From Microscillaceae bacterium (GTDB lineage Bacteria; Bacteroidota; Bacteroidia; Cytophagales; Microscillaceae), in the NCBI GenBank assembly GCA_011390205.1, contig JAABSX010000020.1, forward strand, positions 1 through 62,381: a stretch of 62,381 nucleotides of DNA, read 5' to 3'. The translations under genes and the position numbers were made by a program. Positions 1 through 62,381 of the stretch are shown in pieces; the stretch's first letter is position 1; the number at the start of each line of letters is the position of its first letter. The notes under the pieces were generated by a model. The model was not told where the DNA came from, made no database searches, and saw only the letters and a program-made list of their open reading frames with translations.

Positions 1-461
1 TGGCTGTGGCGGGCATTCCCACCGAAACCAATAACCATGCAGTAGAGTTGGTATTGGCAGGGCTAGAAATGCAAAAATATATGGAAGAACGCACCCAACA
101 ACTCGAGGAAGGGGAAGATATTTGGCGAGTGCGTCTGGGCATTCATACGGGCGACCTCGTAGCGGGGATTGTTGGCAAAGTAAAATTTGCTTATGATGTC
201 TGGGGTGATTCGGTCAATCTTGCCGCACGTATGGAAAGCACAGGCGAAGTAGGTAGGGTACATATCTCAGAAATAACCTACGAGCTGGTAAAAGATTTTT
301 TTGAATGTGAGAAAAAGGCAGAACTTGTGTATGCAAAAAATATTGGCGAGGTGCAAACCTACTTTGTGCTTCGCATCAAGCCCGAATACTCAGAAGATGA
401 AGCAGGCTTTGTCCCCAATGAGCGTTTTGCGCAATTAAAACAAGAAAAGTTTGGAAGCTAA
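1..461 (+). CDS. Class III adenylate cyclase, C-terminal part (5' end outside window)
   Basis: The reading frame is open to the left edge, so only the last ~150 residues are present. They hold the second half of a class III nucleotide cyclase domain: a glycine-rich stretch (HTGDLVAGIVG) and the signature DVWGDSVNLAARMES. In this family the Asp in DVWG favours ATP over GTP, and the Asn and Arg of NLAAR stabilise the transition state. I therefore infer cAMP formation. The domain usually sits at the C-terminus behind sensor or membrane modules, which cannot be seen here. A short tail of ~25 residues follows. A hairpin terminator lies at 539-559. Confidence 0.85.
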   Translation, partial: AVAGIPTETNNHAVELVLAGLEMQKYMEERTQQLEEGEDIWRVRLGIHTGDLVAGIVGKVKFAYDVWGDSVNLAARMESTGEVGRVHISEITYELVKDFFECEKKAELVYAKNIGEVQTYFVLRIKPEYSEDEAGFVPNERFAQLKQEKFGS

Positions 462-538
462 GGCAGCTTCAACGAGACAACCCTTTCCTACACAAGCAGT
501 GCCTTGCTTATGTCAGACGCTGATAAAAATTATTTTGC

Positions 539-559
539 CCAACTTAAGGTTGGTTTTTT
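539..559 (+). terminator. Rho-independent terminator after the cyclase gene
   Basis: CCAAC/GTTGG stem around TTAAG, followed by six T. It lies about 80 bp after the cyclase stop codon. Confidence 0.6.
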
Positions 560-580
560 CTTAACTTCACTAACTTTGAT

Positions 581-616
581 ACCCATTGGATATACCACCA
601 ATGGGTTTTTATTTTT
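581..616 (+). terminator. Second terminator-like hairpin
   Basis: ACCCATTGG (581-589) pairs perfectly with CCAATGGGT (598-606) and is followed by a T-rich tract. It sits 20 bp before the GTG of the next gene. It may be a back-up terminator for the cyclase transcript. It also argues against a start for the next gene upstream of here. Confidence 0.5.
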
Positions 617-635
617 TAATTTTAAATCTAAAAAA

Positions 636-1091
636 GTGAATCAAAAATTAATCTTAGTAAGCATCATGGCTGCCATGTGCGTCTTGGGTACAACTTGTAG
701 CAATACAGAAAATACCCAACAACAACAGCAAGAAGAAGAAGTGAACAACAATGAAGCCGTATATGACTTACCCGAATTGGAAGGTAAATATACTTTGCCA
801 TCGGATGGTTGTGATTTGGTGCTTACCATCAAAAAAGAGAAAAATGGCCTTGAGTATGCTTTCGTAGGAATGGGTGGAATTATAGACATGTCAGGAAAGA
901 TACTATTTAGCAAAGAAGAGGACTCATACAGGCTTACTTTTGATGGACCTATTGAAAACAATCCTCCAAAGTCAGTAGAAGCAATATTTAAAGATAAAAG
1001 TATCACGATACAGAATTACGGCAATGCTGAGCAAAATTTTACAATCTTTTCGGATTGTGAAGAAAAATATCTTGAATTTAAGAAGAAATAG
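636..1091 (+). CDS. Hypothetical small lipoprotein
   Basis: About 151 residues from a GTG start. The frame stays open upstream to 504, but that stretch runs through two terminator-like hairpins, so I chose the GTG at 636; the ATG at 666 is an alternative. The N-terminus is a short hydrophobic signal ending in VLGTTC, an imperfect lipobox, followed by a Q/E/N-rich linker (QQQQQEEEVNNNE). This suggests an exported, possibly lipid-anchored protein. The C-terminal ~100 residues look like a small beta-rich domain. I recognise no family and infer no function. Confidence 0.6.
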   Translation: MNQKLILVSIMAAMCVLGTTCSNTENTQQQQQEEEVNNNEAVYDLPELEGKYTLPSDGCDLVLTIKKEKNGLEYAFVGMGGIIDMSGKILFSKEEDSYRLTFDGPIENNPPKSVEAIFKDKSITIQNYGNAEQNFTIFSDCEEKYLEFKKK

Positions 1092-1135
1092 AACTAAACA
1101 GGAAAGACATGCTATTTTTGACTTCACATAAAATT

Positions 1136-1177
1136 AAAAAAGGGCTTGAAGCATTACACTTCAAGCCCTTTTTTTTA
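1136..1177. terminator. Bidirectional terminator between convergent genes
   Basis: GGGCTTGAAG (1142-1151) pairs perfectly with CTTCAAGCCC (1159-1168). A-rich sequence lies on the left and eight T on the right, so it can end both the lipoprotein transcript and the leftward propeller gene, whose stop codon lies inside it. Confidence 0.85.
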
Positions 1178-4100
1178 GTCTTCTAGCACAATCGCAGGGA
1201 TTTTCATTTGATAAATGAGTTCATTCAGGCGAGGCAGGTCTTTTTCCATCACCTCTTTTAGTTTGCTGAGTTCGGCATCTATTTTAGAAGTGATGTCTTT
1301 TTGAACGGCATACATCTGAGAAGTGGGTTTGTTGTAGCCGTAGCCAGCCATCGTACCTAGGGCACTCAATCGGTTATTAAGCCTTACAGGGTAATTGAGT
1401 GGATCTTGTCCGCTTCTGTTTTTGACTTGGTAGAGCGTTTTTTCTATGTCTGAGATAGCAGTATTGATTTTATTGCTGAGGTCTGAAATCTCTTTGTATT
1501 CAGGTTTGTCACTGATTCGGGCGGTGTAAGCCTTGATAAGTGAGCGGGCTTCACGAATTTTTTTGATGCTTTCGTGTGTCTCGGTCAGTTTGTCTCGAAT
1601 TTCCATCAGCAAATTAAACTGCGCCTGTAAGTCGCTTTGGCTTGCGGAGAGCCTTGGGTCTTTCAGGATTTCAAACGTCTGGGTTTGTGTTTCTTCGCCT
1701 ACAGTAAGTTTTGCCTGATAAGTACCTGGTACGGCTTCTGGGCCTTGTGTACCTCCAAACCAAAGAATCAAGCCTTCAAAAGTAGCTGCTTCAGGGTAGC
1801 GCATATTCCACACAAAAAGATTTGCCCCTTTTTTAGGACTCAGATTGCCTACTTTGCCTTCTTTTTTCTCTTCGTCGGTGAGCTTGCTGCTGTATTTTTT
1901 GATGCGTTTTCCTTGTGGGTCTAAGATTTCTAGGCTTACCACACGGCTTGTATCGGGCTTTTGGGCAAGATAATAGTGGATTCCTACGCCTGAGATTGGA
2001 TTTTTACCTGCAAATTTGCTATCTCTGCTTTGCCCACCCATATTGTTGTAGGTAGCTTCGGGCTTGAAGAGTTTAGAATTGCTCGTCTTAATGGCAGGGT
2101 TAAGCTGATGCAGCATACTGATATTGTCCATAATCCAGTAGCTTCTGCCCTGCGTGGCAGCGATGAGGTCATTTTCTTTGATGGCAAGGTCTGTGATAGG
2201 CACTTGGGGCAGGTTAAGCTGCAGTGATTGCCAGTTTGCACCATCATCAAAAGAGACATATACGCCCAGTTCTGTGCCAGCATAGAGTAGCCCTTGTTTG
2301 GTGGGGTCAGCTCGTAGTACCCTAGTGAAATGCTCATTTGGGATTCCGTTGGTGATTTTTGTCCAAGTCTTGCCGTAGTCAGTGGTTTTGTAGAGATACG
2401 GAGCGAAGTCATCCGATTTGTAGCGTGTGCCAGCCACATAGCAGCCTCCTTTGATGAATGGATGTGGGTCTATACTGTTAATCATCATCCATTCGGGCAT
2501 TCCTTTGGGGCTTACATTTGTCCAAGTTTTGCCTCCGTCTCTTGTTACGTGGATAAGCCCATCATCAGAGCCTGTCCAGATGACTCCTGCCTCATTTTGG
2601 GCTTCTGCTACGGCGAAGATTGTTCCGTAATATTCTACGCTTGTATTGTCTTTGGTGAGGGGGCCTCCAGAGGCTTCCATGCGTGTGGTGTCATTGCGTG
2701 TGAGGTCGGGGCTGATGGCCTCCCAAGATTGCCCTTCATTGGTGGTTTTGAAGAGTACATTGGCGGCACAATACAAGATGTTAGGGTCATGGGGAGAGAA
2801 TAAAATAGGGAAATTCCATTGAAAACGGTATTTCAAATCTTTGGCAGCCCAGCCCATGTGGTTGTCAGGATAGACATCTACGGCACGGATTTCATTGGTT
2901 TGGTGGTTAAATCGCGTCAAAAATCCCCCATAAGAGCCACCATAGACGATGTCTGGGTTTGTGGGGTGTGGGGCGATGTGTCCACTTTCGCCGCCTGCGG
3001 TTTCTTGCCAATCCCTTTCGGTGATGCTTCTGTCGTTGGAGCGGCTGGCTATTCGGAGGGCAGAGTTGTCTTGCTGCCCACTGTAGATTCTGTACGGGAA
3101 GTGATTATCAGTAGAGATTCGGTAAAGCTGCGAAGTGGGTTGGTTTTCGTAAGTACTCCAGCTTTCGCCTCCATTGAGAGATACTTGAGCCCCGCCGTCA
3201 TCTGCAATAATCATGTGCTGAGGGTTGGTAGGCGATATCCACAAATCGTGGTGGTCGCTGTGTGGAGTAGAGATAGATTCATAGGTTTTGCCTCCATCTT
3301 TGGAGCGGTGAAACTGCACATTGAGTACATAGACGAGGTCTTCGTTTTGGGTATCTGCGTAGATTCGGGTATAGTACCAAGCCCTTTGGCGGAGGTTGCG
3401 GTCTTCGCTTACTTTTCGGAAGGTTTTTCCTCCATTGTCAGAGCGAAACACACCTCCTTCGTTGGCTTCTATGATGGCCCATACCCGCTCATTATTGACA
3501 GGAGAAACCGTGATGCCGATGATGCCCAGTGTGCCTTTGGGCAATCCTTCACTTTCTTTGCTGAGGTTGGTCCAAGTGTCGCCGCCGTCGGTGCTTTTCC
3601 AGAGGGCTGAGCCTTCGCCTCCGCTTTCTAGGGAGTAAGGGGTGCGGCGTACTCGCCAAGTGCTTGCGAATAAAATGCGTGGATTGAGTGGGTCAATGAT
3701 GAGCTCAAATGCACCTGCATTTTCATTGGAAAATAAGATTTTTTCCCAAGTTTTGCCTCCATCTTTAGAGCGAAACACGCCTCTTTCTTGGTTGGGGCCA
3801 AAGAGATGCCCAAGGGCTGCAGCATAGACCAAATCAGGGTTTTTGGGGTCAATCCTGATGCGGGTGATGTGTCTGGAGTCTTTCAGGCCGATGTGTTCCC
3901 AAGTTTTGCCTGCATTGACTGATTTCCACATGCCTAGCCCGTGTGATACATTTCCTCTGACGGTTTTTTCGCCACCGCCCACGTAGATGACGTTGGGGTC
4001 AGACGCACTGACGGCTACAGCCCCGATAGAGCCACCAAAATAGCCATCGGAGATATTTTGCCAGCTTGCTCCTGCATCTGTGGTTTTCCAGACACCCCCG

Positions 4101-4339
4101 CCTGTAGCGCCGAAGTAGTACAAATTGGGCTGCCCTGGCACACCTGTTACGGCGGCAGCACGTCCTCCTCTGAATGGGCCTATGTTGCGCCACTCTAAGG
4201 AGTTAAAGTAGCTTGTGTCATAAGCAATGGCTGTGCTGCTGGTTTTGTTTTTTTGGGTAAATCCTGACTGGCTTATCCCCAAAAATAGGAAGAACAAACC
4301 TATTTTTAAGCATATGTCATTTCTGTATATTTTTCTCAT
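1175..4339 (-). CDS. Secreted BNR-repeat beta-propeller protein (sortilin/VPS10-like)
   Basis: 1054 residues. A signal peptide (about 1-29, ending SGFTQ) precedes a long run of BNR/Asp-box repeats of the form S.DGGKTW / TTDAGASW, visible from about residue 50 to 720 (e.g. WKTTDAGASW, FRSKDGGKTWEK, YKTTDYGKTWTK). These build one or two beta-propellers. The last ~250 residues contain a beta domain and a helical, probably coiled-coil stretch near the end. The Bacteroidota family is often annotated as glycosyl hydrolase or VPS10-domain protein, but BNR repeats alone do not show an enzymatic activity. It is probably exported. It stands alone, convergent with the lipoprotein gene. The fold is clear and the role unknown. 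Confidence 0.85.
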   Translation of the reverse strand: MRKIYRNDICLKIGLFFLFLGISQSGFTQKNKTSSTAIAYDTSYFNSLEWRNIGPFRGGRAAAVTGVPGQPNLYYFGATGGGVWKTTDAGASWQNISDGYFGGSIGAVAVSASDPNVIYVGGGEKTVRGNVSHGLGMWKSVNAGKTWEHIGLKDSRHITRIRIDPKNPDLVYAAALGHLFGPNQERGVFRSKDGGKTWEKILFSNENAGAFELIIDPLNPRILFASTWRVRRTPYSLESGGEGSALWKSTDGGDTWTNLSKESEGLPKGTLGIIGITVSPVNNERVWAIIEANEGGVFRSDNGGKTFRKVSEDRNLRQRAWYYTRIYADTQNEDLVYVLNVQFHRSKDGGKTYESISTPHSDHHDLWISPTNPQHMIIADDGGAQVSLNGGESWSTYENQPTSQLYRISTDNHFPYRIYSGQQDNSALRIASRSNDRSITERDWQETAGGESGHIAPHPTNPDIVYGGSYGGFLTRFNHQTNEIRAVDVYPDNHMGWAAKDLKYRFQWNFPILFSPHDPNILYCAANVLFKTTNEGQSWEAISPDLTRNDTTRMEASGGPLTKDNTSVEYYGTIFAVAEAQNEAGVIWTGSDDGLIHVTRDGGKTWTNVSPKGMPEWMMINSIDPHPFIKGGCYVAGTRYKSDDFAPYLYKTTDYGKTWTKITNGIPNEHFTRVLRADPTKQGLLYAGTELGVYVSFDDGANWQSLQLNLPQVPITDLAIKENDLIAATQGRSYWIMDNISMLHQLNPAIKTSNSKLFKPEATYNNMGGQSRDSKFAGKNPISGVGIHYYLAQKPDTSRVVSLEILDPQGKRIKKYSSKLTDEEKKEGKVGNLSPKKGANLFVWNMRYPEAATFEGLILWFGGTQGPEAVPGTYQAKLTVGEETQTQTFEILKDPRLSASQSDLQAQFNLLMEIRDKLTETHESIKKIREARSLIKAYTARISDKPEYKEISDLSNKINTAISDIEKTLYQVKNRSGQDPLNYPVRLNNRLSALGTMAGYGYNKPTSQMYAVQKDITSKIDAELSKLKEVMEKDLPRLNELIYQMKIPAIVLED

Positions 4340-4477
4340 TGTATTGTTTTTTGGTGTGAAAGTATGAATTTTTTAATTTTATTGCCAAAATATAAAAACT
4401 GTGGCAGATTTAAACACATTATTTTTGAAAAAGGACTAAAAAAGAGAGGTCTTCGGCAGGCTTCTTTTGCTTGGGCA

Positions 4478-5413
4478 TTATTTACTGAATTTGTAGCCAA
4501 AATTAAGATTCAAAACGTGTTTAAACTGTATTTTTTTCTCAAAATTCCCGTCTGTCTGCTCTATCAAGATGTCATCATCATAGATGAGCTGTGTGCCGAA
4601 ACTGGCATTGATAAATTTATTGACCTTAAAAACGAGAAGAGTTTCCCAGTTTACGTCTGTGTTTCCGAGTGTTTCATAGTTGGTGAATAGATTCAACCCA
4701 GTCTTGAAAGTTACGTTTTCTGCCACATTGAGTTCTAGTTTTGCGTTGATGTTGTTTCCAAATTCAAATCTTACCTTTTCGCCAGGCTTCACACCGAATG
4801 CCCCTGCATTGGAGAGTGAATCCTCAAATACAAAGGTGGTTTTGCCTGTGAGAGGGGAGAAGGTGATTGAAAATACTTTGTTGCTATACTGTATGCCTAG
4901 GTTGGCATTGAGGTAGCCAGGGGCAAAAAACTTTGAAATGAGCATATCTTCTACCTCTTGCCCGTCGGCATTGATGGTGTAGGTGTAGCCTGGTGCGAAC
5001 TGTGTGCGGAGGTCAAGCGAACTGGCGAGACTCCATTTTTTAGAGAATTTTAGTCCGTATTGAGTGCCTAGCAAGATTTGGTCATCTGTTTTCTTGAAAA
5101 TACTTTCTTTTCCGCCTACCCTTGCTACACCAAGGGCTGCGTTTAAGAAGGTTTCCCAAGTGCTTTTATCTGTTTCTCGTGTCATTTTTCCATCCAAAAG
5201 ACTTCCAATAGAGATGGAGTTGTTGCCTCCGCCAGCCCAGTTGCTCAGGCCTACATTAGAGAAACTCATGGTAGCAGCTCCTGCGTATTTCCAAGGAGAT
5301 ACAATGCTATCAGTTTGGGTGACTGCTTCGGCAGGCTCTTCTTGCTGTGCCCACGAGAGGGCAGGGACCATTAAAAGGAATAATAAAAGGGTGTAAAATT
5401 TTTGCATTTGCAA
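4478..5413 (-). CDS. DUF3078 outer-membrane beta-barrel-like protein
   Basis: 311 residues with a signal peptide ending ALSWAQ. After a Q/E-rich linker comes the typical DUF3078 opening: 'W.y.G......nvGLSNWAGGGNNSIS', followed by alternating amphipathic strands and a terminal aromatic-rich strand ending NFGYKFSK, as expected of an outer-membrane barrel. DUF3078 proteins are common in Bacteroidota and have no assigned substrate. The gene is monocistronic: 138 bp separate it from the propeller gene downstream on the same strand. Confidence 0.8.
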   Translation of the reverse strand: MQMQKFYTLLLFLLMVPALSWAQQEEPAEAVTQTDSIVSPWKYAGAATMSFSNVGLSNWAGGGNNSISIGSLLDGKMTRETDKSTWETFLNAALGVARVGGKESIFKKTDDQILLGTQYGLKFSKKWSLASSLDLRTQFAPGYTYTINADGQEVEDMLISKFFAPGYLNANLGIQYSNKVFSITFSPLTGKTTFVFEDSLSNAGAFGVKPGEKVRFEFGNNINAKLELNVAENVTFKTGLNLFTNYETLGNTDVNWETLLVFKVNKFINASFGTQLIYDDDILIEQTDGNFEKKIQFKHVLNLNFGYKFSK

Positions 5414-5623
5414 TGATTATTTTGGTGTTAGACAATGGGCAATGGTCTTATTCAAAAAAAAGACCTTGCAAGCTATAAAAGTTAGAGAAAAGGAACAAGA
5501 TTAAAGGTAAATAAGTAGGGGTGATTTTTTTGGAGAAATGCCTAAAGCAGGGGGGAGTAAATCCTTTGAGATAGGAAAATGGCGATAAGATGCTCGAGTT
5601 TGGAAAGATGTACGGTTTTTTTT

Positions 5624-5644
5624 CAAAACAGCCTTCAGACTGTT
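5624..5644 (-). terminator. Weak terminator after the sigma-factor operon
   Basis: Reading leftward, an AACAG/CTGTT stem with an 8-nt loop starts directly at the stop of the membrane-protein gene. It is followed by TTTTG but no long T run. Confidence 0.35.
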
Positions 5645-6268
5645 CTACTCTTCTTCAAGTTCTGACAGACAATGCTTAAGTTTTTGGAGATAGCTTCCAT
5701 AGAGTTTGTGCAGATACCAACGCATAAAAGGAAACATCAAGAGAGTCAGGAGAATTGCCGTGATACAGGCAGCCACCCATATTTCAATGGGTAATTCTGA
5801 GAGAGGGCGTTCAGATTCTTCTTGGAGTGTATAGCCATAAAAGAAGCCCGACAATGTACTGATAGGAGTCAGGAGGATTGTCCCTATAAAATACAAACGC
5901 AGGTATTTTTCTAAGGTAGAGACAAGCGTTTCGAGTCCGTCTTTGAGGTTATTGCCTTGTAGATTGATGTGCTGTAGCTGGTAATATTTGGCAATGTAAT
6001 AGACGGCAGACAAGAAGAATAGTCCAAGAATGGCAATGACCAATGAATTTTTTAAGGAGTCATCTTCGTAAAGTATAAGTCCTATGAAGACAATCGTGGC
6101 GACAAGAAGAGAGCCGATTTCAAAAAACAAGCTTCTTTTTATTTTACTAAAGGCATTTTGGGTTTTTCCCTTGAGCAAAGCACTGATGTCCTTTTTATCA
6201 ATATGGGCGTTTTTGTTTGGGGCAGCGTTGATGTCGTTCCAGATAGATTTTAGGTTTTCTAGTTCCAT
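5645..6268 (-). CDS. Membrane protein paired with ECF sigma factor (possible anti-sigma)
   Basis: 207 residues. A cytoplasmic N-terminus of ~45 residues (MELENLKSIWNDIN...) is followed by four predicted membrane segments at about 48-65, 74-92, 125-147 and 165-185, and a short charged C-terminus. It is separated from the sigma factor by a single base, so the two are almost certainly co-transcribed. Cytoplasmic domain plus membrane helices plus sigma neighbour is the usual anti-sigma layout, and this is the inference here. No ZAS zinc motif (HxxxCxxC) is present, so it is not a classical anti-sigma factor. Confidence 0.65.
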   Translation of the reverse strand: MELENLKSIWNDINAAPNKNAHIDKKDISALLKGKTQNAFSKIKRSLFFEIGSLLVATIVFIGLILYEDDSLKNSLVIAILGLFFLSAVYYIAKYYQLQHINLQGNNLKDGLETLVSTLEKYLRLYFIGTILLTPISTLSGFFYGYTLQEESERPLSELPIEIWVAACITAILLTLLMFPFMRWYLHKLYGSYLQKLKHCLSELEEE

Positions 6269-6269
6269 A

Positions 6270-6755
6270 TTATTGCTTGGTAAGTATCTTTTTGAGTTTA
6301 TTTCTGATTCTGTTCATTTTTACACGCACATAGTTTTGTGTGATTCCTACGGTATCGGCTATTTCTTCATAGTCTTTGTCTTCTAAGTAAAGCATCATAA
6401 TGGCACGCTCTACTTTGCTGAGGTGCTGTATGGCATTTTTGAGTATTTTGAGTTTTTCTTCGTATTCGTAGTCATAAGGTATATCGGCAAGTTGAAGGTT
6501 ACTGTTTTCTAGGCTTGCTTTGATAGGTTTTCGTTTTTCTTTTCGGAAGTGTGAAATCGCCGTATTTAGCGCCACTCTATACATCCAAGTGCTGATTTTA
6601 GAATCACCTCTAAAGCGTGGGTAAGCTTTCCAGAGTTGAATCAAGATTTCTTGAAACAAGTCTTGCCTGTCTTCCGCCTCATCTACATACATTGCACAGA
6701 CCTTGTGCATGATGCCCTGATGCTCTTTTACGATTTCTAAAAATGGCTCTTCCAA
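6270..6755 (-). CDS. ECF-type RNA polymerase sigma-70 factor
   Basis: 161 residues, the normal ECF length. Region 2 is visible in DLFQEILIQLWKAYPRF and STWMYRVALNTAISHFRKEK, and region 4 in LSKVERAIMMLYLEDKDYEEIA followed by the helix-turn-helix GITQNYVRVKMNRIRNKLKK. It redirects RNA polymerase to a specific set of promoters. The downstream membrane protein one base away is its likely regulator. A nested palindromic element lies immediately upstream and may influence expression. Confidence 0.9.
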   Translation of the reverse strand: MEEPFLEIVKEHQGIMHKVCAMYVDEAEDRQDLFQEILIQLWKAYPRFRGDSKISTWMYRVALNTAISHFRKEKRKPIKASLENSNLQLADIPYDYEYEEKLKILKNAIQHLSKVERAIMMLYLEDKDYEEIADTVGITQNYVRVKMNRIRNKLKKILTKQ

Positions 6756-6810
6756 GTGTATTTTTTAGGTTCTTGTGATAATAGTAGCTTTTATGACCCA
6801 ATGATTACAA

Positions 6811-7026
6811 CACTGTCAGGTTTTTTTGCAAAAAATAATCAGATGTGCTACGCTCAATGCTGTCAGCTTAAGGTTTTTGTTGGTAGTCAGACGTTCCACT
6901 TTTTCAAAAAGTGGAGCGTCTATTCTCAGAAAAAGGCGTTTGTGCGCTTGCGTAATATTTATTCTTCTGTCAAATTAGGGCATTGTGCGCTACACTGCTC
7001 TGCTATTTTTTAACTACCTGACAGTG
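6811..7026. repeat. Nested palindromic non-coding element (MITE-like)
   Basis: This fills most of the gene-free stretch 6756-7077. Three inverted repeats lie one inside another. The outer arms CACTGTCAGG (6811-6820) and CCTGACAGTG (7017-7026) match perfectly. The middle arms (6845-6860 and 6980-6995) match at 12 of 16 positions. In the centre is a 16-bp hairpin (6889-6904 with 6906-6921) with one G.T pair. No open frame or flanking target duplication is seen. It may be a decayed miniature transposon or a structured leader for the sigma operon. Confidence 0.5.
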
Positions 7027-7077
7027 AGGGCTTTGGCTGCTGCCCTCCCTTTGGGAGTGTACTGACAATGGGCATAT

Positions 7078-7335
7078 TTACTTGTCGCTGCTTTCTTTCT
7101 TTTTTTCTAGCTCATAAAACATCCTGTTTTTGATGGCATCTGCCACGAAGGCAAGCCCTGCATTGGTGATGATGAGTGCCAATGTGCCTAGGCTGAACCA
7201 TTGCCAAAAACTTGCTCCTGTGTGTTTTAAATGGGCAATCTCTATCGCAAAGCAAAGCCCAAAAGCAAACAAACTAAACCCAATGGGGGCATACAAAAAC
7301 CATTTCTTAAAATAAGGATTCTTAAAATCAAACAT
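7078..7335 (-). CDS. Small two-helix membrane protein
   Basis: 85 residues: two hydrophobic segments (about 13-33 and 46-66) separated by a short loop with a histidine and lysine, and a charged tail (YELEKKKESSDK). No family is recognised. It stands alone between the palindromic element and the restriction-modification gene. Coding is supported by a clean start, proper membrane-protein composition and a charged C-terminus. Confidence 0.6.
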   Translation of the reverse strand: MFDFKNPYFKKWFLYAPIGFSLFAFGLCFAIEIAHLKHTGASFWQWFSLGTLALIITNAGLAFVADAIKNRMFYELEKKKESSDK

Positions 7336-7405
7336 AGGCTATTTCTTTTCTTTGAATGACAAAGATAAGCCTCAGAAGTGGTATTTTTCAAAAAAGTGTG
7401 TCTCG

Positions 7406-10162
7406 TCAGGCTTTCTTCCTAGGTTTTTTGGTTTTTTCTTTGGTGAAAAGGTCTGCCGTATAGCGTTCATAAAGCTCAAACAAAAAGACCATTCTGTTTG
7501 CCTCACTCGTGAAAGGCTGCGGCCTATACGCCAAATCCACTGCCTTGTCAAGGGCATTGTGGGCTTTCACTAAGTCTGCGGGCATTGTCAGAGGGTCGTA
7601 AAGGTCAGCCAAAGAACTGTCAGGAAACTGCAAGCGTACATCTAGCACCTTCTGCGCTGCGGCTTCTATAGCTTTTACTTGCTTCTCGGTAGGGTTTTCG
7701 GGCCAAGGGTAGTTGTTGTAAACGATACCAGAAGAGTATGAAATGTCACTTTTCATTCTTCCTGAGATTTGTCTAAGCCAAGAGTTGTGCATTACAGAGC
7801 TTAAAATACCAAAGGAAAATAATGATGCGTTTGGAATCATGTAGATTTTATTACTTGCAATAGTTATTTTGGATACATAGCCTACTGGAATATAAATTCT
7901 GTTTTCAGATGAGACTTCTGGTAATGCTAAATAATCAAAATTTGTTTGCCTTATTTCGCTAAATAGCATTGGAATTGTTGCGTCTTTTCTGGTGGTTGGT
8001 CTATTACTTGCTAATCTATTTCTTTTTACTTTTTCTATCCTTTCCATTATTAATGGTAAGTTTTTAACTTCGGAAGGGTTAGAGTCAGCCAGCCACAAGC
8101 ACCATCGCTCAACATTATTTAGGAACTCGTACCCTCCTATAAATCTTCTAAAAAACTTTTTTGAGTTCGGCTCTCCATATAAAAATACGTCTTTTTCTTC
8201 TTTTGTGAATAAGTAATAGCCTCCATCGTTTGGCATACTTCCCTTTATCATTTCAGGAACTTTACAAATTGGTATTCTTCTTTTTAATACAAAATTGTCC
8301 CTGCCTTCAATCAAATAAGGATTGATATTTTTCACTTTTATTTCCTGAGCTTCACCTCTGATGTCTTCATACTCAAAGATACTTTTATTTGGAATATCAA
8401 AGTTTGCGAAGCCTACTACAATCACATGAACGGCTGCATTTCCTCTTGCCTCGTTTCGCCAGCTAAAAGTTCGGTGGGCAAAATGAATTTTGATTTTAAA
8501 TTGCTTGAATAACAAATTCCATAAAATTCCAACTTGCTCACCCTGCACAATAGAATTGGTAGAAACAAAAGCGACTTTGATTTTGGTGTGTTGAATGTAT
8601 TGCGCTGCTTTCAAATACCAAGCTGTAACATAATCTAACACACCAGCTCCTTTTACCCCAAAGAACACCTTTTCCATGTCTGCTTTTTGCTCAGTGTTTT
8701 GGTTTGACTTACCAAGAAAAGGCGGATTTCCGATGATATAAGAAAGCTCATTTTTGGGTATCACATTTTCCCAGTCAGTCTGTAGTGCATTGCTGTGCAC
8801 AATTTTGGCGGCTTTTTTGAGGGGCAGGCGCACAAAATATTGCCCAAAGGCAGCACTCACGAGCATATTCATTTGATGGTCTATGAGCCACATGGCTACT
8901 TCGGCGATGCGTGCTGGGAACTCTTCGTATTCTATGCCGCCGAACTGGTCCACGTTGATGCCAAGGATTTGGCCCACGTCTAGCACACCTTGCCCTGATT
9001 TATTGAGTGCCTTCAGCACTTCAAACTCAAGCAAACGCAATTCACGGTAAGTAATCACGAGGAAGTTGCCGCAGCCACAGGCAGGGTCCAGAAATTTGAG
9101 GCTGCTGAGTTTTTTATGAAATTCGGGCAGCTTGTTTCTGTTGCCCTTGATGCTTTCAAACTCAGCCCAAAGTTCATCTAAGAAAAGCGGTTTGATGAGT
9201 TTCAAGATGTTGGTTTCACTGGTGTAGTGTGCGCCTAGGTTTCGGCGTTCTTTGGGGTTCATCACGCTTTGAAACATAGAGCCAAAGATGGCAGGGGAGA
9301 TTTTGCTCCAGTCTAGGTAGGCACATTCTAGGAGTGCTTGGCGCATTTTGCTATCAAAACTGGCAGTAGGCAAGATTTCTTCAAACAGTTTTCCGTTTAC
9401 ATACGGAAACTCGGCAAGCTGCTCATCAAGGTTTTTGAAGCGCTTGTCTTTGGGCGTGTTCAGCACCTGAAAAAGCTCTTGTAGTTTGGGCGCGAGGTCG
9501 CTTCCGTCTGTGCTAGTACGTTGCTCTATGTATTCTTGAAACTGTTGTTTGTTAAAAATAGTGGTATCTTCGGCAAAGAGTAGAAACAAGATGCGCACCA
9601 AATACACTTCTAGCGGGTGCCCTGTATAGCCTATTTCTTTGAGTCTGTCGTGGAGTTTGCCCATAAGTTCGGCAGCTTTGATGTTGGCGGGGTCTTGCTC
9701 TTTGTAAACCTTTTTTTGGTAGCCGAGCAAGTGGCCAAAGTGCTGCACATTGTTTACAAGCTCATTAATTGCAAACGATATGTAAGTTTCCTGTTCGGGG
9801 TTTTCAAGGTCATAAAGTCTAAAATTCTCAAAGTCAGAAATGAGCACATATTTTGGCAGTTCGTGTTCTTTTAGTCCGTGGGTATATTCGGTGGCTTGTG
9901 CGTAGGCTTTGTCAAGGTTTTTGCCTCGGCTTTTCATTTCTATCAGAATCGTTCCTTTCCAGAGTAGGTCTATGTAGCCGTCTTTGTCGTCTAGTTTTTT
10001 TACTCTGTGTTCAAAAGTAGAGACTCGCCTGCTCGTGATGCCAAAGACTTTAAAAAACTCTATTAAGAAGGGTTTTGCGTCAGCCTCTTCCTTTGAAGTA
10101 TTTGCCCATTCTTTGGAGAATTTCAAGGCTCGGTCTTTTATTTCGTTCCAGCTTAATGCCAT
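7406..10162 (-). CDS. MmeI-like type IIL restriction-modification enzyme
   Basis: 918 residues, almost exactly the length of MmeI (919). One chain combines endonuclease, adenine methyltransferase and target recognition. The nuclease motif is D65-x9-E75-x-K77 (GYIDLLWKGTILIEMK). Methyltransferase motif I is FLDPACGCGNF (about 357-367) and motif IV is NPPF (479-482). The target-recognition domain is about residues 560-830 and a helical domain ends the protein. The frame is open to 10309, but that extension overlaps the tRNA terminator, so ATG 10162 is chosen. The family methylates one strand and cuts about 20 bp away. The recognition-domain DNA (about 7700-8660) looks more A+T-rich than the rest. 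No separate subunits are nearby. Confidence 0.9.
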   Translation of the reverse strand: MALSWNEIKDRALKFSKEWANTSKEEADAKPFLIEFFKVFGITSRRVSTFEHRVKKLDDKDGYIDLLWKGTILIEMKSRGKNLDKAYAQATEYTHGLKEHELPKYVLISDFENFRLYDLENPEQETYISFAINELVNNVQHFGHLLGYQKKVYKEQDPANIKAAELMGKLHDRLKEIGYTGHPLEVYLVRILFLLFAEDTTIFNKQQFQEYIEQRTSTDGSDLAPKLQELFQVLNTPKDKRFKNLDEQLAEFPYVNGKLFEEILPTASFDSKMRQALLECAYLDWSKISPAIFGSMFQSVMNPKERRNLGAHYTSETNILKLIKPLFLDELWAEFESIKGNRNKLPEFHKKLSSLKFLDPACGCGNFLVITYRELRLLEFEVLKALNKSGQGVLDVGQILGINVDQFGGIEYEEFPARIAEVAMWLIDHQMNMLVSAAFGQYFVRLPLKKAAKIVHSNALQTDWENVIPKNELSYIIGNPPFLGKSNQNTEQKADMEKVFFGVKGAGVLDYVTAWYLKAAQYIQHTKIKVAFVSTNSIVQGEQVGILWNLLFKQFKIKIHFAHRTFSWRNEARGNAAVHVIVVGFANFDIPNKSIFEYEDIRGEAQEIKVKNINPYLIEGRDNFVLKRRIPICKVPEMIKGSMPNDGGYYLFTKEEKDVFLYGEPNSKKFFRRFIGGYEFLNNVERWCLWLADSNPSEVKNLPLIMERIEKVKRNRLASNRPTTRKDATIPMLFSEIRQTNFDYLALPEVSSENRIYIPVGYVSKITIASNKIYMIPNASLFSFGILSSVMHNSWLRQISGRMKSDISYSSGIVYNNYPWPENPTEKQVKAIEAAAQKVLDVRLQFPDSSLADLYDPLTMPADLVKAHNALDKAVDLAYRPQPFTSEANRMVFLFELYERYTADLFTKEKTKKPRKKA

Positions 10163-10262
10163 TCTTTTTTGGGTTTGTTGTGGGTTGTATATTTTTTTAC
10201 GCTTGTGCTTTGGTGAGGGTTGTACGCTGGCATAGGTATTTTGTATATTGGGTGGCATTTTG

Positions 10263-10297
10263 ACACAAAAAAATCCACTAAAAAGATTTAGTGGATT
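10263..10297 (-). terminator. Terminator of the tRNA-Glu array
   Basis: Read leftward: AAATCCACTAAA, a short loop, TTTAGTGGATTT, then a T run. It ends the three-tRNA transcript before the restriction-modification gene. Confidence 0.85.
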
Positions 10298-10323
10298 TTG
10301 TGAGGGCATGGCTGCCTGTGTAG

Positions 10324-10395
10324 TAGTCCGTACGGGAATCGAACCCGTGTTACCAGGATGAAAACCTGGCGTCCTAACCCCTAGACGAACGGACC
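10324..10395 (-). tRNA. tRNA-Glu (TTC), copy 3 in transcription order
   Basis: 72 nt, complete cloverleaf. Acceptor GGTCCGT/ACGGACT, anticodon loop TTTTCAT with anticodon TTC, T loop TTCGATT, discriminator A. CCA is not encoded. It is identical to the two copies upstream. Confidence 0.97.
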
Positions 10396-10455
10396 TTGAT
10401 GCAATGAATTATTCTTCAGAATTTTTTGACACAGGCGCAATTTGAGCTTGTGTAG

Positions 10456-10527
10456 TAGTCCGTACGGGAATCGAACCCGTGTTACCAGGATGAAAACCTG
10501 GCGTCCTAACCCCTAGACGAACGGACC
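10456..10527 (-). tRNA. tRNA-Glu (TTC), copy 2
   Basis: Identical in sequence to the other two copies; anticodon TTC. The spacer to the next copy shares its first ~43 bases with the other spacer. Confidence 0.97.
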
Positions 10528-10588
10528 TTGATGCAATGAATTATTCTTCAGAATTTTTTGACACAGGCACACTTTTGAGCTTGTGTAG

Positions 10589-10660
10589 TAGTCCGTACGG
10601 GAATCGAACCCGTGTTACCAGGATGAAAACCTGGCGTCCTAACCCCTAGACGAACGGACC
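10589..10660 (-). tRNA. tRNA-Glu (TTC), copy 1 (promoter-proximal)
   Basis: Identical in sequence to the other two copies; anticodon TTC. It is the first gene after a consensus promoter at 10686-10716. Confidence 0.97.
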
Positions 10661-10685
10661 GTTTGTTTGTCTCAGAAACGGATTG

Positions 10686-10716
10686 CAAAAATAAGTTTTT
10701 CTTTCAAAAAGACAAA
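10686..10716 (-). promoter_or_regulatory. Promoter of the tRNA-Glu operon
   Basis: On the minus strand TTTG (10713-10716), a 19-bp spacer, then TATTTTTG (10686-10693). This is a perfect fit to the Bacteroidota consensus TTTG-N19-TAnnTTTG. It lies 25 bp before the first tRNA-Glu, and no comparable promoter lies between the copies. Confidence 0.8.
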
Positions 10717-10742
10717 GGATTTATAATTTTTTTTTAATTTTT

Positions 10743-11666
10743 TTAATCTGTAAACTTAGTAATGAAGGCATCTTTGAATCCAAGCCCTGCAATTCTCTTT
10801 TGGAGTGCTTTTGCACGCTGCATATCGTACTCTCTTCCTATGAGGTATTTGTATTTGTAGGGAGTGGCTTCTGGGTGTTCGTATTCAGTAACGGTTTCGT
10901 CTAGTTTAGAGAAAGAGGCTTTTTCTAGGTCTATGGGTTCTTTGGATGCCATGATTTGCACTCGGTAGTAGTTTTCTCGGTCTTCGGCAGGGATGCTTGA
11001 TTGTATGAAAGTACGGAAAGCCCTGAATACTGCCGAGGCGACGATGGCTTGCCCTTGTGCGCTGTTGAGGTAAGCTTCTTCTTCTGGGTTGCTGAGGTAG
11101 CCGACTTCTACCAGTACGCTTGGCATGTTTGTGTATTGTGTTACATAGAGGTTATGCCCTCGCTGTGCAGCATCTATGATTCCTCTGCTTTTTCGGGCGG
11201 CTTTTTCTTTAAATTCTGTCTGAATGAGTGCAGCTAGGCGTTTGCTGGCAGCCTGCTGGTGGTGGTAGATATGTGTTTCTGTTCCACTGATAGAAGACCT
11301 GCTGCTTGAGTTGGCGTGAATACTGATAAAGAAGTCAGCTTGGTTTTTATTGGCAAAGGTTGTCCTTTCTTTGAGAGAGACATATTCATCTTTGCTGCGT
11401 GTGTATAAGACTTTGATGTTGGGGAGGTTTTCTTGGATATATGCCCCTATTTTGAGCGAGATGGCAAGGTTAATGTCTTTTTCGTGCATCATTTTGGCAG
11501 CACCTCGTGGTTTTCCTGGGTCTGTTCCGCCATGCCCTGGGTCTATTACAAGTGTGTAAGTACTGCTGCTATTTTGGGCTTGAGATGCTGTTGAGGTGCT
11601 TGTGATAAGAAATAATAAAAGCATCCAATGTATATTTTTGGCGTAGGAGTACAGCGGTCTTTTCAT
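10743..11666 (-). CDS. N-acetylmuramoyl-L-alanine amidase (Amidase_3)
   Basis: 307 residues with a signal peptide ending STASQA. The zinc amidase domain (about 36-225) shows VIDPGHGGTDPG (first zinc His), the Glu of MHEKDINLA, SIHANSS and the catalytic VLVEVGYLSNPEE. It cleaves the bond between muramic acid and the stem peptide during cell separation. The last ~70 residues (YRVQIMASKEPI ... AKALQKRIAGLG) resemble a SPOR-type peptidoglycan-binding domain. It lies downstream of clpB on the same strand after a 109-bp gap, so it may have its own promoter. Confidence 0.88.
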   Translation of the reverse strand: MKRPLYSYAKNIHWMLLLFLITSTSTASQAQNSSSTYTLVIDPGHGGTDPGKPRGAAKMMHEKDINLAISLKIGAYIQENLPNIKVLYTRSKDEYVSLKERTTFANKNQADFFISIHANSSSRSSISGTETHIYHHQQAASKRLAALIQTEFKEKAARKSRGIIDAAQRGHNLYVTQYTNMPSVLVEVGYLSNPEEEAYLNSAQGQAIVASAVFRAFRTFIQSSIPAEDRENYYRVQIMASKEPIDLEKASFSKLDETVTEYEHPEATPYKYKYLIGREYDMQRAKALQKRIAGLGFKDAFITKFTD

Positions 11667-11775
11667 ATCAAATCAATTTTTTTTTGGTAAATCATATTGC
11701 TTAACGCAAAAAATATCAGCAAAGGTTTATTTTCCCTTGCCGAATATTTTGTATTTGCTGTATTGTAGTGCCTGT

Positions 11776-14385
11776 CTATTCTAAGGGCAGCGCTTCTATG
11801 TTGTTGAACTGAATCCTGTCAAATTCATCCATTTCTACGGCGATGACAGCGTCTTTTTGGATATTTCCTGCCAAGATTTCTTTGGAGAGGGCATTTAGGA
11901 TACGCTTTTGAAGCACTCTTTTGAGCGGTCTTGCACCGAACTGAGGGTCATAGCCTATGTCGGCGAGGGTGCTTCTTACACGTTCATCGGCCTCCAATGC
12001 GATTCCGTTTGTTTTCAGCATTTCTTGTATTTGGGTCAGTTGGATGTCCACAATTTTACGCATATCACTTTTGGCAAGTGGTCTGAACATCACAATTTCA
12101 TCTATTCTATTGATAAATTCGGGTCTGACTATGCGTTTTAAGACATCAACGACTTGTTCTTTGGTATCTTCTATGGCATCAAAGAGGGCTTCGGGTCTGA
12201 CATCTTTTAGGTTATTTTGGATGATTTCTGAGCCCACATTAGAGGTCATGATGATGATGGTATTTCTAAAATTGGCTGTTCTGCCCTTGTTGTCTGTCAA
12301 TCTGCCCTCGTCTAGCACCTGCAGCAAGATATTAAAGGCATCGGGGTGCGCTTTTTCTATTTCGTCTAAAAGGATGACAGCGTAGGGTCTTCTACGGACG
12401 GCCTCCGTAAGCTGCCCGCCTTCGTCATAGCCTACATAGCCAGGAGGCGCGCCTATGAGTCTGCTTACGGCATGTGCCTCTTGGTATTCTGACATATCTA
12501 TTCTGACCATGGCATTCTCATCATTGAATAAGAAATCAGCAAGCGTTTTGGCAAGTTCGGTTTTGCCTACGCCTGTGCTTCCCAAAAATAAAAACGAGCC
12601 AATGGGTTTTTTGGGGTCTTGTAGGCCTGCACGGCTTCTACGAACGGCATCGGAGACGGCTTGGATTGCCTGTGCTTGCCCTGCGATGCGTTTGGAAAGC
12701 TCTTGTTCTAAGTCGAGCAGTTTTTCTTTTTCGCTTTGTAGAAGCCTTGTTACAGGGATTCCCGTCCATTTTGCTACTACTTCTGCCACGTCTTCACTGG
12801 TAACTTCTTCTTTGAGCATGGCCTTCCCCATATTTTCTTGAAGCTGTTTTTGCAGGCCATCGAGCAGTTTTTCGGCTTCGGTGATTTTGCCGTATCTCAG
12901 CTCTGCCACTCTTCCGTAGTCTCCCTGTCTTTCTGCTTGTTCTGCTTCTGTTTTAAACCTATCAATGGCTTCTTTATTGCTCTGAATGCCTTGTATGAGG
13001 TCTTTTTCAGCTTTCCATTTTGCTCTAAGTGCATCTCTTTCTTCGCTGAGGTCTGAGATTTCTTTAGAAAGGAGGCTTTCTTTTTCTATATTTTGTTCTC
13101 TTCTGATGGCTTCTCTTTCTATTTCTAGCTGCATAATCTTACGCTCTAGCTCATCAAGTTCTTCGGGCATAGAGTCTATTTCTATGCGTAGCTTGGCAGC
13201 AGATTCATCTATGAGGTCAATGGCTTTGTCAGGCAAAAACCTTTCGGGGATGTATCTATTTGACAGCTCTACTGCGGCGATGGTGGCATCATCGGTGATG
13301 CGTACACCGTGGTGCAGTTCGTAGCGTTCTTTGAGTCCTCTAAGGATAGAGATGGCATCGGCTACATTGGGTTCATTGACCATAATGGATTGAAACCTAC
13401 GCTCCAAGGCCTTGTCTTTTTCTATGTATTTTTGGTATTCTTTGAGGGTAGTAGCTCCTATGGCGTGGAGTTCACCTCTTGCGAGGGCCGGTTTGAGGAG
13501 GTTAGCAGCATCCATGGCACTGTCATTGCCAGCTCCTGCCCCTATGAGTGTGTGTATTTCGTCTATGAATAAAATGATTTCTCCTTCGGCATCCACCACT
13601 TCTTTGATGACTGCTTTGAGGCGTTCTTCGAACTCTCCTTTGTATTTTGCACCAGCCACGAGCAGCCCCATATCAAGTGATACAAGTATTTTTGATTTAA
13701 GATTTTCGGGCACATCACCCTCCACGATTCTCTGTGCCAGCCCCTCTACGATGGCAGTTTTGCCTACTCCAGGCTCTCCCAGCAAGATGGGGTTATTCTT
13801 GGTGCGGCGGCTCAGAATCTGCAGCAGCCTTCTGATTTCATCATCACGCCCTATGACAGGGTCAAGTTTTCCACGTTTGGCGAGGTCATTGAGGTTTTTG
13901 GAGTATCTTTCTAAGGATTTATATTTTGCTTCGGCATTTTGGTCAGTAACACGGCTTCCGCCTCTTAGCTCTTCTATGGCAGCTTTGAGGTGTTTTTCGT
14001 TGAAGCCTAGGTCTTTCATGAATCTAGCAATTTTGTCTTTTCCGTTCAAAAGCCCAAGCAAGATATGCTCTATGGCTATAAACTCATCTTTGTATTCTTT
14101 GGCATATTTTTCGGCTTGCTGGAAGGCTTGGTAGAGGTCATTGCTGACATAGCTTTGCCCACTTACTTTGGGGTAGGATTGCAGGACTTCTTCTATTTTT
14201 TGCTCTAAGACAGGTCGGTTGATATTGAGTTTTTTGATGATGAAAGAGGCGAGATTTTCATCACCTTGCAAGATTGCTTGTAATACGTGTGCCGTTTCGA
14301 TTGCTTGGTGTGTCAGGCTGTCAGCTATCTGCGAGGCAAGCTGAATGGCCTCTTGAGCCTTGATGGTATAGTTGTTAAAGTTCAT
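11776..14385 (-). CDS. clpB: ATP-dependent disaggregase ClpB
   Basis: 869 residues, the usual ClpB length. Order: Clp N-terminal repeats (about 1-145), first AAA+ module with Walker [10 protein letters not shown] (near 205) and Walker [10 protein letters not shown], the coiled-coil middle domain (about 410-525) that separates ClpB from ClpA/ClpC, and the second AAA+ module with GSTGVGKTE (near 610) and [12 protein letters not shown]. There is no ClpP-binding loop signature. It works with DnaK, DnaJ and GrpE (the latter two at 47648-49436) to solubilise aggregated proteins. Confidence 0.97.
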
Positions 14386-14528
14386 ATATTTAGGTTTGAG
14401 TTTTCATCTTGATAATATAATTATTTAATTTATATCAAAGCTTAAACCAATCATTAAAAAACTATAATTATGAAGAAATGGCAGTTTTTTCTTCGCTACT
14501 TCTGTAAACAATCAGTCATTTTGGCATT

Positions 14529-14882
14529 TTAGCTGGGGCTGGTGTTTTTATCAGATATTTCGAGGCAAGACCAGTGTGTATTTTCAAAAAACGCTCGGAT
14601 GACCTCTATGTTATTTTTCAGTATTTTGATGATGTAATCAGGCGAGGTATCTTGGCATCGGAGCCATATTATTTTGATGGGATGCTCTGATAAGATATTT
14701 CTCTCTTTAAAATAGGCATCAAATGTTACGACTGTATAGCCGTGTGTGCGGGCATATTGCCATATCATCGCATCGTCTGTTTGTGCCATGCCGAGCCTTC
14801 CTATTTGGGCAATCTCTTCGAAGAGATTGTCTAGTTTTTTAATGGCAAGGTAGGATATATTTTGGTCAAGCAATATTTTCAT
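14529..14882 (-). CDS. DUF5615 PIN-like protein, probable toxin
   Basis: 117 residues. The start MKILLDQNISY and the later VVTFDAYFKERN match DUF5615 (Mut7-C/PIN-like fold), in which the first acidic residue and the T.D pair lie in the presumed nuclease site. Family members are usually paired with DUF433 antitoxins. That is the case here: the start overlaps the stop of the DUF433 gene by 4 bp. An RNase toxin role is inferred from family and context only. Confidence 0.8.
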   Translation of the reverse strand: MKILLDQNISYLAIKKLDNLFEEIAQIGRLGMAQTDDAMIWQYARTHGYTVVTFDAYFKERNILSEHPIKIIWLRCQDTSPDYIIKILKNNIEVIRAFFENTHWSCLEISDKNTSPS

Positions 14883-15112
14883 ATTTCTAAATAAGTATTT
14901 CTTTGTTCTTCATCTTGTGCAAACTGAGAACAAGCCGCAATGTCTCTTTTGTTAAGTTCAGGAAAATGTCTGATGATTTGGTCAGGAGTCATGCCCGTTC
15001 TTAACCAGTTGATGACATCCTCTACGGCGATACGCATCCCCCTGATACAAGGTTTTCTTTGTCTTTTGCCTGCCTCTATGGTGATGATCTTATTTAGTTT
15101 GATATTTTTCAT
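14879..15112 (-). CDS. DUF433 protein, probable antitoxin
   Basis: 77 residues from the ATG at 15112; an upstream ATG at 15169 would add an unlikely hydrophobic extension. It shows the DUF433 pattern: ITIEAGKRQRKPCIRGMRI, then a helix-turn-helix-like segment VEDVINWLRTGMTPDQIIRHFPEL. The family is treated as the antitoxin or DNA-binding partner of DUF5615. The two genes overlap by 4 bp and so are translationally coupled, antitoxin first as is usual. Confidence 0.8.
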   Translation of the reverse strand: MKNIKLNKIITIEAGKRQRKPCIRGMRIAVEDVINWLRTGMTPDQIIRHFPELNKRDIAACSQFAQDEEQRNTYLEI

Positions 15113-15298
15113 AAAAAAAAGTAAACAGAAAGTATGCAAATAATTTAAAATAACACAAATAGCCGTCAAAAATATAAAAAATATAGAGCTTCATCAGTAT
15201 TTTTTGCAGCAAATCTCTGTGAAGGTCTGGCCCTTTTGTGTCTTATTTTTGATTTTGGACTGATTTTTAGCTAGTTTTGCCCCAACTAAACACATCAT

Positions 15299-16090
15299 AT
15301 GTCCTCATTTATTCGCTCACTGCTCAAGCCCTTGATAGGCAAAAAAAGATTTCAGACGTTGTTTGAAAAAATTCATTACTTGGGGTTACTAGGGATGAAC
15401 TATAACAATGCCGAATTTGAAACCAATGGAGAACTTCATCTCATCCAATATTTACGAAAGCAAAGCAGCACAAAAACGGACATGCTTTTATTTGATGTGG
15501 GTGCAAATGTAGGAAACTATGCCGCTAACTTACTAGAGAGTTTCGGAAATAAAGCAACAATCTATTGTTTTGAGCCTTCACACCTGACCTTTCAGGCACT
15601 GCACAGACGATTTGAGCAGAACCCCCAAATCCGATGCTTTCATACGGGCATGGGCGAAGAAAATGCCCAGCTTATGCTTTATTCTAACAAAGACTTGTCA
15701 GGTTTTGCCTCTGTCTATCAGAGAGACCTAGCACAGCACCAAGAGGTGATGAACCAAAGCGAAGAGGTAAGTATTCAGACATTGGATAATTTTTGTAACA
15801 CACAGAAAATCAGCCACATAGATTTCTTAAAACTGGATGTAGAAGGGCACGAACTCGCTGTACTCAAAGGTGCTAAACAGCTATTGAAAGACAAAAAAAT
15901 AGCCTCTTTACAGTTTGAGTTTGGGGGCTCTAGTATAGATTCTCGTGCTTATTTTAGAGATTTCTGGAATATTCTGAATGAAAACTACCACCTCTACAGG
16001 GTCGTCAGAGATGGCCTGCAGCCCATTCAGCACTACAGCGAAAAACTGGAAGTATTTGCGTACACTAATTTTTTTGCAGCATTAAAATAG
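15299..16090 (+). CDS. FkbM-family SAM-dependent methyltransferase
   Basis: 263 residues. The methyltransferase core starts with LLFDVGANVGNYA (motif I, about 62-74), continues with IYCFEPSHLTFQAL (acidic ribose-binding Glu) and IDFLKLDVEGHELAVLKGA, which is typical of FkbM proteins. Relatives O-methylate sugars or small molecules, often in polysaccharide biosynthesis. No such cluster is adjacent, so the substrate is unknown. It is monocistronic and convergent with the FAD oxidoreductase, 14 bp away. Confidence 0.85.
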   Translation: MSSFIRSLLKPLIGKKRFQTLFEKIHYLGLLGMNYNNAEFETNGELHLIQYLRKQSSTKTDMLLFDVGANVGNYAANLLESFGNKATIYCFEPSHLTFQALHRRFEQNPQIRCFHTGMGEENAQLMLYSNKDLSGFASVYQRDLAQHQEVMNQSEEVSIQTLDNFCNTQKISHIDFLKLDVEGHELAVLKGAKQLLKDKKIASLQFEFGGSSIDSRAYFRDFWNILNENYHLYRVVRDGLQPIQHYSEKLEVFAYTNFFAALK

Positions 16091-16104
16091 CCCACTTTTT
16101 TCTT

Positions 16105-17169
16105 TTATAGATAATTTGCCTTTGAATTTCTCAAATCTATCTCTGCCTCTAGGGCTGCTCCTGTTTCCAAATAATCTGCCATTTTTGGGGCAAGGTAAGG
16201 GCTTAAACTGAGTCCTTTTGTGCCAAAACCATTGAACAGTGCGAGTGCTTCGTGCTTTGGGTGCAAACCTATGAGGGGGCGGCGATGTGCCGTAGAGCCT
16301 CTGATGCCTGCTTTTTGTTCTAAAATCTGATAGGGCAATTTCAGGATTTTATCTAGCTTCTCGGTGAGTTGTTTTCGGGCTTCTTCGGTGCTGAGGTAGT
16401 GCAGTTCACGGGCATTGTAAGTGCCAGAGATAAGAAACTCCTGATTGCCAAGCGGGATAATAAAAAGATTTTTTTTGAGTGCGTGTGGAAGTTCTTTGTC
16501 TTTGATTTTGACTTTGAGCCATTCCCCTTTGTCGGGGCGGAAGGGCAGGTAATTAAAATAAGGATTTCGCAAAACTCTAGCGCCTTCACAAAAGATAATT
16601 TTTTGGGCTTCTATGTCTTTCCAAAGGATTTTATCTGTGTGGATGCTCAGGTCTGCATAGTCAAATTGTGTTTTGTGGTAAAGCCCATTTTTTTCTAAAA
16701 AATTACGGTATTGTGCCAGAAGTTGGGCTGTATTGATGTAGAGTGCCTGCTGGGTCTCCCAGCCTCCAAAGGGCAAATCAATGAATGCTTTGTAAGGTTG
16801 CGTATGAGTGTTTGGATTTACAAAATCCTCAAAACCTTTTTTATCGAGTTCACTAAACCAGTCATTTTGCTGTTTGATGCTCTCAAAAGTACGAAAAACC
16901 TCCATTTTTTTCCAAAAATCACCTCCTATATTTTCCTGTAAATCTTTGTAAAAAGTATGCAAATAAGGGAACATCTCCTCGGCCTTCCAAGTCTTGACAA
17001 GCCGCCTGCCTGTGATGGGGTTACACATCCCTGATGCCGCCTTAGAAGCATTGTAGGGAGAGGCATTGTCTATGACTAAAATGCGTTTGCCACGCTGCTG
17101 TAGCACATAAGAAAGCACTGAGCCTGCGATGCCCTGCCCGATGATGAGGTAGTCTAGTTTGTTTTTCAT
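16105..17169 (-). CDS. FAD-dependent oxidoreductase (DAO/glycine oxidase-like)
   Basis: 354 residues from ATG 17169. This start places the Rossmann motif LIIGQGIAGSVLSYVLQQRG at residues 6-25 as is normal; the longer frame adds a non-conserved extension. The end of the fold is recognisable in GIRGSTAHRRPLIG and LFNGFGTKGLSLSPYLA, where the second glycine-rich motif contacts FAD. DAO-family enzymes oxidise amines or D-amino acids. The substrate cannot be told here; relatives are sometimes annotated as MnmC-like, but no methyltransferase part is present. Confidence 0.8.
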   Translation of the reverse strand: MKNKLDYLIIGQGIAGSVLSYVLQQRGKRILVIDNASPYNASKAASGMCNPITGRRLVKTWKAEEMFPYLHTFYKDLQENIGGDFWKKMEVFRTFESIKQQNDWFSELDKKGFEDFVNPNTHTQPYKAFIDLPFGGWETQQALYINTAQLLAQYRNFLEKNGLYHKTQFDYADLSIHTDKILWKDIEAQKIIFCEGARVLRNPYFNYLPFRPDKGEWLKVKIKDKELPHALKKNLFIIPLGNQEFLISGTYNARELHYLSTEEARKQLTEKLDKILKLPYQILEQKAGIRGSTAHRRPLIGLHPKHEALALFNGFGTKGLSLSPYLAPKMADYLETGAALEAEIDLRNSKANYL

Positions 17170-17306
17170 TTGAATAGCATACATTTTAGACCTCAAAGAT
17201 ACATCAAAAAAAAACACCAAGCCCAGCCACTACCGATACGGAATGTAATTTAAGTTATCGAAATGTGAAAGTAGTGCGAATGCATGGCTTCACTTTTTTT
17301 TAGGGT

Positions 17307-17314
17307 TAAATTTG
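17307..17314 (+). promoter_or_regulatory. -7 element TAAATTTG for the DUF2911 gene
   Basis: A perfect TAnnTTTG box 48 bp before the ATG at 17362. It lies downstream of the first in-frame ATG (17284) and so supports the internal start. No clear TTTG -33 box is seen. Confidence 0.5.
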
Positions 17315-17361
17315 TACATTCATTAAATTTTATACTGTATATTAATTTTATTACATCAAAT

Positions 17362-18225
17362 ATGAGACAGTTAACTGTAAAACTTCTTAGCCTCAGCCTT
17401 CTTTTATTTTTAGTGAGTGGTGCAAAAGCCCAGATTCGCACACCAGCTTCTAGCGTAGGAGCTAAAACGAGTGTAACCGTAGGTCTTACCGACATCAGCA
17501 TCGAGTATGCTCGCCCCTCTGCCAAAGGACGTACTATTTTTGCAGCTGATGGGCTTGTTCCATTTGGTAAAGTATGGCGTACTGGAGCAAACGCAGCTAC
17601 CAAAATCACATTCAGTGATGATGTGAAAGTAGATGGAAAAGAGCTCAAAAAAGGTGCTTACTCTGTGCTTTCTATCCCCAACGCTGATAAATGGGCAATT
17701 CATTTTTATCCTTACCAGAGTGCAAGCTGGCCTTCTTATGTAAAAGAAACGCCTGTGCTTGTGGTGGAAGCTGGAGTAACAGCCCTAGGAAGTGCTGTAG
17801 AGACATTCACCATTGATGTCAATAACATAGAAATGGACAATGCACACCTTGTGTTTTCTTGGGAAAAAACTGCAGTACACTTGCCTATCTCAGTAGAGGT
17901 AGATAAGAAAGTAATGGACAACATAGAAAAGGTAATGGCTGGCCCTAGTGCTGATGATTATTTTGCAGCAGCAACATATATGCACGAGAGTAGCAAAGAC
18001 CTCAACAAAGCTCTAGAGTATGTCAATAAAGCCACAGAAGGAGACAGCCCTAAGTATTGGCAAGTGCGCCGTAAAGCCCTTATTTTGGCTGATTTAGGCA
18101 AAAAAGAAGAGGCAATCAAGGCTGCACAGCAGTCTCTTGACCTTGCCAAGACTGCCAACAATGATGACTATGTACGTATGAATGAAGCCTCTATCAAAGA
18201 ATGGTCTTCTAAAAAGAAAAAATAA
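17362..18225 (+). CDS. DUF2911 secreted protein with C-terminal helical repeats
   Basis: 287 residues. The signal peptide ends VSGAKAQ. The DUF2911 domain (about 25-165) has its hallmark phrase DISIEYARPSAKGRTIF followed by LVPFGKVWRTGANAATKI. About 100 C-terminal residues form TPR-like helices (ALEYVNKATEGDSPKYWQVR, KEEAIKAAQQSLDLAK). DUF2911 is widespread in Bacteroidota, periplasmic and of unknown function. The start is set by the signal peptide and a -7 box just upstream. Confidence 0.85.
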   Translation: MRQLTVKLLSLSLLLFLVSGAKAQIRTPASSVGAKTSVTVGLTDISIEYARPSAKGRTIFAADGLVPFGKVWRTGANAATKITFSDDVKVDGKELKKGAYSVLSIPNADKWAIHFYPYQSASWPSYVKETPVLVVEAGVTALGSAVETFTIDVNNIEMDNAHLVFSWEKTAVHLPISVEVDKKVMDNIEKVMAGPSADDYFAAATYMHESSKDLNKALEYVNKATEGDSPKYWQVRRKALILADLGKKEEAIKAAQQSLDLAKTANNDDYVRMNEASIKEWSSKKKK

Positions 18226-18248
18226 TCAACAAGTAGTTTAAATTCAAT

Positions 18249-18283
18249 AAAAGGGACGGGTTCTTAGACCTTTCCCTTTTTTT
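18249..18283 (+). terminator. Terminator after the DUF2911 gene
   Basis: A stem AAGGGACGGGT paired with ACCTTTCCCTT (two mismatches) is followed by seven T. It lies 24 bp after the stop codon. Confidence 0.7.
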
Positions 18284-18373
18284 ATGCCTTTTTTAAAAAG
18301 GTTTTTGTCCGATAATTTTAAAAAATCTTTTTAAAACCATAAAAATCACCTAAATTCAGCCCCAACTTAATGA

Positions 18374-19171
18374 ATGAATAAAAATATGACAGCATACAAA
18401 ACCTTGACATACACCCTAGAAGAAGGGGTATGCACCATCACCCTCAACCGCCCCGAAGTATATAATGCAGTAAACAATGCCCTTGCCGATGAACTTCTGC
18501 TGGCGCTGCACACTGCTGAAAATGAGGAGGAAGTACGGGTAATCGTGCTGACAGGTACGGGCAAGGCATTTTGCACAGGGCATGACCTGAAAGCCCCTGA
18601 AAATGCACCAGGAAACCCCGCTTCCAAGGCCATTTACAGAAATTATTTTCCCATAATCCCCAAGATGCGCCTGATGCCCAAGCCCATCATTTGTCGCCTC
18701 AATGGAGTAGCAGCAGGGGCAGGCTGTTCGTTGGCACTTGCCTGTGATATGATTATAGCACAAGAAAACGCTGAACTAATCCAGATATTTGTCAATATTG
18801 GGCTAGTTCCTGATGCAGGTTCTACGTATTTTTTGACACAACTCGTGGGCCGCAGCAAAGCATTTGAGATGATGAGCAAAGGCACAAGAATCAAGGCAAG
18901 TGAAGCCAAGGAGCTGGGCATCGTTCATGAAGCTGTGCCATTAGAAGCGCTAGATGCTGCCGTCAAAGCACAGACTGACTACTACGCCAAAGCACCGACC
19001 AAATCTATCGGGATGATTAAAAAAATGCTCAACCAAGCCTATCATTCAGACCTGATGCAGGTCATGGAGATGGAAGCCACTTACCAAGACATCGCAGGGA
19101 AGACTAAAGACCACCAAGAAGGGGTCATGGCGTTTATCCAAAAAAGAAGCCCTCAGTTTACAGGAAAATAG
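18374..19171 (+). CDS. Enoyl-CoA hydratase/isomerase family protein
   Basis: 265 residues from ATG 18374; ATG 18386 is equally possible. The crotonase fold is clear: TITLNRPEVYNAVNN, GTGKAFCTGHDL (oxyanion-hole region), LNGVAAGAGCSLALACDM and NIGLVPDAGSTYFL. In the active-site region the first catalytic Glu of classical hydratases is replaced by Ala (NGVAAGAGC), while Asp is present in PDAGS; this resembles PaaG/PaaB-type isomerases more than FadB. It is 12 bp from the SDR gene and likely forms an operon for acyl-CoA metabolism. Confidence 0.88.
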   Translation: MNKNMTAYKTLTYTLEEGVCTITLNRPEVYNAVNNALADELLLALHTAENEEEVRVIVLTGTGKAFCTGHDLKAPENAPGNPASKAIYRNYFPIIPKMRLMPKPIICRLNGVAAGAGCSLALACDMIIAQENAELIQIFVNIGLVPDAGSTYFLTQLVGRSKAFEMMSKGTRIKASEAKELGIVHEAVPLEALDAAVKAQTDYYAKAPTKSIGMIKKMLNQAYHSDLMQVMEMEATYQDIAGKTKDHQEGVMAFIQKRSPQFTGK

Positions 19172-19183
19172 ATAAAAAACACC

Positions 19184-19966
19184 ATGAATTTCACTGACAA
19201 AGTAGTCTGGATTACGGGGGCATCTTCAGGAATAGGAGAGGCGATGGCGAAGGCCTTTAATGCACAAGGGGCAAGGCTGATACTCTCTGCAAGAAATACC
19301 GAAGCCCTGAAGCGTGTGCAGGCTTCGTTTAAAGAACCAAACATTTCTTCTGTGATATTGCCCTTAGACATTCAGCAATATAGACAAATGCCCAGCATAG
19401 CCGCCAAAGCCTTAGAAGCCTTTGGCAAGATAGACATCCTCATCAACAATGCGGGCATTAGCCAGCGTTCTTTGGCGATAGAAACCGATTTTGAAGATGA
19501 TTTGCGCATCATTGAGATAGATTTAATCGGTACGATTGCCCTTAGCAAGGCAATCTTGCCTCATTTGATGACACAAAAAGATGCACAAATCGTGGTGATT
19601 AGCAGCGTGATGGGCAAAATCAACACCAAGTACCGCACAAGCTATGCTGCTGCCAAACATGGCGTAGTAGGTTATTTTGAATCACTTAGGCTTGAGCTTG
19701 AGGGGCAGGTGCATATTTGCAATATTATGCCAGGCTTCATTGCGACGAACATCGTCAAGAATGCCGTCAGTAATTCATACAATCCTGACAATCAGAATGC
19801 GGCAGGCATGCCCTCCGATGTGTTCGCTCAGAAAGCACTCAAGGCGATTTATCAGCGCCGAAAAAATGTATTTATAGGTGGATTTAAAGAAAAATTTGCC
19901 CTCATTTTGAAGCGTGTGTCTCCTCGTATGTTTGACAGCGTGATTAAAAACATGAAAGTCGTGTAA
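19184..19966 (+). CDS. SDR-family NAD(P)-dependent oxidoreductase
   Basis: 260 residues. It shows the classical short-chain dehydrogenase motifs: cofactor loop TGASSGIGEAMA (11-22), NNAGISQRS, the catalytic Ser of VVISSVMGKI and the YAAAKHG motif (Tyr and Lys). The C-terminal part (KNVFIGGFKEKFALILKRV) is like that of membrane-associated DhrS7-type SDRs. The cofactor preference and substrate are unknown. It probably shares a transcript with the crotonase gene and is convergent with dinB, 15 bp apart. Confidence 0.87.
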   Translation: MNFTDKVVWITGASSGIGEAMAKAFNAQGARLILSARNTEALKRVQASFKEPNISSVILPLDIQQYRQMPSIAAKALEAFGKIDILINNAGISQRSLAIETDFEDDLRIIEIDLIGTIALSKAILPHLMTQKDAQIVVISSVMGKINTKYRTSYAAAKHGVVGYFESLRLELEGQVHICNIMPGFIATNIVKNAVSNSYNPDNQNAAGMPSDVFAQKALKAIYQRRKNVFIGGFKEKFALILKRVSPRMFDSVIKNMKVV

Positions 19967-19981
19967 CCCTGTGTGTGTATT

Positions 19982-21076
19982 TCAAAAAGGCAGTTGTAGC
20001 TGAACACCTGGCTGTTTGCCTTTTTGGGATGCATCATTTTCATCAGACAAGTTAGAAATCTGTAAGCCAAGCAGACGTACACCCTGCTGCAGGGGGAAGA
20101 TTCCTTTGAGGAGTGGCAGGTATATTTTTTCTAAATCTTCTTGGGTTTGTAGTTTTTGTGTGCTGGTGTGGCTTCGAGTGATTTGCTTAAAATCAGCATA
20201 TTTTATTTTCAGGGTCAGCGTTTTGCCTTGTATATTTTTGTCTAAAAGTTGGGGAGAAAGTTTTTCAGTGATTTTTTGAAGTGCGGCTTTCATTTCCTCC
20301 TCTTCATATAAATCTTCTGCGAAAGTCCGTTCTGCTCCGAAAGACTTCCGAATACGGTGCGGGTTCACAGGGCGAGTATCTAGCCCTTGGGCTATTTGGT
20401 AATAAAAACCGCCCGCTTTCCCAAAATTTTTAATCAAATCTTGCTTAGAAAATCTTCGAAGGTCATCTCCAGTATAAATGCCTAGTCCGTACATTTTCTT
20501 GGCAGTTACTTTGCCTATCCCGTGAAATTTCTGGATAGGTAATTTTTTGATAAAGGCCTCTGCTTGTGTGGGTGTGATGGTAAACAAGCCGTCAGGTTTT
20601 TGAAAGTTAGAAGCAATCTTTGCCAAGAATTTATTGAAAGAAACTCCTGCGGAGGCCGTCAGTTGGGTCTTAGATTTGATTTTTTGCTTAATTTCACGTG
20701 CCAGCAAAGTAGCCGAAGGAAGCCCTTTTTTGTTATGTGTTACATCTAAATAGGCTTCATCTAGCGAGAGAGGCTCTATCAAGTCTGTATATTCTGCAAA
20801 AATCTCCCTAATTTGCCAAGAAACCTCCCTATATACCTCAAAGCGAGGGCGAACGAAGATGAGCTGAGGACACTTTTGCAAGGCGATTTTAGAAGACATT
20901 GCCGAATAAACGCCATATTTGCGTGCTTCATAGCTTGCTGCCGCCACCACACCCCGTTTGCCATCTCCACCCACAGCCAAGGGCTTGCCTCGTAATTCTG
21001 GATAATCACGCTGCTCTACTGAAGCAAAGAAAGCATCCATGTCTATGTGTATAATCTTACGAATGAGCGTGGACAA
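19982..21076 (-). CDS. dinB: DNA polymerase IV (translesion, Y family)
   Basis: 364 residues, the usual length. Catalytic acidic residues appear in HIDMDAFFASVEQ and EPLSLDEAYLDV. GVSFNKFLAKIAS and the helix-hairpin-helix FHGIGKVTAKKMYGLGIYTG are also typical, followed by the little-finger domain. The C-terminus ends with QLQLPF, a good match to the beta-clamp binding motif QLxLF. It carries out error-prone bypass of damaged bases. No LexA box was recognised upstream. Confidence 0.95.
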   Translation of the reverse strand: MSTLIRKIIHIDMDAFFASVEQRDYPELRGKPLAVGGDGKRGVVAAASYEARKYGVYSAMSSKIALQKCPQLIFVRPRFEVYREVSWQIREIFAEYTDLIEPLSLDEAYLDVTHNKKGLPSATLLAREIKQKIKSKTQLTASAGVSFNKFLAKIASNFQKPDGLFTITPTQAEAFIKKLPIQKFHGIGKVTAKKMYGLGIYTGDDLRRFSKQDLIKNFGKAGGFYYQIAQGLDTRPVNPHRIRKSFGAERTFAEDLYEEEEMKAALQKITEKLSPQLLDKNIQGKTLTLKIKYADFKQITRSHTSTQKLQTQEDLEKIYLPLLKGIFPLQQGVRLLGLQISNLSDENDASQKGKQPGVQLQLPF

Positions 21077-21182
21077 TTTTTATTTTTTTAGTAAGTAGGA
21101 TAAAAAATGTGTGAATAAAACGATTAATTTAAGAAAACACTCGTTAAAATTTTTGTAAAAGTTATTATTCTGAAAAAGATGT

Positions 21183-21190
21183 TAAATTTG
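21183..21190 (+). promoter_or_regulatory. -7 element TAAATTTG for the TPR histidine kinase
   Basis: A perfect TAnnTTTG box. Its last base is the first base of the GTG at 21190, the most upstream in-frame start. If the box is used, translation must start further downstream. No good -33 box is seen. Confidence 0.45.
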
Positions 21191-21228
21191 TGGTTAAACA
21201 ACACTTTTTTACAGACAAATTCAACTCA

Positions 21229-23493
21229 TTGAAAACAAGACAAACGTTTACGAAGATATTCTTATGGCGGTTTATGACGTTCGGAACGCTGTGCTTACTT
21301 GCTTTTTTTGTAAATATAACAAGGCATGGCACAGCACAAGACTTAAAGACCAGCCCTAAAATAGACAGCCTTACGAAGGTACTAAAAACTGTGGACGGTA
21401 CTGCCAGCCAAGCACGTGTATTTAATCAACTTTCAGAGGCGTATAAAATTATCTCTCCCTCCAGTGCATTTGAATATGCCCAAGAAGCACTGAGGCTTGC
21501 CCAAAAGTATAAAGATGTGTACGAAATAGCTTCTGCATACAGCAATATGGGCGAGTATTATCTGGACATTGGTGCCTATCAAAAAGCATTGTCTTACTTT
21601 GACCTGACACTCAAGATAGCCAAGCAAAATAACATCAAAGAGTTGGAGGGGAATGCCCTCAACAAAATAGGAGTAGTACACTATCTACAGACTGATTACA
21701 AGGCTTGCTTGGTGTATCAGTTTGAAGCACTAAAAGTACTAAAAACCAATAAAAATAAAGCATTTGAGGCACAGGCATTGAGCCTTATCAGCTATACCTA
21801 TGCTAAGCAAGGAGTGTATGAGAAAGCACTTGATTATCATTTTAAAACATTGAAACTGAGAGAAGAACTCGGAGATAAGAATGAAATTGCAAAATCATAT
21901 AACTCCATTGGAGATTTTTATCGGGAGCAACAAAACTACCGCGAGGCACTCAAAAACTACCGTGAGGCACTCAAAATCAGTGAGCAAATTCATAGTAAAA
22001 GAGGGCAGGCCATTTCTCTTGATAATATAGGGCTATGTTATGCCTTCATACACGAAATAAAAGCCTCAAAGCAATACCACCACAGGGCACTCAAACTCAA
22101 AGAAGAGCTAAATATTAAAAAAGAAATAGCCATTTCTATCCGAAATATCGGATTTGTGTTTTTTGTAGAAGGAAGCTTAGACAGTGCCATGACTTATTTT
22201 AAAAAAGCAGAAATCATGGAGCAAGCACTCCAAAACAAGGAAGCATTGATTCAGATTAGTACGGACATTGCCAAGGTATTGATTCAGAAAAAAGAATATA
22301 CACAAGCCATCCCGTATTTAGAAAAGGCGGTGAGAGATGCAGAAAAACTCAAATTTAATCACATCACTAAGAAAAACTATGAGCTACTCTACCAGCTATT
22401 TGCTAAAATGGAGGATGCCCCCAACCTACTCAAATACTACAAAAAATATGACAGCTTGGTAAAATTATCTAAAAATTATGAGCTCAAAGACCTTAACATA
22501 GAATCTCTCAAACAAAAATATGAGTATGAAAAAAGACACAAAGAACTTGAGCTGCTCAAAAAAGAAAATAGAATCAACTACCTCATCATCAAGCAACGAA
22601 ATATACTGACGGGCATACTCGTCATGGGCATCATCGTTGCCATTGCATTTATAGCTTTGCTCTACAACCGAAACAAGGTAAAATTCCGAACCAACCAAAG
22701 ACTCACCAGCATCAACCAAGAAATATCTTCACTCAACCAAAAACTCAAAGAATCTGAGCAACAACTAAAGAAATCAAACAAAGTAAAGGATAAATTCTTG
22801 TCTATCATCTCTCATGACCTCAGAGCCCCACTAAACTCACTCATTAGTCTGATTAGAATGATAGGAGATGACACCAATACTTTCTCGCCTGAGCAGCAAA
22901 AAGAAATATTTGTGCAACTAGAAAGACAGGTGCAAGCCAATATTTTACTTACAGAAAATATGCTTAACTGGTCCAAAGCAGAGCTTGACATTATACAGTT
23001 TAAACCCGAAATGCTAGATTTGAATGAAAATCTACAGGCCATTATCCCACTTATCTCTCACCAAATTCAAAAAAAACAAATCCATTTTGTATCAGAAATC
23101 ACAGCCAACACACCCGTGTATGCCGACAGAAATATGCTGCAGACCATCTTGCTGAACCTTGTCAACAACGCCATCAAATTTACAGCACAGCATAAAAAAA
23201 TAAATATCAAGACACAAGAAACCCACAATGCATACCTGCAAATTACGCTACAAGATGAGGGGGTAGGCATGACACAAGAGGAAATACAAAAATTGTTTAC
23301 AGCAGAGCATATCTCCAAAACAGGAACCTCCGAAGAAAAAGGCACGGGCTTGGGCTTGCTTCTTTGTAAAGAATTTGTAGAAAAACACAGAGGTACACTC
23401 ACAGTAGAAAGCCAAAAAGACAAAGGCAGTAGTTTTGTGTTTACCCTGCCACACTCTCAGGACGCATACCAAAATATAAAACCATCGGTTTAG
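21229..23493 (+). CDS. TPR-containing membrane sensor histidine kinase
   Basis: About 754 residues. Order: signal peptide (ending RHGTAQ), some eight TPR motifs over about 50-420 (e.g. ASAYSNMGEYYLDIGAYQKA), a coiled coil, one membrane helix (NILTGILVMGIIVAIAFIAL), a second coiled coil, the H-box SIISHDLRAPLNSLISLI and the ATPase domain with N-box NLVNNAIKFT, G1 DEGVGM and G2 GTGLGLLLCKEF. The periplasmic TPR part presumably senses a protein or envelope signal. No response regulator is adjacent. The frame opens at GTG 21190, but a -7 box covers that codon, so TTG 21229 (which gives a good signal peptide) or ATG 21274 is likelier. Confidence 0.9.
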   Translation: MKTRQTFTKIFLWRFMTFGTLCLLAFFVNITRHGTAQDLKTSPKIDSLTKVLKTVDGTASQARVFNQLSEAYKIISPSSAFEYAQEALRLAQKYKDVYEIASAYSNMGEYYLDIGAYQKALSYFDLTLKIAKQNNIKELEGNALNKIGVVHYLQTDYKACLVYQFEALKVLKTNKNKAFEAQALSLISYTYAKQGVYEKALDYHFKTLKLREELGDKNEIAKSYNSIGDFYREQQNYREALKNYREALKISEQIHSKRGQAISLDNIGLCYAFIHEIKASKQYHHRALKLKEELNIKKEIAISIRNIGFVFFVEGSLDSAMTYFKKAEIMEQALQNKEALIQISTDIAKVLIQKKEYTQAIPYLEKAVRDAEKLKFNHITKKNYELLYQLFAKMEDAPNLLKYYKKYDSLVKLSKNYELKDLNIESLKQKYEYEKRHKELELLKKENRINYLIIKQRNILTGILVMGIIVAIAFIALLYNRNKVKFRTNQRLTSINQEISSLNQKLKESEQQLKKSNKVKDKFLSIISHDLRAPLNSLISLIRMIGDDTNTFSPEQQKEIFVQLERQVQANILLTENMLNWSKAELDIIQFKPEMLDLNENLQAIIPLISHQIQKKQIHFVSEITANTPVYADRNMLQTILLNLVNNAIKFTAQHKKINIKTQETHNAYLQITLQDEGVGMTQEEIQKLFTAEHISKTGTSEEKGTGLGLLLCKEFVEKHRGTLTVESQKDKGSSFVFTLPHSQDAYQNIKPSV

Positions 23494-23506
23494 TTTGTGC
23501 GTTAAA

Positions 23507-23518
23507 GTGATTAATCAC
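23507..23518. promoter_or_regulatory. Perfect palindrome GTGATTAATCAC
   Basis: A 12-bp perfect palindrome 52 bp upstream of the small gene at 23570. The half-site TGA/TCA resembles CRP/FNR-type sites but with too short a spacer. It may be an operator; no regulator is identified. Confidence 0.35.
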
Positions 23519-23569
23519 ACAAAATACATTATCAAAATATAAGTACTCACAAAAGCACCTATCATCACA

Positions 23570-23788
23570 ATGTGGAACAAACTCAAAAATAAATTGCCTA
23601 GTATATTCTCTCTCAAAAATACCACAGATTCTAAAAACTTGATAGACCTCACAATCAACGAAATCAACGAGGCAGCCCTTAAAAATCAACAATCTCTAGA
23701 CAAAACCTTAGAAAATCAGAAGAATATCATCCAAACCCTCAAACAATACAGACAAGAGTCTGAGAACCTCTACAAAGCGGCTACATAA
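23570..23788 (+). CDS. Small coiled-coil protein upstream of TerD
   Basis: 72 residues, rich in Asn, Lys, Leu and Gln. From about residue 25 a continuous amphipathic helix (LTINEINEAALKNQQSLDKT onwards) has heptad spacing. It has no signal peptide or membrane helix and no recognised family. It lies between the kinase and terD on the same strand, 80 bp from terD, so co-expression is plausible. Confidence 0.55.
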   Translation: MWNKLKNKLPSIFSLKNTTDSKNLIDLTINEINEAALKNQQSLDKTLENQKNIIQTLKQYRQESENLYKAAT

Positions 23789-23868
23789 GCTATGAAAAAA
23801 GGCAATGAAGCTGACACAAAGATTATTTTACAAAAAAACTTTTACAGACCAGCAAGTGCAGCAATATT

Positions 23869-24501
23869 ATGAGCATATCACTAAATAAAAAAACAGGCAT
23901 TAACCTTTCCAAAGGAAGTTCTATCTCTTTGGTAAAAGATGAAAAACTACTCGAAAAAGTCTGCATAGGGCTTAACTGGGGTTCTATTAAGAAGAAAGCC
24001 CTCTTTGGGCTCATCAAACAAACCGAACCCGTAGATTTGGATGGAAGCCTGACTACTTTTTCTAAAGACAAGAAGAAAATCTATACGGTCTATTACCAAA
24101 ATCTTATCTCTCCAGACCGAGCCATCAAGCATAGCGGAGATGATAGAGAAGGAGATGATGCAGATGATGACCTTGACAATGAGGTCATGACCATAGACCT
24201 CAAAAAAATAGACCCGAATGTAGAGCAAATCATTTTTTACCTAAACTCTTACAAAGGGCAAGATTTTGGAGATATTCCTTATATCAAAGTCCGAATCTAT
24301 GAAGGTACACCCACACAAGTGAATGAGGTCTTCGCTACTTTTAACCTTGCAGGAGATGCTACTTTTAAGGGAAATGTCTCAATGATTATGGGCAAACTCG
24401 TCAGAACCAAAAATAACTGGGACTTCCAGACCATCGGAGACCCTGTGAAGGCGTTTAGAATCCAAGAAACCATAGATTTGATAGAGAAAAAGTATGTCTG
24501 A
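23869..24501 (+). CDS. TerD-family calcium-binding stress protein
   Basis: 210 residues. The TerD domain starts at MSISLNKKTGINLSKG and includes KVCIGLNWG, VDLDGSL and YLNSYKGQDFGDIPYIKVRIY. Acidic clusters (DGS; the D-rich loop GDDREGDDADDDLDNE around residue 85-100) match the calcium-binding loops of TerD proteins. The family takes part in tellurite and phage resistance and general stress responses, normally with terA, B, C, E or F genes, none of which is here. A solitary TerD suggests a regulatory or stress role rather than a full ter system. Confidence 0.88.
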   Translation: MSISLNKKTGINLSKGSSISLVKDEKLLEKVCIGLNWGSIKKKALFGLIKQTEPVDLDGSLTTFSKDKKKIYTVYYQNLISPDRAIKHSGDDREGDDADDDLDNEVMTIDLKKIDPNVEQIIFYLNSYKGQDFGDIPYIKVRIYEGTPTQVNEVFATFNLAGDATFKGNVSMIMGKLVRTKNNWDFQTIGDPVKAFRIQETIDLIEKKYV

Positions 24502-24526
24502 GCATACCTGAATTTTAAAGATAAAG

Positions 24527-24560
24527 AAACCTTTGCAAGGCTTTTTGCAAAGGTTTTTTT
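24527..24560 (+). terminator. Strong terminator after terD
   Basis: AAACCTTTGCA (24527-24537) pairs perfectly with TGCAAAGGTTT (24546-24556), followed by further T. Confidence 0.85.
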
Positions 24561-24630
24561 GTGAAAGTGCAAGTCAAATGGACTTCCTTATGGCTAAAAA
24601 GCGAAATTTGACTTGCATCCTTTTGTGAAA
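24557..24630. repeat. Hairpin with 12-bp arms flanked by 10-bp direct repeats
   Basis: TGCAAGTCAAAT (24568-24579) and ATTTGACTTGCA (24606-24617) are perfect inverted repeats. TTTTGTGAAA occurs just outside both arms (24557-24566 and 24621-24630). The layout resembles a tiny inserted element, though 1 and 3 extra bases separate the direct repeats from the arms. The right repeat ends directly before the stop codon of the methyltransferase gene. Confidence 0.4.
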
Positions 24631-25365
24631 TTACTTTTCAAATATCAACAAGTGTTGCCAAGGGAGCATCGTTTTATTCTCCACAAAGTGGAACCCTATG
24701 AACTCCATTTCTTTTTTGACCTGAGCCTCAGACATCTTGTGAAGGGGCTTGATAGGCACACTAGGGTCTTCTGCTCTGTATTCTAGCAAGACGACTTTAC
24801 CTCTCTTTTTGAGAGATTGGTAGATTGCAGTCATCATTTCACGGGGATATGCTAGCTCATGATAAACATCTACAAACAAAACCATGTCAATGCTATCTTT
24901 GGGCAAATTAGGAGTCATCTCATCTCCCTTGACAGGGATTACATTTCCTATCTTTTTCTTACTGATTTTTTCTTGAATAAGCACCAGCATTTCGGGCTGA
25001 ATGTCCACGGCAAATATTTTTCCTTCCTTTACTTTTTGGGCGATTCTGAAAGTATAGTAGCCAGAGCCAGCACCGATATCAGCCACCACTGAGCCAGACC
25101 CAATGGGCAAATTACGAATCGCAAGGCTGACTTTCTCTTCACTTTCACGTTCATCTCTCTCAAGCCAGCTTGCACCCTGATGCCCCATGACCTGAGAGAT
25201 TTCACGCCCCATGTAGTATTTGCCTATTCCATCACGGCTAGGAGACCGCATTTGATAGACTTCTGCTGAGTCTGTTCGGTTATTTTCTTGCTGTGAGGTC
25301 TGTGCTTGGCACTGTGTGAAAACCAAAAAAACAAGACCTATGATACTTAAGAATGAAAATTTCAT
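24631..25365 (-). CDS. Exported class I SAM-dependent methyltransferase
   Basis: 244 residues from ATG 25365; the longer frame to 25398 adds a second hydrophobic stretch ahead of the signal peptide. The signal ends LVFTQCQAQ, cleavable by signal peptidase I and less like a lipobox. The methyltransferase core has motif I VVADIGAGSGYYTFRIA (about residue 90), FAVDIQPEMLVLIQ and SIDMVLFVDVYHELAYPREM. The substrate is unknown. An exported methyltransferase is odd because SAM is cytoplasmic, but this arrangement is common in Bacteroidota annotations. Confidence 0.82.
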   Translation of the reverse strand: MKFSFLSIIGLVFLVFTQCQAQTSQQENNRTDSAEVYQMRSPSRDGIGKYYMGREISQVMGHQGASWLERDERESEEKVSLAIRNLPIGSGSVVADIGAGSGYYTFRIAQKVKEGKIFAVDIQPEMLVLIQEKISKKKIGNVIPVKGDEMTPNLPKDSIDMVLFVDVYHELAYPREMMTAIYQSLKKRGKVVLLEYRAEDPSVPIKPLHKMSEAQVKKEMEFIGFHFVENKTMLPWQHLLIFEK

Positions 25366-25649
25366 ATTTTTGAGAATATTTGATAGCCAAAATAACACAT
25401 AGAGTGCCTTTACCCATCAAAAGCAATTATGCTCTGTGATTGTTTTAAGGTGAAATACTTTTAGGATATGCCTATGAAGATTTAACTTTTTTGTTTAATT
25501 TTATGCTCAGAAGCTAGTCTTAGCCTTAGATTTAGATTAATGACCCTACTTCTTTGTAGGCTTATAAGCCTGAATAAAGAGTAGTTTAGTGTAAGTCTTT
25601 CGCTTCTTAGCTTTAGCTTAAAATCATTTATATTATGTTTTGGCAAGCC
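25366..25649. other. Gene-free stretch upstream of the unusual tRNA locus
   Basis: No convincing coding region. It contains a CCTAC/GTAGG hairpin (25545-25560), the palindrome GGCTTATAAGCC (25559-25570), two similar segments beginning CTTAGCCTTAG (about 25519) and CTTAGCTTTAG (about 25606), and a TTTGGC/GCCAAA hairpin (25639-25652) that abuts the tRNA 3' half. It is presumably the 5' leader of the tRNA transcript; I see no consensus promoter. Confidence 0.4.
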
Positions 25650-25742
25650 AAAGCCTAGTGCGAGGGTTCGATTCTCTCCATTCCGGCAAGACATTATCCT
25701 CAAAAAACGGAATGTAGCTCAGTGGCAGAGCAAGGGTTTCAG
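25650..25742 (+). tRNA. Possible circularly permuted tRNA gene (3' half before 5' half)
   Basis: The 3' half comes first: anticodon-stem strand AGCCT (25652-25656), variable loop AGTGC, T arm GAGGG-TTCGATT-CTCTC (25662-25678), 3' acceptor CATTCCG (25679-25685) and G73. After a 22-nt linker comes the 5' half: acceptor CGGAATG (25708-25714), T8, A9, D arm GCTC-AGTGGCA-GAGC (25717-25731), A26 and the stem strand AGGGT (25733-25737). The acceptor strands pair 7 of 7 and all canonical positions are occupied. The anticodon stem has one G.G mismatch. If joined in the loop the anticodon might be CAG, but the junction is not determinable. The alternative is the relic of a tandem tRNA array. Confidence 0.5.
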
Positions 25743-25793
25743 TTTATCAACTTGTCTAAACCTAAGATAGATGCATCATCTCAAAAGATGATT

Positions 25794-25877
25794 TGTCTTG
25801 TGGTGGAAATGGTAAACACGGAAGAATGATAATCTTCTTTTCATTAGGAATTACTGGTTCGAGTCCGGTCAAGACAA
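25794..25877 (+). tRNA. Class II tRNA with leucine-type body and GAT anticodon
   Basis: 84 nt. Acceptor TGTCTTG/CAAGACA pairs perfectly (7/7), A73. The D arm GTG-GAAATGGTAAA-CAC is typical of tRNA-Leu. The anticodon arm is GAAGA-ATGATAA-TCTTC, so the anticodon (25828-25830) is GAT, which reads isoleucine codons. The variable arm has 15 nt (25838-25852) with a short TTC/GAA stem. The T arm ACTGG-TTCGAGT-CCGGT has one G.T pair. Position 32 is A instead of a pyrimidine. A37 and A38 occur as in tRNA-Ile. It could be charged by LeuRS (anticodon-independent), by IleRS, or not at all. Confidence 0.7.
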
Positions 25878-25878
25878 T

Positions 25879-25914
25879 GAGCCGCTGCATAGGCTAGGCA
25901 GCGGCTCGCTTTTT
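25879..25914 (+). terminator. Terminator of the unusual tRNA locus
   Basis: GAGCCGCTGC (25879-25888) pairs perfectly with GCAGCGGCTC (25898-25907), followed by GCTTTTT. It begins two bases after the tRNA. Confidence 0.9.
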
Positions 25915-25950
25915 GAATTATCATCAAAATACTTTTAAGAATATCAAATC

Positions 25951-26793
25951 ATGGATTATTTAGAATTGAGCATCGAAATAGGAGAGGAGTATAGCGAAAT
26001 CTTAATTGCCGAGCTAGGGCAAATAGGCTTTGACTCCTTTGTAGAAAACGAAGGCATCCTTCAAGCATACATTCCAGCCCCTCTTTTTCAGTTGCAAGAG
26101 TTAGCAGCACTTCAGACCCAATACAAGGATTTGTTTGAGATAAAATATACTCAAAAAAATATCCCCGCCCAAAACTGGAATGCCGTCTGGGAGTCTGATT
26201 ATCAGCCTGTTATCATTAGAGACCAGTGTATTGTCAAAAGCACTTTTCATAAAATAGATAAAAAATATCCCTACGAAATCATCATCAATCCTAAAATGTC
26301 GTTCGGGACGGGACACCACGAGACGACCAGCCTTATGCTGGATTATCTCTTAGAGACAGAAGTCAAAGGTAAAAATGTAATAGATGCGGGCTGCGGCACA
26401 GGCATCTTGGCAATCATGGCAGAGAAAAGGGGAGCAGTTTATGTCAATGCCTTTGACATAGAAGAATGGGCAGTCTTAAATGGCATAGAAAACATAGACA
26501 CCAATGAATGCAAGCACATTGAAATAGCACAAATAACGATTGAAAAATTACCTAAAAACAAAACTTATGGAGTGATTTTAGCGAATATTAATAAAAATAC
26601 GTTACTAGAAGAAATTCCTCAATATGCTCAATACCTCGAGCAGAATGGAGAACTTTTATTAAGCGGATTTTATGAATTAGATTTAGAAGACATCAAAGCA
26701 AAGGCAAAACTTCATCAAATGGAGTTTAAAAGCCACAAAACACAAAATAACTGGGTAGCTGCAAAATTTCAAAAAGTAACAAGCACCCAGTAA
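25951..26793 (+). CDS. prmA: Ribosomal protein L11 methyltransferase
   Basis: 280 residues. The N-terminal L11-binding domain (about 1-90) is followed by the family signature NPKMSFGTGHHETTSLML (about 113-130) and the SAM motif VIDAGCGTGILAIMAEKRGA, then ILANINKNTLLEEI, where the NxxN motif replaces NPPY. It trimethylates ribosomal protein L11. The gene follows the tRNA terminator by 36 bp and has no visible partner. Confidence 0.93.
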   Translation: MDYLELSIEIGEEYSEILIAELGQIGFDSFVENEGILQAYIPAPLFQLQELAALQTQYKDLFEIKYTQKNIPAQNWNAVWESDYQPVIIRDQCIVKSTFHKIDKKYPYEIIINPKMSFGTGHHETTSLMLDYLLETEVKGKNVIDAGCGTGILAIMAEKRGAVYVNAFDIEEWAVLNGIENIDTNECKHIEIAQITIEKLPKNKTYGVILANINKNTLLEEIPQYAQYLEQNGELLLSGFYELDLEDIKAKAKLHQMEFKSHKTQNNWVAAKFQKVTSTQ

Positions 26794-26916
26794 ACAAACT
26801 GACAAGTAGTGAGGGCTTATATGTTTTGTAAAACTTTGATTATCAATATCTTACGTCTAAAAATCATGTAAACCAATTCAGATTGAATATTTAATCTCTA
26901 TCAAATAAGATTTCTT

Positions 26917-29900
26917 ATGATAAAAAAAATAACCATTCTCATTATAGTCCTTTTGTCTTGGGGCATTCATCAAGCAAAAGCACAGCGGTACAGCTTTCCT
27001 GACAGCCCTACAGAGTTTATCAACTATGTAGACGAGCAGCTTCAAAAGGCAGGAAAGCCAGATGTAAAAGAAACTTCCGAGGCATTCAAATCTCTTTGGG
27101 AAGGCAGCAAAATAAGTGCTTCCCAAAAAGACAGAATCATCAAAATATGCAAGTCACTTGCTGGTACTCGTGCGACCATTGCGGCAGAATACCACGATTT
27201 TTTTAGGGCAATCTTTAACGGGCTTCAAGAAACAAAGATAAGCAGCACACAGCTAGACAGTTTTCTGGGTGTAACCGAAGAGCTGATAGAGACCAAAGTA
27301 GCCATCAATATTAAGAAATTCTTTGAGTCAAGCCGTGCATTTTTACTCAACAAAGCATTGCATACCTCCAAATTTAACAGCCTTTACGCCCTCGGTGATT
27401 TTAGTTTTGAGTTTATCAAAGATTCTGAAGCCGCACAGAGTGAGTTTACAGTATCTACAGAAGGAGAGGTCAGCAATGAAGATTTGCCCAAAATAGAGGG
27501 TGCGGTGATTCGTTTCCGAAATACAGAAATCGTTTTTGCAACTCCTTTTGACTCCACAGGGATTCACAAAACAGAGGGTATTTTTGTGAGCAGCAGCCAT
27601 CAGTTTGTGGGCAAAGGTGGTACTTTTGATTGGCAAAGTGTAGAGATAGATCCCAGTGCCGTGTTTTGTAAGTTTTATTCTTATGCCTTTGATGTAAACA
27701 AGGCCGTGCTTAAGGTCAAAAATGCAAGGCTAAATTATACCATTATGCTCAGTAAGACCTTGCTAGGAGATTTTGAGTTTGTGAGCAAAGCCCGCAAAGG
27801 AAATAAGTTTGCAGAGTACCCTCGTTTTATATCCTATGAGTCTGATGTACTTATTAACCAATTCGGAAAAGACCTCAGCTACCAAGGAGGCTTTTGCCTA
27901 GAGGGTGTCAATATATACAGTAATTCTACCAACCCCAGCACACTCTCTATGATTCAGGGAGAAAGCGAACTAGGCACGGCATTTAGGGTTTATTCTCCTA
28001 AATTTGCCATTACGGACTCCCTCGTAACTTCTAACAATATCAAAATATCGATGTATTTAGGAGGGGAGCAAGATTCACTTTATCACTCTAATCTGCAGTT
28101 TAAATTATTCCGAAAAGACCGTGTGATTCAGATGGTTAGAGATAGAAACAGCTCCGCAGCCAATACGCCCTTCATCAATAGCTACCACCAGTTTTATATA
28201 GATGCCGATGTAATCAGGTATGATTTGGAGAAAGACAGTCTTGATATATTTATGCTTAATGGAGCTCAAGACTTACGCCCTGCCGTGTTTGAGTCTTTTG
28301 ATTTTTACAATGAGCAGCGCTTCAACCAAATGGTAGGACTATATGATTTTCACCCGATTAAGTTATTCACAAAATATGCTGAGAGTGTGGGCGCTACTAC
28401 TTTTATGGCTCAAGATATGTCCAAAGATTTCCGAAGAGACGAAAACACCATACGGGTGGTTGCCAATGATTTGCAAGCAAAGGGATATCTCTCTTACAAT
28501 GCCAATACGGGGCTTATCGTATTGGGTCCACGTATTCTACAGGCAGATGCCGCCAATTTATTCATAGATGCAGTGAACCGTACCAATGCTAAAGTGGCAC
28601 GCCGAACGGACTCTACCATTTACGATGTTTCTGACCACGACAACTTCTTAATACAGTCATTTGTGGCTGGTCAGCCCAATGCCAGCCTTACTCGGCAAGA
28701 CAACGAACTCCTTATCCGTGGCATTGAGAGCTTCCCGATGAGTGAAGCCCTTAATGTAAATATCATCCCTGACCCTACCCTCAAGCGTGTCAAAGTCTAT
28801 GGAGGACGTAACCTCTACATGGAAAAAGGAGAAATTACTGTGGGTAATTTTAGGTTTATTGGTAAAAACTTCTTTTTACTTTATGAAGGCTTTACACTAG
28901 AAATGCCCGAAATAGATAAAATCCTATTCGCCATACAAGACACGACCGAAGACGCCAGTGGACAATGGAATGAATATGGCTCAGAAATTAGCTTCGGTGC
29001 AGGCAATATGCAAATCAATGACTACCTTAATAAATCTGGACGGAAAAAAGGAAAAATCAGAGATGCAGATGATTACTATGAGTCTTTCCCCAAACTCAAT
29101 ATCCCGATGGGAGGCGAAATGTACTTTGCCACAGACTATCGCCAAGATTTCTCTTATGACAGCACAAGGGTTTACTTTAAAATAGACGAAATAGACATGG
29201 ATAGTTTGAATACAAAAATACCTGTATTCCCTGGTACTTTTGTATCTAATATTTTTCCCGAATTTCAAGAAAAACTCGTACCCAGAAGACCACCAGACCT
29301 CACCATGGGTTTCACACATATCCCTCCTGCCGCAGGTTATGATATGTATCCGACAAGCAGTGATGTCAAAGGGGCACACATTAAATTCAATAGGTCTGTC
29401 ATTATGAACCGTGATGGGCTTTTCTCAGGTGGTGAGATTAACTACCTCACCACCACACTCAATGCCCCCGAATATTTCTTTATGCCCGATTCGGTTACCT
29501 CAGATAACATTGATTTTGTAGTGAAGCCTGGTAAAAAAGGAAAGGGTGAGTTTGCAGAGGCAGTAGGCACTACAGCCCAGCTAGAATGGTATATCAATGA
29601 TGACAACATGGAGATTACCAACAGGCAAGAAATCGTCAGGCTAGAAGATGCCAAAAGCACACTTGCAGCAGGTGCTTTTGAGCAGAGATACAAAGACAAA
29701 CTATTCACCCTTTACAAAAATACAGAGCCTACCACACTAAACGGAAACCTTTATATCACAAGTGCTGGTCTGAAAGGAGAGGGAAACCTTACCCGAAAAG
29801 ACTTTTCTATCCTCTCAGTAAGTGAAGAACCTTTTGAGTTTGGTGTGAGTGATTTTTCGGGAAGCAATGTAGAGTTTAGAATCAATTCTAAAGATAGAGA

Positions 29901-31758
29901 CCCATACGAATATGACAAAGGCTATTTTTACAATGAAAACAAAGCACTTTTGCTAGGTAACTTTGTGGACTTTGAGTTTAGCCTCTCTAAGGGAAGAGCC
30001 AATATACGCCCTGACACAGAGTTTGGAGATTTTGCCTCACTTGCATTGCCCTATGCAGAGTACCGTACTTCTATCAAGGAAGCCATCTGGGATTTGAACA
30101 AAAAGAACATCTCCATGACAGGTGATTCTACCTCCTTCTTTACTTCTACTATCTTTGGCAGTGAAGATTATAATGAAGAAAACCTCATATTTAATGCCTC
30201 ATCAGCGTTTTATGACATCCCTAGCCTGAGTATGAAAGTAGAAGGTGTGCCTTTTATCAACTCTGCAGATGCCAGTATTGTGCCTAAAGATGGCGAAGTA
30301 ATTATCTTAAAAGATGCCGAAATGCAAGAACTCAATGAGTCTATCGTCTTGATTGATACCCTCAACAGATATCACAGACTTTTTGACGGACACATCCGAA
30401 TCAAATCTAGGTTTGAATTTGAGGGAGATGCCACCTATCAGTTTGTCAATGTCCAGAATGATACCTTTAATGTAAAGTTTGATAAATTTGAACTCATAGA
30501 ACCCGAAAATGTGTCCAAAGCCGAAAGAAGAAAAGGAACTGTACCTAAGTTTACCTTTGCACAGGGTACAGTTGATGAAGCAGATAACTTTTACATCACC
30601 TCTAGGGTACTTTACAAAGGAGGCATTAAAATGTATGCCAACCGAAGAGAACTATCGTTGGATGGCTTTATCAAACTTGACTTGACTACTAGGTCTGATT
30701 TTAATGAATGGATACCTTACAAAAGTGATAAAGGGGATGAAGTATTCTTAGAGCTAGATGAAAAACGGAAGGTTGGTGAGCAAACCATCGCTTCAGGGCT
30801 TCACTATGCCTCTGGAGCAGTAGATTTATATACGACCTTCTTATCACCCAAACAATCCGAGACTGACCAAGATATATTCCTTGCCAGTGGTGTGCTAGAT
30901 TATAACCCAAGCATTAACGAGTTTAAGGTTTCTCCGCAGGCCCGAAGAGATGGCAAAAGCTACACAGGAAACCAACTCATTTTTGATGATTCTCAAGCAT
31001 CTATTTTTGTGGAAGGCAGATTTAACTTGGTGGATGTAGCACTTTCCTCCATCGTCAAGACTTCTGGCTCAGGGCGAATTAGCATCAAAGACAAAACGTA
31101 TAAGTTTGACTTAATGATGCCACTTAATTTGCCCATCGAGTATAAGGCTGTATCACTGATACAGGCGGCTATGATAGGCGAAAAACCCGAAAACCCTGTT
31201 ACGCTTGTAAAAGGAGACCCTCTCGTTACTAAAATAGCCGAAATCACTGGGGACAAAGATTTTAGGAAATTTGAGGAAAGCCTCGGTATCAGGCCTATCC
31301 CTATTCCAGAGATTTCCAAAGACCTTAAAGTGCCTTTTGTGTTCTCAAAAGTAAATCTTAATTGGTCAGATGAATACAAAACATATTATAGTGAAGGTCC
31401 CCTTAAGCTTCTGAGTATCTTTGAGAAAGTCATTGACCAAGATGTAACAGGCTTTATTGAGATTCGTAAAAGTTCAGACGGTGATATTCTGACAGTCTAT
31501 CTACAGCCTGACCCTGATATATGGTATTATTTTGAAACCAGTAATACAGGTATATTCTCTACACTCTCTTCGGATGATGCCTTCAATGATATGGCAACAG
31601 GGAAAAAAGCAGAGCTGGCAGGAATAGATAAGAAGGAAGCTTTTGTTAATAAATTCAGGGCAATCTATGGAGCAGCAGAACTGCCCAAGAAAAAAGTAGA
31701 AGAAAACCCCGAAGAACAAGAACCCGAAGAAAAAGAAAAGAAGGATGATGGATTCTAA
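26917..31758 (+). CDS. Very large exported protein of unknown function
   Basis: 1613 residues with a clear signal peptide (MIKKITILIIVLLSWGIHQ, cleavage after AKA). A helical N-terminal part (about 25-170) precedes a very long beta-rich region without obvious short repeats. Phrases such as NFVDFEFSLSKGRANI and DGHIRIKSRFEFEG suggest stacked beta-strands, as in AsmA/TamB- or LptA-like bridging proteins; this is only an impression. The last ~30 residues are a low-complexity Glu/Lys tail (PEEQEPEEKEKK). There are no membrane helices or C-terminal sorting domain. I do not recognise the family. It is monocistronic and the largest gene in the window. Confidence 0.75.
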   Translation: MIKKITILIIVLLSWGIHQAKAQRYSFPDSPTEFINYVDEQLQKAGKPDVKETSEAFKSLWEGSKISASQKDRIIKICKSLAGTRATIAAEYHDFFRAIFNGLQETKISSTQLDSFLGVTEELIETKVAINIKKFFESSRAFLLNKALHTSKFNSLYALGDFSFEFIKDSEAAQSEFTVSTEGEVSNEDLPKIEGAVIRFRNTEIVFATPFDSTGIHKTEGIFVSSSHQFVGKGGTFDWQSVEIDPSAVFCKFYSYAFDVNKAVLKVKNARLNYTIMLSKTLLGDFEFVSKARKGNKFAEYPRFISYESDVLINQFGKDLSYQGGFCLEGVNIYSNSTNPSTLSMIQGESELGTAFRVYSPKFAITDSLVTSNNIKISMYLGGEQDSLYHSNLQFKLFRKDRVIQMVRDRNSSAANTPFINSYHQFYIDADVIRYDLEKDSLDIFMLNGAQDLRPAVFESFDFYNEQRFNQMVGLYDFHPIKLFTKYAESVGATTFMAQDMSKDFRRDENTIRVVANDLQAKGYLSYNANTGLIVLGPRILQADAANLFIDAVNRTNAKVARRTDSTIYDVSDHDNFLIQSFVAGQPNASLTRQDNELLIRGIESFPMSEALNVNIIPDPTLKRVKVYGGRNLYMEKGEITVGNFRFIGKNFFLLYEGFTLEMPEIDKILFAIQDTTEDASGQWNEYGSEISFGAGNMQINDYLNKSGRKKGKIRDADDYYESFPKLNIPMGGEMYFATDYRQDFSYDSTRVYFKIDEIDMDSLNTKIPVFPGTFVSNIFPEFQEKLVPRRPPDLTMGFTHIPPAAGYDMYPTSSDVKGAHIKFNRSVIMNRDGLFSGGEINYLTTTLNAPEYFFMPDSVTSDNIDFVVKPGKKGKGEFAEAVGTTAQLEWYINDDNMEITNRQEIVRLEDAKSTLAAGAFEQRYKDKLFTLYKNTEPTTLNGNLYITSAGLKGEGNLTRKDFSILSVSEEPFEFGVSDFSGSNVEFRINSKDRDPYEYDKGYFYNENKALLLGNFVDFEFSLSKGRANIRPDTEFGDFASLALPYAEYRTSIKEAIWDLNKKNISMTGDSTSFFTSTIFGSEDYNEENLIFNASSAFYDIPSLSMKVEGVPFINSADASIVPKDGEVIILKDAEMQELNESIVLIDTLNRYHRLFDGHIRIKSRFEFEGDATYQFVNVQNDTFNVKFDKFELIEPENVSKAERRKGTVPKFTFAQGTVDEADNFYITSRVLYKGGIKMYANRRELSLDGFIKLDLTTRSDFNEWIPYKSDKGDEVFLELDEKRKVGEQTIASGLHYASGAVDLYTTFLSPKQSETDQDIFLASGVLDYNPSINEFKVSPQARRDGKSYTGNQLIFDDSQASIFVEGRFNLVDVALSSIVKTSGSGRISIKDKTYKFDLMMPLNLPIEYKAVSLIQAAMIGEKPENPVTLVKGDPLVTKIAEITGDKDFRKFEESLGIRPIPIPEISKDLKVPFVFSKVNLNWSDEYKTYYSEGPLKLLSIFEKVIDQDVTGFIEIRKSSDGDILTVYLQPDPDIWYYFETSNTGIFSTLSSDDAFNDMATGKKAELAGIDKKEAFVNKFRAIYGAAELPKKKVEENPEEQEPEEKEKKDDGF

Positions 31759-31902
31759 GTAATTGCGAAGTATTCATCTATCTCCGTAGTTTGTGTCTCA
31801 CAAACTACACGAATCAATACCTCTAGGCAGTTACAAAAAAATCATGAAAGAAGGATACAGTACCTACCAATGGACTTATTCTTCTTTTTTCTACGTTATA
31901 TA

Positions 31903-31934
31903 TTTGAATTATCCTAAAAACCTGCTTACTTTTG
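31903..31934 (+). promoter_or_regulatory. Promoter of plsY
   Basis: TTTG (31903-31906), a 20-bp spacer and TACTTTTG (31927-31934). The start of transcription would lie about 15 bp before the ATG, giving a very short leader. Confidence 0.65.
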
Positions 31935-31955
31935 TATGTAAACCAATGAATAATT

Positions 31956-32648
31956 ATGCTTGCTTCATTTTTAGAACACGTCAATACTGATTTATACTTT
32001 ATCCTTACTGCTGGGCTTTTTGCTTATCTTCTTGGGTCTATCCCTACTGCAATATGGGTAGGGAAATATCACTATGGGATAGACATCCGAAAACACGGAA
32101 GTGGCAACTCTGGTGCAACCAACACTTTCAGGGTTTTGGGCAAGAAGGCTGGCATATTCGTGATGGCAATAGATATCTTCAAGGGCTGGCTTGCTACCTC
32201 TCTGGCTGTAGTGTTGGTCAGTTTTGACATCGTATCTTATGACGAATTTATACTCTATAAAATTGTTTTTTATAAGCTTATCTTCGGCTCACTTGCCGTG
32301 CTAGGGCATATTTTTCCCATCTATGCCAATTTTAAAGGTGGAAAAGGCGTAGCTACTCTCTTAGGCATGATGCTCGCAGTAGATGCACAAATTACATTGA
32401 TAAGTGTAGGTATTTTTGTCATTGTGCTTTTACTATCTAGATATGTGTCATTAGGTTCTTTGATAGCTACTTTGTCTTTTCCTTTGCTTCTGTTTATCCC
32501 AAAATTCCATCCAGAAGATCCAGTAGTGATTGTTTTTGGTTTTCTGATGTTTACCATAGTAGTGCTTACACATCAAAAAAACATAGTCAAACTCATTCAA
32601 GGAGAAGAAAGCCGAGCCAATATTCGCTTCAAAAAAAAATCATCTTAA
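31956..32648 (+). CDS. plsY: Acyl-phosphate:glycerol-3-phosphate acyltransferase
   Basis: 230 residues, an integral membrane protein with about five to seven helices. The three PlsY motifs are present: GSIPTAIWVGKY with RKHGSGNSGATNTFRV, FKGGKGVAT and VVLTHQKNIVKLIQGEES. It transfers an acyl group from acyl-phosphate to glycerol-3-phosphate, the first step of phospholipid synthesis with PlsX. plsX is not in the window. The second acylation could be done by the PlsC homologue at 53110-53856. Confidence 0.93.
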   Translation: MLASFLEHVNTDLYFILTAGLFAYLLGSIPTAIWVGKYHYGIDIRKHGSGNSGATNTFRVLGKKAGIFVMAIDIFKGWLATSLAVVLVSFDIVSYDEFILYKIVFYKLIFGSLAVLGHIFPIYANFKGGKGVATLLGMMLAVDAQITLISVGIFVIVLLLSRYVSLGSLIATLSFPLLLFIPKFHPEDPVVIVFGFLMFTIVVLTHQKNIVKLIQGEESRANIRFKKKSS

Positions 32649-32666
32649 AGAATAACCAAGTGATTA

Positions 32667-32698
32667 CCGACTTACATTATTGCTTTAATGTAAGTTGG
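32667..32698. other. Perfect 13-bp hairpin after plsY
   Basis: CCGACTTACATTA (32667-32679) pairs with TAATGTAAGTTGG (32686-32698) with one G.T pair. No T run follows, so it is either a poor terminator or an mRNA-stabilising hairpin. Confidence 0.5.
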
Positions 32699-32849
32699 TG
32701 ATGATTTGTTTATCGGTTCTTAACCTCAAACTATTCATTTACTGAACCTACTTCTTTCTTATTTTTGATTTGCTTGAATAGCATTATCCCAATACAATCT
32801 ACGAAGAAAATAATTTCATCATTTCAGGTGCTGATTTTAGTTTATTATG

Positions 32850-32857
32850 TACTTTTG
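32850..32857 (+). promoter_or_regulatory. -7 element TACTTTTG for the M20 peptidase
   Basis: A perfect TAnnTTTG box 84 bp before the ATG at 32942. The upstream -33 region is only T-rich. Confidence 0.4.
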
Positions 32858-32941
32858 TAACAAAATGCTATTTAAAGCTAAATTTTATACCTAAATACTG
32901 GCTTCACAGCGTCTAAAGCCAAACCCTTTACTCCATTACTT

Positions 32942-34306
32942 ATGAACCAATACATTCAAACACACAAAGACCGATTTTTATCAGAATTATCTGAACTTCT
33001 TAGAATTCCTTCGGTCAGTGCAGACCCTAAATGTGCCAATGATGTGCGTCGAGCAGCTTTATTTGTCAAAAAAGAGCTAGAAAAAGCAGGTGCTGATTTT
33101 GCAGAGATTATAGAGACGGAGGGATACCCCATAGTCTATGCCGAGAAAATGATTGACCCTAGCCTTCCTACAGTGCTGGTCTATGGGCATTATGATGTAC
33201 AGCCTCCTGACCCGCTAGACTTATGGCACTCACCTCCCTTTGAACCTGTAGTAAAAGATGGTAAAATCTATGCACGTGGGGCTTGTGATGACAAAGGGCA
33301 AATGTATATGCACGTCAAAGCCCTAGAAACACTTGTTTCTTCTGGCACTGTGCCTTGCAATATCAAAATGATGATAGAAGGGGAGGAGGAAGTAGGCTCT
33401 GACAATTTAGAATATTTTGTCAAAAAATACAGAGATCGCTTGGCAGCAGATGTAATTCTTATCTCAGATACCAGTATTTTTTCCAATGAAGTGCCTTCTA
33501 TCACTACAGGTTTGCGTGGATTGAGTTACCTTGAGGTGGAGGTTACAGGGCCTGACCGTGATTTGCACTCAGGCGTATATGGAGGCGGAGTAGGCAACCC
33601 TATCAATGTATTGTGTGATATGATTCACTCTCTTTTGGATGAAAATAACCGAATCACTGTGCCAGGGTTTTATGACGATGTGCAAGAACTGACCCCCGAA
33701 GAGCGTACAGAAATGGCAAAAATCCCTTTTGATGAGATTCATTATATGCAAAAACTGGGTGTAGAAGGTCTCAAAGGTGAAAAAGGATATACTACCTTAG
33801 AGCGTGTTTCTATCCGCCCTACTTTAGATGTAAACGGAATCTGGGGAGGCTACACAGGCGAGGGTGCAAAGACAGTGCTGCCTTCTAAGGCTTTTGCCAA
33901 GATTAGTATGCGTCTTGTACCGAACCAATCTTCTAAAAAAATCACAGAACTTTTCAAAAAATATTTTGAGTCTATCGCACCCAAAAGTGTCAAAGTAGAA
34001 GTACGCCCTCACCACGGAGGCGAGCCTGCCGTTACGCCCATAGATTCTGTTGCTTTTCAGGCAGCAAGCCGTGCTTTTGAGACTGCTTGGGGCAAAAAAC
34101 CAATTCCTAAGCGTGAAGGGGGCAGTATTCCGATTGTAGCTCTTTTTGAAAAAGAACTGGGTCTGAAAAGCGTATTGATGGGCTTCGGCTTAGATTCTGA
34201 CAACATTCACTCGCCCAATGAGCATTATGGATTGATGAATTTTTATAAAGGTATAGAGACGATTACGCTCTTTCATCAGTACTTTGCCGAGATGATGAGG
34301 AAATAA
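32942..34306 (+). CDS. M20-family metallodipeptidase
   Basis: 454 residues. Di-zinc ligands and catalytic residues are visible: YGHYDVQP (His plus catalytic Asp), GACDDKGQMYMH (bridging Asp), IEGEEEVGSDN (catalytic Glu and ligand Glu), and the C-terminal His of DNIHSPNEHYG. The lid or dimerisation domain occupies about 190-345. The sequence best fits the cytosolic dipeptidase branch (CNDP-like) that degrades short peptides. It has no signal peptide. It is monocistronic with a terminator after it. Confidence 0.92.
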   Translation: MNQYIQTHKDRFLSELSELLRIPSVSADPKCANDVRRAALFVKKELEKAGADFAEIIETEGYPIVYAEKMIDPSLPTVLVYGHYDVQPPDPLDLWHSPPFEPVVKDGKIYARGACDDKGQMYMHVKALETLVSSGTVPCNIKMMIEGEEEVGSDNLEYFVKKYRDRLAADVILISDTSIFSNEVPSITTGLRGLSYLEVEVTGPDRDLHSGVYGGGVGNPINVLCDMIHSLLDENNRITVPGFYDDVQELTPEERTEMAKIPFDEIHYMQKLGVEGLKGEKGYTTLERVSIRPTLDVNGIWGGYTGEGAKTVLPSKAFAKISMRLVPNQSSKKITELFKKYFESIAPKSVKVEVRPHHGGEPAVTPIDSVAFQAASRAFETAWGKKPIPKREGGSIPIVALFEKELGLKSVLMGFGLDSDNIHSPNEHYGLMNFYKGIETITLFHQYFAEMMRK

Positions 34307-34345
34307 TAGCATCATTTTATACAAAATCTAGCATTGATGCTCTTC

Positions 34346-34380
34346 ACACTTTCCAAGTGCCAACGCTTGGAAAGTGTTTC
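34346..34380 (+). terminator. Terminator after the M20 peptidase
   Basis: ACACTTTCCAAG (34346-34357) pairs perfectly with CTTGGAAAGTGT (34365/6-34376), followed by TTCTGTTT. The rest of the gap to 34586 shows nothing specific. Confidence 0.65.
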
Positions 34381-34586
34381 TGTTTAGTAGCTTGTCTTTT
34401 ATTTTTAACACTTTCAAGGTCTGCTCAGCATTGCTCACTGAGTTTTTTGGATTCAGTAAGCTACTAAAATGAATTTACATTCTTTTTTAGTGCAATTCAA
34501 GTGTATATTTATTTCATCCAAAAGCAATTTTTTGGATTTGCTGTGAGTTAATCATACGATTATTCAGCACCAAAAACACCTATAAT

Positions 34587-35141
34587 ATGCAAAATTCTCA
34601 TTTTACTGTCAAGATTTATATTTTCTTTCTATCTCTGTTTTTGGCGGGTTGTGCCTCTCTTTTCCCCCTAAAAACCACCAAAGATACATCGGGCGGCAGT
34701 GCTGGATCTAGCTCAGGATTGAGTAGTTCAGAAATGGCAAAATATACTCAGGCCTTTGGCTACCCCGTAAATAGCAAGGCAAACCCCGCATTGCTCGCCA
34801 TGGTCAAGGATTGGCTTGGCACTCCTTACCTTTATGCAGGCAACACTATTTTGGGGGCTGATTGCTCTGGCTTTGTGCAGCAAGTGTATCTTAAAATTTA
34901 TGAGAAACCTACTGCCCGTACCGCCGACGGGATGGAAGCACAAAGCCAAGCCGTCTCAAAGACGGGTCTGAAAGAAGGAGATATGGTATTCTTTAAAATC
35001 AATACGCCCAAAGTAGGGCATGTAGGCGTGTATCTACAAGATGGCTACTTTGCCCATGCTTCTAGTTCAAAGGGAGTGGTTATCAGCAATTTGTCTGAAA
35101 CTTACTATGCAAAGTATTTTGTGGGAGGAGGTAGATTCTAA
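34587..35141 (+). CDS. NlpC/P60 cell-wall endopeptidase lipoprotein
   Basis: 184 residues. The signal peptide ends in a good lipobox (FLAGC), so it is lipid-anchored. A Ser/Gly linker is followed by the NlpC/P60 domain (about 65-184): catalytic Cys in GADCSGFVQQVY, His in VGHVGVYL, and a third polar residue in the FAHASSSKGV region. It cleaves stem peptides of peptidoglycan (D-Glu to diamino acid bond), as in Spr/MepS-type enzymes. Monocistronic, convergent with the subtilisin gene across a shared terminator. Confidence 0.92.
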   Translation: MQNSHFTVKIYIFFLSLFLAGCASLFPLKTTKDTSGGSAGSSSGLSSSEMAKYTQAFGYPVNSKANPALLAMVKDWLGTPYLYAGNTILGADCSGFVQQVYLKIYEKPTARTADGMEAQSQAVSKTGLKEGDMVFFKINTPKVGHVGVYLQDGYFAHASSSKGVVISNLSETYYAKYFVGGGRF

Positions 35142-35165
35142 CTGTTTTGTTTGAGTAAAATAAAT

Positions 35166-35207
35166 AAAAAATCCATTGAGGAAGGCTACTTCCTCAATGG
35201 ATTTTTT
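35166..35207. terminator. Bidirectional terminator between NlpC/P60 and subtilisin genes
   Basis: AAAATCCATTGAGGA (35168-35182) pairs perfectly with TCCTCAATGGATTTT (35191-35205). It has A-rich sequence on the left and T-rich on the right. Confidence 0.88.
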
Positions 35208-35234
35208 TGTGGGAGATACTGTTTTACAGTCTGT

Positions 35235-36824
35235 TTATTTTTGAATGGCCTTGACAGCACCTAGAGGATTGATGAGCTTGCCAGTGAGTGCATCGTCTTG
35301 TGTTTTAATACCTGTACCTCTTAAGATTTGGTAGGCATCATAGGTGTTTAGCTCAGGCTTGAGAGATTTGAGCACACCCAGAAGCCCAGCTACATAAGGT
35401 GTAGCCATAGATGTGCCGCTGTAGGCTGCATACTTATTGCCTGGCACAGTAGAGAGAATATCTTGACCAGGGGCGGCAATGCCCATTTCCATATCTGTGA
35501 TAAAATTAGAGAAACTTGCTTTTTTCATTTCATTATTGAGAGCAGATACCACGATTACGCCTTTGCAGCTTGCTGGAACAAAATTTGTTGCATTTTTATT
35601 GTCATTGCCTGCTGCCACCACCACAATGGCCTTTGACTTTTGGGCGTATCTAATGGCTTCTTCATAGGCCTTTTGGGCTGGGTCGCTAGATGGCCCTCCT
35701 AAAGACATAGAGATAACATCTGCACCTTTGTCTGATGCTTCTAACATTCCGTTGATGATGTCTCGCTGTGTGCCCCAGCCATAGTCACTTAATACTTTGA
35801 TACTCGTAACTTGCACGAATTTACTATTCAGTGAGAGTGAAGCCACTCCTACACCATTGTTAGAGACTGCTGCTGCGATGCCTGCACAGTGTGTGCCGTG
35901 TGTTTGTTTGTCACTGTCATAGCTGCTACGTGTAGAAATGTAATTGCCTTTTAAATCTTCGTGTTTACCTTCTACACCTGTATCAAGGATGGCAATTTTT
36001 GCACGCCTTTTTGGAGTGATTTTTTCTTTTCTGAGGTAATCAAAATAGGCGGCTACTTGCATTTTTTCAAAGCCCCACATTTGCTCGAGGCTTGGGTCAT
36101 TGATGCCATAGTCTATAGGTTTTGGGCTAGGCTTAGAGGGAGAAAGCTCTAAAGGGCTAGTTTTGATGATTTCGTTGTGTTCTATCCAGTCAGCAAGGTT
36201 ATTTTGGTAGAGTAAATCGATGATGACATCTAACTGGCCGAGGTGCTTTTCGGGGATGTCTAAGACATAATATTCATCCAGATTTGTCCATTCAGGGTGT
36301 GCTATATCAGGAAAGGCCTTTTTAAAAGTAACCCCATAAGGAGCCAAGACCTCACGTAGGGTAGATAATTGCTGCCCTTCTTTAAAGTCTAAAAGGATTT
36401 CTCCATCACGGGCAAGTTCCGTTGTATTGCTTTGTGTGCTTTGCTGAAGCTGTGTGTTCCAATATTGCTCTACAGTATCAGGGATAAAGCTAGAGTAAAC
36501 CAAATAACCCGCAAACCCGACTCCTATGGCAGCCAAAAAAAAGCCACGAGTACTTTTGAGGTTATTGGCAAGTAAGAAAATCATTACAAACACCATGAGA
36601 TCTCGGGGGAGCATCAACAAAAGTTTATGATAAAAACTAAAATCTGTCAAGAACACAGTGATGGCATAAAAGATAGATGCACCCCAAAAACTAATATTGG
36701 GTAGCAAAGTACTCTTATCTTGGTAGATTCTATAAAAAAACCAAAGGATAGAAAGAGATAAACCAATGACGAGGTAAGGATAGATGTATTCTAACATAGG
36801 ATTATAGATTATAAAGTAACTCAT
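35235..36824 (-). CDS. Membrane-anchored S8 (subtilisin) serine protease
   Basis: About 529 residues from ATG 36824; the frame extends ten residues to a TTG at 36854. Several hydrophobic segments in the first ~120 residues look like four membrane helices. A ~130-residue domain follows, then the peptidase (about 260-525) with Asp in KIAILDTGVEG, His in QTHGTHCAGIAAA and Ser in YSGTSMATPYVAG; the Asn region is VVVAAGNDNKN. The protease should face the periplasm. It is 42 bp downstream of the J-domain gene and likely in its operon. Confidence 0.9.
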   Translation of the reverse strand: MSYFIIYNPMLEYIYPYLVIGLSLSILWFFYRIYQDKSTLLPNISFWGASIFYAITVFLTDFSFYHKLLLMLPRDLMVFVMIFLLANNLKSTRGFFLAAIGVGFAGYLVYSSFIPDTVEQYWNTQLQQSTQSNTTELARDGEILLDFKEGQQLSTLREVLAPYGVTFKKAFPDIAHPEWTNLDEYYVLDIPEKHLGQLDVIIDLLYQNNLADWIEHNEIIKTSPLELSPSKPSPKPIDYGINDPSLEQMWGFEKMQVAAYFDYLRKEKITPKRRAKIAILDTGVEGKHEDLKGNYISTRSSYDSDKQTHGTHCAGIAAAVSNNGVGVASLSLNSKFVQVTSIKVLSDYGWGTQRDIINGMLEASDKGADVISMSLGGPSSDPAQKAYEEAIRYAQKSKAIVVVAAGNDNKNATNFVPASCKGVIVVSALNNEMKKASFSNFITDMEMGIAAPGQDILSTVPGNKYAAYSGTSMATPYVAGLLGVLKSLKPELNTYDAYQILRGTGIKTQDDALTGKLINPLGAVKAIQK

Positions 36825-36866
36825 GAATATAGCCAACACTGCTCTTAAAACCAAAGAATGAGGTTT

Positions 36867-37484
36867 TTAATTTCCTTGTTGTTTAAATTTTTTCTTAAAA
36901 AAATCATATGCTACATTGATTTTAATGGAGCGTTCTTCGGCATTTTTTTTCTGACTTGCTTCTTGAAACCTATCAGGGTGGTATTTTTTCATGGCATCTC
37001 TGTAGGCTGCTTTGATTTCTTCGAAGGTAGCACCTATGGGCAGTCCTAGTGTGGTATAATGCCCTTTTTCTTCATCTGAAAATGGAGAAGTAGGGTCAGA
37101 ATAAGTGCCAGAATGTGTACTGTTTCTGTATTTTTGATATTTTCTATGCCTGTAATCCCCTGTGCCTGCTCCGTATTTTTCTTCGGTAGCTTTGGCTTTG
37201 TCTTCAAATTTTTGAAAATAGGCATCAAATTTATCAAAAGGGCTGTCAGATTTGGGTTCATATTTATAAGTGTAGCTTTCATAGCTTGCATAAGGGTCTT
37301 CCTGATACTCGCTGTAAGCTGCCTTAAATTTTGCCCTTTCATCGGGGCTAAGGTCTAGGTCATCCATGAGTGTCTCAAGGTCTAAATCACTCTTTTTTGT
37401 AAAGTCATAGCTATTGAGTAGCTTCTTGACGGTAGGGTCTTGAATGAGTGCCTGAAAGATTTCTATGAGCATTTTAGTTATCAT
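36867..37484 (-). CDS. J-domain protein (C-terminal DnaJ domain)
   Basis: 205 residues. The J domain is at the C-terminus (about 140-205): YTTLGLPIGATFEEIKAAYR, then KKYHPDRFQEAS with the HPD motif that stimulates DnaK. The first 130 residues are Asp/Lys/Tyr-rich and unrecognised. There is no zinc finger or glycine-rich region, so it is a type III co-chaperone that probably recruits DnaK to a specific client. It is 14 bp downstream of the small gene at 37499-37714 and upstream of the subtilisin. Confidence 0.85.
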   Translation of the reverse strand: MITKMLIEIFQALIQDPTVKKLLNSYDFTKKSDLDLETLMDDLDLSPDERAKFKAAYSEYQEDPYASYESYTYKYEPKSDSPFDKFDAYFQKFEDKAKATEEKYGAGTGDYRHRKYQKYRNSTHSGTYSDPTSPFSDEEKGHYTTLGLPIGATFEEIKAAYRDAMKKYHPDRFQEASQKKNAEERSIKINVAYDFFKKKFKQQGN

Positions 37485-37498
37485 ATACTTTTTGTTTT

Positions 37499-37714
37499 TT
37501 AGAGTGCTTTGATAGATTTAATTTTAATGGCTTTTCCCCACATAAATACGGACATTTGCCCTTCCAGTTCTTCTGCCTCTATCTCTACATTCATTCCTTC
37601 TTTTTGGTATTTTTCAGGAAGCTCCGCAGGTCGCCACTGCTGTCCATCTGTGCTTTCTATGCCCCAAAAGCCTGGCCCTAATGCCTGGTGAGTAACTTTG
37701 CCGTGTATTTTCAT
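37499..37714 (-). CDS. Small conserved beta-barrel-like protein
   Basis: 71 residues beginning MKIHGKVTHQALGPGFWGIE and ending AIKIKSIKAL. The pattern 'G.V....LGPGFWGIEstDG..W.P..LP....' looks like a small beta-barrel seen in short bacterial proteins of unknown function. It has no signal peptide. A good promoter lies at 37739-37769. Likely first gene of an operon with the J-domain protein and subtilisin. Confidence 0.65.
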   Translation of the reverse strand: MKIHGKVTHQALGPGFWGIESTDGQQWRPAELPEKYQKEGMNVEIEAEELEGQMSVFMWGKAIKIKSIKAL

Positions 37715-37738
37715 GTTTTTTAGTTTTAAAGTGAATGT

Positions 37739-37769
37739 TAAAAATAGAAAATACTTGTGCTAAATCAAA
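37739..37769 (-). promoter_or_regulatory. Promoter for the 37499-37714 / J-domain / subtilisin operon
   Basis: On the minus strand TTTG (37766-37769), a 19-bp spacer and TATTTTTA (37739-37746), one base off the TAnnTTTG consensus. It lies 25 bp before the ATG. Confidence 0.55.
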
Positions 37770-38037
37770 ATGTGAAGGCAAAATAAATCTAATTGAGTGT
37801 CAGGGGTTAAGAATAAATGTTTTACTCGTGAAGAGTTGTGATGGGAGATTTCTTATTTTTTACTAGGGATGCTATGATTCATCTACTCATTCATTTATCA
37901 AATCTTCTATACTTTAACAATCGCCATCATACTTTAAAAAAAATCTTAAATTTGCACTTCTAAAAACAAATAAGTGTCTCAAAAAGTACTTATATTTCTT
38001 TATCTGTTGATGTACCATTTTCAAAAAAATATATTTT
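37770..38037. other. Intergenic region upstream of trpB
   Basis: No coding sequence. A -7 box TAAATTTG occurs at 37946-37953, giving trpB a leader of about 80 nt. That leader has an ATAAGT/ACTTAT inverted repeat but no Trp-rich leader peptide and no terminator, so attenuation is not evident. Confidence 0.4.
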
Positions 38038-39216
38038 ATGAATTTTCAAGTAAACGAACAAGGTTATTATGGGGAGTTTGGAGGGGCTTTTATTCCTGAG
38101 ATGCTTCACCCCAATATTGAGGAGCTTCGTACTCGCTATTTAGAGATTATCTATGCACCTGATTTTCAGGCTGAGATGAAGCATCTTCTCCGAGATTATG
38201 TAGGCCGCCCTACGCCGTTGTATTTTGCAAGCCGCCTTTCTGAGCTTCACAATACACAGATTTATCTAAAGCGTGAAGACCTATGCCACACAGGTGCTCA
38301 CAAAATCAACAATACTGTAGGACAAATTTTACTCGCCAAAAAACTTGGAAAGCAAAAAATCATCGCTGAGACAGGGGCAGGGCAGCACGGTGTAGCTACT
38401 GCCACAGTCTGTGCTCTGATGGGCATAGAATGTATTATTTATATGGGAGAGCATGACATTCACCGCCAAAAACCCAATGTAGAACGCATGAAAATGCTGG
38501 GGGCTACTGTAGTGCCTGCTACTTCAGGCAGCAAAACACTTAAAGACGCTACCAATGAAGCCATGCGGCACTGGATTAACCATCCACAAGACACGCATTA
38601 CATCATTGGCTCTGTGGTGGGGCCACATCCTTACCCTGATATGGTAGCACGCTTTCATGCAATCATCAGTGAAGAGATGAAAGTACAGCTTTTAGAGAAA
38701 ACAGGGCGAGATTACCCTGACTATGTGTTTGCTTGTGTGGGAGGCGGAAGCAATGCCATGGGGGCTTTTTATCACTTTTTAGACAATCCTGAGGTGCAAC
38801 TAATTGGCGCAGAAGCAGAGGGTTTGGGCATTAGCTCGGGCAAATCTGCCGCTACTACACAGCTTGGGCGTTCGGGTATATTGCACGGCAGCAAGACCCT
38901 ACTGATGCAAACCGATGATGGGCAAGTAGTAGAGCCGTATTCTATCTCGGCAGGTTTAGATTACCCTGGTATTGGGCCAGCCCATGCACATCTTTTTGCC
39001 AGTAAAAGAGCCCAGTTTTTGAGTGTAACAGATGACGAGGCAATGCGTGCAGGCTTGCTTTTGAGCCGCATGGAAGGCATTATTCCAGCCATTGAGACGG
39101 CGCATGCCTTTGCTTTATTGCCCAAGATGACCTTCAAGCCATCGGATGTAATCGTGGTGAATCTCTCAGGGCGAGGAGACAAAGATTTGGATACATACAT
39201 CAAATATGAGTGGTAA
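38038..39216 (+). CDS. trpB: Tryptophan synthase beta chain
   Basis: 392 residues, standard length. [19 protein letters not shown] at the start, the PLP-binding Lys in [17 protein letters not shown] (about residue 85), [14 protein letters not shown], the phosphate-binding GGGSNAMG and the Glu of EAEGLGI are typical of TrpB1. It condenses indole and serine to tryptophan. Unusually, no other trp gene (including trpA) is adjacent, so it is either part of a dispersed pathway or a stand-alone indole scavenger. Confidence 0.95.
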
Positions 39217-39271
39217 AACAAGGCATTGTAAGTGAAATGAAATGCTGAATAAAATAAGAAATAAAGGTTTT

Positions 39272-39303
39272 TTTGAGCCAATTAAAAAGTTTTTGTATCT
39301 TTA
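39272..39303 (+). promoter_or_regulatory. Promoter of the rhomboid gene
   Basis: TTTG (39272-39275), a 20-bp spacer and TATCTTTA (39296-39303), one mismatch to TAnnTTTG. It lies 90 bp before the ATG. Confidence 0.5.
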
Positions 39304-39393
39304 AATTTAAGAAAGCGTTTATGGTTTATCCTTGCGTTACTGAAGAACATCCAAAACCCCAAAAACCCCCAAAAACCTAAAAAAAATATAGTT

Positions 39394-40056
39394 ATGAAAT
39401 TCACTTACAATGCCCCTGTCATACTTACCTACACACTGATTTGCGTGGTGATTACTGCCTTAGACACGACTTTATTTATGGGTACATCCTCTAATGGAGC
39501 AGCAGCCGTGGGGGGGGTATCTAGCTATTTATTTATGGTCTACCCTTTTGGCTCACCTTACATGCACCTAGACAATCCATTGGCTTATTTTAGACTTTTT
39601 TCTCACGCAATGGGGCATGCAGGCTGGATGCACATGATTAGTAATTTTAGTTTTATTCTCTTGATTGGCCCTATTTTAGAGGAAAAATACGGATCAAAGA
39701 TGCTTCTTTCCTTGATATTTTTTACGGCACTTACTACTGGAATCCTCAATGCCATTTTCTTCAATAATGCCCTTTTAGGAGCAAGCGGAATTGTTTTTAT
39801 GATGATATTGCTGGTGTCTTTCGCCAACGTACAAAAAGGACATATCCCCATTACCTTTATCTTGGTGGCATTTCTTTATCTAGGGCAAGAAATATACCAA
39901 GCACTTAGCTCTTCAGACCAAATCTCACAGTTTGCCCACATCATAGGGGGTGTTTGTGGGGGAGTCTTTGGCTACCTGATTCAAGGTAACACAGGAGGAC
40001 AGTCAAAAACCAAGACTAAAAATACTGACCCTTTTGCGAATCTGACCAACTTGTAG
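39394..40056 (+). CDS. Rhomboid intramembrane serine protease
   Basis: 220 residues, six predicted membrane helices. The HAGWMHMISNFSF segment lies in helix 2 (Asn in the oxyanion hole). The catalytic Ser is in LLGASGIVFMM on helix 4 and the His in FAHIIGGVCGGVFGYLI on helix 6. It cleaves membrane proteins within the bilayer; the substrates are unknown. Monocistronic, followed closely by an unrelated gene. Confidence 0.9.
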   Translation: MKFTYNAPVILTYTLICVVITALDTTLFMGTSSNGAAAVGGVSSYLFMVYPFGSPYMHLDNPLAYFRLFSHAMGHAGWMHMISNFSFILLIGPILEEKYGSKMLLSLIFFTALTTGILNAIFFNNALLGASGIVFMMILLVSFANVQKGHIPITFILVAFLYLGQEIYQALSSSDQISQFAHIIGGVCGGVFGYLIQGNTGGQSKTKTKNTDPFANLTNL

Positions 40057-40159
40057 CCCTGCCTGACTCGATTAAATAAATAGCAGTACACCTAGCAAGC
40101 TAAACTAATTTTTACGATATTTGTGCTTATCCTTGTACGAAATAGGCTTAACTAACACC

Positions 40160-41269
40160 ATGAGCGAACACGAAATTCACATCAATCAAAACGAATTACA
40201 TCAATATAGCCGCACACTTGCCAACAGAATGGCGGACTATTATTTTATAGACCATAGTTTTATAGAGGGCAAAGACATCCTTAAATTTTGTGACATCAAA
40301 CAGGTTAATCTTTTTTTGGTAAAAAATCTCTTTGAGAAATGGCAGGGTGAGACTGCCAAATTAGAAAGCCCTTACTTTGATTTTAACAATCCTGCCGTAA
40401 AACAAGCCCTGCAGCAGTTTATGAACACACTTTCTCAGCATATCAGAGTGATGAGAGATGATTTTCACCCCATCTTATCGGAGTCTATCCGAGAGGCTTT
40501 GCTCCTTGTGGTAGAGCCCCTTAGCTTTTTTAGGCATGAGATTAATAAGGTAATCTATCAGCCTCCTAGTGAGAAAAAATACAAAGAAATTTCTAAGTAT
40601 ATCAGCATCAACAAAAAAATATGGGCAGCTTTTCTAAGCAGAGTGCAGGGCGTTTCAGCGCTAAATAAAGAGCAAGCAAACCAAATCTTAGACGAGGTGA
40701 TGGATGAATACCGCACCGGGGTAGAGCCCATGCAGTGGGTCTTACAAAGCTTTTCGGACATTATGCATTTGGACATTGCCAAACTGCTAGGGCAAGAAGA
40801 GAAACAAAACCAACTACCGAGCATTGCTACTGAAAAAACCATTCTGATAGAGGACGCAGCTACTTTGCCTCCGCACCCAATCAGTGAGGCAGAGAGAAAC
40901 AGCTTCGAAATCTCTAGACCCAAACTTATTCAAGATGAGCCTAGGGAAGATTCTGAGCAGGCAGGCACGCTCAATGCAGCTTTTAAGACACAAAAACAAA
41001 ATGCCAATCTCGCAGAGAGATTTCAAAAAGCCAAGGTTCAGAACATTCGCTCAGCGATTACACTCAATCAAAAATTCCAGTACACCAAACAGCTTTTTGG
41101 TGGAGATAGCCTCGCCTTTAGTGATGCATTGGATAAATTAGAGCAAACCCAATCTTATGAAGAAGTAAAGCATTTGCTTCAGTACGAATACGGACACCGA
41201 TATGGCTGGGATTTTGAGCAAGAAGACACAAGGAGTTTCATGGAATTGGTAGAAAGGAAATTTTCATAA
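40160..41269 (+). CDS. Conserved hypothetical cytoplasmic protein
   Basis: 369 residues from ATG 40160; the upstream start at 40121 adds 13 unconserved residues. Mostly helical with no signal or membrane segment. The N-terminal ~220 residues form one helical domain, a Pro/Glu/Ser linker follows, and the C-terminal ~75 residues (RSAITLNQKFQYTKQLFGGD onwards) look like a small domain found at the end of several uncharacterised Bacteroidota proteins. No function can be assigned. Confidence 0.7.
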   Translation: MSEHEIHINQNELHQYSRTLANRMADYYFIDHSFIEGKDILKFCDIKQVNLFLVKNLFEKWQGETAKLESPYFDFNNPAVKQALQQFMNTLSQHIRVMRDDFHPILSESIREALLLVVEPLSFFRHEINKVIYQPPSEKKYKEISKYISINKKIWAAFLSRVQGVSALNKEQANQILDEVMDEYRTGVEPMQWVLQSFSDIMHLDIAKLLGQEEKQNQLPSIATEKTILIEDAATLPPHPISEAERNSFEISRPKLIQDEPREDSEQAGTLNAAFKTQKQNANLAERFQKAKVQNIRSAITLNQKFQYTKQLFGGDSLAFSDALDKLEQTQSYEEVKHLLQYEYGHRYGWDFEQEDTRSFMELVERKFS

Positions 41270-41362
41270 GTGCTTGCCTAAATTTAGCTTAGATTGTTCT
41301 GTACAAGTAAGTGTACTCATTCTGCCTACAAGTCGGTGCATTTACTCGATAATTAAGCAACT

Positions 41363-42589
41363 CTACAAAGGCAGTTCTATGTTGAAAATACTGCCTTTGC
41401 CTTCTTCACTTTCTGCCCATATTCTTCCTTTCATTCGCAGCACAAAGTCGTGGCAGATGTTGAGCCCTAGTCCGCTTCCTTTTTCTCCGTCAGTGCCTAA
41501 GTTAGAGTGATTTATCTCAAACTGAAATAGGCCTTCCAGTTCATCTTGGCGCATCCCTTTGCCATTGTCTTTGATTCTGAGTATAAGTGTATCTTCTGTG
41601 CTTTCTGAGGAGATGATAATTGTCCCTATATGGGTAAATTTATTGGCATTTTGTAGTAGGTTTCGCAGTATAAAGTCAAGCAAATGAGGATTTCCTCTAA
41701 AAGTAATCTTCTCTGTATAGTTTAAGATTTGATTCCTTTTAAGCTGTGCCTGTGGCAAAATTTCATCAACGATATTTTGGGTATATTCGTGTAGTTCAAT
41801 CTCTTCTTTGTGCTGCTCATCATTCTTAAAGCTACTGACTCCTAGGTCTATCATGTTATTAAGCAGACGCTCCGAAAGCTCCAGGCTTTTGCCAATGGAG
41901 TAAGACCAAGTCATGATTTCTTCACTGTTAAGCTCACCTGAAGAGATAAAGTTAAGAAAATGCCTCGTGGCATTGATAGGGTTTCTGAGGTCATGGCTGA
42001 CAATAGACTGTAACTTTCGGTTAAAATCATTGAGATTTTTGAGATTTTGATTTTGCTCATAGACCTCGTCCAAGACCTTAATCAGCTCGAAATTCTGTTT
42101 TCTGAGTTCCATTTGGTTGATAACCTGCCTTGCAAGGGTGCGAAGTGCAAATATCTGCTGCTCATCTAGCTTACGAGGTACTCTATCAATCACACAGAGT
42201 GAGCCAAGGTTATAACCTTTTGGAGAGGTCAGCGACATACCTGCATAAAAACGGATGTTGGGGTCTTCGAGTACCAAAGGATTGTCCTTAAAACGCTCAT
42301 CTTTTTGGGCATCTTCTATGATCATGAGGTCATTTTGCTGAATAGTATGGTTACAAAACGCGTGTTCACGAGGAGTTTCACTTATTGCTACTCCTATTTT
42401 TGATTTAAACCACTGCCGCTCTTCATCTAAGAGTGTAATCAGAGAGATAGGAGCTTGGCATATATAAGAGGCAAGTTTTGTGATATTATCAAATTCTTCC
42501 TCTGGTGAGGAGTCCATGATTTTATACTCTTTAAGGGCGGCTATTCTTTCCGAATCCGTATAAGGTATTTGGTTACTCTCTGTTTTCAT
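41363..42589 (-). CDS. GAF-domain sensor histidine kinase
   Basis: 408 residues from ATG 42589; a longer open frame to 42709 overlaps the promoter and is rejected. The GAF domain (about 15-160) contains HAFCNHTIQQNDLMIIEDA and YAGMSLTSPKGYNLGSLCVID. The kinase follows with H-box LQSIVSHDLRNPINATRHFL, N-box NLLQNANKFT, G1 DNGKGM and G2 GSGLGLNICHDF. There are no membrane helices, so it senses a cytoplasmic signal. No response regulator is adjacent (orphan kinase). Confidence 0.9.
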   Translation of the reverse strand: MKTESNQIPYTDSERIAALKEYKIMDSSPEEEFDNITKLASYICQAPISLITLLDEERQWFKSKIGVAISETPREHAFCNHTIQQNDLMIIEDAQKDERFKDNPLVLEDPNIRFYAGMSLTSPKGYNLGSLCVIDRVPRKLDEQQIFALRTLARQVINQMELRKQNFELIKVLDEVYEQNQNLKNLNDFNRKLQSIVSHDLRNPINATRHFLNFISSGELNSEEIMTWSYSIGKSLELSERLLNNMIDLGVSSFKNDEQHKEEIELHEYTQNIVDEILPQAQLKRNQILNYTEKITFRGNPHLLDFILRNLLQNANKFTHIGTIIISSESTEDTLILRIKDNGKGMRQDELEGLFQFEINHSNLGTDGEKGSGLGLNICHDFVLRMKGRIWAESEEGKGSIFNIELPL

Positions 42590-43042
42590 TGGGCTTGATT
42601 TCCTGATAATATGAAGGTGCAAAATTACGTAATTTTGATAAATGATACCGCAAAACGCTGCCTCATGTAAGATTATTTGATATGTTCGTAAATGTTTACT
42701 TACAATCATAATGAAGCTTTATAAATAGAAAATATCCGTATTTTCTACGCTATTCCTAGTTTTACTCTTAAGTTAAGTACTTACTTTATAGATAAGGAAG
42801 GGTAGCACCAAGCATCAGAAATCAAGAAAATGCACTCAAAAGATTGGAGTAAAATTAATTTTATATTGACTAGACTGTTTACGAAATAAGGAATGGGTGA
42901 AAATCTCTTTTTCTTAATTTATGAATGAACGCAGCGTAAGTTTGCAATTTAGAAAAAAAATAAGGAACTTTATAGTATTCTGGGTAAGTTATATAAACAA
43001 ATTAAAATATATTAATTTAACCAATTACAAATCATAAAAAAC
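42590..43042. other. Divergent promoter region, 453 bp without genes
   Basis: Lies between the GAF kinase (leftward) and the metallo-hydrolase (rightward). It contains the kinase promoter at 42620-42655 overlapped by a palindrome, and a TAAGTTTG -7 box at 42937-42944 that could serve the hydrolase. The remaining A+T-rich DNA shows nothing recognisable. Confidence 0.5.
42620..42655 (-). promoter_or_regulatory. Promoter of the GAF kinase with overlapping palindrome
   Basis: On the minus strand TTTTG (42651-42655) and TAATTTTG (42620-42627), separated by 23 bp, longer than the optimum. The perfect 16-bp palindrome AAAATTACGTAATTTT (42621-42636) covers the -7 box, a good place for a repressor. 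Confidence 0.45.
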
Positions 43043-44455
43043 ATGAAAATAGAACAGATTTATACAGGATGTCTTGCACAAGGGGCTTATTACATTGAAA
43101 GTAAAGGGGAGGTAGCCATTATAGACCCACTCCGTGAGGTGCAGCCCTACATTGATAAAGCAGAGAGTAACGGACACGCTATCAAATATATTTTTGAGAC
43201 CCATTTTCACGCAGATTTTGTGTCGGGTCATGTAGATTTGGCAAAGAAAACAGGGGCAAAGATAGTCTATGGGCCAAGTGCCATTACACAGTTTGAGAGC
43301 TATGAGGCAAAAGATGATGAGCTATTCAAATTAGGTGAAGTAAGCATCAAAGCCTTACACACACCAGGGCATACCTTAGAAAGTACTACTTATTTGCTTA
43401 CAGATGCCAACGGCAAAGATATTGCTATTTTTTCGGGTGATACCTTGTTTATAGGTGATGTAGGCCGCCCTGATTTGGCACAAAAATCAGATATAACCAC
43501 TGAAGATCTTGCAGGAAAACTCTATGATTCTTTGCACAATAAAATCATGCCGCTTGCAGATGATGTCATCGTGTATCCCGCACATGGGGCAGGTTCAGCT
43601 TGTGGCAAAAACATGAGTAAAGAAACTTTTGATACGCTTGGCAATCAAAAACTTACGAATTATGCACTGCGTGCCAAAACTAGAGAAGAGTTTATCCAAA
43701 AAGTAACAGATGGTATTTTGCCTCCTCCGCAGTATTTTGCACAGAATGTAGCTATGAATAAAAATGGCTATGACAGCATAGATGATGTCATGAAGCGTGG
43801 AGTAGTGCCATTAGAAGTAGCTGATTTTGAGGATGTTGCCAATATGGAGCGTGCTTTGATTTTAGATACACGCAATCAGCAGGTATTTAATAAGGGCTTT
43901 ATCCCCAATGCTATTTTTATAGGCATTGATGGTGATTTTGCACCATGGGTAGGGGCACTCGTGCCTGACCTTAAGCAGCCTATTCTGATTGTGGCCGAAG
44001 AAGGCCGTGCAGAAGAAGTAGTAACTCGCTTGGCAAGGGTAGGCTATGACAATGCCTTGGGCTACCTTAAAGGTGGTTTTGAGGCGTGGAAAGCCGCAGG
44101 CAAAGAAATAGATACGATTACCTCTATCTCTGCAGACGAGCTGGCCCTATCCCTCAAAAACGGAGAAGTAGAAAACCTACTAGATGCTCGCCGGTCAGGA
44201 GAATACGAAGCAGAGCATGCAGAGGCAGCCATTAATTTCCCCTTAGATTATATCAATCAAAATATGGCAGAACTTGATGCTGACAAGGCTTACCACATTC
44301 ATTGTGCAGGAGGCTACCGCTCTATGATTACGGCATCTATTCTAAAAAGCAGGGGTTTTGAGCATATCACAGAGGTTATAGGAGGATACAAAGCAATTAA
44401 AGAAGCTGACATCCCTAAAACCAATTATGTATGCCCTAGCACTCTTGAAAAATAG
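43043..44455 (+). CDS. ETHE1-like metallo-beta-lactamase hydrolase with two rhodanese domains
   Basis: 470 residues. The N-terminal MBL domain has the ETHE1-type metal motif THFHADFVSGH and further ligands in HTPGHTLES, SGDTLF and YPAHGAG. The first rhodanese domain (about 270-355) lacks the active-site Cys (VAEEGRAEE). The second (about 365-465) has it in HCAGGYRS. Such fusions act as persulfide dioxygenase plus sulfurtransferase, oxidising glutathione- or bacillithiol-type persulfides to sulfite and thiosulfate. The SulP transporter gene follows 144 bp downstream on the same strand. Confidence 0.9.
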   Translation: MKIEQIYTGCLAQGAYYIESKGEVAIIDPLREVQPYIDKAESNGHAIKYIFETHFHADFVSGHVDLAKKTGAKIVYGPSAITQFESYEAKDDELFKLGEVSIKALHTPGHTLESTTYLLTDANGKDIAIFSGDTLFIGDVGRPDLAQKSDITTEDLAGKLYDSLHNKIMPLADDVIVYPAHGAGSACGKNMSKETFDTLGNQKLTNYALRAKTREEFIQKVTDGILPPPQYFAQNVAMNKNGYDSIDDVMKRGVVPLEVADFEDVANMERALILDTRNQQVFNKGFIPNAIFIGIDGDFAPWVGALVPDLKQPILIVAEEGRAEEVVTRLARVGYDNALGYLKGGFEAWKAAGKEIDTITSISADELALSLKNGEVENLLDARRSGEYEAEHAEAAINFPLDYINQNMAELDADKAYHIHCAGGYRSMITASILKSRGFEHITEVIGGYKAIKEADIPKTNYVCPSTLEK

Positions 44456-44468
44456 CAGACCTTATTTT

Positions 44469-44496
44469 TTTGTAGATGATTCTGTGCGTACTTTTG
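44469..44496 (+). promoter_or_regulatory. Possible promoter of the SulP gene
   Basis: TTTG (44469-44472) and TACTTTTG (44489-44496) with a 16-bp spacer, shorter than the usual 19. Confidence 0.35.
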
Positions 44497-44599
44497 TGAA
44501 TAGATGTATATAAAAAATACATTTTTCTCAGATACGTGCAGAATCTATTTTATTTATACCCACTTCTTCACCTGTTTTCATAAAGAATAGCCCCAAAAT

Positions 44600-46342
44600 A
44601 TGCGTCTTCATCAATGGCTCCCTATACTCACATGGCTTCCTCAATACAAAAAAAGTAACCTTCAAGGAGATATTTCTGCTGGACTGACCACAGGTGTGAT
44701 GCTCATTCCTCAGGGCATGGCTTATGCTTATATCGCAGGCTTGCCCCCTGTTTATGGTTTGTATGCAGGGATTATTCCACAGTTTATTTACGCCATTTTT
44801 GGTACATCAAGGCAGCTTGCCATCGGGCCTGTGGCATTAGACTCATTGATTGTTGCATCGGGCTTGGCTGTTTTGGCAGAGGCTGGCTCAGCAGAATACA
44901 TCGCCCTTGCGATTGTGCTTGCCCTCATGGTGGGCTTGATACAGCTGGGCTTTGGAGTGATGCAGCTTGGGTTTTTAGTAAATTTTTTGTCCCGCCCTGT
45001 CATTAGTGGTTTTACTTTTGCGGCTGCATTTATGATAGGCTTTAGCCAGTTAAAGCATCTTCTGGGTATTTCACTTACCAATAGTAATCAAATACAAATT
45101 GTCTTAGTAGATGTTTATTATAAAATTCAAGACACACATTTACTTACCTTTACCTTGGGTTTTGTGGGTATATTGCTGATGTATGTCATCAAGGCAGTAA
45201 ATAAAAAATATAAAATCAGGCTACCAGGCTCTCTGGTGATGGTCATCTTTGGGATTTCGGCAGTATTGATTTTTAGTCTTGATGGCTATGGTGTAAACAT
45301 CATCCGCTCTATTCCTTCGGGCTTGCCAAGTGTGGGCATAGAAGATTTTCATTTTGATAAATGGGCTGTGTTGTTTCCTGTGGCATTTACTATTTCGCTG
45401 ATTGCTTATATGGAAGCCATTTCTGTGGGCAAAGTCATGGAGGCAAAGCACAAAGATTATGCAATAGACCCCAATCAAGAACTGATAGCGTTGGGTTTGT
45501 CAAATATAGGAGGAGCTTTTTTTCAGTCATACTCTACCACAGCAGGGCTATCTCGCTCGGCAGTCAATGACCAAGCAGGGGCAAAAACAGGCGTTTCAGC
45601 TTTGGTGAGTGCTTCACTGATGATATGCACACTGTTGTTTTTTACGCCTTTGTTTTATTATTTGCCTCAAGCAGTACTTGCCTCTATCATCATAGTGGCA
45701 GTCGTGGGGCTAATAGATGTAAAATATGCTAAAGGGCTTTTTCAAAACCACAGAGAAGAATTTTGGATGTTTCTGCTGACTTTTGTGCTGACATTGACGC
45801 TTGGCATTCTTGAGGGGATTTTGATAGGTATGTTGCTTTCTATTGCCTTGGTGATTTATCAGACTACTCGGCCACATTATGCCGTGCTGGGCAGGCTGCC
45901 TGAGACAGAGGAGTACCGTAATTTGGACAGGTTTCCTGAGGTGATTCGGCAGAAAGAAATTTTGATAGTACGCTATGATGCCTCTTTGTATTTTGCCAAT
46001 TTAAGCCATTTTAAAGGAACAATCTCCAGACTGATGAGGCTAAAAGGAGAATCTCTAGAGCTTCTGATACTTAGTTGCGAAAGCATGAATACTCTAGACT
46101 CTACCGCCTTAGAAATGCTTTCGGATTTTCATCAAGACTTGACTTCACAAGACATCAAACTGTATATCGTTGGGATGATAGGTCCTCTGCGTGATGTATT
46201 GCACAAAGTGGGGCTAACCCAAAAGATAGGGGAGGCTCATTTTTTCTTAGACATTCAGTCTGCTGTCAATTATTTTCAGAATGAAGATCACCCCCAAGCC
46301 AGACGCTCGAGCACTTATGCAAGGCAGACAAATATAAATTAG
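44600..46342 (+). CDS. SulP-family anion transporter
   Basis: 580 residues. About twelve membrane segments cover residues 20-425, with the SulP hallmark LPPVYGLYAGIIPQFIYAIF near the start and SYSTTAGLSRSAVNDQAGAKT in the centre. A cytoplasmic STAS domain (about 435-560) ends the protein. The family moves sulfate, bicarbonate or other anions. Adjacency to the persulfide dioxygenase/rhodanese gene suggests sulfate or sulfite, but bicarbonate is possible because no carbonic anhydrase or sulfate-reduction gene is present to decide. Confidence 0.92.
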   Translation: MRLHQWLPILTWLPQYKKSNLQGDISAGLTTGVMLIPQGMAYAYIAGLPPVYGLYAGIIPQFIYAIFGTSRQLAIGPVALDSLIVASGLAVLAEAGSAEYIALAIVLALMVGLIQLGFGVMQLGFLVNFLSRPVISGFTFAAAFMIGFSQLKHLLGISLTNSNQIQIVLVDVYYKIQDTHLLTFTLGFVGILLMYVIKAVNKKYKIRLPGSLVMVIFGISAVLIFSLDGYGVNIIRSIPSGLPSVGIEDFHFDKWAVLFPVAFTISLIAYMEAISVGKVMEAKHKDYAIDPNQELIALGLSNIGGAFFQSYSTTAGLSRSAVNDQAGAKTGVSALVSASLMICTLLFFTPLFYYLPQAVLASIIIVAVVGLIDVKYAKGLFQNHREEFWMFLLTFVLTLTLGILEGILIGMLLSIALVIYQTTRPHYAVLGRLPETEEYRNLDRFPEVIRQKEILIVRYDASLYFANLSHFKGTISRLMRLKGESLELLILSCESMNTLDSTALEMLSDFHQDLTSQDIKLYIVGMIGPLRDVLHKVGLTQKIGEAHFFLDIQSAVNYFQNEDHPQARRSSTYARQTNIN

Positions 46343-46357
46343 TGACCGTGTGTTGGC

Positions 46358-47527
46358 TTATATTCGGCTTGCTCTGAGTGCCAGTATCATCATCCAGGGT
46401 ATCAATGCCCCATGCATTTCTTGGGGCAAAAGAACCCAACAAGAAATTAAAAGAAGCTGCACGAACATTGTAATTTTGAAATAAAGCTTCACCCATTTTT
46501 TGTTTTTTGCAAAGAGCAAACCCCAAGCTGCCACGGCATGTGTAGGCAGTGCCCACACAAGGTTGTAATTCCAAGCACAAGTCTGGTGATTGGTGCCCAA
46601 CCACATAAAAAGAAAAAGAAGCCCGACCAAACCCATCAAAAAGAAAATAGCGAAGTCTAGCCCGTAGGCTACTTTTTTCTTAAGGTAGCCCAATACTGTA
46701 ATGACAAGCAGCAGCCCACTCAGCCCCCACATCAGTGAATAAGGATTAAACCAAGGGTAAGGAGGTGCAGAAATAAGACTTTGTGATACAATATTGGCTT
46801 CAGGGGCAAGGCTTACAAAAACATTCCCTTGCTTGATTTGTGATTTTTTTAACCCCTCCATGAGATTATCAGGCAAAAACATAAAGTCAAAAGGGCTGGC
46901 AATCTTATCGGCAGGTGAGCCTAAAAGAAGGTAAATTCCGAAACGAATCCAGGGCTTGGTGATATATGGATCTACACAGGCTCTAAAACTCTTGTCTTTT
47001 GGGAATCCTTCCATAACATATTTTAAATCATCTTTTAGGGTAGTTTTGAGGGCATCTCTGATGCGAGTGGAGCAGTTGTCATAAAAGAAATCATACAAAT
47101 AATACCTATTTTCGGGCTTAAAGTTGGTCTGTAAGAAACTAAAAAGTGCTTGTTTCTGTGTATCATTGAGATTGAGTATCTGCTCATAGACGGTACGTCC
47201 TTCTCTTTTGTAAGAATCGATAAAGGGCTGATAATGAGATACTGACAGAAAGTATTTTAGCTTGCCCTGAGTAAATTTTAGTAAAAAATCAGGGTCTTCA
47301 AAATCAAAAGTACCATAGCTATACATAATGTCTAGCCCGATGCTAGGGTCATAGACCCTAAGCCCACTGTGCCCAAAGAGGTTATATACATCTTGCCCTG
47401 GTCTGCCAGTAATGAGGCTGATGTGTGCACTTCTAGCCAGTTGTACGCTTTGTGCGCTTACTTTAGGTGTGTGGCATATCCAGCCAAGAAACAGACAGCA
47501 GAAGAAAATAAAAGAGCGATTTTGCAT
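46358..47527 (-). CDS. DUF4105 membrane protein
   Basis: 389 residues. A signal peptide (ending KVSAQ) is followed by the DUF4105 domain (about 30-240) with LITGRPGQDVYNLFGHSGLR and YDFFYDNCSTRIRDAL, a conserved His and a Cys that resemble a papain-like or NlpC-type thiol hydrolase site. At least four membrane helices fill the C-terminal third. The enzymatic role is unproven. The gene is convergent with sulP, 15 bp apart. Confidence 0.85.
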   Translation of the reverse strand: MQNRSFIFFCCLFLGWICHTPKVSAQSVQLARSAHISLITGRPGQDVYNLFGHSGLRVYDPSIGLDIMYSYGTFDFEDPDFLLKFTQGKLKYFLSVSHYQPFIDSYKREGRTVYEQILNLNDTQKQALFSFLQTNFKPENRYYLYDFFYDNCSTRIRDALKTTLKDDLKYVMEGFPKDKSFRACVDPYITKPWIRFGIYLLLGSPADKIASPFDFMFLPDNLMEGLKKSQIKQGNVFVSLAPEANIVSQSLISAPPYPWFNPYSLMWGLSGLLLVITVLGYLKKKVAYGLDFAIFFLMGLVGLLFLFMWLGTNHQTCAWNYNLVWALPTHAVAAWGLLFAKNKKWVKLYFKITMFVQLLLISCWVLLPQEMHGALIPWMMILALRASRI

Positions 47528-47581
47528 AGTATTTTGATTCCTTTTTTTGGAAGCGTAAAATTAAGTAGCTTTTATCAATAA

Positions 47582-47617
47582 AAAAACGGGTAGGCTCATA
47601 TGAGTCTATCCGTTTTT
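47582..47617 (-). terminator. Terminator of the grpE-dnaJ operon
   Basis: AAAAACGG...TAGGCTCA pairs with TGAGTCTA...CCGTTTTT around the centre ATATG. Flanking A and T runs make it work in both directions; the relevant one is leftward from dnaJ. Confidence 0.75.
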
Positions 47618-47647
47618 AAAATAAGTCTTTAAAAGTACTTCGGGTGA

Positions 47648-48805
47648 TTACTGAAAATACTCTCTCATTCTCTCAAAGAATCCTTTTTCTTTTTTGCCAG
47701 GGTTGGGGCTAAAGTTTTTAGATTCACGGAGTTTTTCCAAAACTTCACGTTCTTGTTTGCTGAGGGCTTGTGGAGTCCAGACATTGACATGGACGAGCTG
47801 GTCTCCTTTATCGTAGCCATCTATTTCAGGAATTCCTTTCCCCCTCATTCTGAGTACTTTCCCACTCTGTGTGCCTGCTTCTACTTTGATTTTAGAAGTG
47901 CCTGTGAGTGTAGGTACTTCTACCTCTGTGCCGAGTGCTACGTCTGCGAAGCTAATATAAAGGTCATAGATGACATTTTTATTGTCACGTTGTAGAGATT
48001 CGTGCGGAGTTTCTTCTATCAAGATGAGCAAATCTCCAGGAATACCACCTCTTGGAGGTACATTTCCTTTTCCATTCATAGAGAGTTGCATTCCTTCTGC
48101 CACTCCAGGGGGTATTTTTACAGAGATGGTTTCTTCTTCTAGGTTTCGGCCTTCTCCACGGCAGGTTTCACATTTGGCATCTATAATTTGCCCTGCACCA
48201 TCACAAGAGGGGCATGTGCTTGCCGAGATCATTTGTCCGAGCATGGTATTCATTACCTTTTTGACTTGCCCTGAGCCACTACAGGTAGGGCAAGTTCGCA
48301 GAGAGTTTCCATCTTTTGCACCGCTTCCCTGACAAGGGCTGCAGGTTACGTGCCTTTTGACTTTGATTTTTTTCTCTACACCTTCGGCTATTTCTTCTAA
48401 GGTAAGTTTAAGTTTGATTCTGAGGTTAGAGCCTTTTCTCATTCTTTGTCCGCCTCTGCTTCTGCCTCTTCCGCCTCCCCCTCCGCCAAAGAAATCACCG
48501 AATGGGCTACCATCTCCGAAGATGTCTCCAAAAGAAGAGAAGATGTCTTCTGCACTTGCACCTCCACCTCCAAAGCTGCTGTTTACGCCTTGATGCCCGA
48601 ACCTGTCATAGTTTCGGCGCTTGTCGGCATTGCTGAGCACTTCATAGGCTTCGGCGGCTTCCTTAAATTTCTCTTCGGCGGCGGCATCTCCTTGATTTTT
48701 ATCTGGGTGATATTTGATAGCCATTTTTCTGTAGGCTTTCTTTATCTCATCATTTCCAGCATCGCGCCCTACTCCTAATACTTCGTAATAATCCCTTTTG
48801 GCCAT
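47648..48805 (-). CDS. dnaJ: Chaperone DnaJ
   Basis: 385 residues, type I DnaJ. The J domain has [10 protein letters not shown] (HPD). A Gly/Phe-rich region (about 75-125) follows, then four CxxCxGxG zinc motifs ([32 protein letters not shown]) and two C-terminal substrate-binding domains. It presents unfolded proteins to DnaK. It lies 13 bp downstream of grpE in the same operon; dnaK is not here. Confidence 0.97.
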
Positions 48806-48818
48806 AGTTTATATTTTT

Positions 48819-49436
48819 TTAGCTTCCTAATACTACCTTCGCAAAGCGTATTACTTTGTCGTTGAGGCAGTATCCTTTTTCTATTTCATCTACAATTTTT
48901 CCTTTGAGTTCTTCGCTCGGTGCAGGTATCTGCGTGATAGACTCGTGTAGCTCCACATCAAAGGGTTTTCCTATGGATGACTCCATGGCAGTGAGCCCTT
49001 TTTGCTTCAATACTTTGAGCAAGTTATTGTAGATTAACTGAACGCCCTGCTTCATGATTTCTACTTCTTTGAAGAGACCTTCTTTTCCTTCCATGTCTAT
49101 TTTGAGGATTTCCTCCATAGATTTTTGAGCTCTCTCAAAATCATCTACCACAGGCAATAAATCTTTCAGCAGTCCTTCGGCAGCACTTTTGATGAGTTCT
49201 GCCCGCTCTTTGGTGGTGCGTCTTCTGTAGTTATCAAATTCGGCATACAGTCTTAGGTATTTTTCCTTGCTTTCTTGCAGCTCTTTTTGTGTATTTTGCC
49301 CACTGTCTGTATTTTGTTCGGTATCTAAACCTGAATCTTCTGAGATTGTTTCTGTGGGTGCAGCATCTTGTGTTTCTTGCTGATTTTCAGTGTTTATTTC
49401 CGCTTCTTGTTTCTTAGTTTCTTCGTTTTCCTGCAT
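48819..49436 (-). CDS. grpE: Nucleotide exchange factor GrpE
   Basis: 205 residues. An acidic, Gln/Glu/Thr-rich N-terminus (about 1-60) is followed by the long coiled coil (KEKYLRLYAEFDNYRRRTTK) and the C-terminal beta domain with IGKPFDVELHESITQI and KGYCLNDKVIRFAKVVL. It releases ADP from DnaK. First gene of the grpE-dnaJ operon, with a hairpin in its leader. Confidence 0.96.
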   Translation of the reverse strand: MQENEETKKQEAEINTENQQETQDAAPTETISEDSGLDTEQNTDSGQNTQKELQESKEKYLRLYAEFDNYRRRTTKERAELIKSAAEGLLKDLLPVVDDFERAQKSMEEILKIDMEGKEGLFKEVEIMKQGVQLIYNNLLKVLKQKGLTAMESSIGKPFDVELHESITQIPAPSEELKGKIVDEIEKGYCLNDKVIRFAKVVLGS

Positions 49437-49480
49437 TTTTATCTATATTTTTTTTGACTACATGTTCAATTTCAATTTTT

Positions 49481-49521
49481 TTGCCAAATGCACAATGCTG
49501 CCATTTTGGCATACAAAGGTA
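49481..49521 (-). promoter_or_regulatory. grpE-dnaJ promoter and leader hairpin
   Basis: On the minus strand a TACCTTTG -7 box (49514-49521) is followed within a few bases by TGCCAAAATG (about 49503-49512), an 11-nt loop and CATTTGGCA (about 49483-49491). The stem has 9 bp and one bulged A and lies at the likely transcription start. It may be an operator or an RNA thermosensor-like structure. It does not match CIRCE. Confidence 0.4.
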
Positions 49522-49688
49522 GTTTATTTTTAGACAAATTGGAAGCAGTGCCGTATGATAATTGGCTTTTGAACAATGACATATTTATAGGGATGCTTGA
49601 TAGAAGCCAATAATTCATTTGATTTAGACTACATACGCTATCAATCTTTTGAAAATATTTTTATAAGTTAATTTAAGTCGGGTACTGA

Positions 49689-52600
49689 TTAGGGCTGTTC
49701 TCCATTAAGGATGGCTTGCTTTCTGTCTGCCAATGTTTTTTTACGCTCATTATAGATGATTTTGAAGGCTTCGATATCTTCGGCAGTGCTCAGAGATTGT
49801 ATTTCTATGAGGGCTTCTTCGGCATAAAAATCCAAGCCCATTTCTAAGGCAAGCAGGGCATAATTTTTTTGTAAATCAACAGAAAAAGGATTGGTACGGA
49901 CACCATCTACCACTGTGAGGTAGGCCTTCTCAGTATTTCTTTGAGCATTAAAATAATAATCAGCAAGGGCTAAAATGATTTCTTCATCAAAAGGAGTGGC
50001 ACGGCGTGCTTTGAGATAATTGGCTTCTAAATCTTGTGGACTGCCTGTTTTTGCAAGGGCAAGGGCTTTGAAGTAAGGCTTGTAGTTTTGGTGAATCCTC
50101 ACAAATTTGAGTTTGTCTATCTCTGCCAAAAGCTGTGCATGTTGCTGCTGTGCCAAGCGCATTTTGCAATAAGCAAAATGAAGCAATGATTGTGCATAGG
50201 CAGAGATGCTTGCCTGAGTGCCAAGGTTTTTAAAGATTTCTTCTGCCTTGTCTGCTTTTTGAGATTGGATGTACTCCAGCATCAGTGTAGCGGCTGCACG
50301 TGCTTTGTATTCAGGTTTTTGAATACTTACATACACTGTGAAGAGATTTTCAAGACTTGTGAGCCTAGACTGGTAGTGGATAAAATTAAATTTATCTAAA
50401 TCATTGTTTAGTTCGGCTTCATCTTTCAATACGTTCAAGATTTGATTGGCCTCTTGGGCATGTTTGCCTTTAGATTGGCTGATTTCTATCCAGAGAGGAA
50501 TGGCTTGTGCAAAATCTCTCATTTCGCTCAGGGCGATGGCTTGGTAAAAAACGGCTTCTGTATTTCCTAAGTTTTTGGCAGTGCTGAGGTAAGAGACCGC
50601 TGGTCCATAGGCTTGCTGCTCTAAGAGCCAAAGCCCTGCCACCACATTCAAGTAAGAGTCTTCGGGCAATGTAGGTAAGGAGGTGAGGGCTCTGATACCA
50701 TCTTGGACTTGCCCACTGTAGTAGAGATTGACCGCCCTTGCAAAGTGAGGGTTGTAGCCATAGATGCGTGCGGTGTCTTGTGCCATAAAGGCATTGAGCA
50801 GACTGAGTGCTTTGGAGCCAGGTTTTTTTGCTTGGTTGAGGGCATAATTATAAGTAAATGCAAAGGTAGCGTCATTGGCTGTCTTGATTTGTGTAGAATC
50901 AGTCTGAAAACCCTCAAGTGTGATGCCCTGCCCATAATTGGTAAACAATGCGGTTTTATTTGCCCAGCCGATGACATTGGTTTTAAGATTTTTGATGGCA
51001 GGGAGGTTCTCTAGTTTTTCACCTTTAGTAGGGATTTTGGCGAGCATCATCCAGAGGTTATTCTGGGCTATGTTTTGCCCTCCTCCATACCATTCGGCTT
51101 GCTCTAGGTAGTAAAAAGCAGAGTCGGTTACTTGGTTTTTCTCATAAAGCAATGCTAGGTTGTTATTGATTTGTAGATTGTGTGGAAATCTTTTGAGGGC
51201 ATCTCTGAGCACAAACATGGCATCTAGCATCCTGCCTTCTTCTTTGAGTGCATTAGAGAGTTGCACATAGACATAAGGGCTTGGGTTTCTGAGCAAGGCA
51301 TCACGAAGGTATTCTAGTTTGAAGGCACTTTCATCTGTTTGCTCGGTGATGCTTGCAAGCATATAATTGATACGGTGCCCTATAAAATCATTTCTGTCAT
51401 GTGCTACTTTGTAGTTGATGCTTGCCATCTGGTAGTCTTTCTCCACCAAGTAGCTATCCCCTAGACCGATATAGTAGCCTCCTTGTGCCAGAAACCATGG
51501 CAGATTTTTAGCCCCTACAAAAAGGCTCATGCTGACCCCTATTCCAAAATAATACATCATAGATACTGTGATGATTTTGCCCTTGTAGATGATTGTATCT
51601 AAGGAGGTAAACTCACGTGCAAGCGGGATAAAATTGGCAAGTACGTACATAAAAAACGCCAAGTTCATCGTAAAGTGACTGTACAAAATGACTGTCCTAA
51701 ACATACTCAGCATAGAATCATTGGCAGTGGCAATGAAAAAACTCAGGGTACTAAAGCAAATAAGCCCCAAAATCAAAAATAAATAGGCACCTACGGGTGC
51801 AAAAGGAAGGATTTTGCTGATGCTAGATTGCTCGTTGCGTATCTGAATGCCCCAAAGCCCTAGCAGGGCAGAAAGAACCAAGAGCAGAAATAAGTCTAGT
51901 TTGTAAATGTCTATGCGCCACCAGCCTTGATATTCACCCAAAAGCAATAGAATATTTGCTAGATAAATGACCGAAATTACGCTGAAGTGCTGTATGTTTT
52001 GAATCCCGCCTCGCTCGTTGTATGATACTAGAATGTACCAGAATGCACGCAAGACTTCGTGGGCATTCATAAAAATAAAAACAATAGACAAAAGCACTGG
52101 CACAATCACCCCAAAATTTACCAAAAACACAAAAGGATACTGTACGGCAGCAGCATAGCTAGCCCAAGTGCCTAGCCCTAGCATAATGCCCAAAAAGATA
52201 GCCCAGCGAATCCAAAAGTGCATTTTTAAAAAGAAACTTTGCATCACATAGCTGCTCACAAAAAATAAGGCCAAAGAGACAATCAAAAAACCATTGCTAA
52301 GGCCTAAGTCTAGCCCTATGATTTCAAAATTTAAACTAGCCAAGAAGAAAGCGAAAATCGCCATTCCTACGCCATAAAACCAGTTTTTGACCTCTACCAA
52401 GATACTTAGCCAAAGACTAAAAGCAAATAATAAAATGCCTCCAAACAGATAATATGTCAGGGGTGAAAAATTCAAATCTCCTACTTTAAAATATTCTTCT
52501 ATCACAAATAAAGGAGTCTCTAGCGGAATCTCAAATGCACCCACATGGATGTCTTCTATTTTAAAATTAGTGCCTTCTAAATCTGCAATGCGCTGCCAGC

Positions 52601-52733
52601 TAAAAAAATAATCTATCCCTGTAAAGTACAGACCTAGATACAAAAAAATATTGACAAGAAACAAACCCAATAAGAGAAGGAAGGGTATGCGGTAGCTCGT
52701 CTCCCAGTTCTTCCAAAAAAATCCTTTGTTCAT
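49689..52733 (-). CDS. Large polytopic membrane protein with TPR domain
   Basis: 1014 residues. The N-terminal ~400 residues carry about twelve membrane helices (first at about 16-38, last near 385-410). A long tetratricopeptide part follows (about 415-1000) with motifs such as LGLGDSYLVEKDYQMASINY, NNLALLYEKNQVTDSAFYYL and AYLTVVDGVRTNPFSVDLQK. The large gene-sized TPR region is probably periplasmic or cytoplasmic depending on the number of helices. A W..N...F..L type glycosyltransferase core is not obvious. No function is assigned. Monocistronic. Confidence 0.8.
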   Translation of the reverse strand: MNKGFFWKNWETSYRIPFLLLLGLFLVNIFLYLGLYFTGIDYFFSWQRIADLEGTNFKIEDIHVGAFEIPLETPLFVIEEYFKVGDLNFSPLTYYLFGGILLFAFSLWLSILVEVKNWFYGVGMAIFAFFLASLNFEIIGLDLGLSNGFLIVSLALFFVSSYVMQSFFLKMHFWIRWAIFLGIMLGLGTWASYAAAVQYPFVFLVNFGVIVPVLLSIVFIFMNAHEVLRAFWYILVSYNERGGIQNIQHFSVISVIYLANILLLLGEYQGWWRIDIYKLDLFLLLVLSALLGLWGIQIRNEQSSISKILPFAPVGAYLFLILGLICFSTLSFFIATANDSMLSMFRTVILYSHFTMNLAFFMYVLANFIPLAREFTSLDTIIYKGKIITVSMMYYFGIGVSMSLFVGAKNLPWFLAQGGYYIGLGDSYLVEKDYQMASINYKVAHDRNDFIGHRINYMLASITEQTDESAFKLEYLRDALLRNPSPYVYVQLSNALKEEGRMLDAMFVLRDALKRFPHNLQINNNLALLYEKNQVTDSAFYYLEQAEWYGGGQNIAQNNLWMMLAKIPTKGEKLENLPAIKNLKTNVIGWANKTALFTNYGQGITLEGFQTDSTQIKTANDATFAFTYNYALNQAKKPGSKALSLLNAFMAQDTARIYGYNPHFARAVNLYYSGQVQDGIRALTSLPTLPEDSYLNVVAGLWLLEQQAYGPAVSYLSTAKNLGNTEAVFYQAIALSEMRDFAQAIPLWIEISQSKGKHAQEANQILNVLKDEAELNNDLDKFNFIHYQSRLTSLENLFTVYVSIQKPEYKARAAATLMLEYIQSQKADKAEEIFKNLGTQASISAYAQSLLHFAYCKMRLAQQQHAQLLAEIDKLKFVRIHQNYKPYFKALALAKTGSPQDLEANYLKARRATPFDEEIILALADYYFNAQRNTEKAYLTVVDGVRTNPFSVDLQKNYALLALEMGLDFYAEEALIEIQSLSTAEDIEAFKIIYNERKKTLADRKQAILNGEQP

Positions 52734-52825
52734 AATTTAAGATAGGGTGAATGAAATTAATTTTTGTATTTTATTGAAGTATCTGTACTAAATTTTTTGC
52801 TCAAGTGGAGTGTTTTTTTAATTCT

Positions 52826-53113
52826 TTAGGCTATTACCTTAGGCACAGTAAAATACTGCCCGTCTTGTGTGGGTGCTTGGCTAAGGGCTTTTTCCGTTTC
52901 TAGGCTATGTTTTGGGCTATCTTCTCTGAGCTGCCTGCCTGCTTCGCTCATGTGCATAAGCGGCATCACTCCCTCAGTATCTACGGCATTGAGCAAGTCC
53001 ATCCAAGCCAAGATTTGCTCTAGGTCTTTTTGCATTTGTGCTTCCTCTTCGGCATTGAGTGTGAGCCTTGCGAGGTGTGCCGTTTTTTGAAGTGTTTCTT
53101 TGTTGATTTTCAT
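52826..53113 (-). CDS. gatC: Asp-tRNA(Asn)/Glu-tRNA(Gln) amidotransferase subunit C
   Basis: 95 residues, standard size. TLQKTAHLARLTLNAEEEAQ and DLEQILAWMDLLNAVDTEGV are typical of GatC, followed by the C-terminal tail with QDGQYFTVPKVI. It stabilises GatA and GatB, which are elsewhere. The start overlaps the stop of the acyltransferase gene by 4 bp, so the two are translationally coupled. Confidence 0.93.
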   Translation of the reverse strand: MKINKETLQKTAHLARLTLNAEEEAQMQKDLEQILAWMDLLNAVDTEGVMPLMHMSEAGRQLREDSPKHSLETEKALSQAPTQDGQYFTVPKVIA

Positions 53114-53856
53114 ATTGCTTGAATCTGCGGATAGTATTTGTAGATTTCTTCTTGCATTAGGTCAAAAGCTTGATTTTTTAGGCTGTCCAAGTCTGCCACA
53201 GTCATTCCTTCTGTAGAGATAGGGGGCAGCACGATGGCTTTTCCCATACGCCAATTTGCCAAAAAAGAGCCATCATTGGGCAGAATGTACCAGTTATGAG
53301 GCATCACCACAGGCAAAATCGGTACTTGCCGCTCTATTGCCACTCTAAAAGGCCCATCTTTAAACTCTGCCATCAGCGGCGGATTGCTTGTGCGGATGCC
53401 TCCCTCTGGAAAAATCACCATGCTACGCCCTTTGTCAATGGCTTGCATAGACAAAATGAGTGCCCTAAACGAACTTGTGCGGCTCTCACGATTGACCAAG
53501 ATGTGGAGTTTTGAGAACATAGGCCCGAAAAATGGGGCTTTAGAAAGTGATTCTTTGCCCATAAACATATGGTCTCCTCTCACGATTAGGCCCAATACGA
53601 TGATATCTAACCAAGAAGTATGGTTGGCACAATAGACATAAGGTTGGTTAGGCTCTGGGCGATAATTGTATTCTACCTTATAGGGCATGAGCGAAAAAAA
53701 GAAAAAGCCCTTTGCCCAAATATTGTTCAAAGAGGCAGCATAGACATGCCATTCTTCTCTTAAAGAAAAAAGGTGAAAAAATGGAAGTAGCACTAGCATC
53801 AATACTACAAAAACAAAACTCCCCCATGCTGTGTATATAATTCTTAAGATTTTCAT
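53110..53856 (-). CDS. 1-acyl-glycerol-3-phosphate acyltransferase (PlsC-like)
   Basis: 248 residues. An N-terminal membrane helix (about 8-28) is followed by the acyltransferase motifs: CANHTSWLDIIV (HxxxxD), GPMFSKLHILVNRES (motif II), VIFPEGGIRTSN (motif III) and VPILPVVMPH (motif IV). It adds the second acyl chain to lysophosphatidic acid. It could complete the pathway begun by PlsY (31956-32648). Co-transcribed with gatC. Confidence 0.9.
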   Translation of the reverse strand: MKILRIIYTAWGSFVFVVLMLVLLPFFHLFSLREEWHVYAASLNNIWAKGFFFFSLMPYKVEYNYRPEPNQPYVYCANHTSWLDIIVLGLIVRGDHMFMGKESLSKAPFFGPMFSKLHILVNRESRTSSFRALILSMQAIDKGRSMVIFPEGGIRTSNPPLMAEFKDGPFRVAIERQVPILPVVMPHNWYILPNDGSFLANWRMGKAIVLPPISTEGMTVADLDSLKNQAFDLMQEEIYKYYPQIQAI

Positions 53857-53959
53857 ACTGCAAAGTTAAAATAAAAATCTTGGCTTATCCTATTATCCTA
53901 GCAAGTCAATGAGGGATATGTATTTTATTGGATATGATTCTCATAAAAAATTGCATTTA

Positions 53960-54586
53960 TTAAAGATTTGCTGTGTTTTGCTGGGTTCTAAAATGCTTGA
54001 TGAGATTCATTCCTTTGCGGATATAATCAGGGTCATGGGTTTTGCTTTGCCCCGAAGCAGGCACAGGCCGCCCCGTATTGTGGATATGAAAGGCATTGGT
54101 AAAATCTCCTCTTCTCAGGTATTTTCCGTAGCTTTTGTCAGCCCATTCTATGGCATGTTTGATGGCAAATTCGCCTTGTAGCTGCTCAAAATCAAGCCCA
54201 AGCGGAATGCAGTGATAGCCCATAATCTGAAGAGGCCCCCAAGAGGTAGCCAATTTTTTCAAGGTTTGATCATCATAAAGCGACATTTGTGGGGTAGTAA
54301 ATGAGCCGTAGCGTTCTGTTTCTCCTTCTTTTACGCTTTTTAGGCGATTATAGACATGGGGCTCATAGCGTGTAGGAGCGGGCAGTTTGGCAGAAGATTC
54401 TAAAATAATCAATGCCTTAAAATACTCTGAGGGCAGCTTTAATTCTGCACAAACCGTCTCTACTTGGCTGCTGTAGTTTTGCTCAAGGCGCTCAAATATA
54501 TCTTGTGTGCCTTTGTTTTTGAATAAAAAAGTATAAGCCAAGTATCCAAGCCCGATGATTGACAATAGTATAAAAATACGCCGCAT
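53960..54586 (-). CDS. Lysozyme/transglycosylase-like protein
   Basis: 208 residues. An N-terminal membrane anchor or signal (RRIFILLSIIGLGYLAYTF) precedes a lysozyme-fold pattern: LIILESSAKLPAPTRYEPHV with the presumed catalytic Glu, then ATSWGPLQIMGYH, where 'SWGPLQI' corresponds to the GxxQ motif of lytic transglycosylases and DUF3380-type muramidases. A GRPVPASGQSKTHDPDYIRKG segment ends the domain. It probably cuts glycan strands of peptidoglycan. The family assignment rests on motif resemblance only. Confidence 0.65.
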   Translation of the reverse strand: MRRIFILLSIIGLGYLAYTFLFKNKGTQDIFERLEQNYSSQVETVCAELKLPSEYFKALIILESSAKLPAPTRYEPHVYNRLKSVKEGETERYGSFTTPQMSLYDDQTLKKLATSWGPLQIMGYHCIPLGLDFEQLQGEFAIKHAIEWADKSYGKYLRRGDFTNAFHIHNTGRPVPASGQSKTHDPDYIRKGMNLIKHFRTQQNTANL

Positions 54587-54881
54587 AAGATTTATCTAAG
54601 TAGATGAATGATTAAATAAATGTGCCAATTTATTGAGTTGCTAATGTGCTAATTATCAGTATATTACAAGTGAGATAGTATAAAATAAATATGTTTGAGT
54701 ACTTACTTTGTGGCAATTTAGTTTTTTTTAGAAAAAAAACAGTAATTTTAAGTGTATTATAAAATTGAAGACCTGAGAAAACGCTTACGAACACTCATTA
54801 GGAGTATCAGCTTTGCACTCACTTCTCAGAATTTTTACAAACATAAAACGCTTCGTTTAGACCCATAAACCAACTTTACCT
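54587..54881. other. Intergenic region upstream of the secreted hypothetical gene
   Basis: 295 bp between divergent genes. A TATGTTTG box occurs near 54690 without a matching -33 element, and a GTTTTTTTT/AAAAAAAAC hairpin near 54720. Otherwise nothing is seen. Confidence 0.3.
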
Positions 54882-55469
54882 ATGAAAACTCTGTCGCTTT
54901 TTCCGTTTATACTTTTGATTTTGACTTTCAATTTATCTTTTGCTCAGAGCAAAGCAGTCAACAGCTATGTAGCACTAAAGAATGAAGTTACGGCATATCA
55001 TCAAAAAAATCTGAATACCGTATTTGAGCAGCAACGCAACAAACTTAATCAATTTTTAGAAAAAGAAGACAAGGCATCTATTTATGCACTTGCAAAGCAG
55101 TTTGAAGCACAGCAATCACAGAAGGCAAAGCTTTTTGCACAAAAACAAGCTGATGCATCTGTATTTATGCAGACTTGGGAAGAGTTACAACAAAAAGAGG
55201 TGCAGATTCTTATCAAGGCGGAGGGCTTTGTAGAAAAATATGATGCCATCATTGAGCAGGTATTAAAGGAGGAAATCCAGACTCAAATCAAAAAATGGCA
55301 AACAGAAATCAACCAAATTTTATCTAAATACAACACACCTTTGCAATATCCGCAGCAGAGGTATTTTGCCAAATATGGGTTTGGGCGATGGAGCAGCCCT
55401 GCTTATTTTTTGCTCTGGAATGCAGAAAAACCTGAGAAACAAGAAGCCGCTGCCGAACCAGGCAATTAA
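54882..55469 (+). CDS. Secreted helical protein of unknown function
   Basis: 195 residues. The signal peptide ends LSFAQ. The mature part is almost wholly helical and Gln/Lys/Glu-rich (about 25-165: NTVFEQQRNKLNQFLEKEDK, FEAQQSQKAKLFAQKQADAS), suggesting a coiled coil like periplasmic Skp-type or adaptor proteins. It ends with an aromatic stretch (RYFAKYGFGRWSSPAYFLLW) and an acidic tail. No family is recognised. Confidence 0.7.
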   Translation: MKTLSLFPFILLILTFNLSFAQSKAVNSYVALKNEVTAYHQKNLNTVFEQQRNKLNQFLEKEDKASIYALAKQFEAQQSQKAKLFAQKQADASVFMQTWEELQQKEVQILIKAEGFVEKYDAIIEQVLKEEIQTQIKKWQTEINQILSKYNTPLQYPQQRYFAKYGFGRWSSPAYFLLWNAEKPEKQEAAAEPGN

Positions 55470-55536
55470 TGGAAGTGAGTAACTGCGTGCAGCAAAGCAC
55501 CCAATCACTCACTGATTTGCGCAACTTACGGAAGTC

Positions 55537-56283
55537 TTAACTTACGTGCTGCCCTCCATTGATGGCATAGTTTGCCCCTGTGATAAAACTGGCTTTTTCG
55601 GATGCCAAGAAAGACACAAGGTAAGCTATCTCCTCAGTGCCTCCTAGGCGGCCTAGAGGGATTTGCTGAATAATCTTCTGGCGGATGTCTTCACGCACAG
55701 CCATAACCATGTCAGTGGCAATGTAACCTGGAGAAATCGTATTGACCGTAACGCCTTTTTGTGCCACTTCCATGGCGAGGGTTTTGGTAAATCCGTGCAT
55801 CCCTGCCTTGGCTGCCGAGTAGTTGGCTTGTCCATATTGTCCTCTTTGTCCATTGACAGAAGAAATATTGATGACACGCCCAAAGCTCTGCTCACGCATA
55901 TCTTCTATCACGTGGCGAGTGCAGTTAAAGACACTGTCTAGGTTGGTGCTAATGACTGCATCCCAGTCTTCTTTGCTCATTTTATGGAAGGGTTTGTCAC
56001 GGGTGATGCCCGCATTATTGACCAAAATATCTATAACACCAATTTTTTCTTTGATTTCGGCAATCATTTTTTGGCAGGATTCAAAGTTACAGACATCTCC
56101 TTCTACCATGTCTATCTCAAAACCCAATACTTTTTGTTCTTCTTTCCATTTTTCTGCTTTTTCGGCATTTCTGTAATTGGCTACTACTCTAAAACCATCT
56201 TCATACAGTTTTTGGCACATGGCAGTTCCTAATCCACCTGTTGCACCAGTTACAAGAGCTACTCTTTTTTGATTTGCATCCAT
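55537..56283 (-). CDS. phaB: Acetoacetyl-CoA reductase
   Basis: 248 residues. SDR motifs TGATGGLGTAM, NNAGITRDKPFHKM, VINISSVNGQRGQYGQANYS (catalytic Ser, Tyr), then AKAG (Lys) and VNTISPGYIATDMVMAV are the distinctive wording of PhaB/PhbB. It reduces acetoacetyl-CoA to (R)-3-hydroxybutyryl-CoA with NADPH for polyhydroxybutyrate. phaA and phaC are not in the window, so a FabG-like role is the alternative. Confidence 0.85.
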   Translation of the reverse strand: MDANQKRVALVTGATGGLGTAMCQKLYEDGFRVVANYRNAEKAEKWKEEQKVLGFEIDMVEGDVCNFESCQKMIAEIKEKIGVIDILVNNAGITRDKPFHKMSKEDWDAVISTNLDSVFNCTRHVIEDMREQSFGRVINISSVNGQRGQYGQANYSAAKAGMHGFTKTLAMEVAQKGVTVNTISPGYIATDMVMAVREDIRQKIIQQIPLGRLGGTEEIAYLVSFLASEKASFITGANYAINGGQHVS

Positions 56284-56379
56284 ATTAGTTTAATTCTATT
56301 TTTTGGGTGTTTTTATAATTCGAATGCAATAAATAAATAAATTTCATAACTATAAATGACTATAGTCATATTTTAGAAT

Positions 56380-57057
56380 TTATTTGCTACTTTTTTTCAA
56401 ATCACCAATCATTTGCTTTGGATTTTGTGCTTTGAAGACTGTATTGCCTGCTACAAGGACATCAGCCCCTGCTTTCATGAGTTCAGAGGCATTGTCTAGG
56501 CTTACACCTCCATCTATCTCTATGAGTGTCTGTGTGCCTTGTGTTTCAATCATTCGCCTTAATTGTCTGACTTTATCAAAAGTACGAGGGATAAATTTCT
56601 GCCCTCCAAAGCCGGGGTTTACAGACATCATACAGACCAAGTCAGCCAGCTCAAGAACTTCTTCTAGCACAGATACAGGCGTGTGTGGGTTAAGTGCGAC
56701 TCCCGCTTGGCAGCCCAAATCTCTGATTTGTTGTAAAGTACGGTGCAAGTGTGGGCAGGCTTCATAATGCACCGAAATCACTGCTGCACCTGCATTTTTG
56801 AATGCTTCAAGGTATTTTTCGGGCTGTACAATCATCAAGTGCACATCCAGTGGCTTTCGGGCATGCTTTGCAATGGCTTCACAGACAGGGATTCCAAAGG
56901 AAATATTGGGTACAAAGACACCATCCATAATGTCTATATGCACCCAATCTGCCTCACTTTCATTGAGCATCTCTACCTCACTTTGCAGGTTTGCAAAATC
57001 ACTTGCCAAAATAGAAGGGGCAATGCGTGCCAGAGTAGGGGTGTCTTTTAAGGTCAT
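56380..57057 (-). CDS. rpe: Ribulose-phosphate 3-epimerase
   Basis: 225 residues. TIM-barrel motifs: IAPSILASDFANL, VHIDIMDGVFVPNISFGI (metal ligands His and Asp), DVHLMIVQP, MSVNPGFGGQKFIP and LIEIDGGV. It interconverts ribulose-5-phosphate and xylulose-5-phosphate in the pentose phosphate pathway. A -7 box TAATTTTG (57114-57121, minus) lies about 57 bp upstream. Confidence 0.96.
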   Translation of the reverse strand: MTLKDTPTLARIAPSILASDFANLQSEVEMLNESEADWVHIDIMDGVFVPNISFGIPVCEAIAKHARKPLDVHLMIVQPEKYLEAFKNAGAAVISVHYEACPHLHRTLQQIRDLGCQAGVALNPHTPVSVLEEVLELADLVCMMSVNPGFGGQKFIPRTFDKVRQLRRMIETQGTQTLIEIDGGVSLDNASELMKAGADVLVAGNTVFKAQNPKQMIGDLKKSSK

Positions 57058-57113
57058 ATTTTCTTGCTTTTAAGGGTATTTAATCTTTTTTTTAGGGTTT
57101 ATTTTCAATTTTG

Positions 57114-57121
57114 CAAAATTA
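57114..57121 (-). promoter_or_regulatory. -7 element TAATTTTG for rpe
   Basis: Perfect TAnnTTTG on the minus strand, about 57 bp before the rpe start. The -33 region is weak. Confidence 0.4.
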
Positions 57122-57159
57122 CTAATTTTCATTTACTTAATTTTAAAGTAGTTTTGTAA

Positions 57160-57399
57160 TTGGAGACTCAAGAAAAGTTTTGTTTTCTAATTTTTTTTAA
57201 AAAATAAACGCTTTCAATAAGCATTTTATACTCCAGATTGGTTTCATGTATCTAGAAAAGCCCAATATACTCAAATCTCAACCCTGTAGAAATTTTCACG
57301 GATATTTCACTCTTACAGATAGAGAGGCAGGGGTTTGGGTTTATTTCTATAAATAGGATATTCCTACGGAGTTTTAGGGGGGATTTTTTAAGTCTCCAA
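57160..57399. mobile_element. 240-bp miniature inverted-repeat element with 8-bp target duplication
   Basis: Occupies most of the gene-free stretch 57058-57505. Terminal inverted repeats TTGGAGACTCAA (57160-57171) and TTAAGTCTCCAA (57388-57399) match at 11 of 12 positions, nine of them perfect at the ends. The sequence TTTTGTAA occurs directly outside both ends (57152-57159 and 57400-57407) as an 8-bp direct repeat. No open frame lies inside; an AGAAAA/TTTTCT hairpin follows the left end. The layout is that of a non-autonomous transposon (MITE). It separates rpe from the promoter of the downstream E2 gene. Confidence 0.7.
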
Positions 57400-57417
57400 T
57401 TTTGTAAGGAATGTTTT

Positions 57418-57448
57418 TTTGAATATCTTAATAATACACTTATTTTTG
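57418..57448 (+). promoter_or_regulatory. Promoter of the E2 gene
   Basis: TTTG (57418-57421), a 19-bp spacer and TATTTTTG (57441-57448): a perfect consensus match, 57 bp before the ATG and 10 bp downstream of the MITE target duplication. Confidence 0.75.
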
Positions 57449-57505
57449 ACCTTCATAATAAATCAGAGCAATAAATTATATCAAACACATAATTCATAAA
57501 ACAAT

Positions 57506-59185
57506 ATGGCAGAGAAAATATTAATGCCCAAACTAAGCGACACCATGGAAGAGGGAGTCATTGCCTCTTGGCAAGTAAAAGTAGGCGACAAAGTAAGCAC
57601 TGGTGATGTGCTCGCTGAGATAGAAACCGACAAAGCCACCATGGAACACGAGGCTTACGAAGAGGGGACAATCCTCTACCTTGTAGAAGAGGGAAGCACC
57701 GTAACGGTAGATGAACTCATTGCGATTATAGGCAAAGAAGGGGAAGACATCAGTGGACTCCTCAGTACTGGTGGAGAAGCCAAAAAAGAAAGCCCTGCCC
57801 CCGATAAAAAAGAAGAAAAAGAGGAAGCTTCCAAAGGCAGCAATGCCAACGGAGCAGAAACCGCTACAGCCACCAAAAAAGAAACCAAAGTAAGCAATGC
57901 AGTCATCGTGCAGATGCCCAAACTAAGCGATACGATGGAAGAAGGCGTCATTGCTGATTGGCATAAAAAAGTGGGTGATACCGTCTCTATGGGGGATGTG
58001 CTTGTAGAGATAGAAACCGACAAAGCCACCATGGAGCATGAGGCTTATGATGAAGGTGTTTTGCTATACATCGCTGCCGAAAAAGGAGATGCCATCCCTG
58101 TCAATGACTTACTCTGCGTTATAGGTGAAAAAGGAGCAGACTATGAGGCTCTTATCCGCCAGTTTAAAAGTGGACAGTCAGATGAGAGTGAAGAAGAAGA
58201 AGAAAGCACCCCAAGCCCAGAAGCTAAGGAAGAAAGCAGCAGCACAACAGATGCCAAAAGCAACGGGAAATCTCAAACTACCGAGAACGGACGCATTAAA
58301 ATTTCTCCTCTTGCACGCAAACTAGCCGAAGACAAAGGTTTTGATATAGACCAAATCTCGGGTTCGGGAGAAGGCGGACGCATCGTAAAAAAAGACATAG
58401 AATCTTTTCAACCTTCTAAGAGTGAGCCAGCCAAAGAAAAAACGGAGTCTAAAGCAAGTGCCACTGCACCAGCCCCTTCTAGTGGCGTGCAAGGCATTGG
58501 TCAAGAGTCTTTTGAAGAGAAAAAGACCTCACAAATGCGTAAGACCATTGCTCGCCGATTGAGTGAGAGTAAATTTACAGCACCTCATTTCTACCTTACC
58601 ATAGAGATAGACATGGAAGAAGCCATGGAAACCCGCAAAAAACTCAATGAAATCTCCCCTGTCAAGATTTCATTCAATGATATGATTGTGAAGGCCGCCG
58701 CCGTAGCACTTCGCCAACACCCTGCCGTCAATGCTTCTTGGCAAGGAGAAACTGTTCGCTATAATCACCATGTGAATGTGGGCATAGCCGTGGCTGTAGA
58801 GGAAGGTTTGCTCGTGCCTGTGATTCGTTTTGCTGATGCTAAATCACTTTCTCAAATATCTTCAGAGACTAAAGAACTTGCTCAAAAAGCCAAAGACAAA
58901 AAACTACAGCCAAGTGAGTGGGAGGGAAGTACTTTTTCTGTCTCTAACTTAGGGATGTTTGGCATAGAAGAATTTACGGCAATCATTAATCCGCCAGATG
59001 CTTGTATTATGGCCATCGGGGCGATTGTATCTAAGCCCATCGTCAAAAACGGTGAAGTCGTGCCTGGCAACCTAATGAAAGTAACGCTCTCCTGCGATCA
59101 CAGAGTAGTAGATGGCGCTACAGGCGCACAGTTCTTGGCTACGTTTAAGTCATTGATGGAGTCGCCTATCCGTATGTTGGTGTAA
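57506..59185 (+). CDS. Dihydrolipoamide acyltransferase (E2), pyruvate dehydrogenase type
   Basis: 559 residues. Two lipoyl domains (about 1-80 and 133-212) carry the lipoylated Lys in ETDKATME (K43 and K173, exactly 130 residues apart). Charged, Ala/Ser/Glu-rich linkers follow, then the E1/E3-binding domain (SPLARKLAEDKGFDIDQISG, about 277-310) and the catalytic domain with the active-site His and Asp of CDHRVVDGATGAQFL. It transfers the acetyl group to CoA in the pyruvate dehydrogenase complex. E1 and E3 genes are not adjacent. 'LSDTMEEGVI' is the usual PDH-type wording. Confidence 0.93.
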   Translation: MAEKILMPKLSDTMEEGVIASWQVKVGDKVSTGDVLAEIETDKATMEHEAYEEGTILYLVEEGSTVTVDELIAIIGKEGEDISGLLSTGGEAKKESPAPDKKEEKEEASKGSNANGAETATATKKETKVSNAVIVQMPKLSDTMEEGVIADWHKKVGDTVSMGDVLVEIETDKATMEHEAYDEGVLLYIAAEKGDAIPVNDLLCVIGEKGADYEALIRQFKSGQSDESEEEEESTPSPEAKEESSSTTDAKSNGKSQTTENGRIKISPLARKLAEDKGFDIDQISGSGEGGRIVKKDIESFQPSKSEPAKEKTESKASATAPAPSSGVQGIGQESFEEKKTSQMRKTIARRLSESKFTAPHFYLTIEIDMEEAMETRKKLNEISPVKISFNDMIVKAAAVALRQHPAVNASWQGETVRYNHHVNVGIAVAVEEGLLVPVIRFADAKSLSQISSETKELAQKAKDKKLQPSEWEGSTFSVSNLGMFGIEEFTAIINPPDACIMAIGAIVSKPIVKNGEVVPGNLMKVTLSCDHRVVDGATGAQFLATFKSLMESPIRMLV

Positions 59186-59230
59186 TGCTGCATTTGTGAG
59201 ATAGAACATAAATATAAATAGGATGCACTG

Positions 59231-59257
59231 CTAGTCGGGGTTTTAAATCCTGACTAG
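59231..59257 (+). other. Hairpin after the E2 gene
   Basis: CTAGTCgGG pairs with CCtGACTAG around TTTTAAAT. Lacks a T run after the stem, so it is a doubtful terminator. Confidence 0.4.
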
Positions 59258-59354
59258 CCAACTTTCAGCCTATCCGAAGGGTTAAAAACTTGTCTGAAAA
59301 GCAATATAAAACTAATTAATTTTTGTTTTTTTGTAGTTCTTTAAGGGTATAAAA

Positions 59355-60233
59355 ATGGAGGCTTTCATTCAAAGGGTTACACTTAAACACCGTATCAATG
59401 CTTTTATGCGGCTGATTCGCTTTAATAATCTTCTGATTATTGGGCTTACGCAGTATATGATTAAAATCTGCCTGATAGACGAGCCCAACAGATTGTGGGC
59501 TAACTTTACGGACATACACCTTTTTATGCTAGTCAGTTCTACCATTTTGATAGCTGCGGCGGGTTACATCATCAATGATTACTATGACATCAAGATAGAC
59601 ACCATCAACAAGCCAGGGCGGATAGTCATTAGCAAATACCTTAGAAGACGTGCAGCACTTGCCATTAATTTTGGGCTGAATCTTTTGGCACTTTCTTTGG
59701 CCTGGATGCTAAGTATTGGGGTGTTTTTAGTTACTTTTATTTCAGGTTTTTTGCTCTGGTGGTATTCTAATCAGCTCAAAAGGCTTCCGCTGGTGGGCAA
59801 TGCAATGATCGCATTATTGACGGCCCTCTCCGTCTTGGTGATGGCTGTGTATTACCCTCAAAATCAAGATTTACTGGTGATTTTTGCGATTTTTGCATTT
59901 TTCATCACCCTTGTGAGGGAGCTGGTTAAAGACATGGAAGATGTGCAAGGAGATGCGCATTTTGGCTGCCAGACTTTGCCAATAGTCTGGGGAATCCGCC
60001 GCACAAAGAATGTGATTTATGTTTTTTTGGGGATTTTTATTGTTATTTTGCTTTCTACTTACCTGAGTTTTCCCCGAAAATTTGCTTTTTACCTGTATCT
60101 TGTTGTTTTGCCTCCCTTGTTACTTTTCTCAGTTCGGTTATTTCGGGCAGATACACGCAAAGAGTTTGCATTTTTGAGCAATCTCTGTAAGTGGATTATG
60201 GTCTTGGGAGTACTAAGTATGGGGCTAGTCTAG
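59355..60233 (+). CDS. UbiA-family prenyltransferase
   Basis: 292 residues, about eight membrane helices. The two Asp-rich motifs are NDYYDIKIDTINKPGR (about 74-89) and KDMEDVQGDAHFGCQTLP, which bind Mg-diphosphate. The wording is closest to geranylgeranylglycerol-phosphate geranylgeranyltransferase-like members that are common in Bacteroidota. The acceptor is unknown; menaquinone or lipid prenylation are possible. Monocistronic. Confidence 0.9.
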   Translation: MEAFIQRVTLKHRINAFMRLIRFNNLLIIGLTQYMIKICLIDEPNRLWANFTDIHLFMLVSSTILIAAAGYIINDYYDIKIDTINKPGRIVISKYLRRRAALAINFGLNLLALSLAWMLSIGVFLVTFISGFLLWWYSNQLKRLPLVGNAMIALLTALSVLVMAVYYPQNQDLLVIFAIFAFFITLVRELVKDMEDVQGDAHFGCQTLPIVWGIRRTKNVIYVFLGIFIVILLSTYLSFPRKFAFYLYLVVLPPLLLFSVRLFRADTRKEFAFLSNLCKWIMVLGVLSMGLV

Positions 60234-60282
60234 GACTCTCCGTGCTGCGTGCTTAGTTTTTGGAGTGAGATATTTTGATAAA

Positions 60283-60314
60283 TTGGCTTTTTAGGTCTAA
60301 AATTACTAATTTCG
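60283..60314 (+). promoter_or_regulatory. Possible promoter of the FKBP gene
   Basis: TTGG (60283-60286), a 20-bp spacer and TAATTTCG (60307-60314), each one base off the consensus. It lies 45 bp before the ATG at 60359. Confidence 0.4.
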
Positions 60315-60358
60315 GACTTTCTTAGAAGCAAGTGTATATTTTACTTAAAATCAACAAA

Positions 60359-61099
60359 ATGTATAAAATTACGAGTATCTTTTTGCTACTTTTAGCAAGT
60401 GCCTGCACATTTTCACAAGCACAAAATAAAAAACAACTTCTCAAAGAAGTAGAGGATCTGAAAGCACAAATTCAGGCTTTAGAAGCTGCCAACAAGGTCA
60501 ATCTTGAAGATCCAGCCGATAAGTTAAGCTATTGTATGGGCATTAGCATAGCCAATAGCATCGTAAAGCAGGTAGATGAAATCAAGACCCCTGCATTTGA
60601 GCAAGGTTTGATAGATGTAAAAGAAGGCAAGGCAGACATAAGCGTCCAAGAGGCAAACGCTTTTATTCAGACTGAGCTCGCTAGGCTAGGGGAGGCGAAA
60701 GCTGAGGCAGTGAAGACTGAGGGAGCGGAGTTTTTAGCAAACAATGCCCAAAAAGACAACATCATCACCTTAGAAAGTGGCTTACAGTATGAAGTATTAG
60801 AGCCAGGCACAGGTGAGGTGCCGAGCAGCACCGACAGGGTTACGGTGCATTACAAGGGATATTTTATGGATGGAGAAGTATTTGATAGCTCGATAGAAAG
60901 AGGTGAGCCAGCCACTTTTGGGGTTACACAAGTAATAGCAGGCTGGACTGAAGCCCTTAAGATGATGCCTGTGGGCTCGATTTGGCGTTTGTTCATTCCT
61001 TACAATCTAGCTTATGGTGCAAATGGCAAGGGAAGTATTCCTGGCTATGCTACACTTCTATTTGAAGTAGAGTTGTTGAAAATAGAAGGAAGAGAGTAA
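60359..61099 (+). CDS. Exported FKBP-type peptidyl-prolyl isomerase
   Basis: 246 residues from ATG 60359; a GTG at 60332 is rejected because the signal peptide then begins too far inside. The signal ends ASACTFSQAQ, either a poor lipobox or a signal peptidase I site. A coiled-coil start (about 25-40) and the FKBP N-terminal dimerisation domain (about 45-120: DKLSYCMGISIANSIVKQV) precede the FKBP domain (about 145-245) with VTVHYKGYFMDGEVFDSS, VIAGWTEALKMMPVGSIWRL and IPYNLAYG. It is an FkpA/Mip-like periplasmic folding catalyst. Confidence 0.93.
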   Translation: MYKITSIFLLLLASACTFSQAQNKKQLLKEVEDLKAQIQALEAANKVNLEDPADKLSYCMGISIANSIVKQVDEIKTPAFEQGLIDVKEGKADISVQEANAFIQTELARLGEAKAEAVKTEGAEFLANNAQKDNIITLESGLQYEVLEPGTGEVPSSTDRVTVHYKGYFMDGEVFDSSIERGEPATFGVTQVIAGWTEALKMMPVGSIWRLFIPYNLAYGANGKGSIPGYATLLFEVELLKIEGRE

Positions 61100-61110
61100 A
61101 TAAATTTTCC

Positions 61111-61270
61111 ATACTACTATACAAAAGACTCACATCTTATCAGACAGGATTTCAGGATGAACAAGATTTGTAATTTGTCTGATTTCTATACAAGTGATTC
61201 CTAAACTGCCACAAAAATCGCACTATGTATCTTATGATTCTATGTGGGTTTTTATTTTGTATAGTAGTAT
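61111..61270. mobile_element. 160-bp miniature element with perfect 16-bp inverted repeats
   Basis: ATACTACTATACAAAA (61111-61126) and TTTTGTATAGTAGTAT (61255-61270) are perfect inverted repeats. TA at each outer end fits the TA target duplication of IS630/Tc1-type elements such as Correia repeats. Inside is a second inverted repeat ATCAGACA/TGTCTGAT flanking a stretch with repeated CAGGAT words. It has no coding capacity. It lies between the FKBP stop codon and its terminator. Confidence 0.6.
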
Positions 61271-61281
61271 ATAAGTTTTTT

Positions 61282-61323
61282 CCCTCTATGCTATGCCCTG
61301 ACAGCATAGAGGGATGTTTTTTT
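61282..61323 (+). terminator. Terminator of the FKBP gene
   Basis: CCCTCTATGCT (61282-61292) pairs perfectly with AGCATAGAGGG (61303-61313), followed by ATG and seven T. Confidence 0.85.
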
Positions 61324-62381
61324 AGGCTTTTGCGGTTTTTTTTTGGGGGTGGTAGTTTTTTGGGTTTAATATTTTGCTCAGAATCTGCACTGTGATGAGG
61401 TAAGTAGGCTTGACCCCTACCAAGCCCAAGCTGCCCGAAGCAAGTGTACTTCCCGTAACCAGTGGATTATCAGAGGCATAATAGGCATACCTCAGTATGA
61501 CATCTTCCTGAATATTTTTACGAATTTTTACTTCGGCTTGGATGGCTTTTTGGTAGTGAGCGCCTTCCATCTCTAGCCCGATTGCTTGCCATGAGGAGCT
61601 TTTGAAATAATCCAAGACATCTCTATTTTGGAGAGAAGTGCCCAACACAGAAATCATTGGCCCTTCATAGACTGCAATGCCTTGGTCTTTAAAATCTTCT
61701 TTCTTAAAATCATTCTCGAAGGGGTAATTGTCTGCCGTGCCCTCAAATACGTGTGCAGTCGGAATCATAATGTCCCCCTTTTGCCCTTCTAAGATGCCTG
61801 CCTTGCCCATGATAGAGATGGATGCGATGGGCATGTGGTGGTGTTTTTTTTCGGTTTTGAGGGGTTTGAGCAGCTCGTCCATAGTTTCATAGGCTTGCTC
61901 ACCAAAGGCATAATCCATTACTACAATGACGGGTTTTTGCTGCTGGAGGTATTCTTTCTGAATGTGTATTTCGTCAGAGATATCATCTAGGTCTATTTGT
62001 GCTGTATCAAAAATCTGGACGGCAAGGTTTGTACCTGATTCATCTGAGATAGAAATCATTCCGTGGCTGAGGGCATATTTTTTTACTTTTTGGTTGAGTT
62101 GTTCATTGTCAGCTTTGCTTAGCTCTAGGGCGATTTCGGAGATGGATTTAGGTTCTTTAAAAGCATTTTTGAGTGCTGCAGGAGCGTAGAGGCTATTCAT
62201 GACGCTGTGCAAGTTAGCACTGATGATGTGTATGGGTCTTTCTAAGAGTTGTGCATTGAGGAGGGACTTTTTGATATTTTGAGCCCATTTTTCGCCATAG
62301 ATATGCCTTCCGATGCGTTCTCGGAGTGTAGGCGTAAAGGTGATTTCCTTTTCACGCTGCATAAATTCCTCTTCATAGGCA
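61322..62381 (-). CDS. Unknown protein with nucleoside-phosphorylase-like features (5' end outside window)
   Basis: At least 352 residues. The frame is open to the right edge with sense codons before the internal Met at 62362, so the N-terminus is probably missing. VVMDYAFGEQAYETMDELL, MIPTAHVFEGTADNYPFEND and especially AIGLEMEGAHYQKAI, which resembles the EMEGA motif of purine nucleoside phosphorylases and MTA/SAH nucleosidases, suggest that fold. A Lys-rich tail ends the protein. Enzyme activity is inferred from a weak motif only. Confidence 0.6.
   Translation of the reverse strand, partial: AYEEEFMQREKEITFTPTLRERIGRHIYGEKWAQNIKKSLLNAQLLERPIHIISANLHSVMNSLYAPAALKNAFKEPKSISEIALELSKADNEQLNQKVKKYALSHGMISISDESGTNLAVQIFDTAQIDLDDISDEIHIQKEYLQQQKPVIVVMDYAFGEQAYETMDELLKPLKTEKKHHHMPIASISIMGKAGILEGQKGDIMIPTAHVFEGTADNYPFENDFKKEDFKDQGIAVYEGPMISVLGTSLQNRDVLDYFKSSSWQAIGLEMEGAHYQKAIQAEVKIRKNIQEDVILRYAYYASDNPLVTGSTLASGSLGLVGVKPTYLITVQILSKILNPKNYHPQKKTAKA

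Follow-up and report, generated by a model that had tools for sequence, protein, structure and literature searches.

The locus and its permuted tRNA-like module

The window, i.e., the whole stretch of 62,381 nucleotides analysed here, is contig JAABSX010000020.1 of a Microscillaceae bacterium, the genome of which (G000) is a draft of 4.51 Mb in 124 contigs. On the minus strand (10323-10660) tRNA-Glu(UUC) is encoded in three tandem copies. At 25650-25742 a preliminary description had reported a circularly permuted tRNA-like gene, in which the T arm and 3' acceptor strand precede the 5' acceptor strand and D arm. The observation is confirmed and all parts are located where they had been placed. 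The module, termed tRNA_a, is the middle of a predicted RNA of about 405 nt (about 25509-25914), which in the window copy is the length from the closing helix P1 to the T run. The order of parts is P1 with six-base 'NAGNNU' repeats, tRNA_a, one codon, a hairpin, a second tRNA in normal order (tRNA_b) and a terminal hairpin. The features are as follows.

25494-25503, + strand: promoter-like stretch TTTAATTTTA, just 5' of the first conserved base of the RNA; a weak candidate, assigned by position
25509-25514, + strand: P1 closing helix, 5' strand AGAAGC, pairs with 25602-25607
25515-25540, + strand: six-base repeats UAGUCU UAGCCU UAGAUU UAGAUU AA, from the AG periodicity
25585-25601, + strand: second conserved tract UUUAGUGUAAGUCUUUC, 5' of the P1 3' strand, from the leader alignment
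25602-25607, + strand: P1 closing helix, 3' strand GCUUCU, pairs with 25509-25514, from the leader alignment
25608-25622, + strand: third tract with NAGNNU-type repeats UAGCUUUAGCUUAAA, from alignment and AG periodicity
25653-25656, + strand: opened anticodon stem of tRNA_a, 3' strand GCCU (helix 1; pairing in 98.8% of cells, 3 of 4 pairs with two-sided changes)
25657-25661, + strand: variable loop of tRNA_a, AGUGC, near-invariant in the 20-copy alignment
25662-25678, + strand: T arm of tRNA_a, from alignment and covariation
25679-25687, + strand: 3' acceptor strand of tRNA_a (25679-25685), G73 (25686) and invariant C74 (20 of 20 copies)
25688-25707, + strand: linker joining the 3' and 5' halves of tRNA_a; sequence unconserved, length differing greatly among copies
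25708-25714, + strand: 5' acceptor strand of tRNA_a (helix 3; two-sided changes at 7 of 7 pairs)
25717-25731, + strand: D arm of tRNA_a (GCUCAGUGGCAGAGC), stem invariant across 20 copies
25734-25737, + strand: opened anticodon stem of tRNA_a, 5' strand GGGU, from register and covariation
25738-25740, + strand: codon slot, UUC in the window copy, elsewhere the exact complement of the tRNA_b anticodon (31 of 32 copies match)
25775-25792, + strand: hairpin directly 5' of tRNA_b, from the sequence; by eye similar in a number of relatives
25793-25878, + strand: tRNA_b, normal order, anticodon GAU at 25828-25830, long class II-like body (ARAGORN; Rfam tRNA 51.7 bits)
25879-25907, + strand: terminal hairpin with loop AUAGGCUAG, then a T run

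In an alignment of 20 copies the four helices of tRNA_a are paired in 399 of 400 cells (99.8%). Two-sided changes occur in 86 cells and affect 14 of the 20 pairs; none of 500 shuffles scored as high and slid versions came nowhere near. tRNA_a is far beyond chance. Relatives show the same permuted order, their acceptor, T and anticodon stems having undergone compensatory changes. The two acceptor strands, previously noted as exact complements, are conserved and covary, and this extends to several bacterial families and phages. The notion of a cloverleaf obtained by rotation stands, whereas the single G.G mismatch reported for its anticodon stem vanishes once the stem is shifted by one base (25653-25656/25734-25737, GCCU/GGGU); the mismatch arose because a tRNA register had been imposed. 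In the 20-copy alignment this stem has at least 4 bp and follows two unpaired bases, mostly AA.

ARAGORN called a tRNA at 81 of 100 joints of the rotated sequence, yet the anticodon varied with the joint. Gly, Ala, Trp, Leu, Thr, Val and other anticodons were obtained, and the joint originally suggested yields Leu-CAG, i.e., over 100 joints the halves of tRNA_a rejoin to no single definite anticodon. ARAGORN, and Rfam at curated thresholds, missed tRNA_a, and only the downstream tRNA at 25793-25878 was called there. As had been stated before, no group I or II intron core is visible in the flanks, and no Rfam intron family matched at the thresholds used. A natural permuted intron-exon arrangement with group I or II halves as flanks was rejected for lack of such a core and such a match, the lax scans being those of relatives and phage loci.

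A DNA search of 37 genomes, its own and those of relatives, recovered the permuted order in other genomes at loci sharing one architecture. Against a covariance model built from the 20 copies, itself among them, the window copy scores 89.1 bits. Of 390 genomes from the order, 23 contain matches at 69 bits or more, 38 in all; further copies with long linkers in G004 and G011 bring the total to 25 element-bearing genomes. The next match, at 62.4 bits, is Y-RNA-like, and lower scores mix tandem ordinary tRNAs with divergent elements. A class-wide search at E 1e-15, using a model built on Bacteroidota which loses long linkers, yielded no further element-bearing genome among 395. The named records carrying it include Microscillaceae, Microscilla, Bernardetia, Flexibacter and Aureispira, the last a member of another order. 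Within one genome the acceptor stems of different copies are unlike each other.

The leader upstream of tRNA_a is structured as well. AG dinucleotides at six-base spacing number 137 against 35.6 expected (z 19.3, relatedness uncorrected) in 40 leaders from which near-duplicates as well as L141, L007 and L114 had been removed; the repeats are present in the leader of the window copy. RNAalifold returned zero pairs on the leader alignment and P1 was therefore tested by hand. It is paired in 176 of 232 cells in 38 leaders (L141, L007, L114, L118, L120 and two copies with cut leaders excluded), compared with a shuffled mean of 65% and a maximum of 70%, which we rate as moderate support. The promoter-like stretch TTTAATTTTA presumably resembles the Bacteroidota TAnnTTTG box; the exact box lies in the matching zone of 17 of 42 copies, the window copy not among them. 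At the other end of the RNA, a GC-rich terminal hairpin was detected in 40 of 42 copies examined, 38 of them with an AGG loop and most followed by a T run.

Codon slot, second tRNA and the DUF7873 protein

ARAGORN called a tRNA_b downstream of 40 of 44 Bacteroidota copies. In 31 of the 32 copies with a three-base ARAGORN anticodon the codon past the opened anticodon stem is its exact complement. When redundant copies are removed 27 of 28 match, while 20,000 shuffles gave a mean of 6.4 (s.d. 2.0) and a maximum of 15, relatedness being uncorrected. The codon is positioned +4 to +11 past the D arm, at +6 in 20 of the 31 matching copies; L006, L009b and L110 have a longer stem and a correspondingly later codon. 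Twelve different tRNA_b anticodons are represented and position 34 is always G or C.

The count started from 62 rows, of which 18 were dropped: 16 tandem ordinary tRNAs, the Y-RNA-like L050, and L141. The latter adjoins DUF7873 and is a divergent element without an ARAGORN tRNA_b, hence the 32-copy count is unaffected. Twelve of the 44 rows kept have no three-base anticodon call: L007, L114, L118 and L120 have none at all (L007 and L114 end at contig ends) and eight have 8-base or otherwise odd loops. Of these eight copies six carry UGG, and CCA is found within the loop in the five loops read; L125c has CUG and an ARAGORN call containing CAG, and L068b is a mismatch. Such odd or 8-base anticodon loops of tRNA_b are seen in a Bernardetia-like group (L009, L064, L068, L072, L101, L106, L125; ARAGORN calls TTCC, CGTA, GCAG, TC).

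The window copy is the sole mismatch of the 32. It combines UUC with anticodon GAU, and two of three positions still pair. This counts against a strict codon rule. The copy may be drifting or re-targeting; it is counted as a member of the element through its other features, and as a deviating one.

The bodies of tRNA_b often contradict their anticodons. A long variable arm is a requirement of Leu and Ser tRNAs, yet short bodies are found in 10 of 15 copies with a Leu anticodon and in the single Ser copy, and long bodies in 3 of 4 copies with Ile or Phe anticodons. Therefore what is conserved looks like pairing, not amino-acid identity, and we infer that pairing rather than charging with the cognate amino acid is kept in tRNA_b. 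At 25793-25878 ARAGORN reports a tRNA-Ile(GAU) despite the long Leu-like body. Annotation pipelines would take the tRNA_b copies for ordinary tRNA genes. Neither Ile(GAU) nor Ala(UGC) is among the ordinary tRNAs read in the genome itself, probably because rRNA operons are absent from the draft.

DUF7873 (PF25283) is encoded in 24 of the 25 element-bearing genomes and in 31 of 390 overall (Fisher 5e-31, relatedness uncorrected). The one element-bearing genome in which it was not found, G013, is 79% complete. At several loci, Aureispira included, the element is located directly 3' of the DUF7873 gene. The window genome has both, with DUF7873 on contig C36 and no element within about 900 bases 3' of it; given this separation, the RNA would act in trans. 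Seven further DUF7873 neighbourhoods were inspected, six from genomes without a strong model match and one around the second DUF7873 gene of G012, other G129 and G007 loci being left out. In six of them a divergent permuted tRNA-like follows 3' of the gene; L269 is a paralogue without an element.

The predicted fold of DUF7873 is poor from a single sequence (pLDDT 49) and good when based on an alignment (pLDDT 91). With this model Foldseek returned nothing at E 0.001 or better (best 0.095), and the best VIA-align Z of 6.0 (5.4 A, 126 residues) is at the level usual for models without a clear match. A sequence profile against PDB reached E 0.27 at best, and PHROGs had no match. As the predicted fold is without a convincing relative, RNA binding by DUF7873 is a putative property.

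Phage and viral forms

DUF7873 was found in 73 phage records. Eleven phage or plasmid records were inspected: tRNAs are annotated around DUF7873 in six and a TROVE gene in one. The stretch 3' of DUF7873 is mostly unannotated, and permuted tRNA-likes are located there in 9 of the 11 records (RHph_Y65 and Pam2 by eye); in the remaining two, PA-SR01 and the Microcoleus phage, none was seen after DUF7873. The Microcoleus phage (L175, 2348-2557) has a HEARO RNA of 129 bits directly 3' of DUF7873, in the place expected for the permuted tRNA. In Rhizobium phage RHph_Y65 (L165, 12133-12750) the TROVE (Ro-like) gene shares a tRNA array with DUF7873.

In the best 80 of 231 viral contigs, some of them near-identical, a scripted scan covered 900 nt 3' of the DUF7873 gene and up to 900 nt 5' of it. 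A permuted tRNA-like was present on the 3' side in 64 of 80 contigs and on the 5' side in 0 of 80. A small number of these 64 hits have long linkers or are distant from DUF7873, and three of the misses have less than 150 nt of sequence downstream. The six-base AG periodicity 3' of viral DUF7873 has a z of 9.2, the upstream control one of 1.1, again with relatedness uncorrected. In a set of 70 distinct viral acceptors, from which ordinary tRNAs were not filtered out, C74 is present in 59 and an encoded N73-CCA in 37. This suggests that viral tRNA_a has a processed, tRNA-like 3' end.

In phages the codon rule does not hold generally. Where an ordinary tRNA is close behind, it mostly fails: by eye L186 and L168 fit, L229 fits save at the wobble position, and L218 lacks a clear stem but has a nearby AUG, whereas L196, L202, L209, L213, L220, L235 and L242 do not fit. 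Actinophage and Streptomyces elements consist of two permuted modules in series and have no normal-order tRNA_b, therefore docking of a tRNA_b on the codon cannot be general in its present form. In L166 (5690-6200), L169, L173 and L174 the first of the two modules encodes CCA, and a conserved CUUAAACGUGU-like stretch is located past the second. An exact-pattern scan of the viral contigs returned 0 hits; the phage forms were reached through DUF7873 only.

Relation to known RNAs and proposed function

No family in Rfam 15 covers the RNA above threshold. In topology it resembles the YrlA Y RNAs and permuted tmRNA, yet it falls outside both definitions. No account of such an RNA, in connection with DUF7873 or with permuted tRNAs of phages, was found among the open-access papers listed, and this RNA of bacteria and phages is apparently undescribed.

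Codon-anticodon pairing outside a message is familiar from the T-box specifier, and a multimeric protein on evenly spaced AG-containing repeats from TRAP. Here the likeness is by resemblance only, since the tRNA is within the same RNA, the spacing is 6 and the protein is unrelated. A reading in trans would have the codon capture cellular tRNAs of one anticodon in the manner of a T-box specifier, with tRNA_b as a competitor or reference. All 12 three-base anticodons are ordinary, with G34 or C34, and the codons differ among the copies of one genome, as such a reading would have it; a tethered tRNA_b should nevertheless occupy the codon, and we consider capture in trans unlikely.

YrlA (RF02553) likewise has a tRNA-like module which leads at its anticodon end into a protein-binding module. 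YrlA-type Y RNAs are reported from bacteria and mycobacteriophages, and abundant RNAs beside an Rsr-like gene in a Listeria phage were suspected in 2025 to be Y RNAs (PMC12282133). The earlier statement that no permuted bacterial tRNA is established needs qualification in this respect: the YrlA Y RNAs are bacterial and have a tRNA-like domain, and the same genome contains divergent permuted copies on contigs C73 and C42. These are Y-RNA-like series (L050 on C73, 17600-19800; L051 on C42, 1-900) with GTGYCGTAG and TGTTACC arms and, in several members, permuted tRNA modules, all below the YrlA threshold; by eye one copy seems to hold a normal-order tRNA without the usual acceptor stem. Could the window RNA be a divergent YrlA, i.e., a permuted tRNA-like module atop a Ro-binding stem? 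The point of permutation is identical, Y-RNA-like copies exist elsewhere in the genome, and a TROVE gene is near one phage DUF7873. The YrlA model scores 28.9 bits on the window copy and 28.2-28.3 on two relatives, well under the Rfam gathering score of 69, which the genome's own C73 copies (35.7-40) do not reach either. By eye the arms of the C73 array are missing from the window RNA, as is a Ro-binding stem motif of the C73 kind, and its statistical partner is DUF7873. It further possesses six-base repeats, a codon slot and a second tRNA; the latter two are not known as parts of Y RNAs. We regard a YrlA identity as distinctly unlikely.

In the gene of a permuted tmRNA the acceptor piece comes first, followed by an intervening stretch and the 5' piece. 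The element shares this gene order with permuted two-piece tmRNA (RF04321 and relatives), as well as the CCA encoded in many viral copies and a codon past the stem. That two-piece tmRNA genes are permuted is stated in PMC3985003. Replacement of tmRNA was rejected because an ordinary tmRNA is encoded in the genome (127.5 bits). A variant which tags or rescues ribosomes, with tRNA_b decoding the first codon, would be consistent with the identical topology, with sub-threshold tmRNA_permuted matches in 2 of 4 elements scanned (24.6 and 26.9 bits), and with some acceptor stems which by eye can be read with G3.U70 and A73. Yet among the relatives tmRNA_permuted does not exceed 26.9 bits at a threshold of 47, and in the window no tmRNA family reaches its gathering score, RF00023 matching a fragment with 9.1 bits. 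Unlike permuted tmRNA the element has a full D arm and several copies per genome with differing codons, alongside the ordinary tmRNA, and no conserved tag frame was seen: by eye the frames past the codon are short and inconsistent among copies, often stopping within one or two codons. A tmRNA variant is, thus, quite improbable.

The preliminary interpretation as a tRNA gene is supported with respect to a permuted, covarying tRNA-like, not with respect to a working tRNA. The permuted tRNA genes of algae and archaea, according to PMC3978253, are re-ligated to one tRNA with a real anticodon. The element has the same order of halves; it differs by the lack of a defined anticodon and by extra conserved modules. 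A true permuted tRNA gene would require that the transcript is circularised or the halves are ligated, e.g., by RtcB, and the linker cut, to give one functional tRNA. The rotated cloverleaf, the covarying acceptor stem and the CCA of many viral copies speak in favor of it. Against it, the anticodon is undefined at every joint tried and what comes after the opened anticodon stem is a codon, the bases of which match the anticodon of another tRNA. Further, the acceptor stems are unlike within one genome, and the flanking conserved parts are left unexplained: tRNA_a is part of a larger conserved RNA which also includes a second tRNA, and genomes with this RNA nearly always encode DUF7873. The element can be explained without any joining of the halves and tRNA_a is very probably not a translational tRNA gene; we regard the reading as a single functional tRNA as highly improbable.

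A remnant of tandem tRNA duplication, i.e., the junction of neighbouring copies which lost their outer halves, has next to no probability: tandem identical tRNAs do mimic the pattern (model matches below about 62 bits) and an ancient origin of this kind could be possible, yet no outer halves are seen nearby, the acceptor stem changes are two-sided across species, and flanks and partner gene are conserved; tRNA_a is not a recent scar. Tandem duplication as a present-day cause is contradicted by the covariation and by the position downstream of DUF7873 in viral contigs.

We consider it probable that tRNA_a is the central module of a non-coding RNA of about 405 nt which works in trans with DUF7873 and forms a ribonucleoprotein containing two tRNAs. 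In this process, tRNA-processing enzymes would cut the linker, and tRNA_a would therefore be a two-piece tRNA, open at the anticodon loop. DUF7873 protomers would bind the UAGNNN repeats of the leader. tRNA_b would dock with its anticodon on the codon, a prolongation of the anticodon stem of tRNA_a, and the docked particle would present two tRNA bodies head to head. In bacteria and in tRNA-rich phages it may mimic tRNA and engage tRNA-acting enzymes, e.g., by decoying anticodon nucleases. Such a tRNA-mimicking, decoy-type use appears to us the most likely one, a view which we hold weakly. Somewhat more readily, though still tentatively, we entertain a new class of ribonucleoproteins in which DUF7873 coats six-base repeats and two tRNA bodies are combined. 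In the Bacteroidota form the two might be joined by a codon-anticodon helix free of the ribosome, each copy being specific for one codon out of at least 12; the class might comprise Bacteroidota, actinomycetes, and phages of actinomycetes, cyanobacteria and proteobacteria.

In this RNA two parts retain codon-anticodon complementarity to each other, apparently outside translation, and the complementarity covaries per triplet. Should real pairing occur, the geometry of decoding has been put to a different use. DUF7873, a family without an assigned function that occurs in many large phages, gains a testable partner and substrate; gaps in the annotation next to it and 'tRNA' annotations misread there are explained. 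Permuted tRNA-like RNAs of bacteria would in that case be much more frequent than the handful of known kinds suggests.
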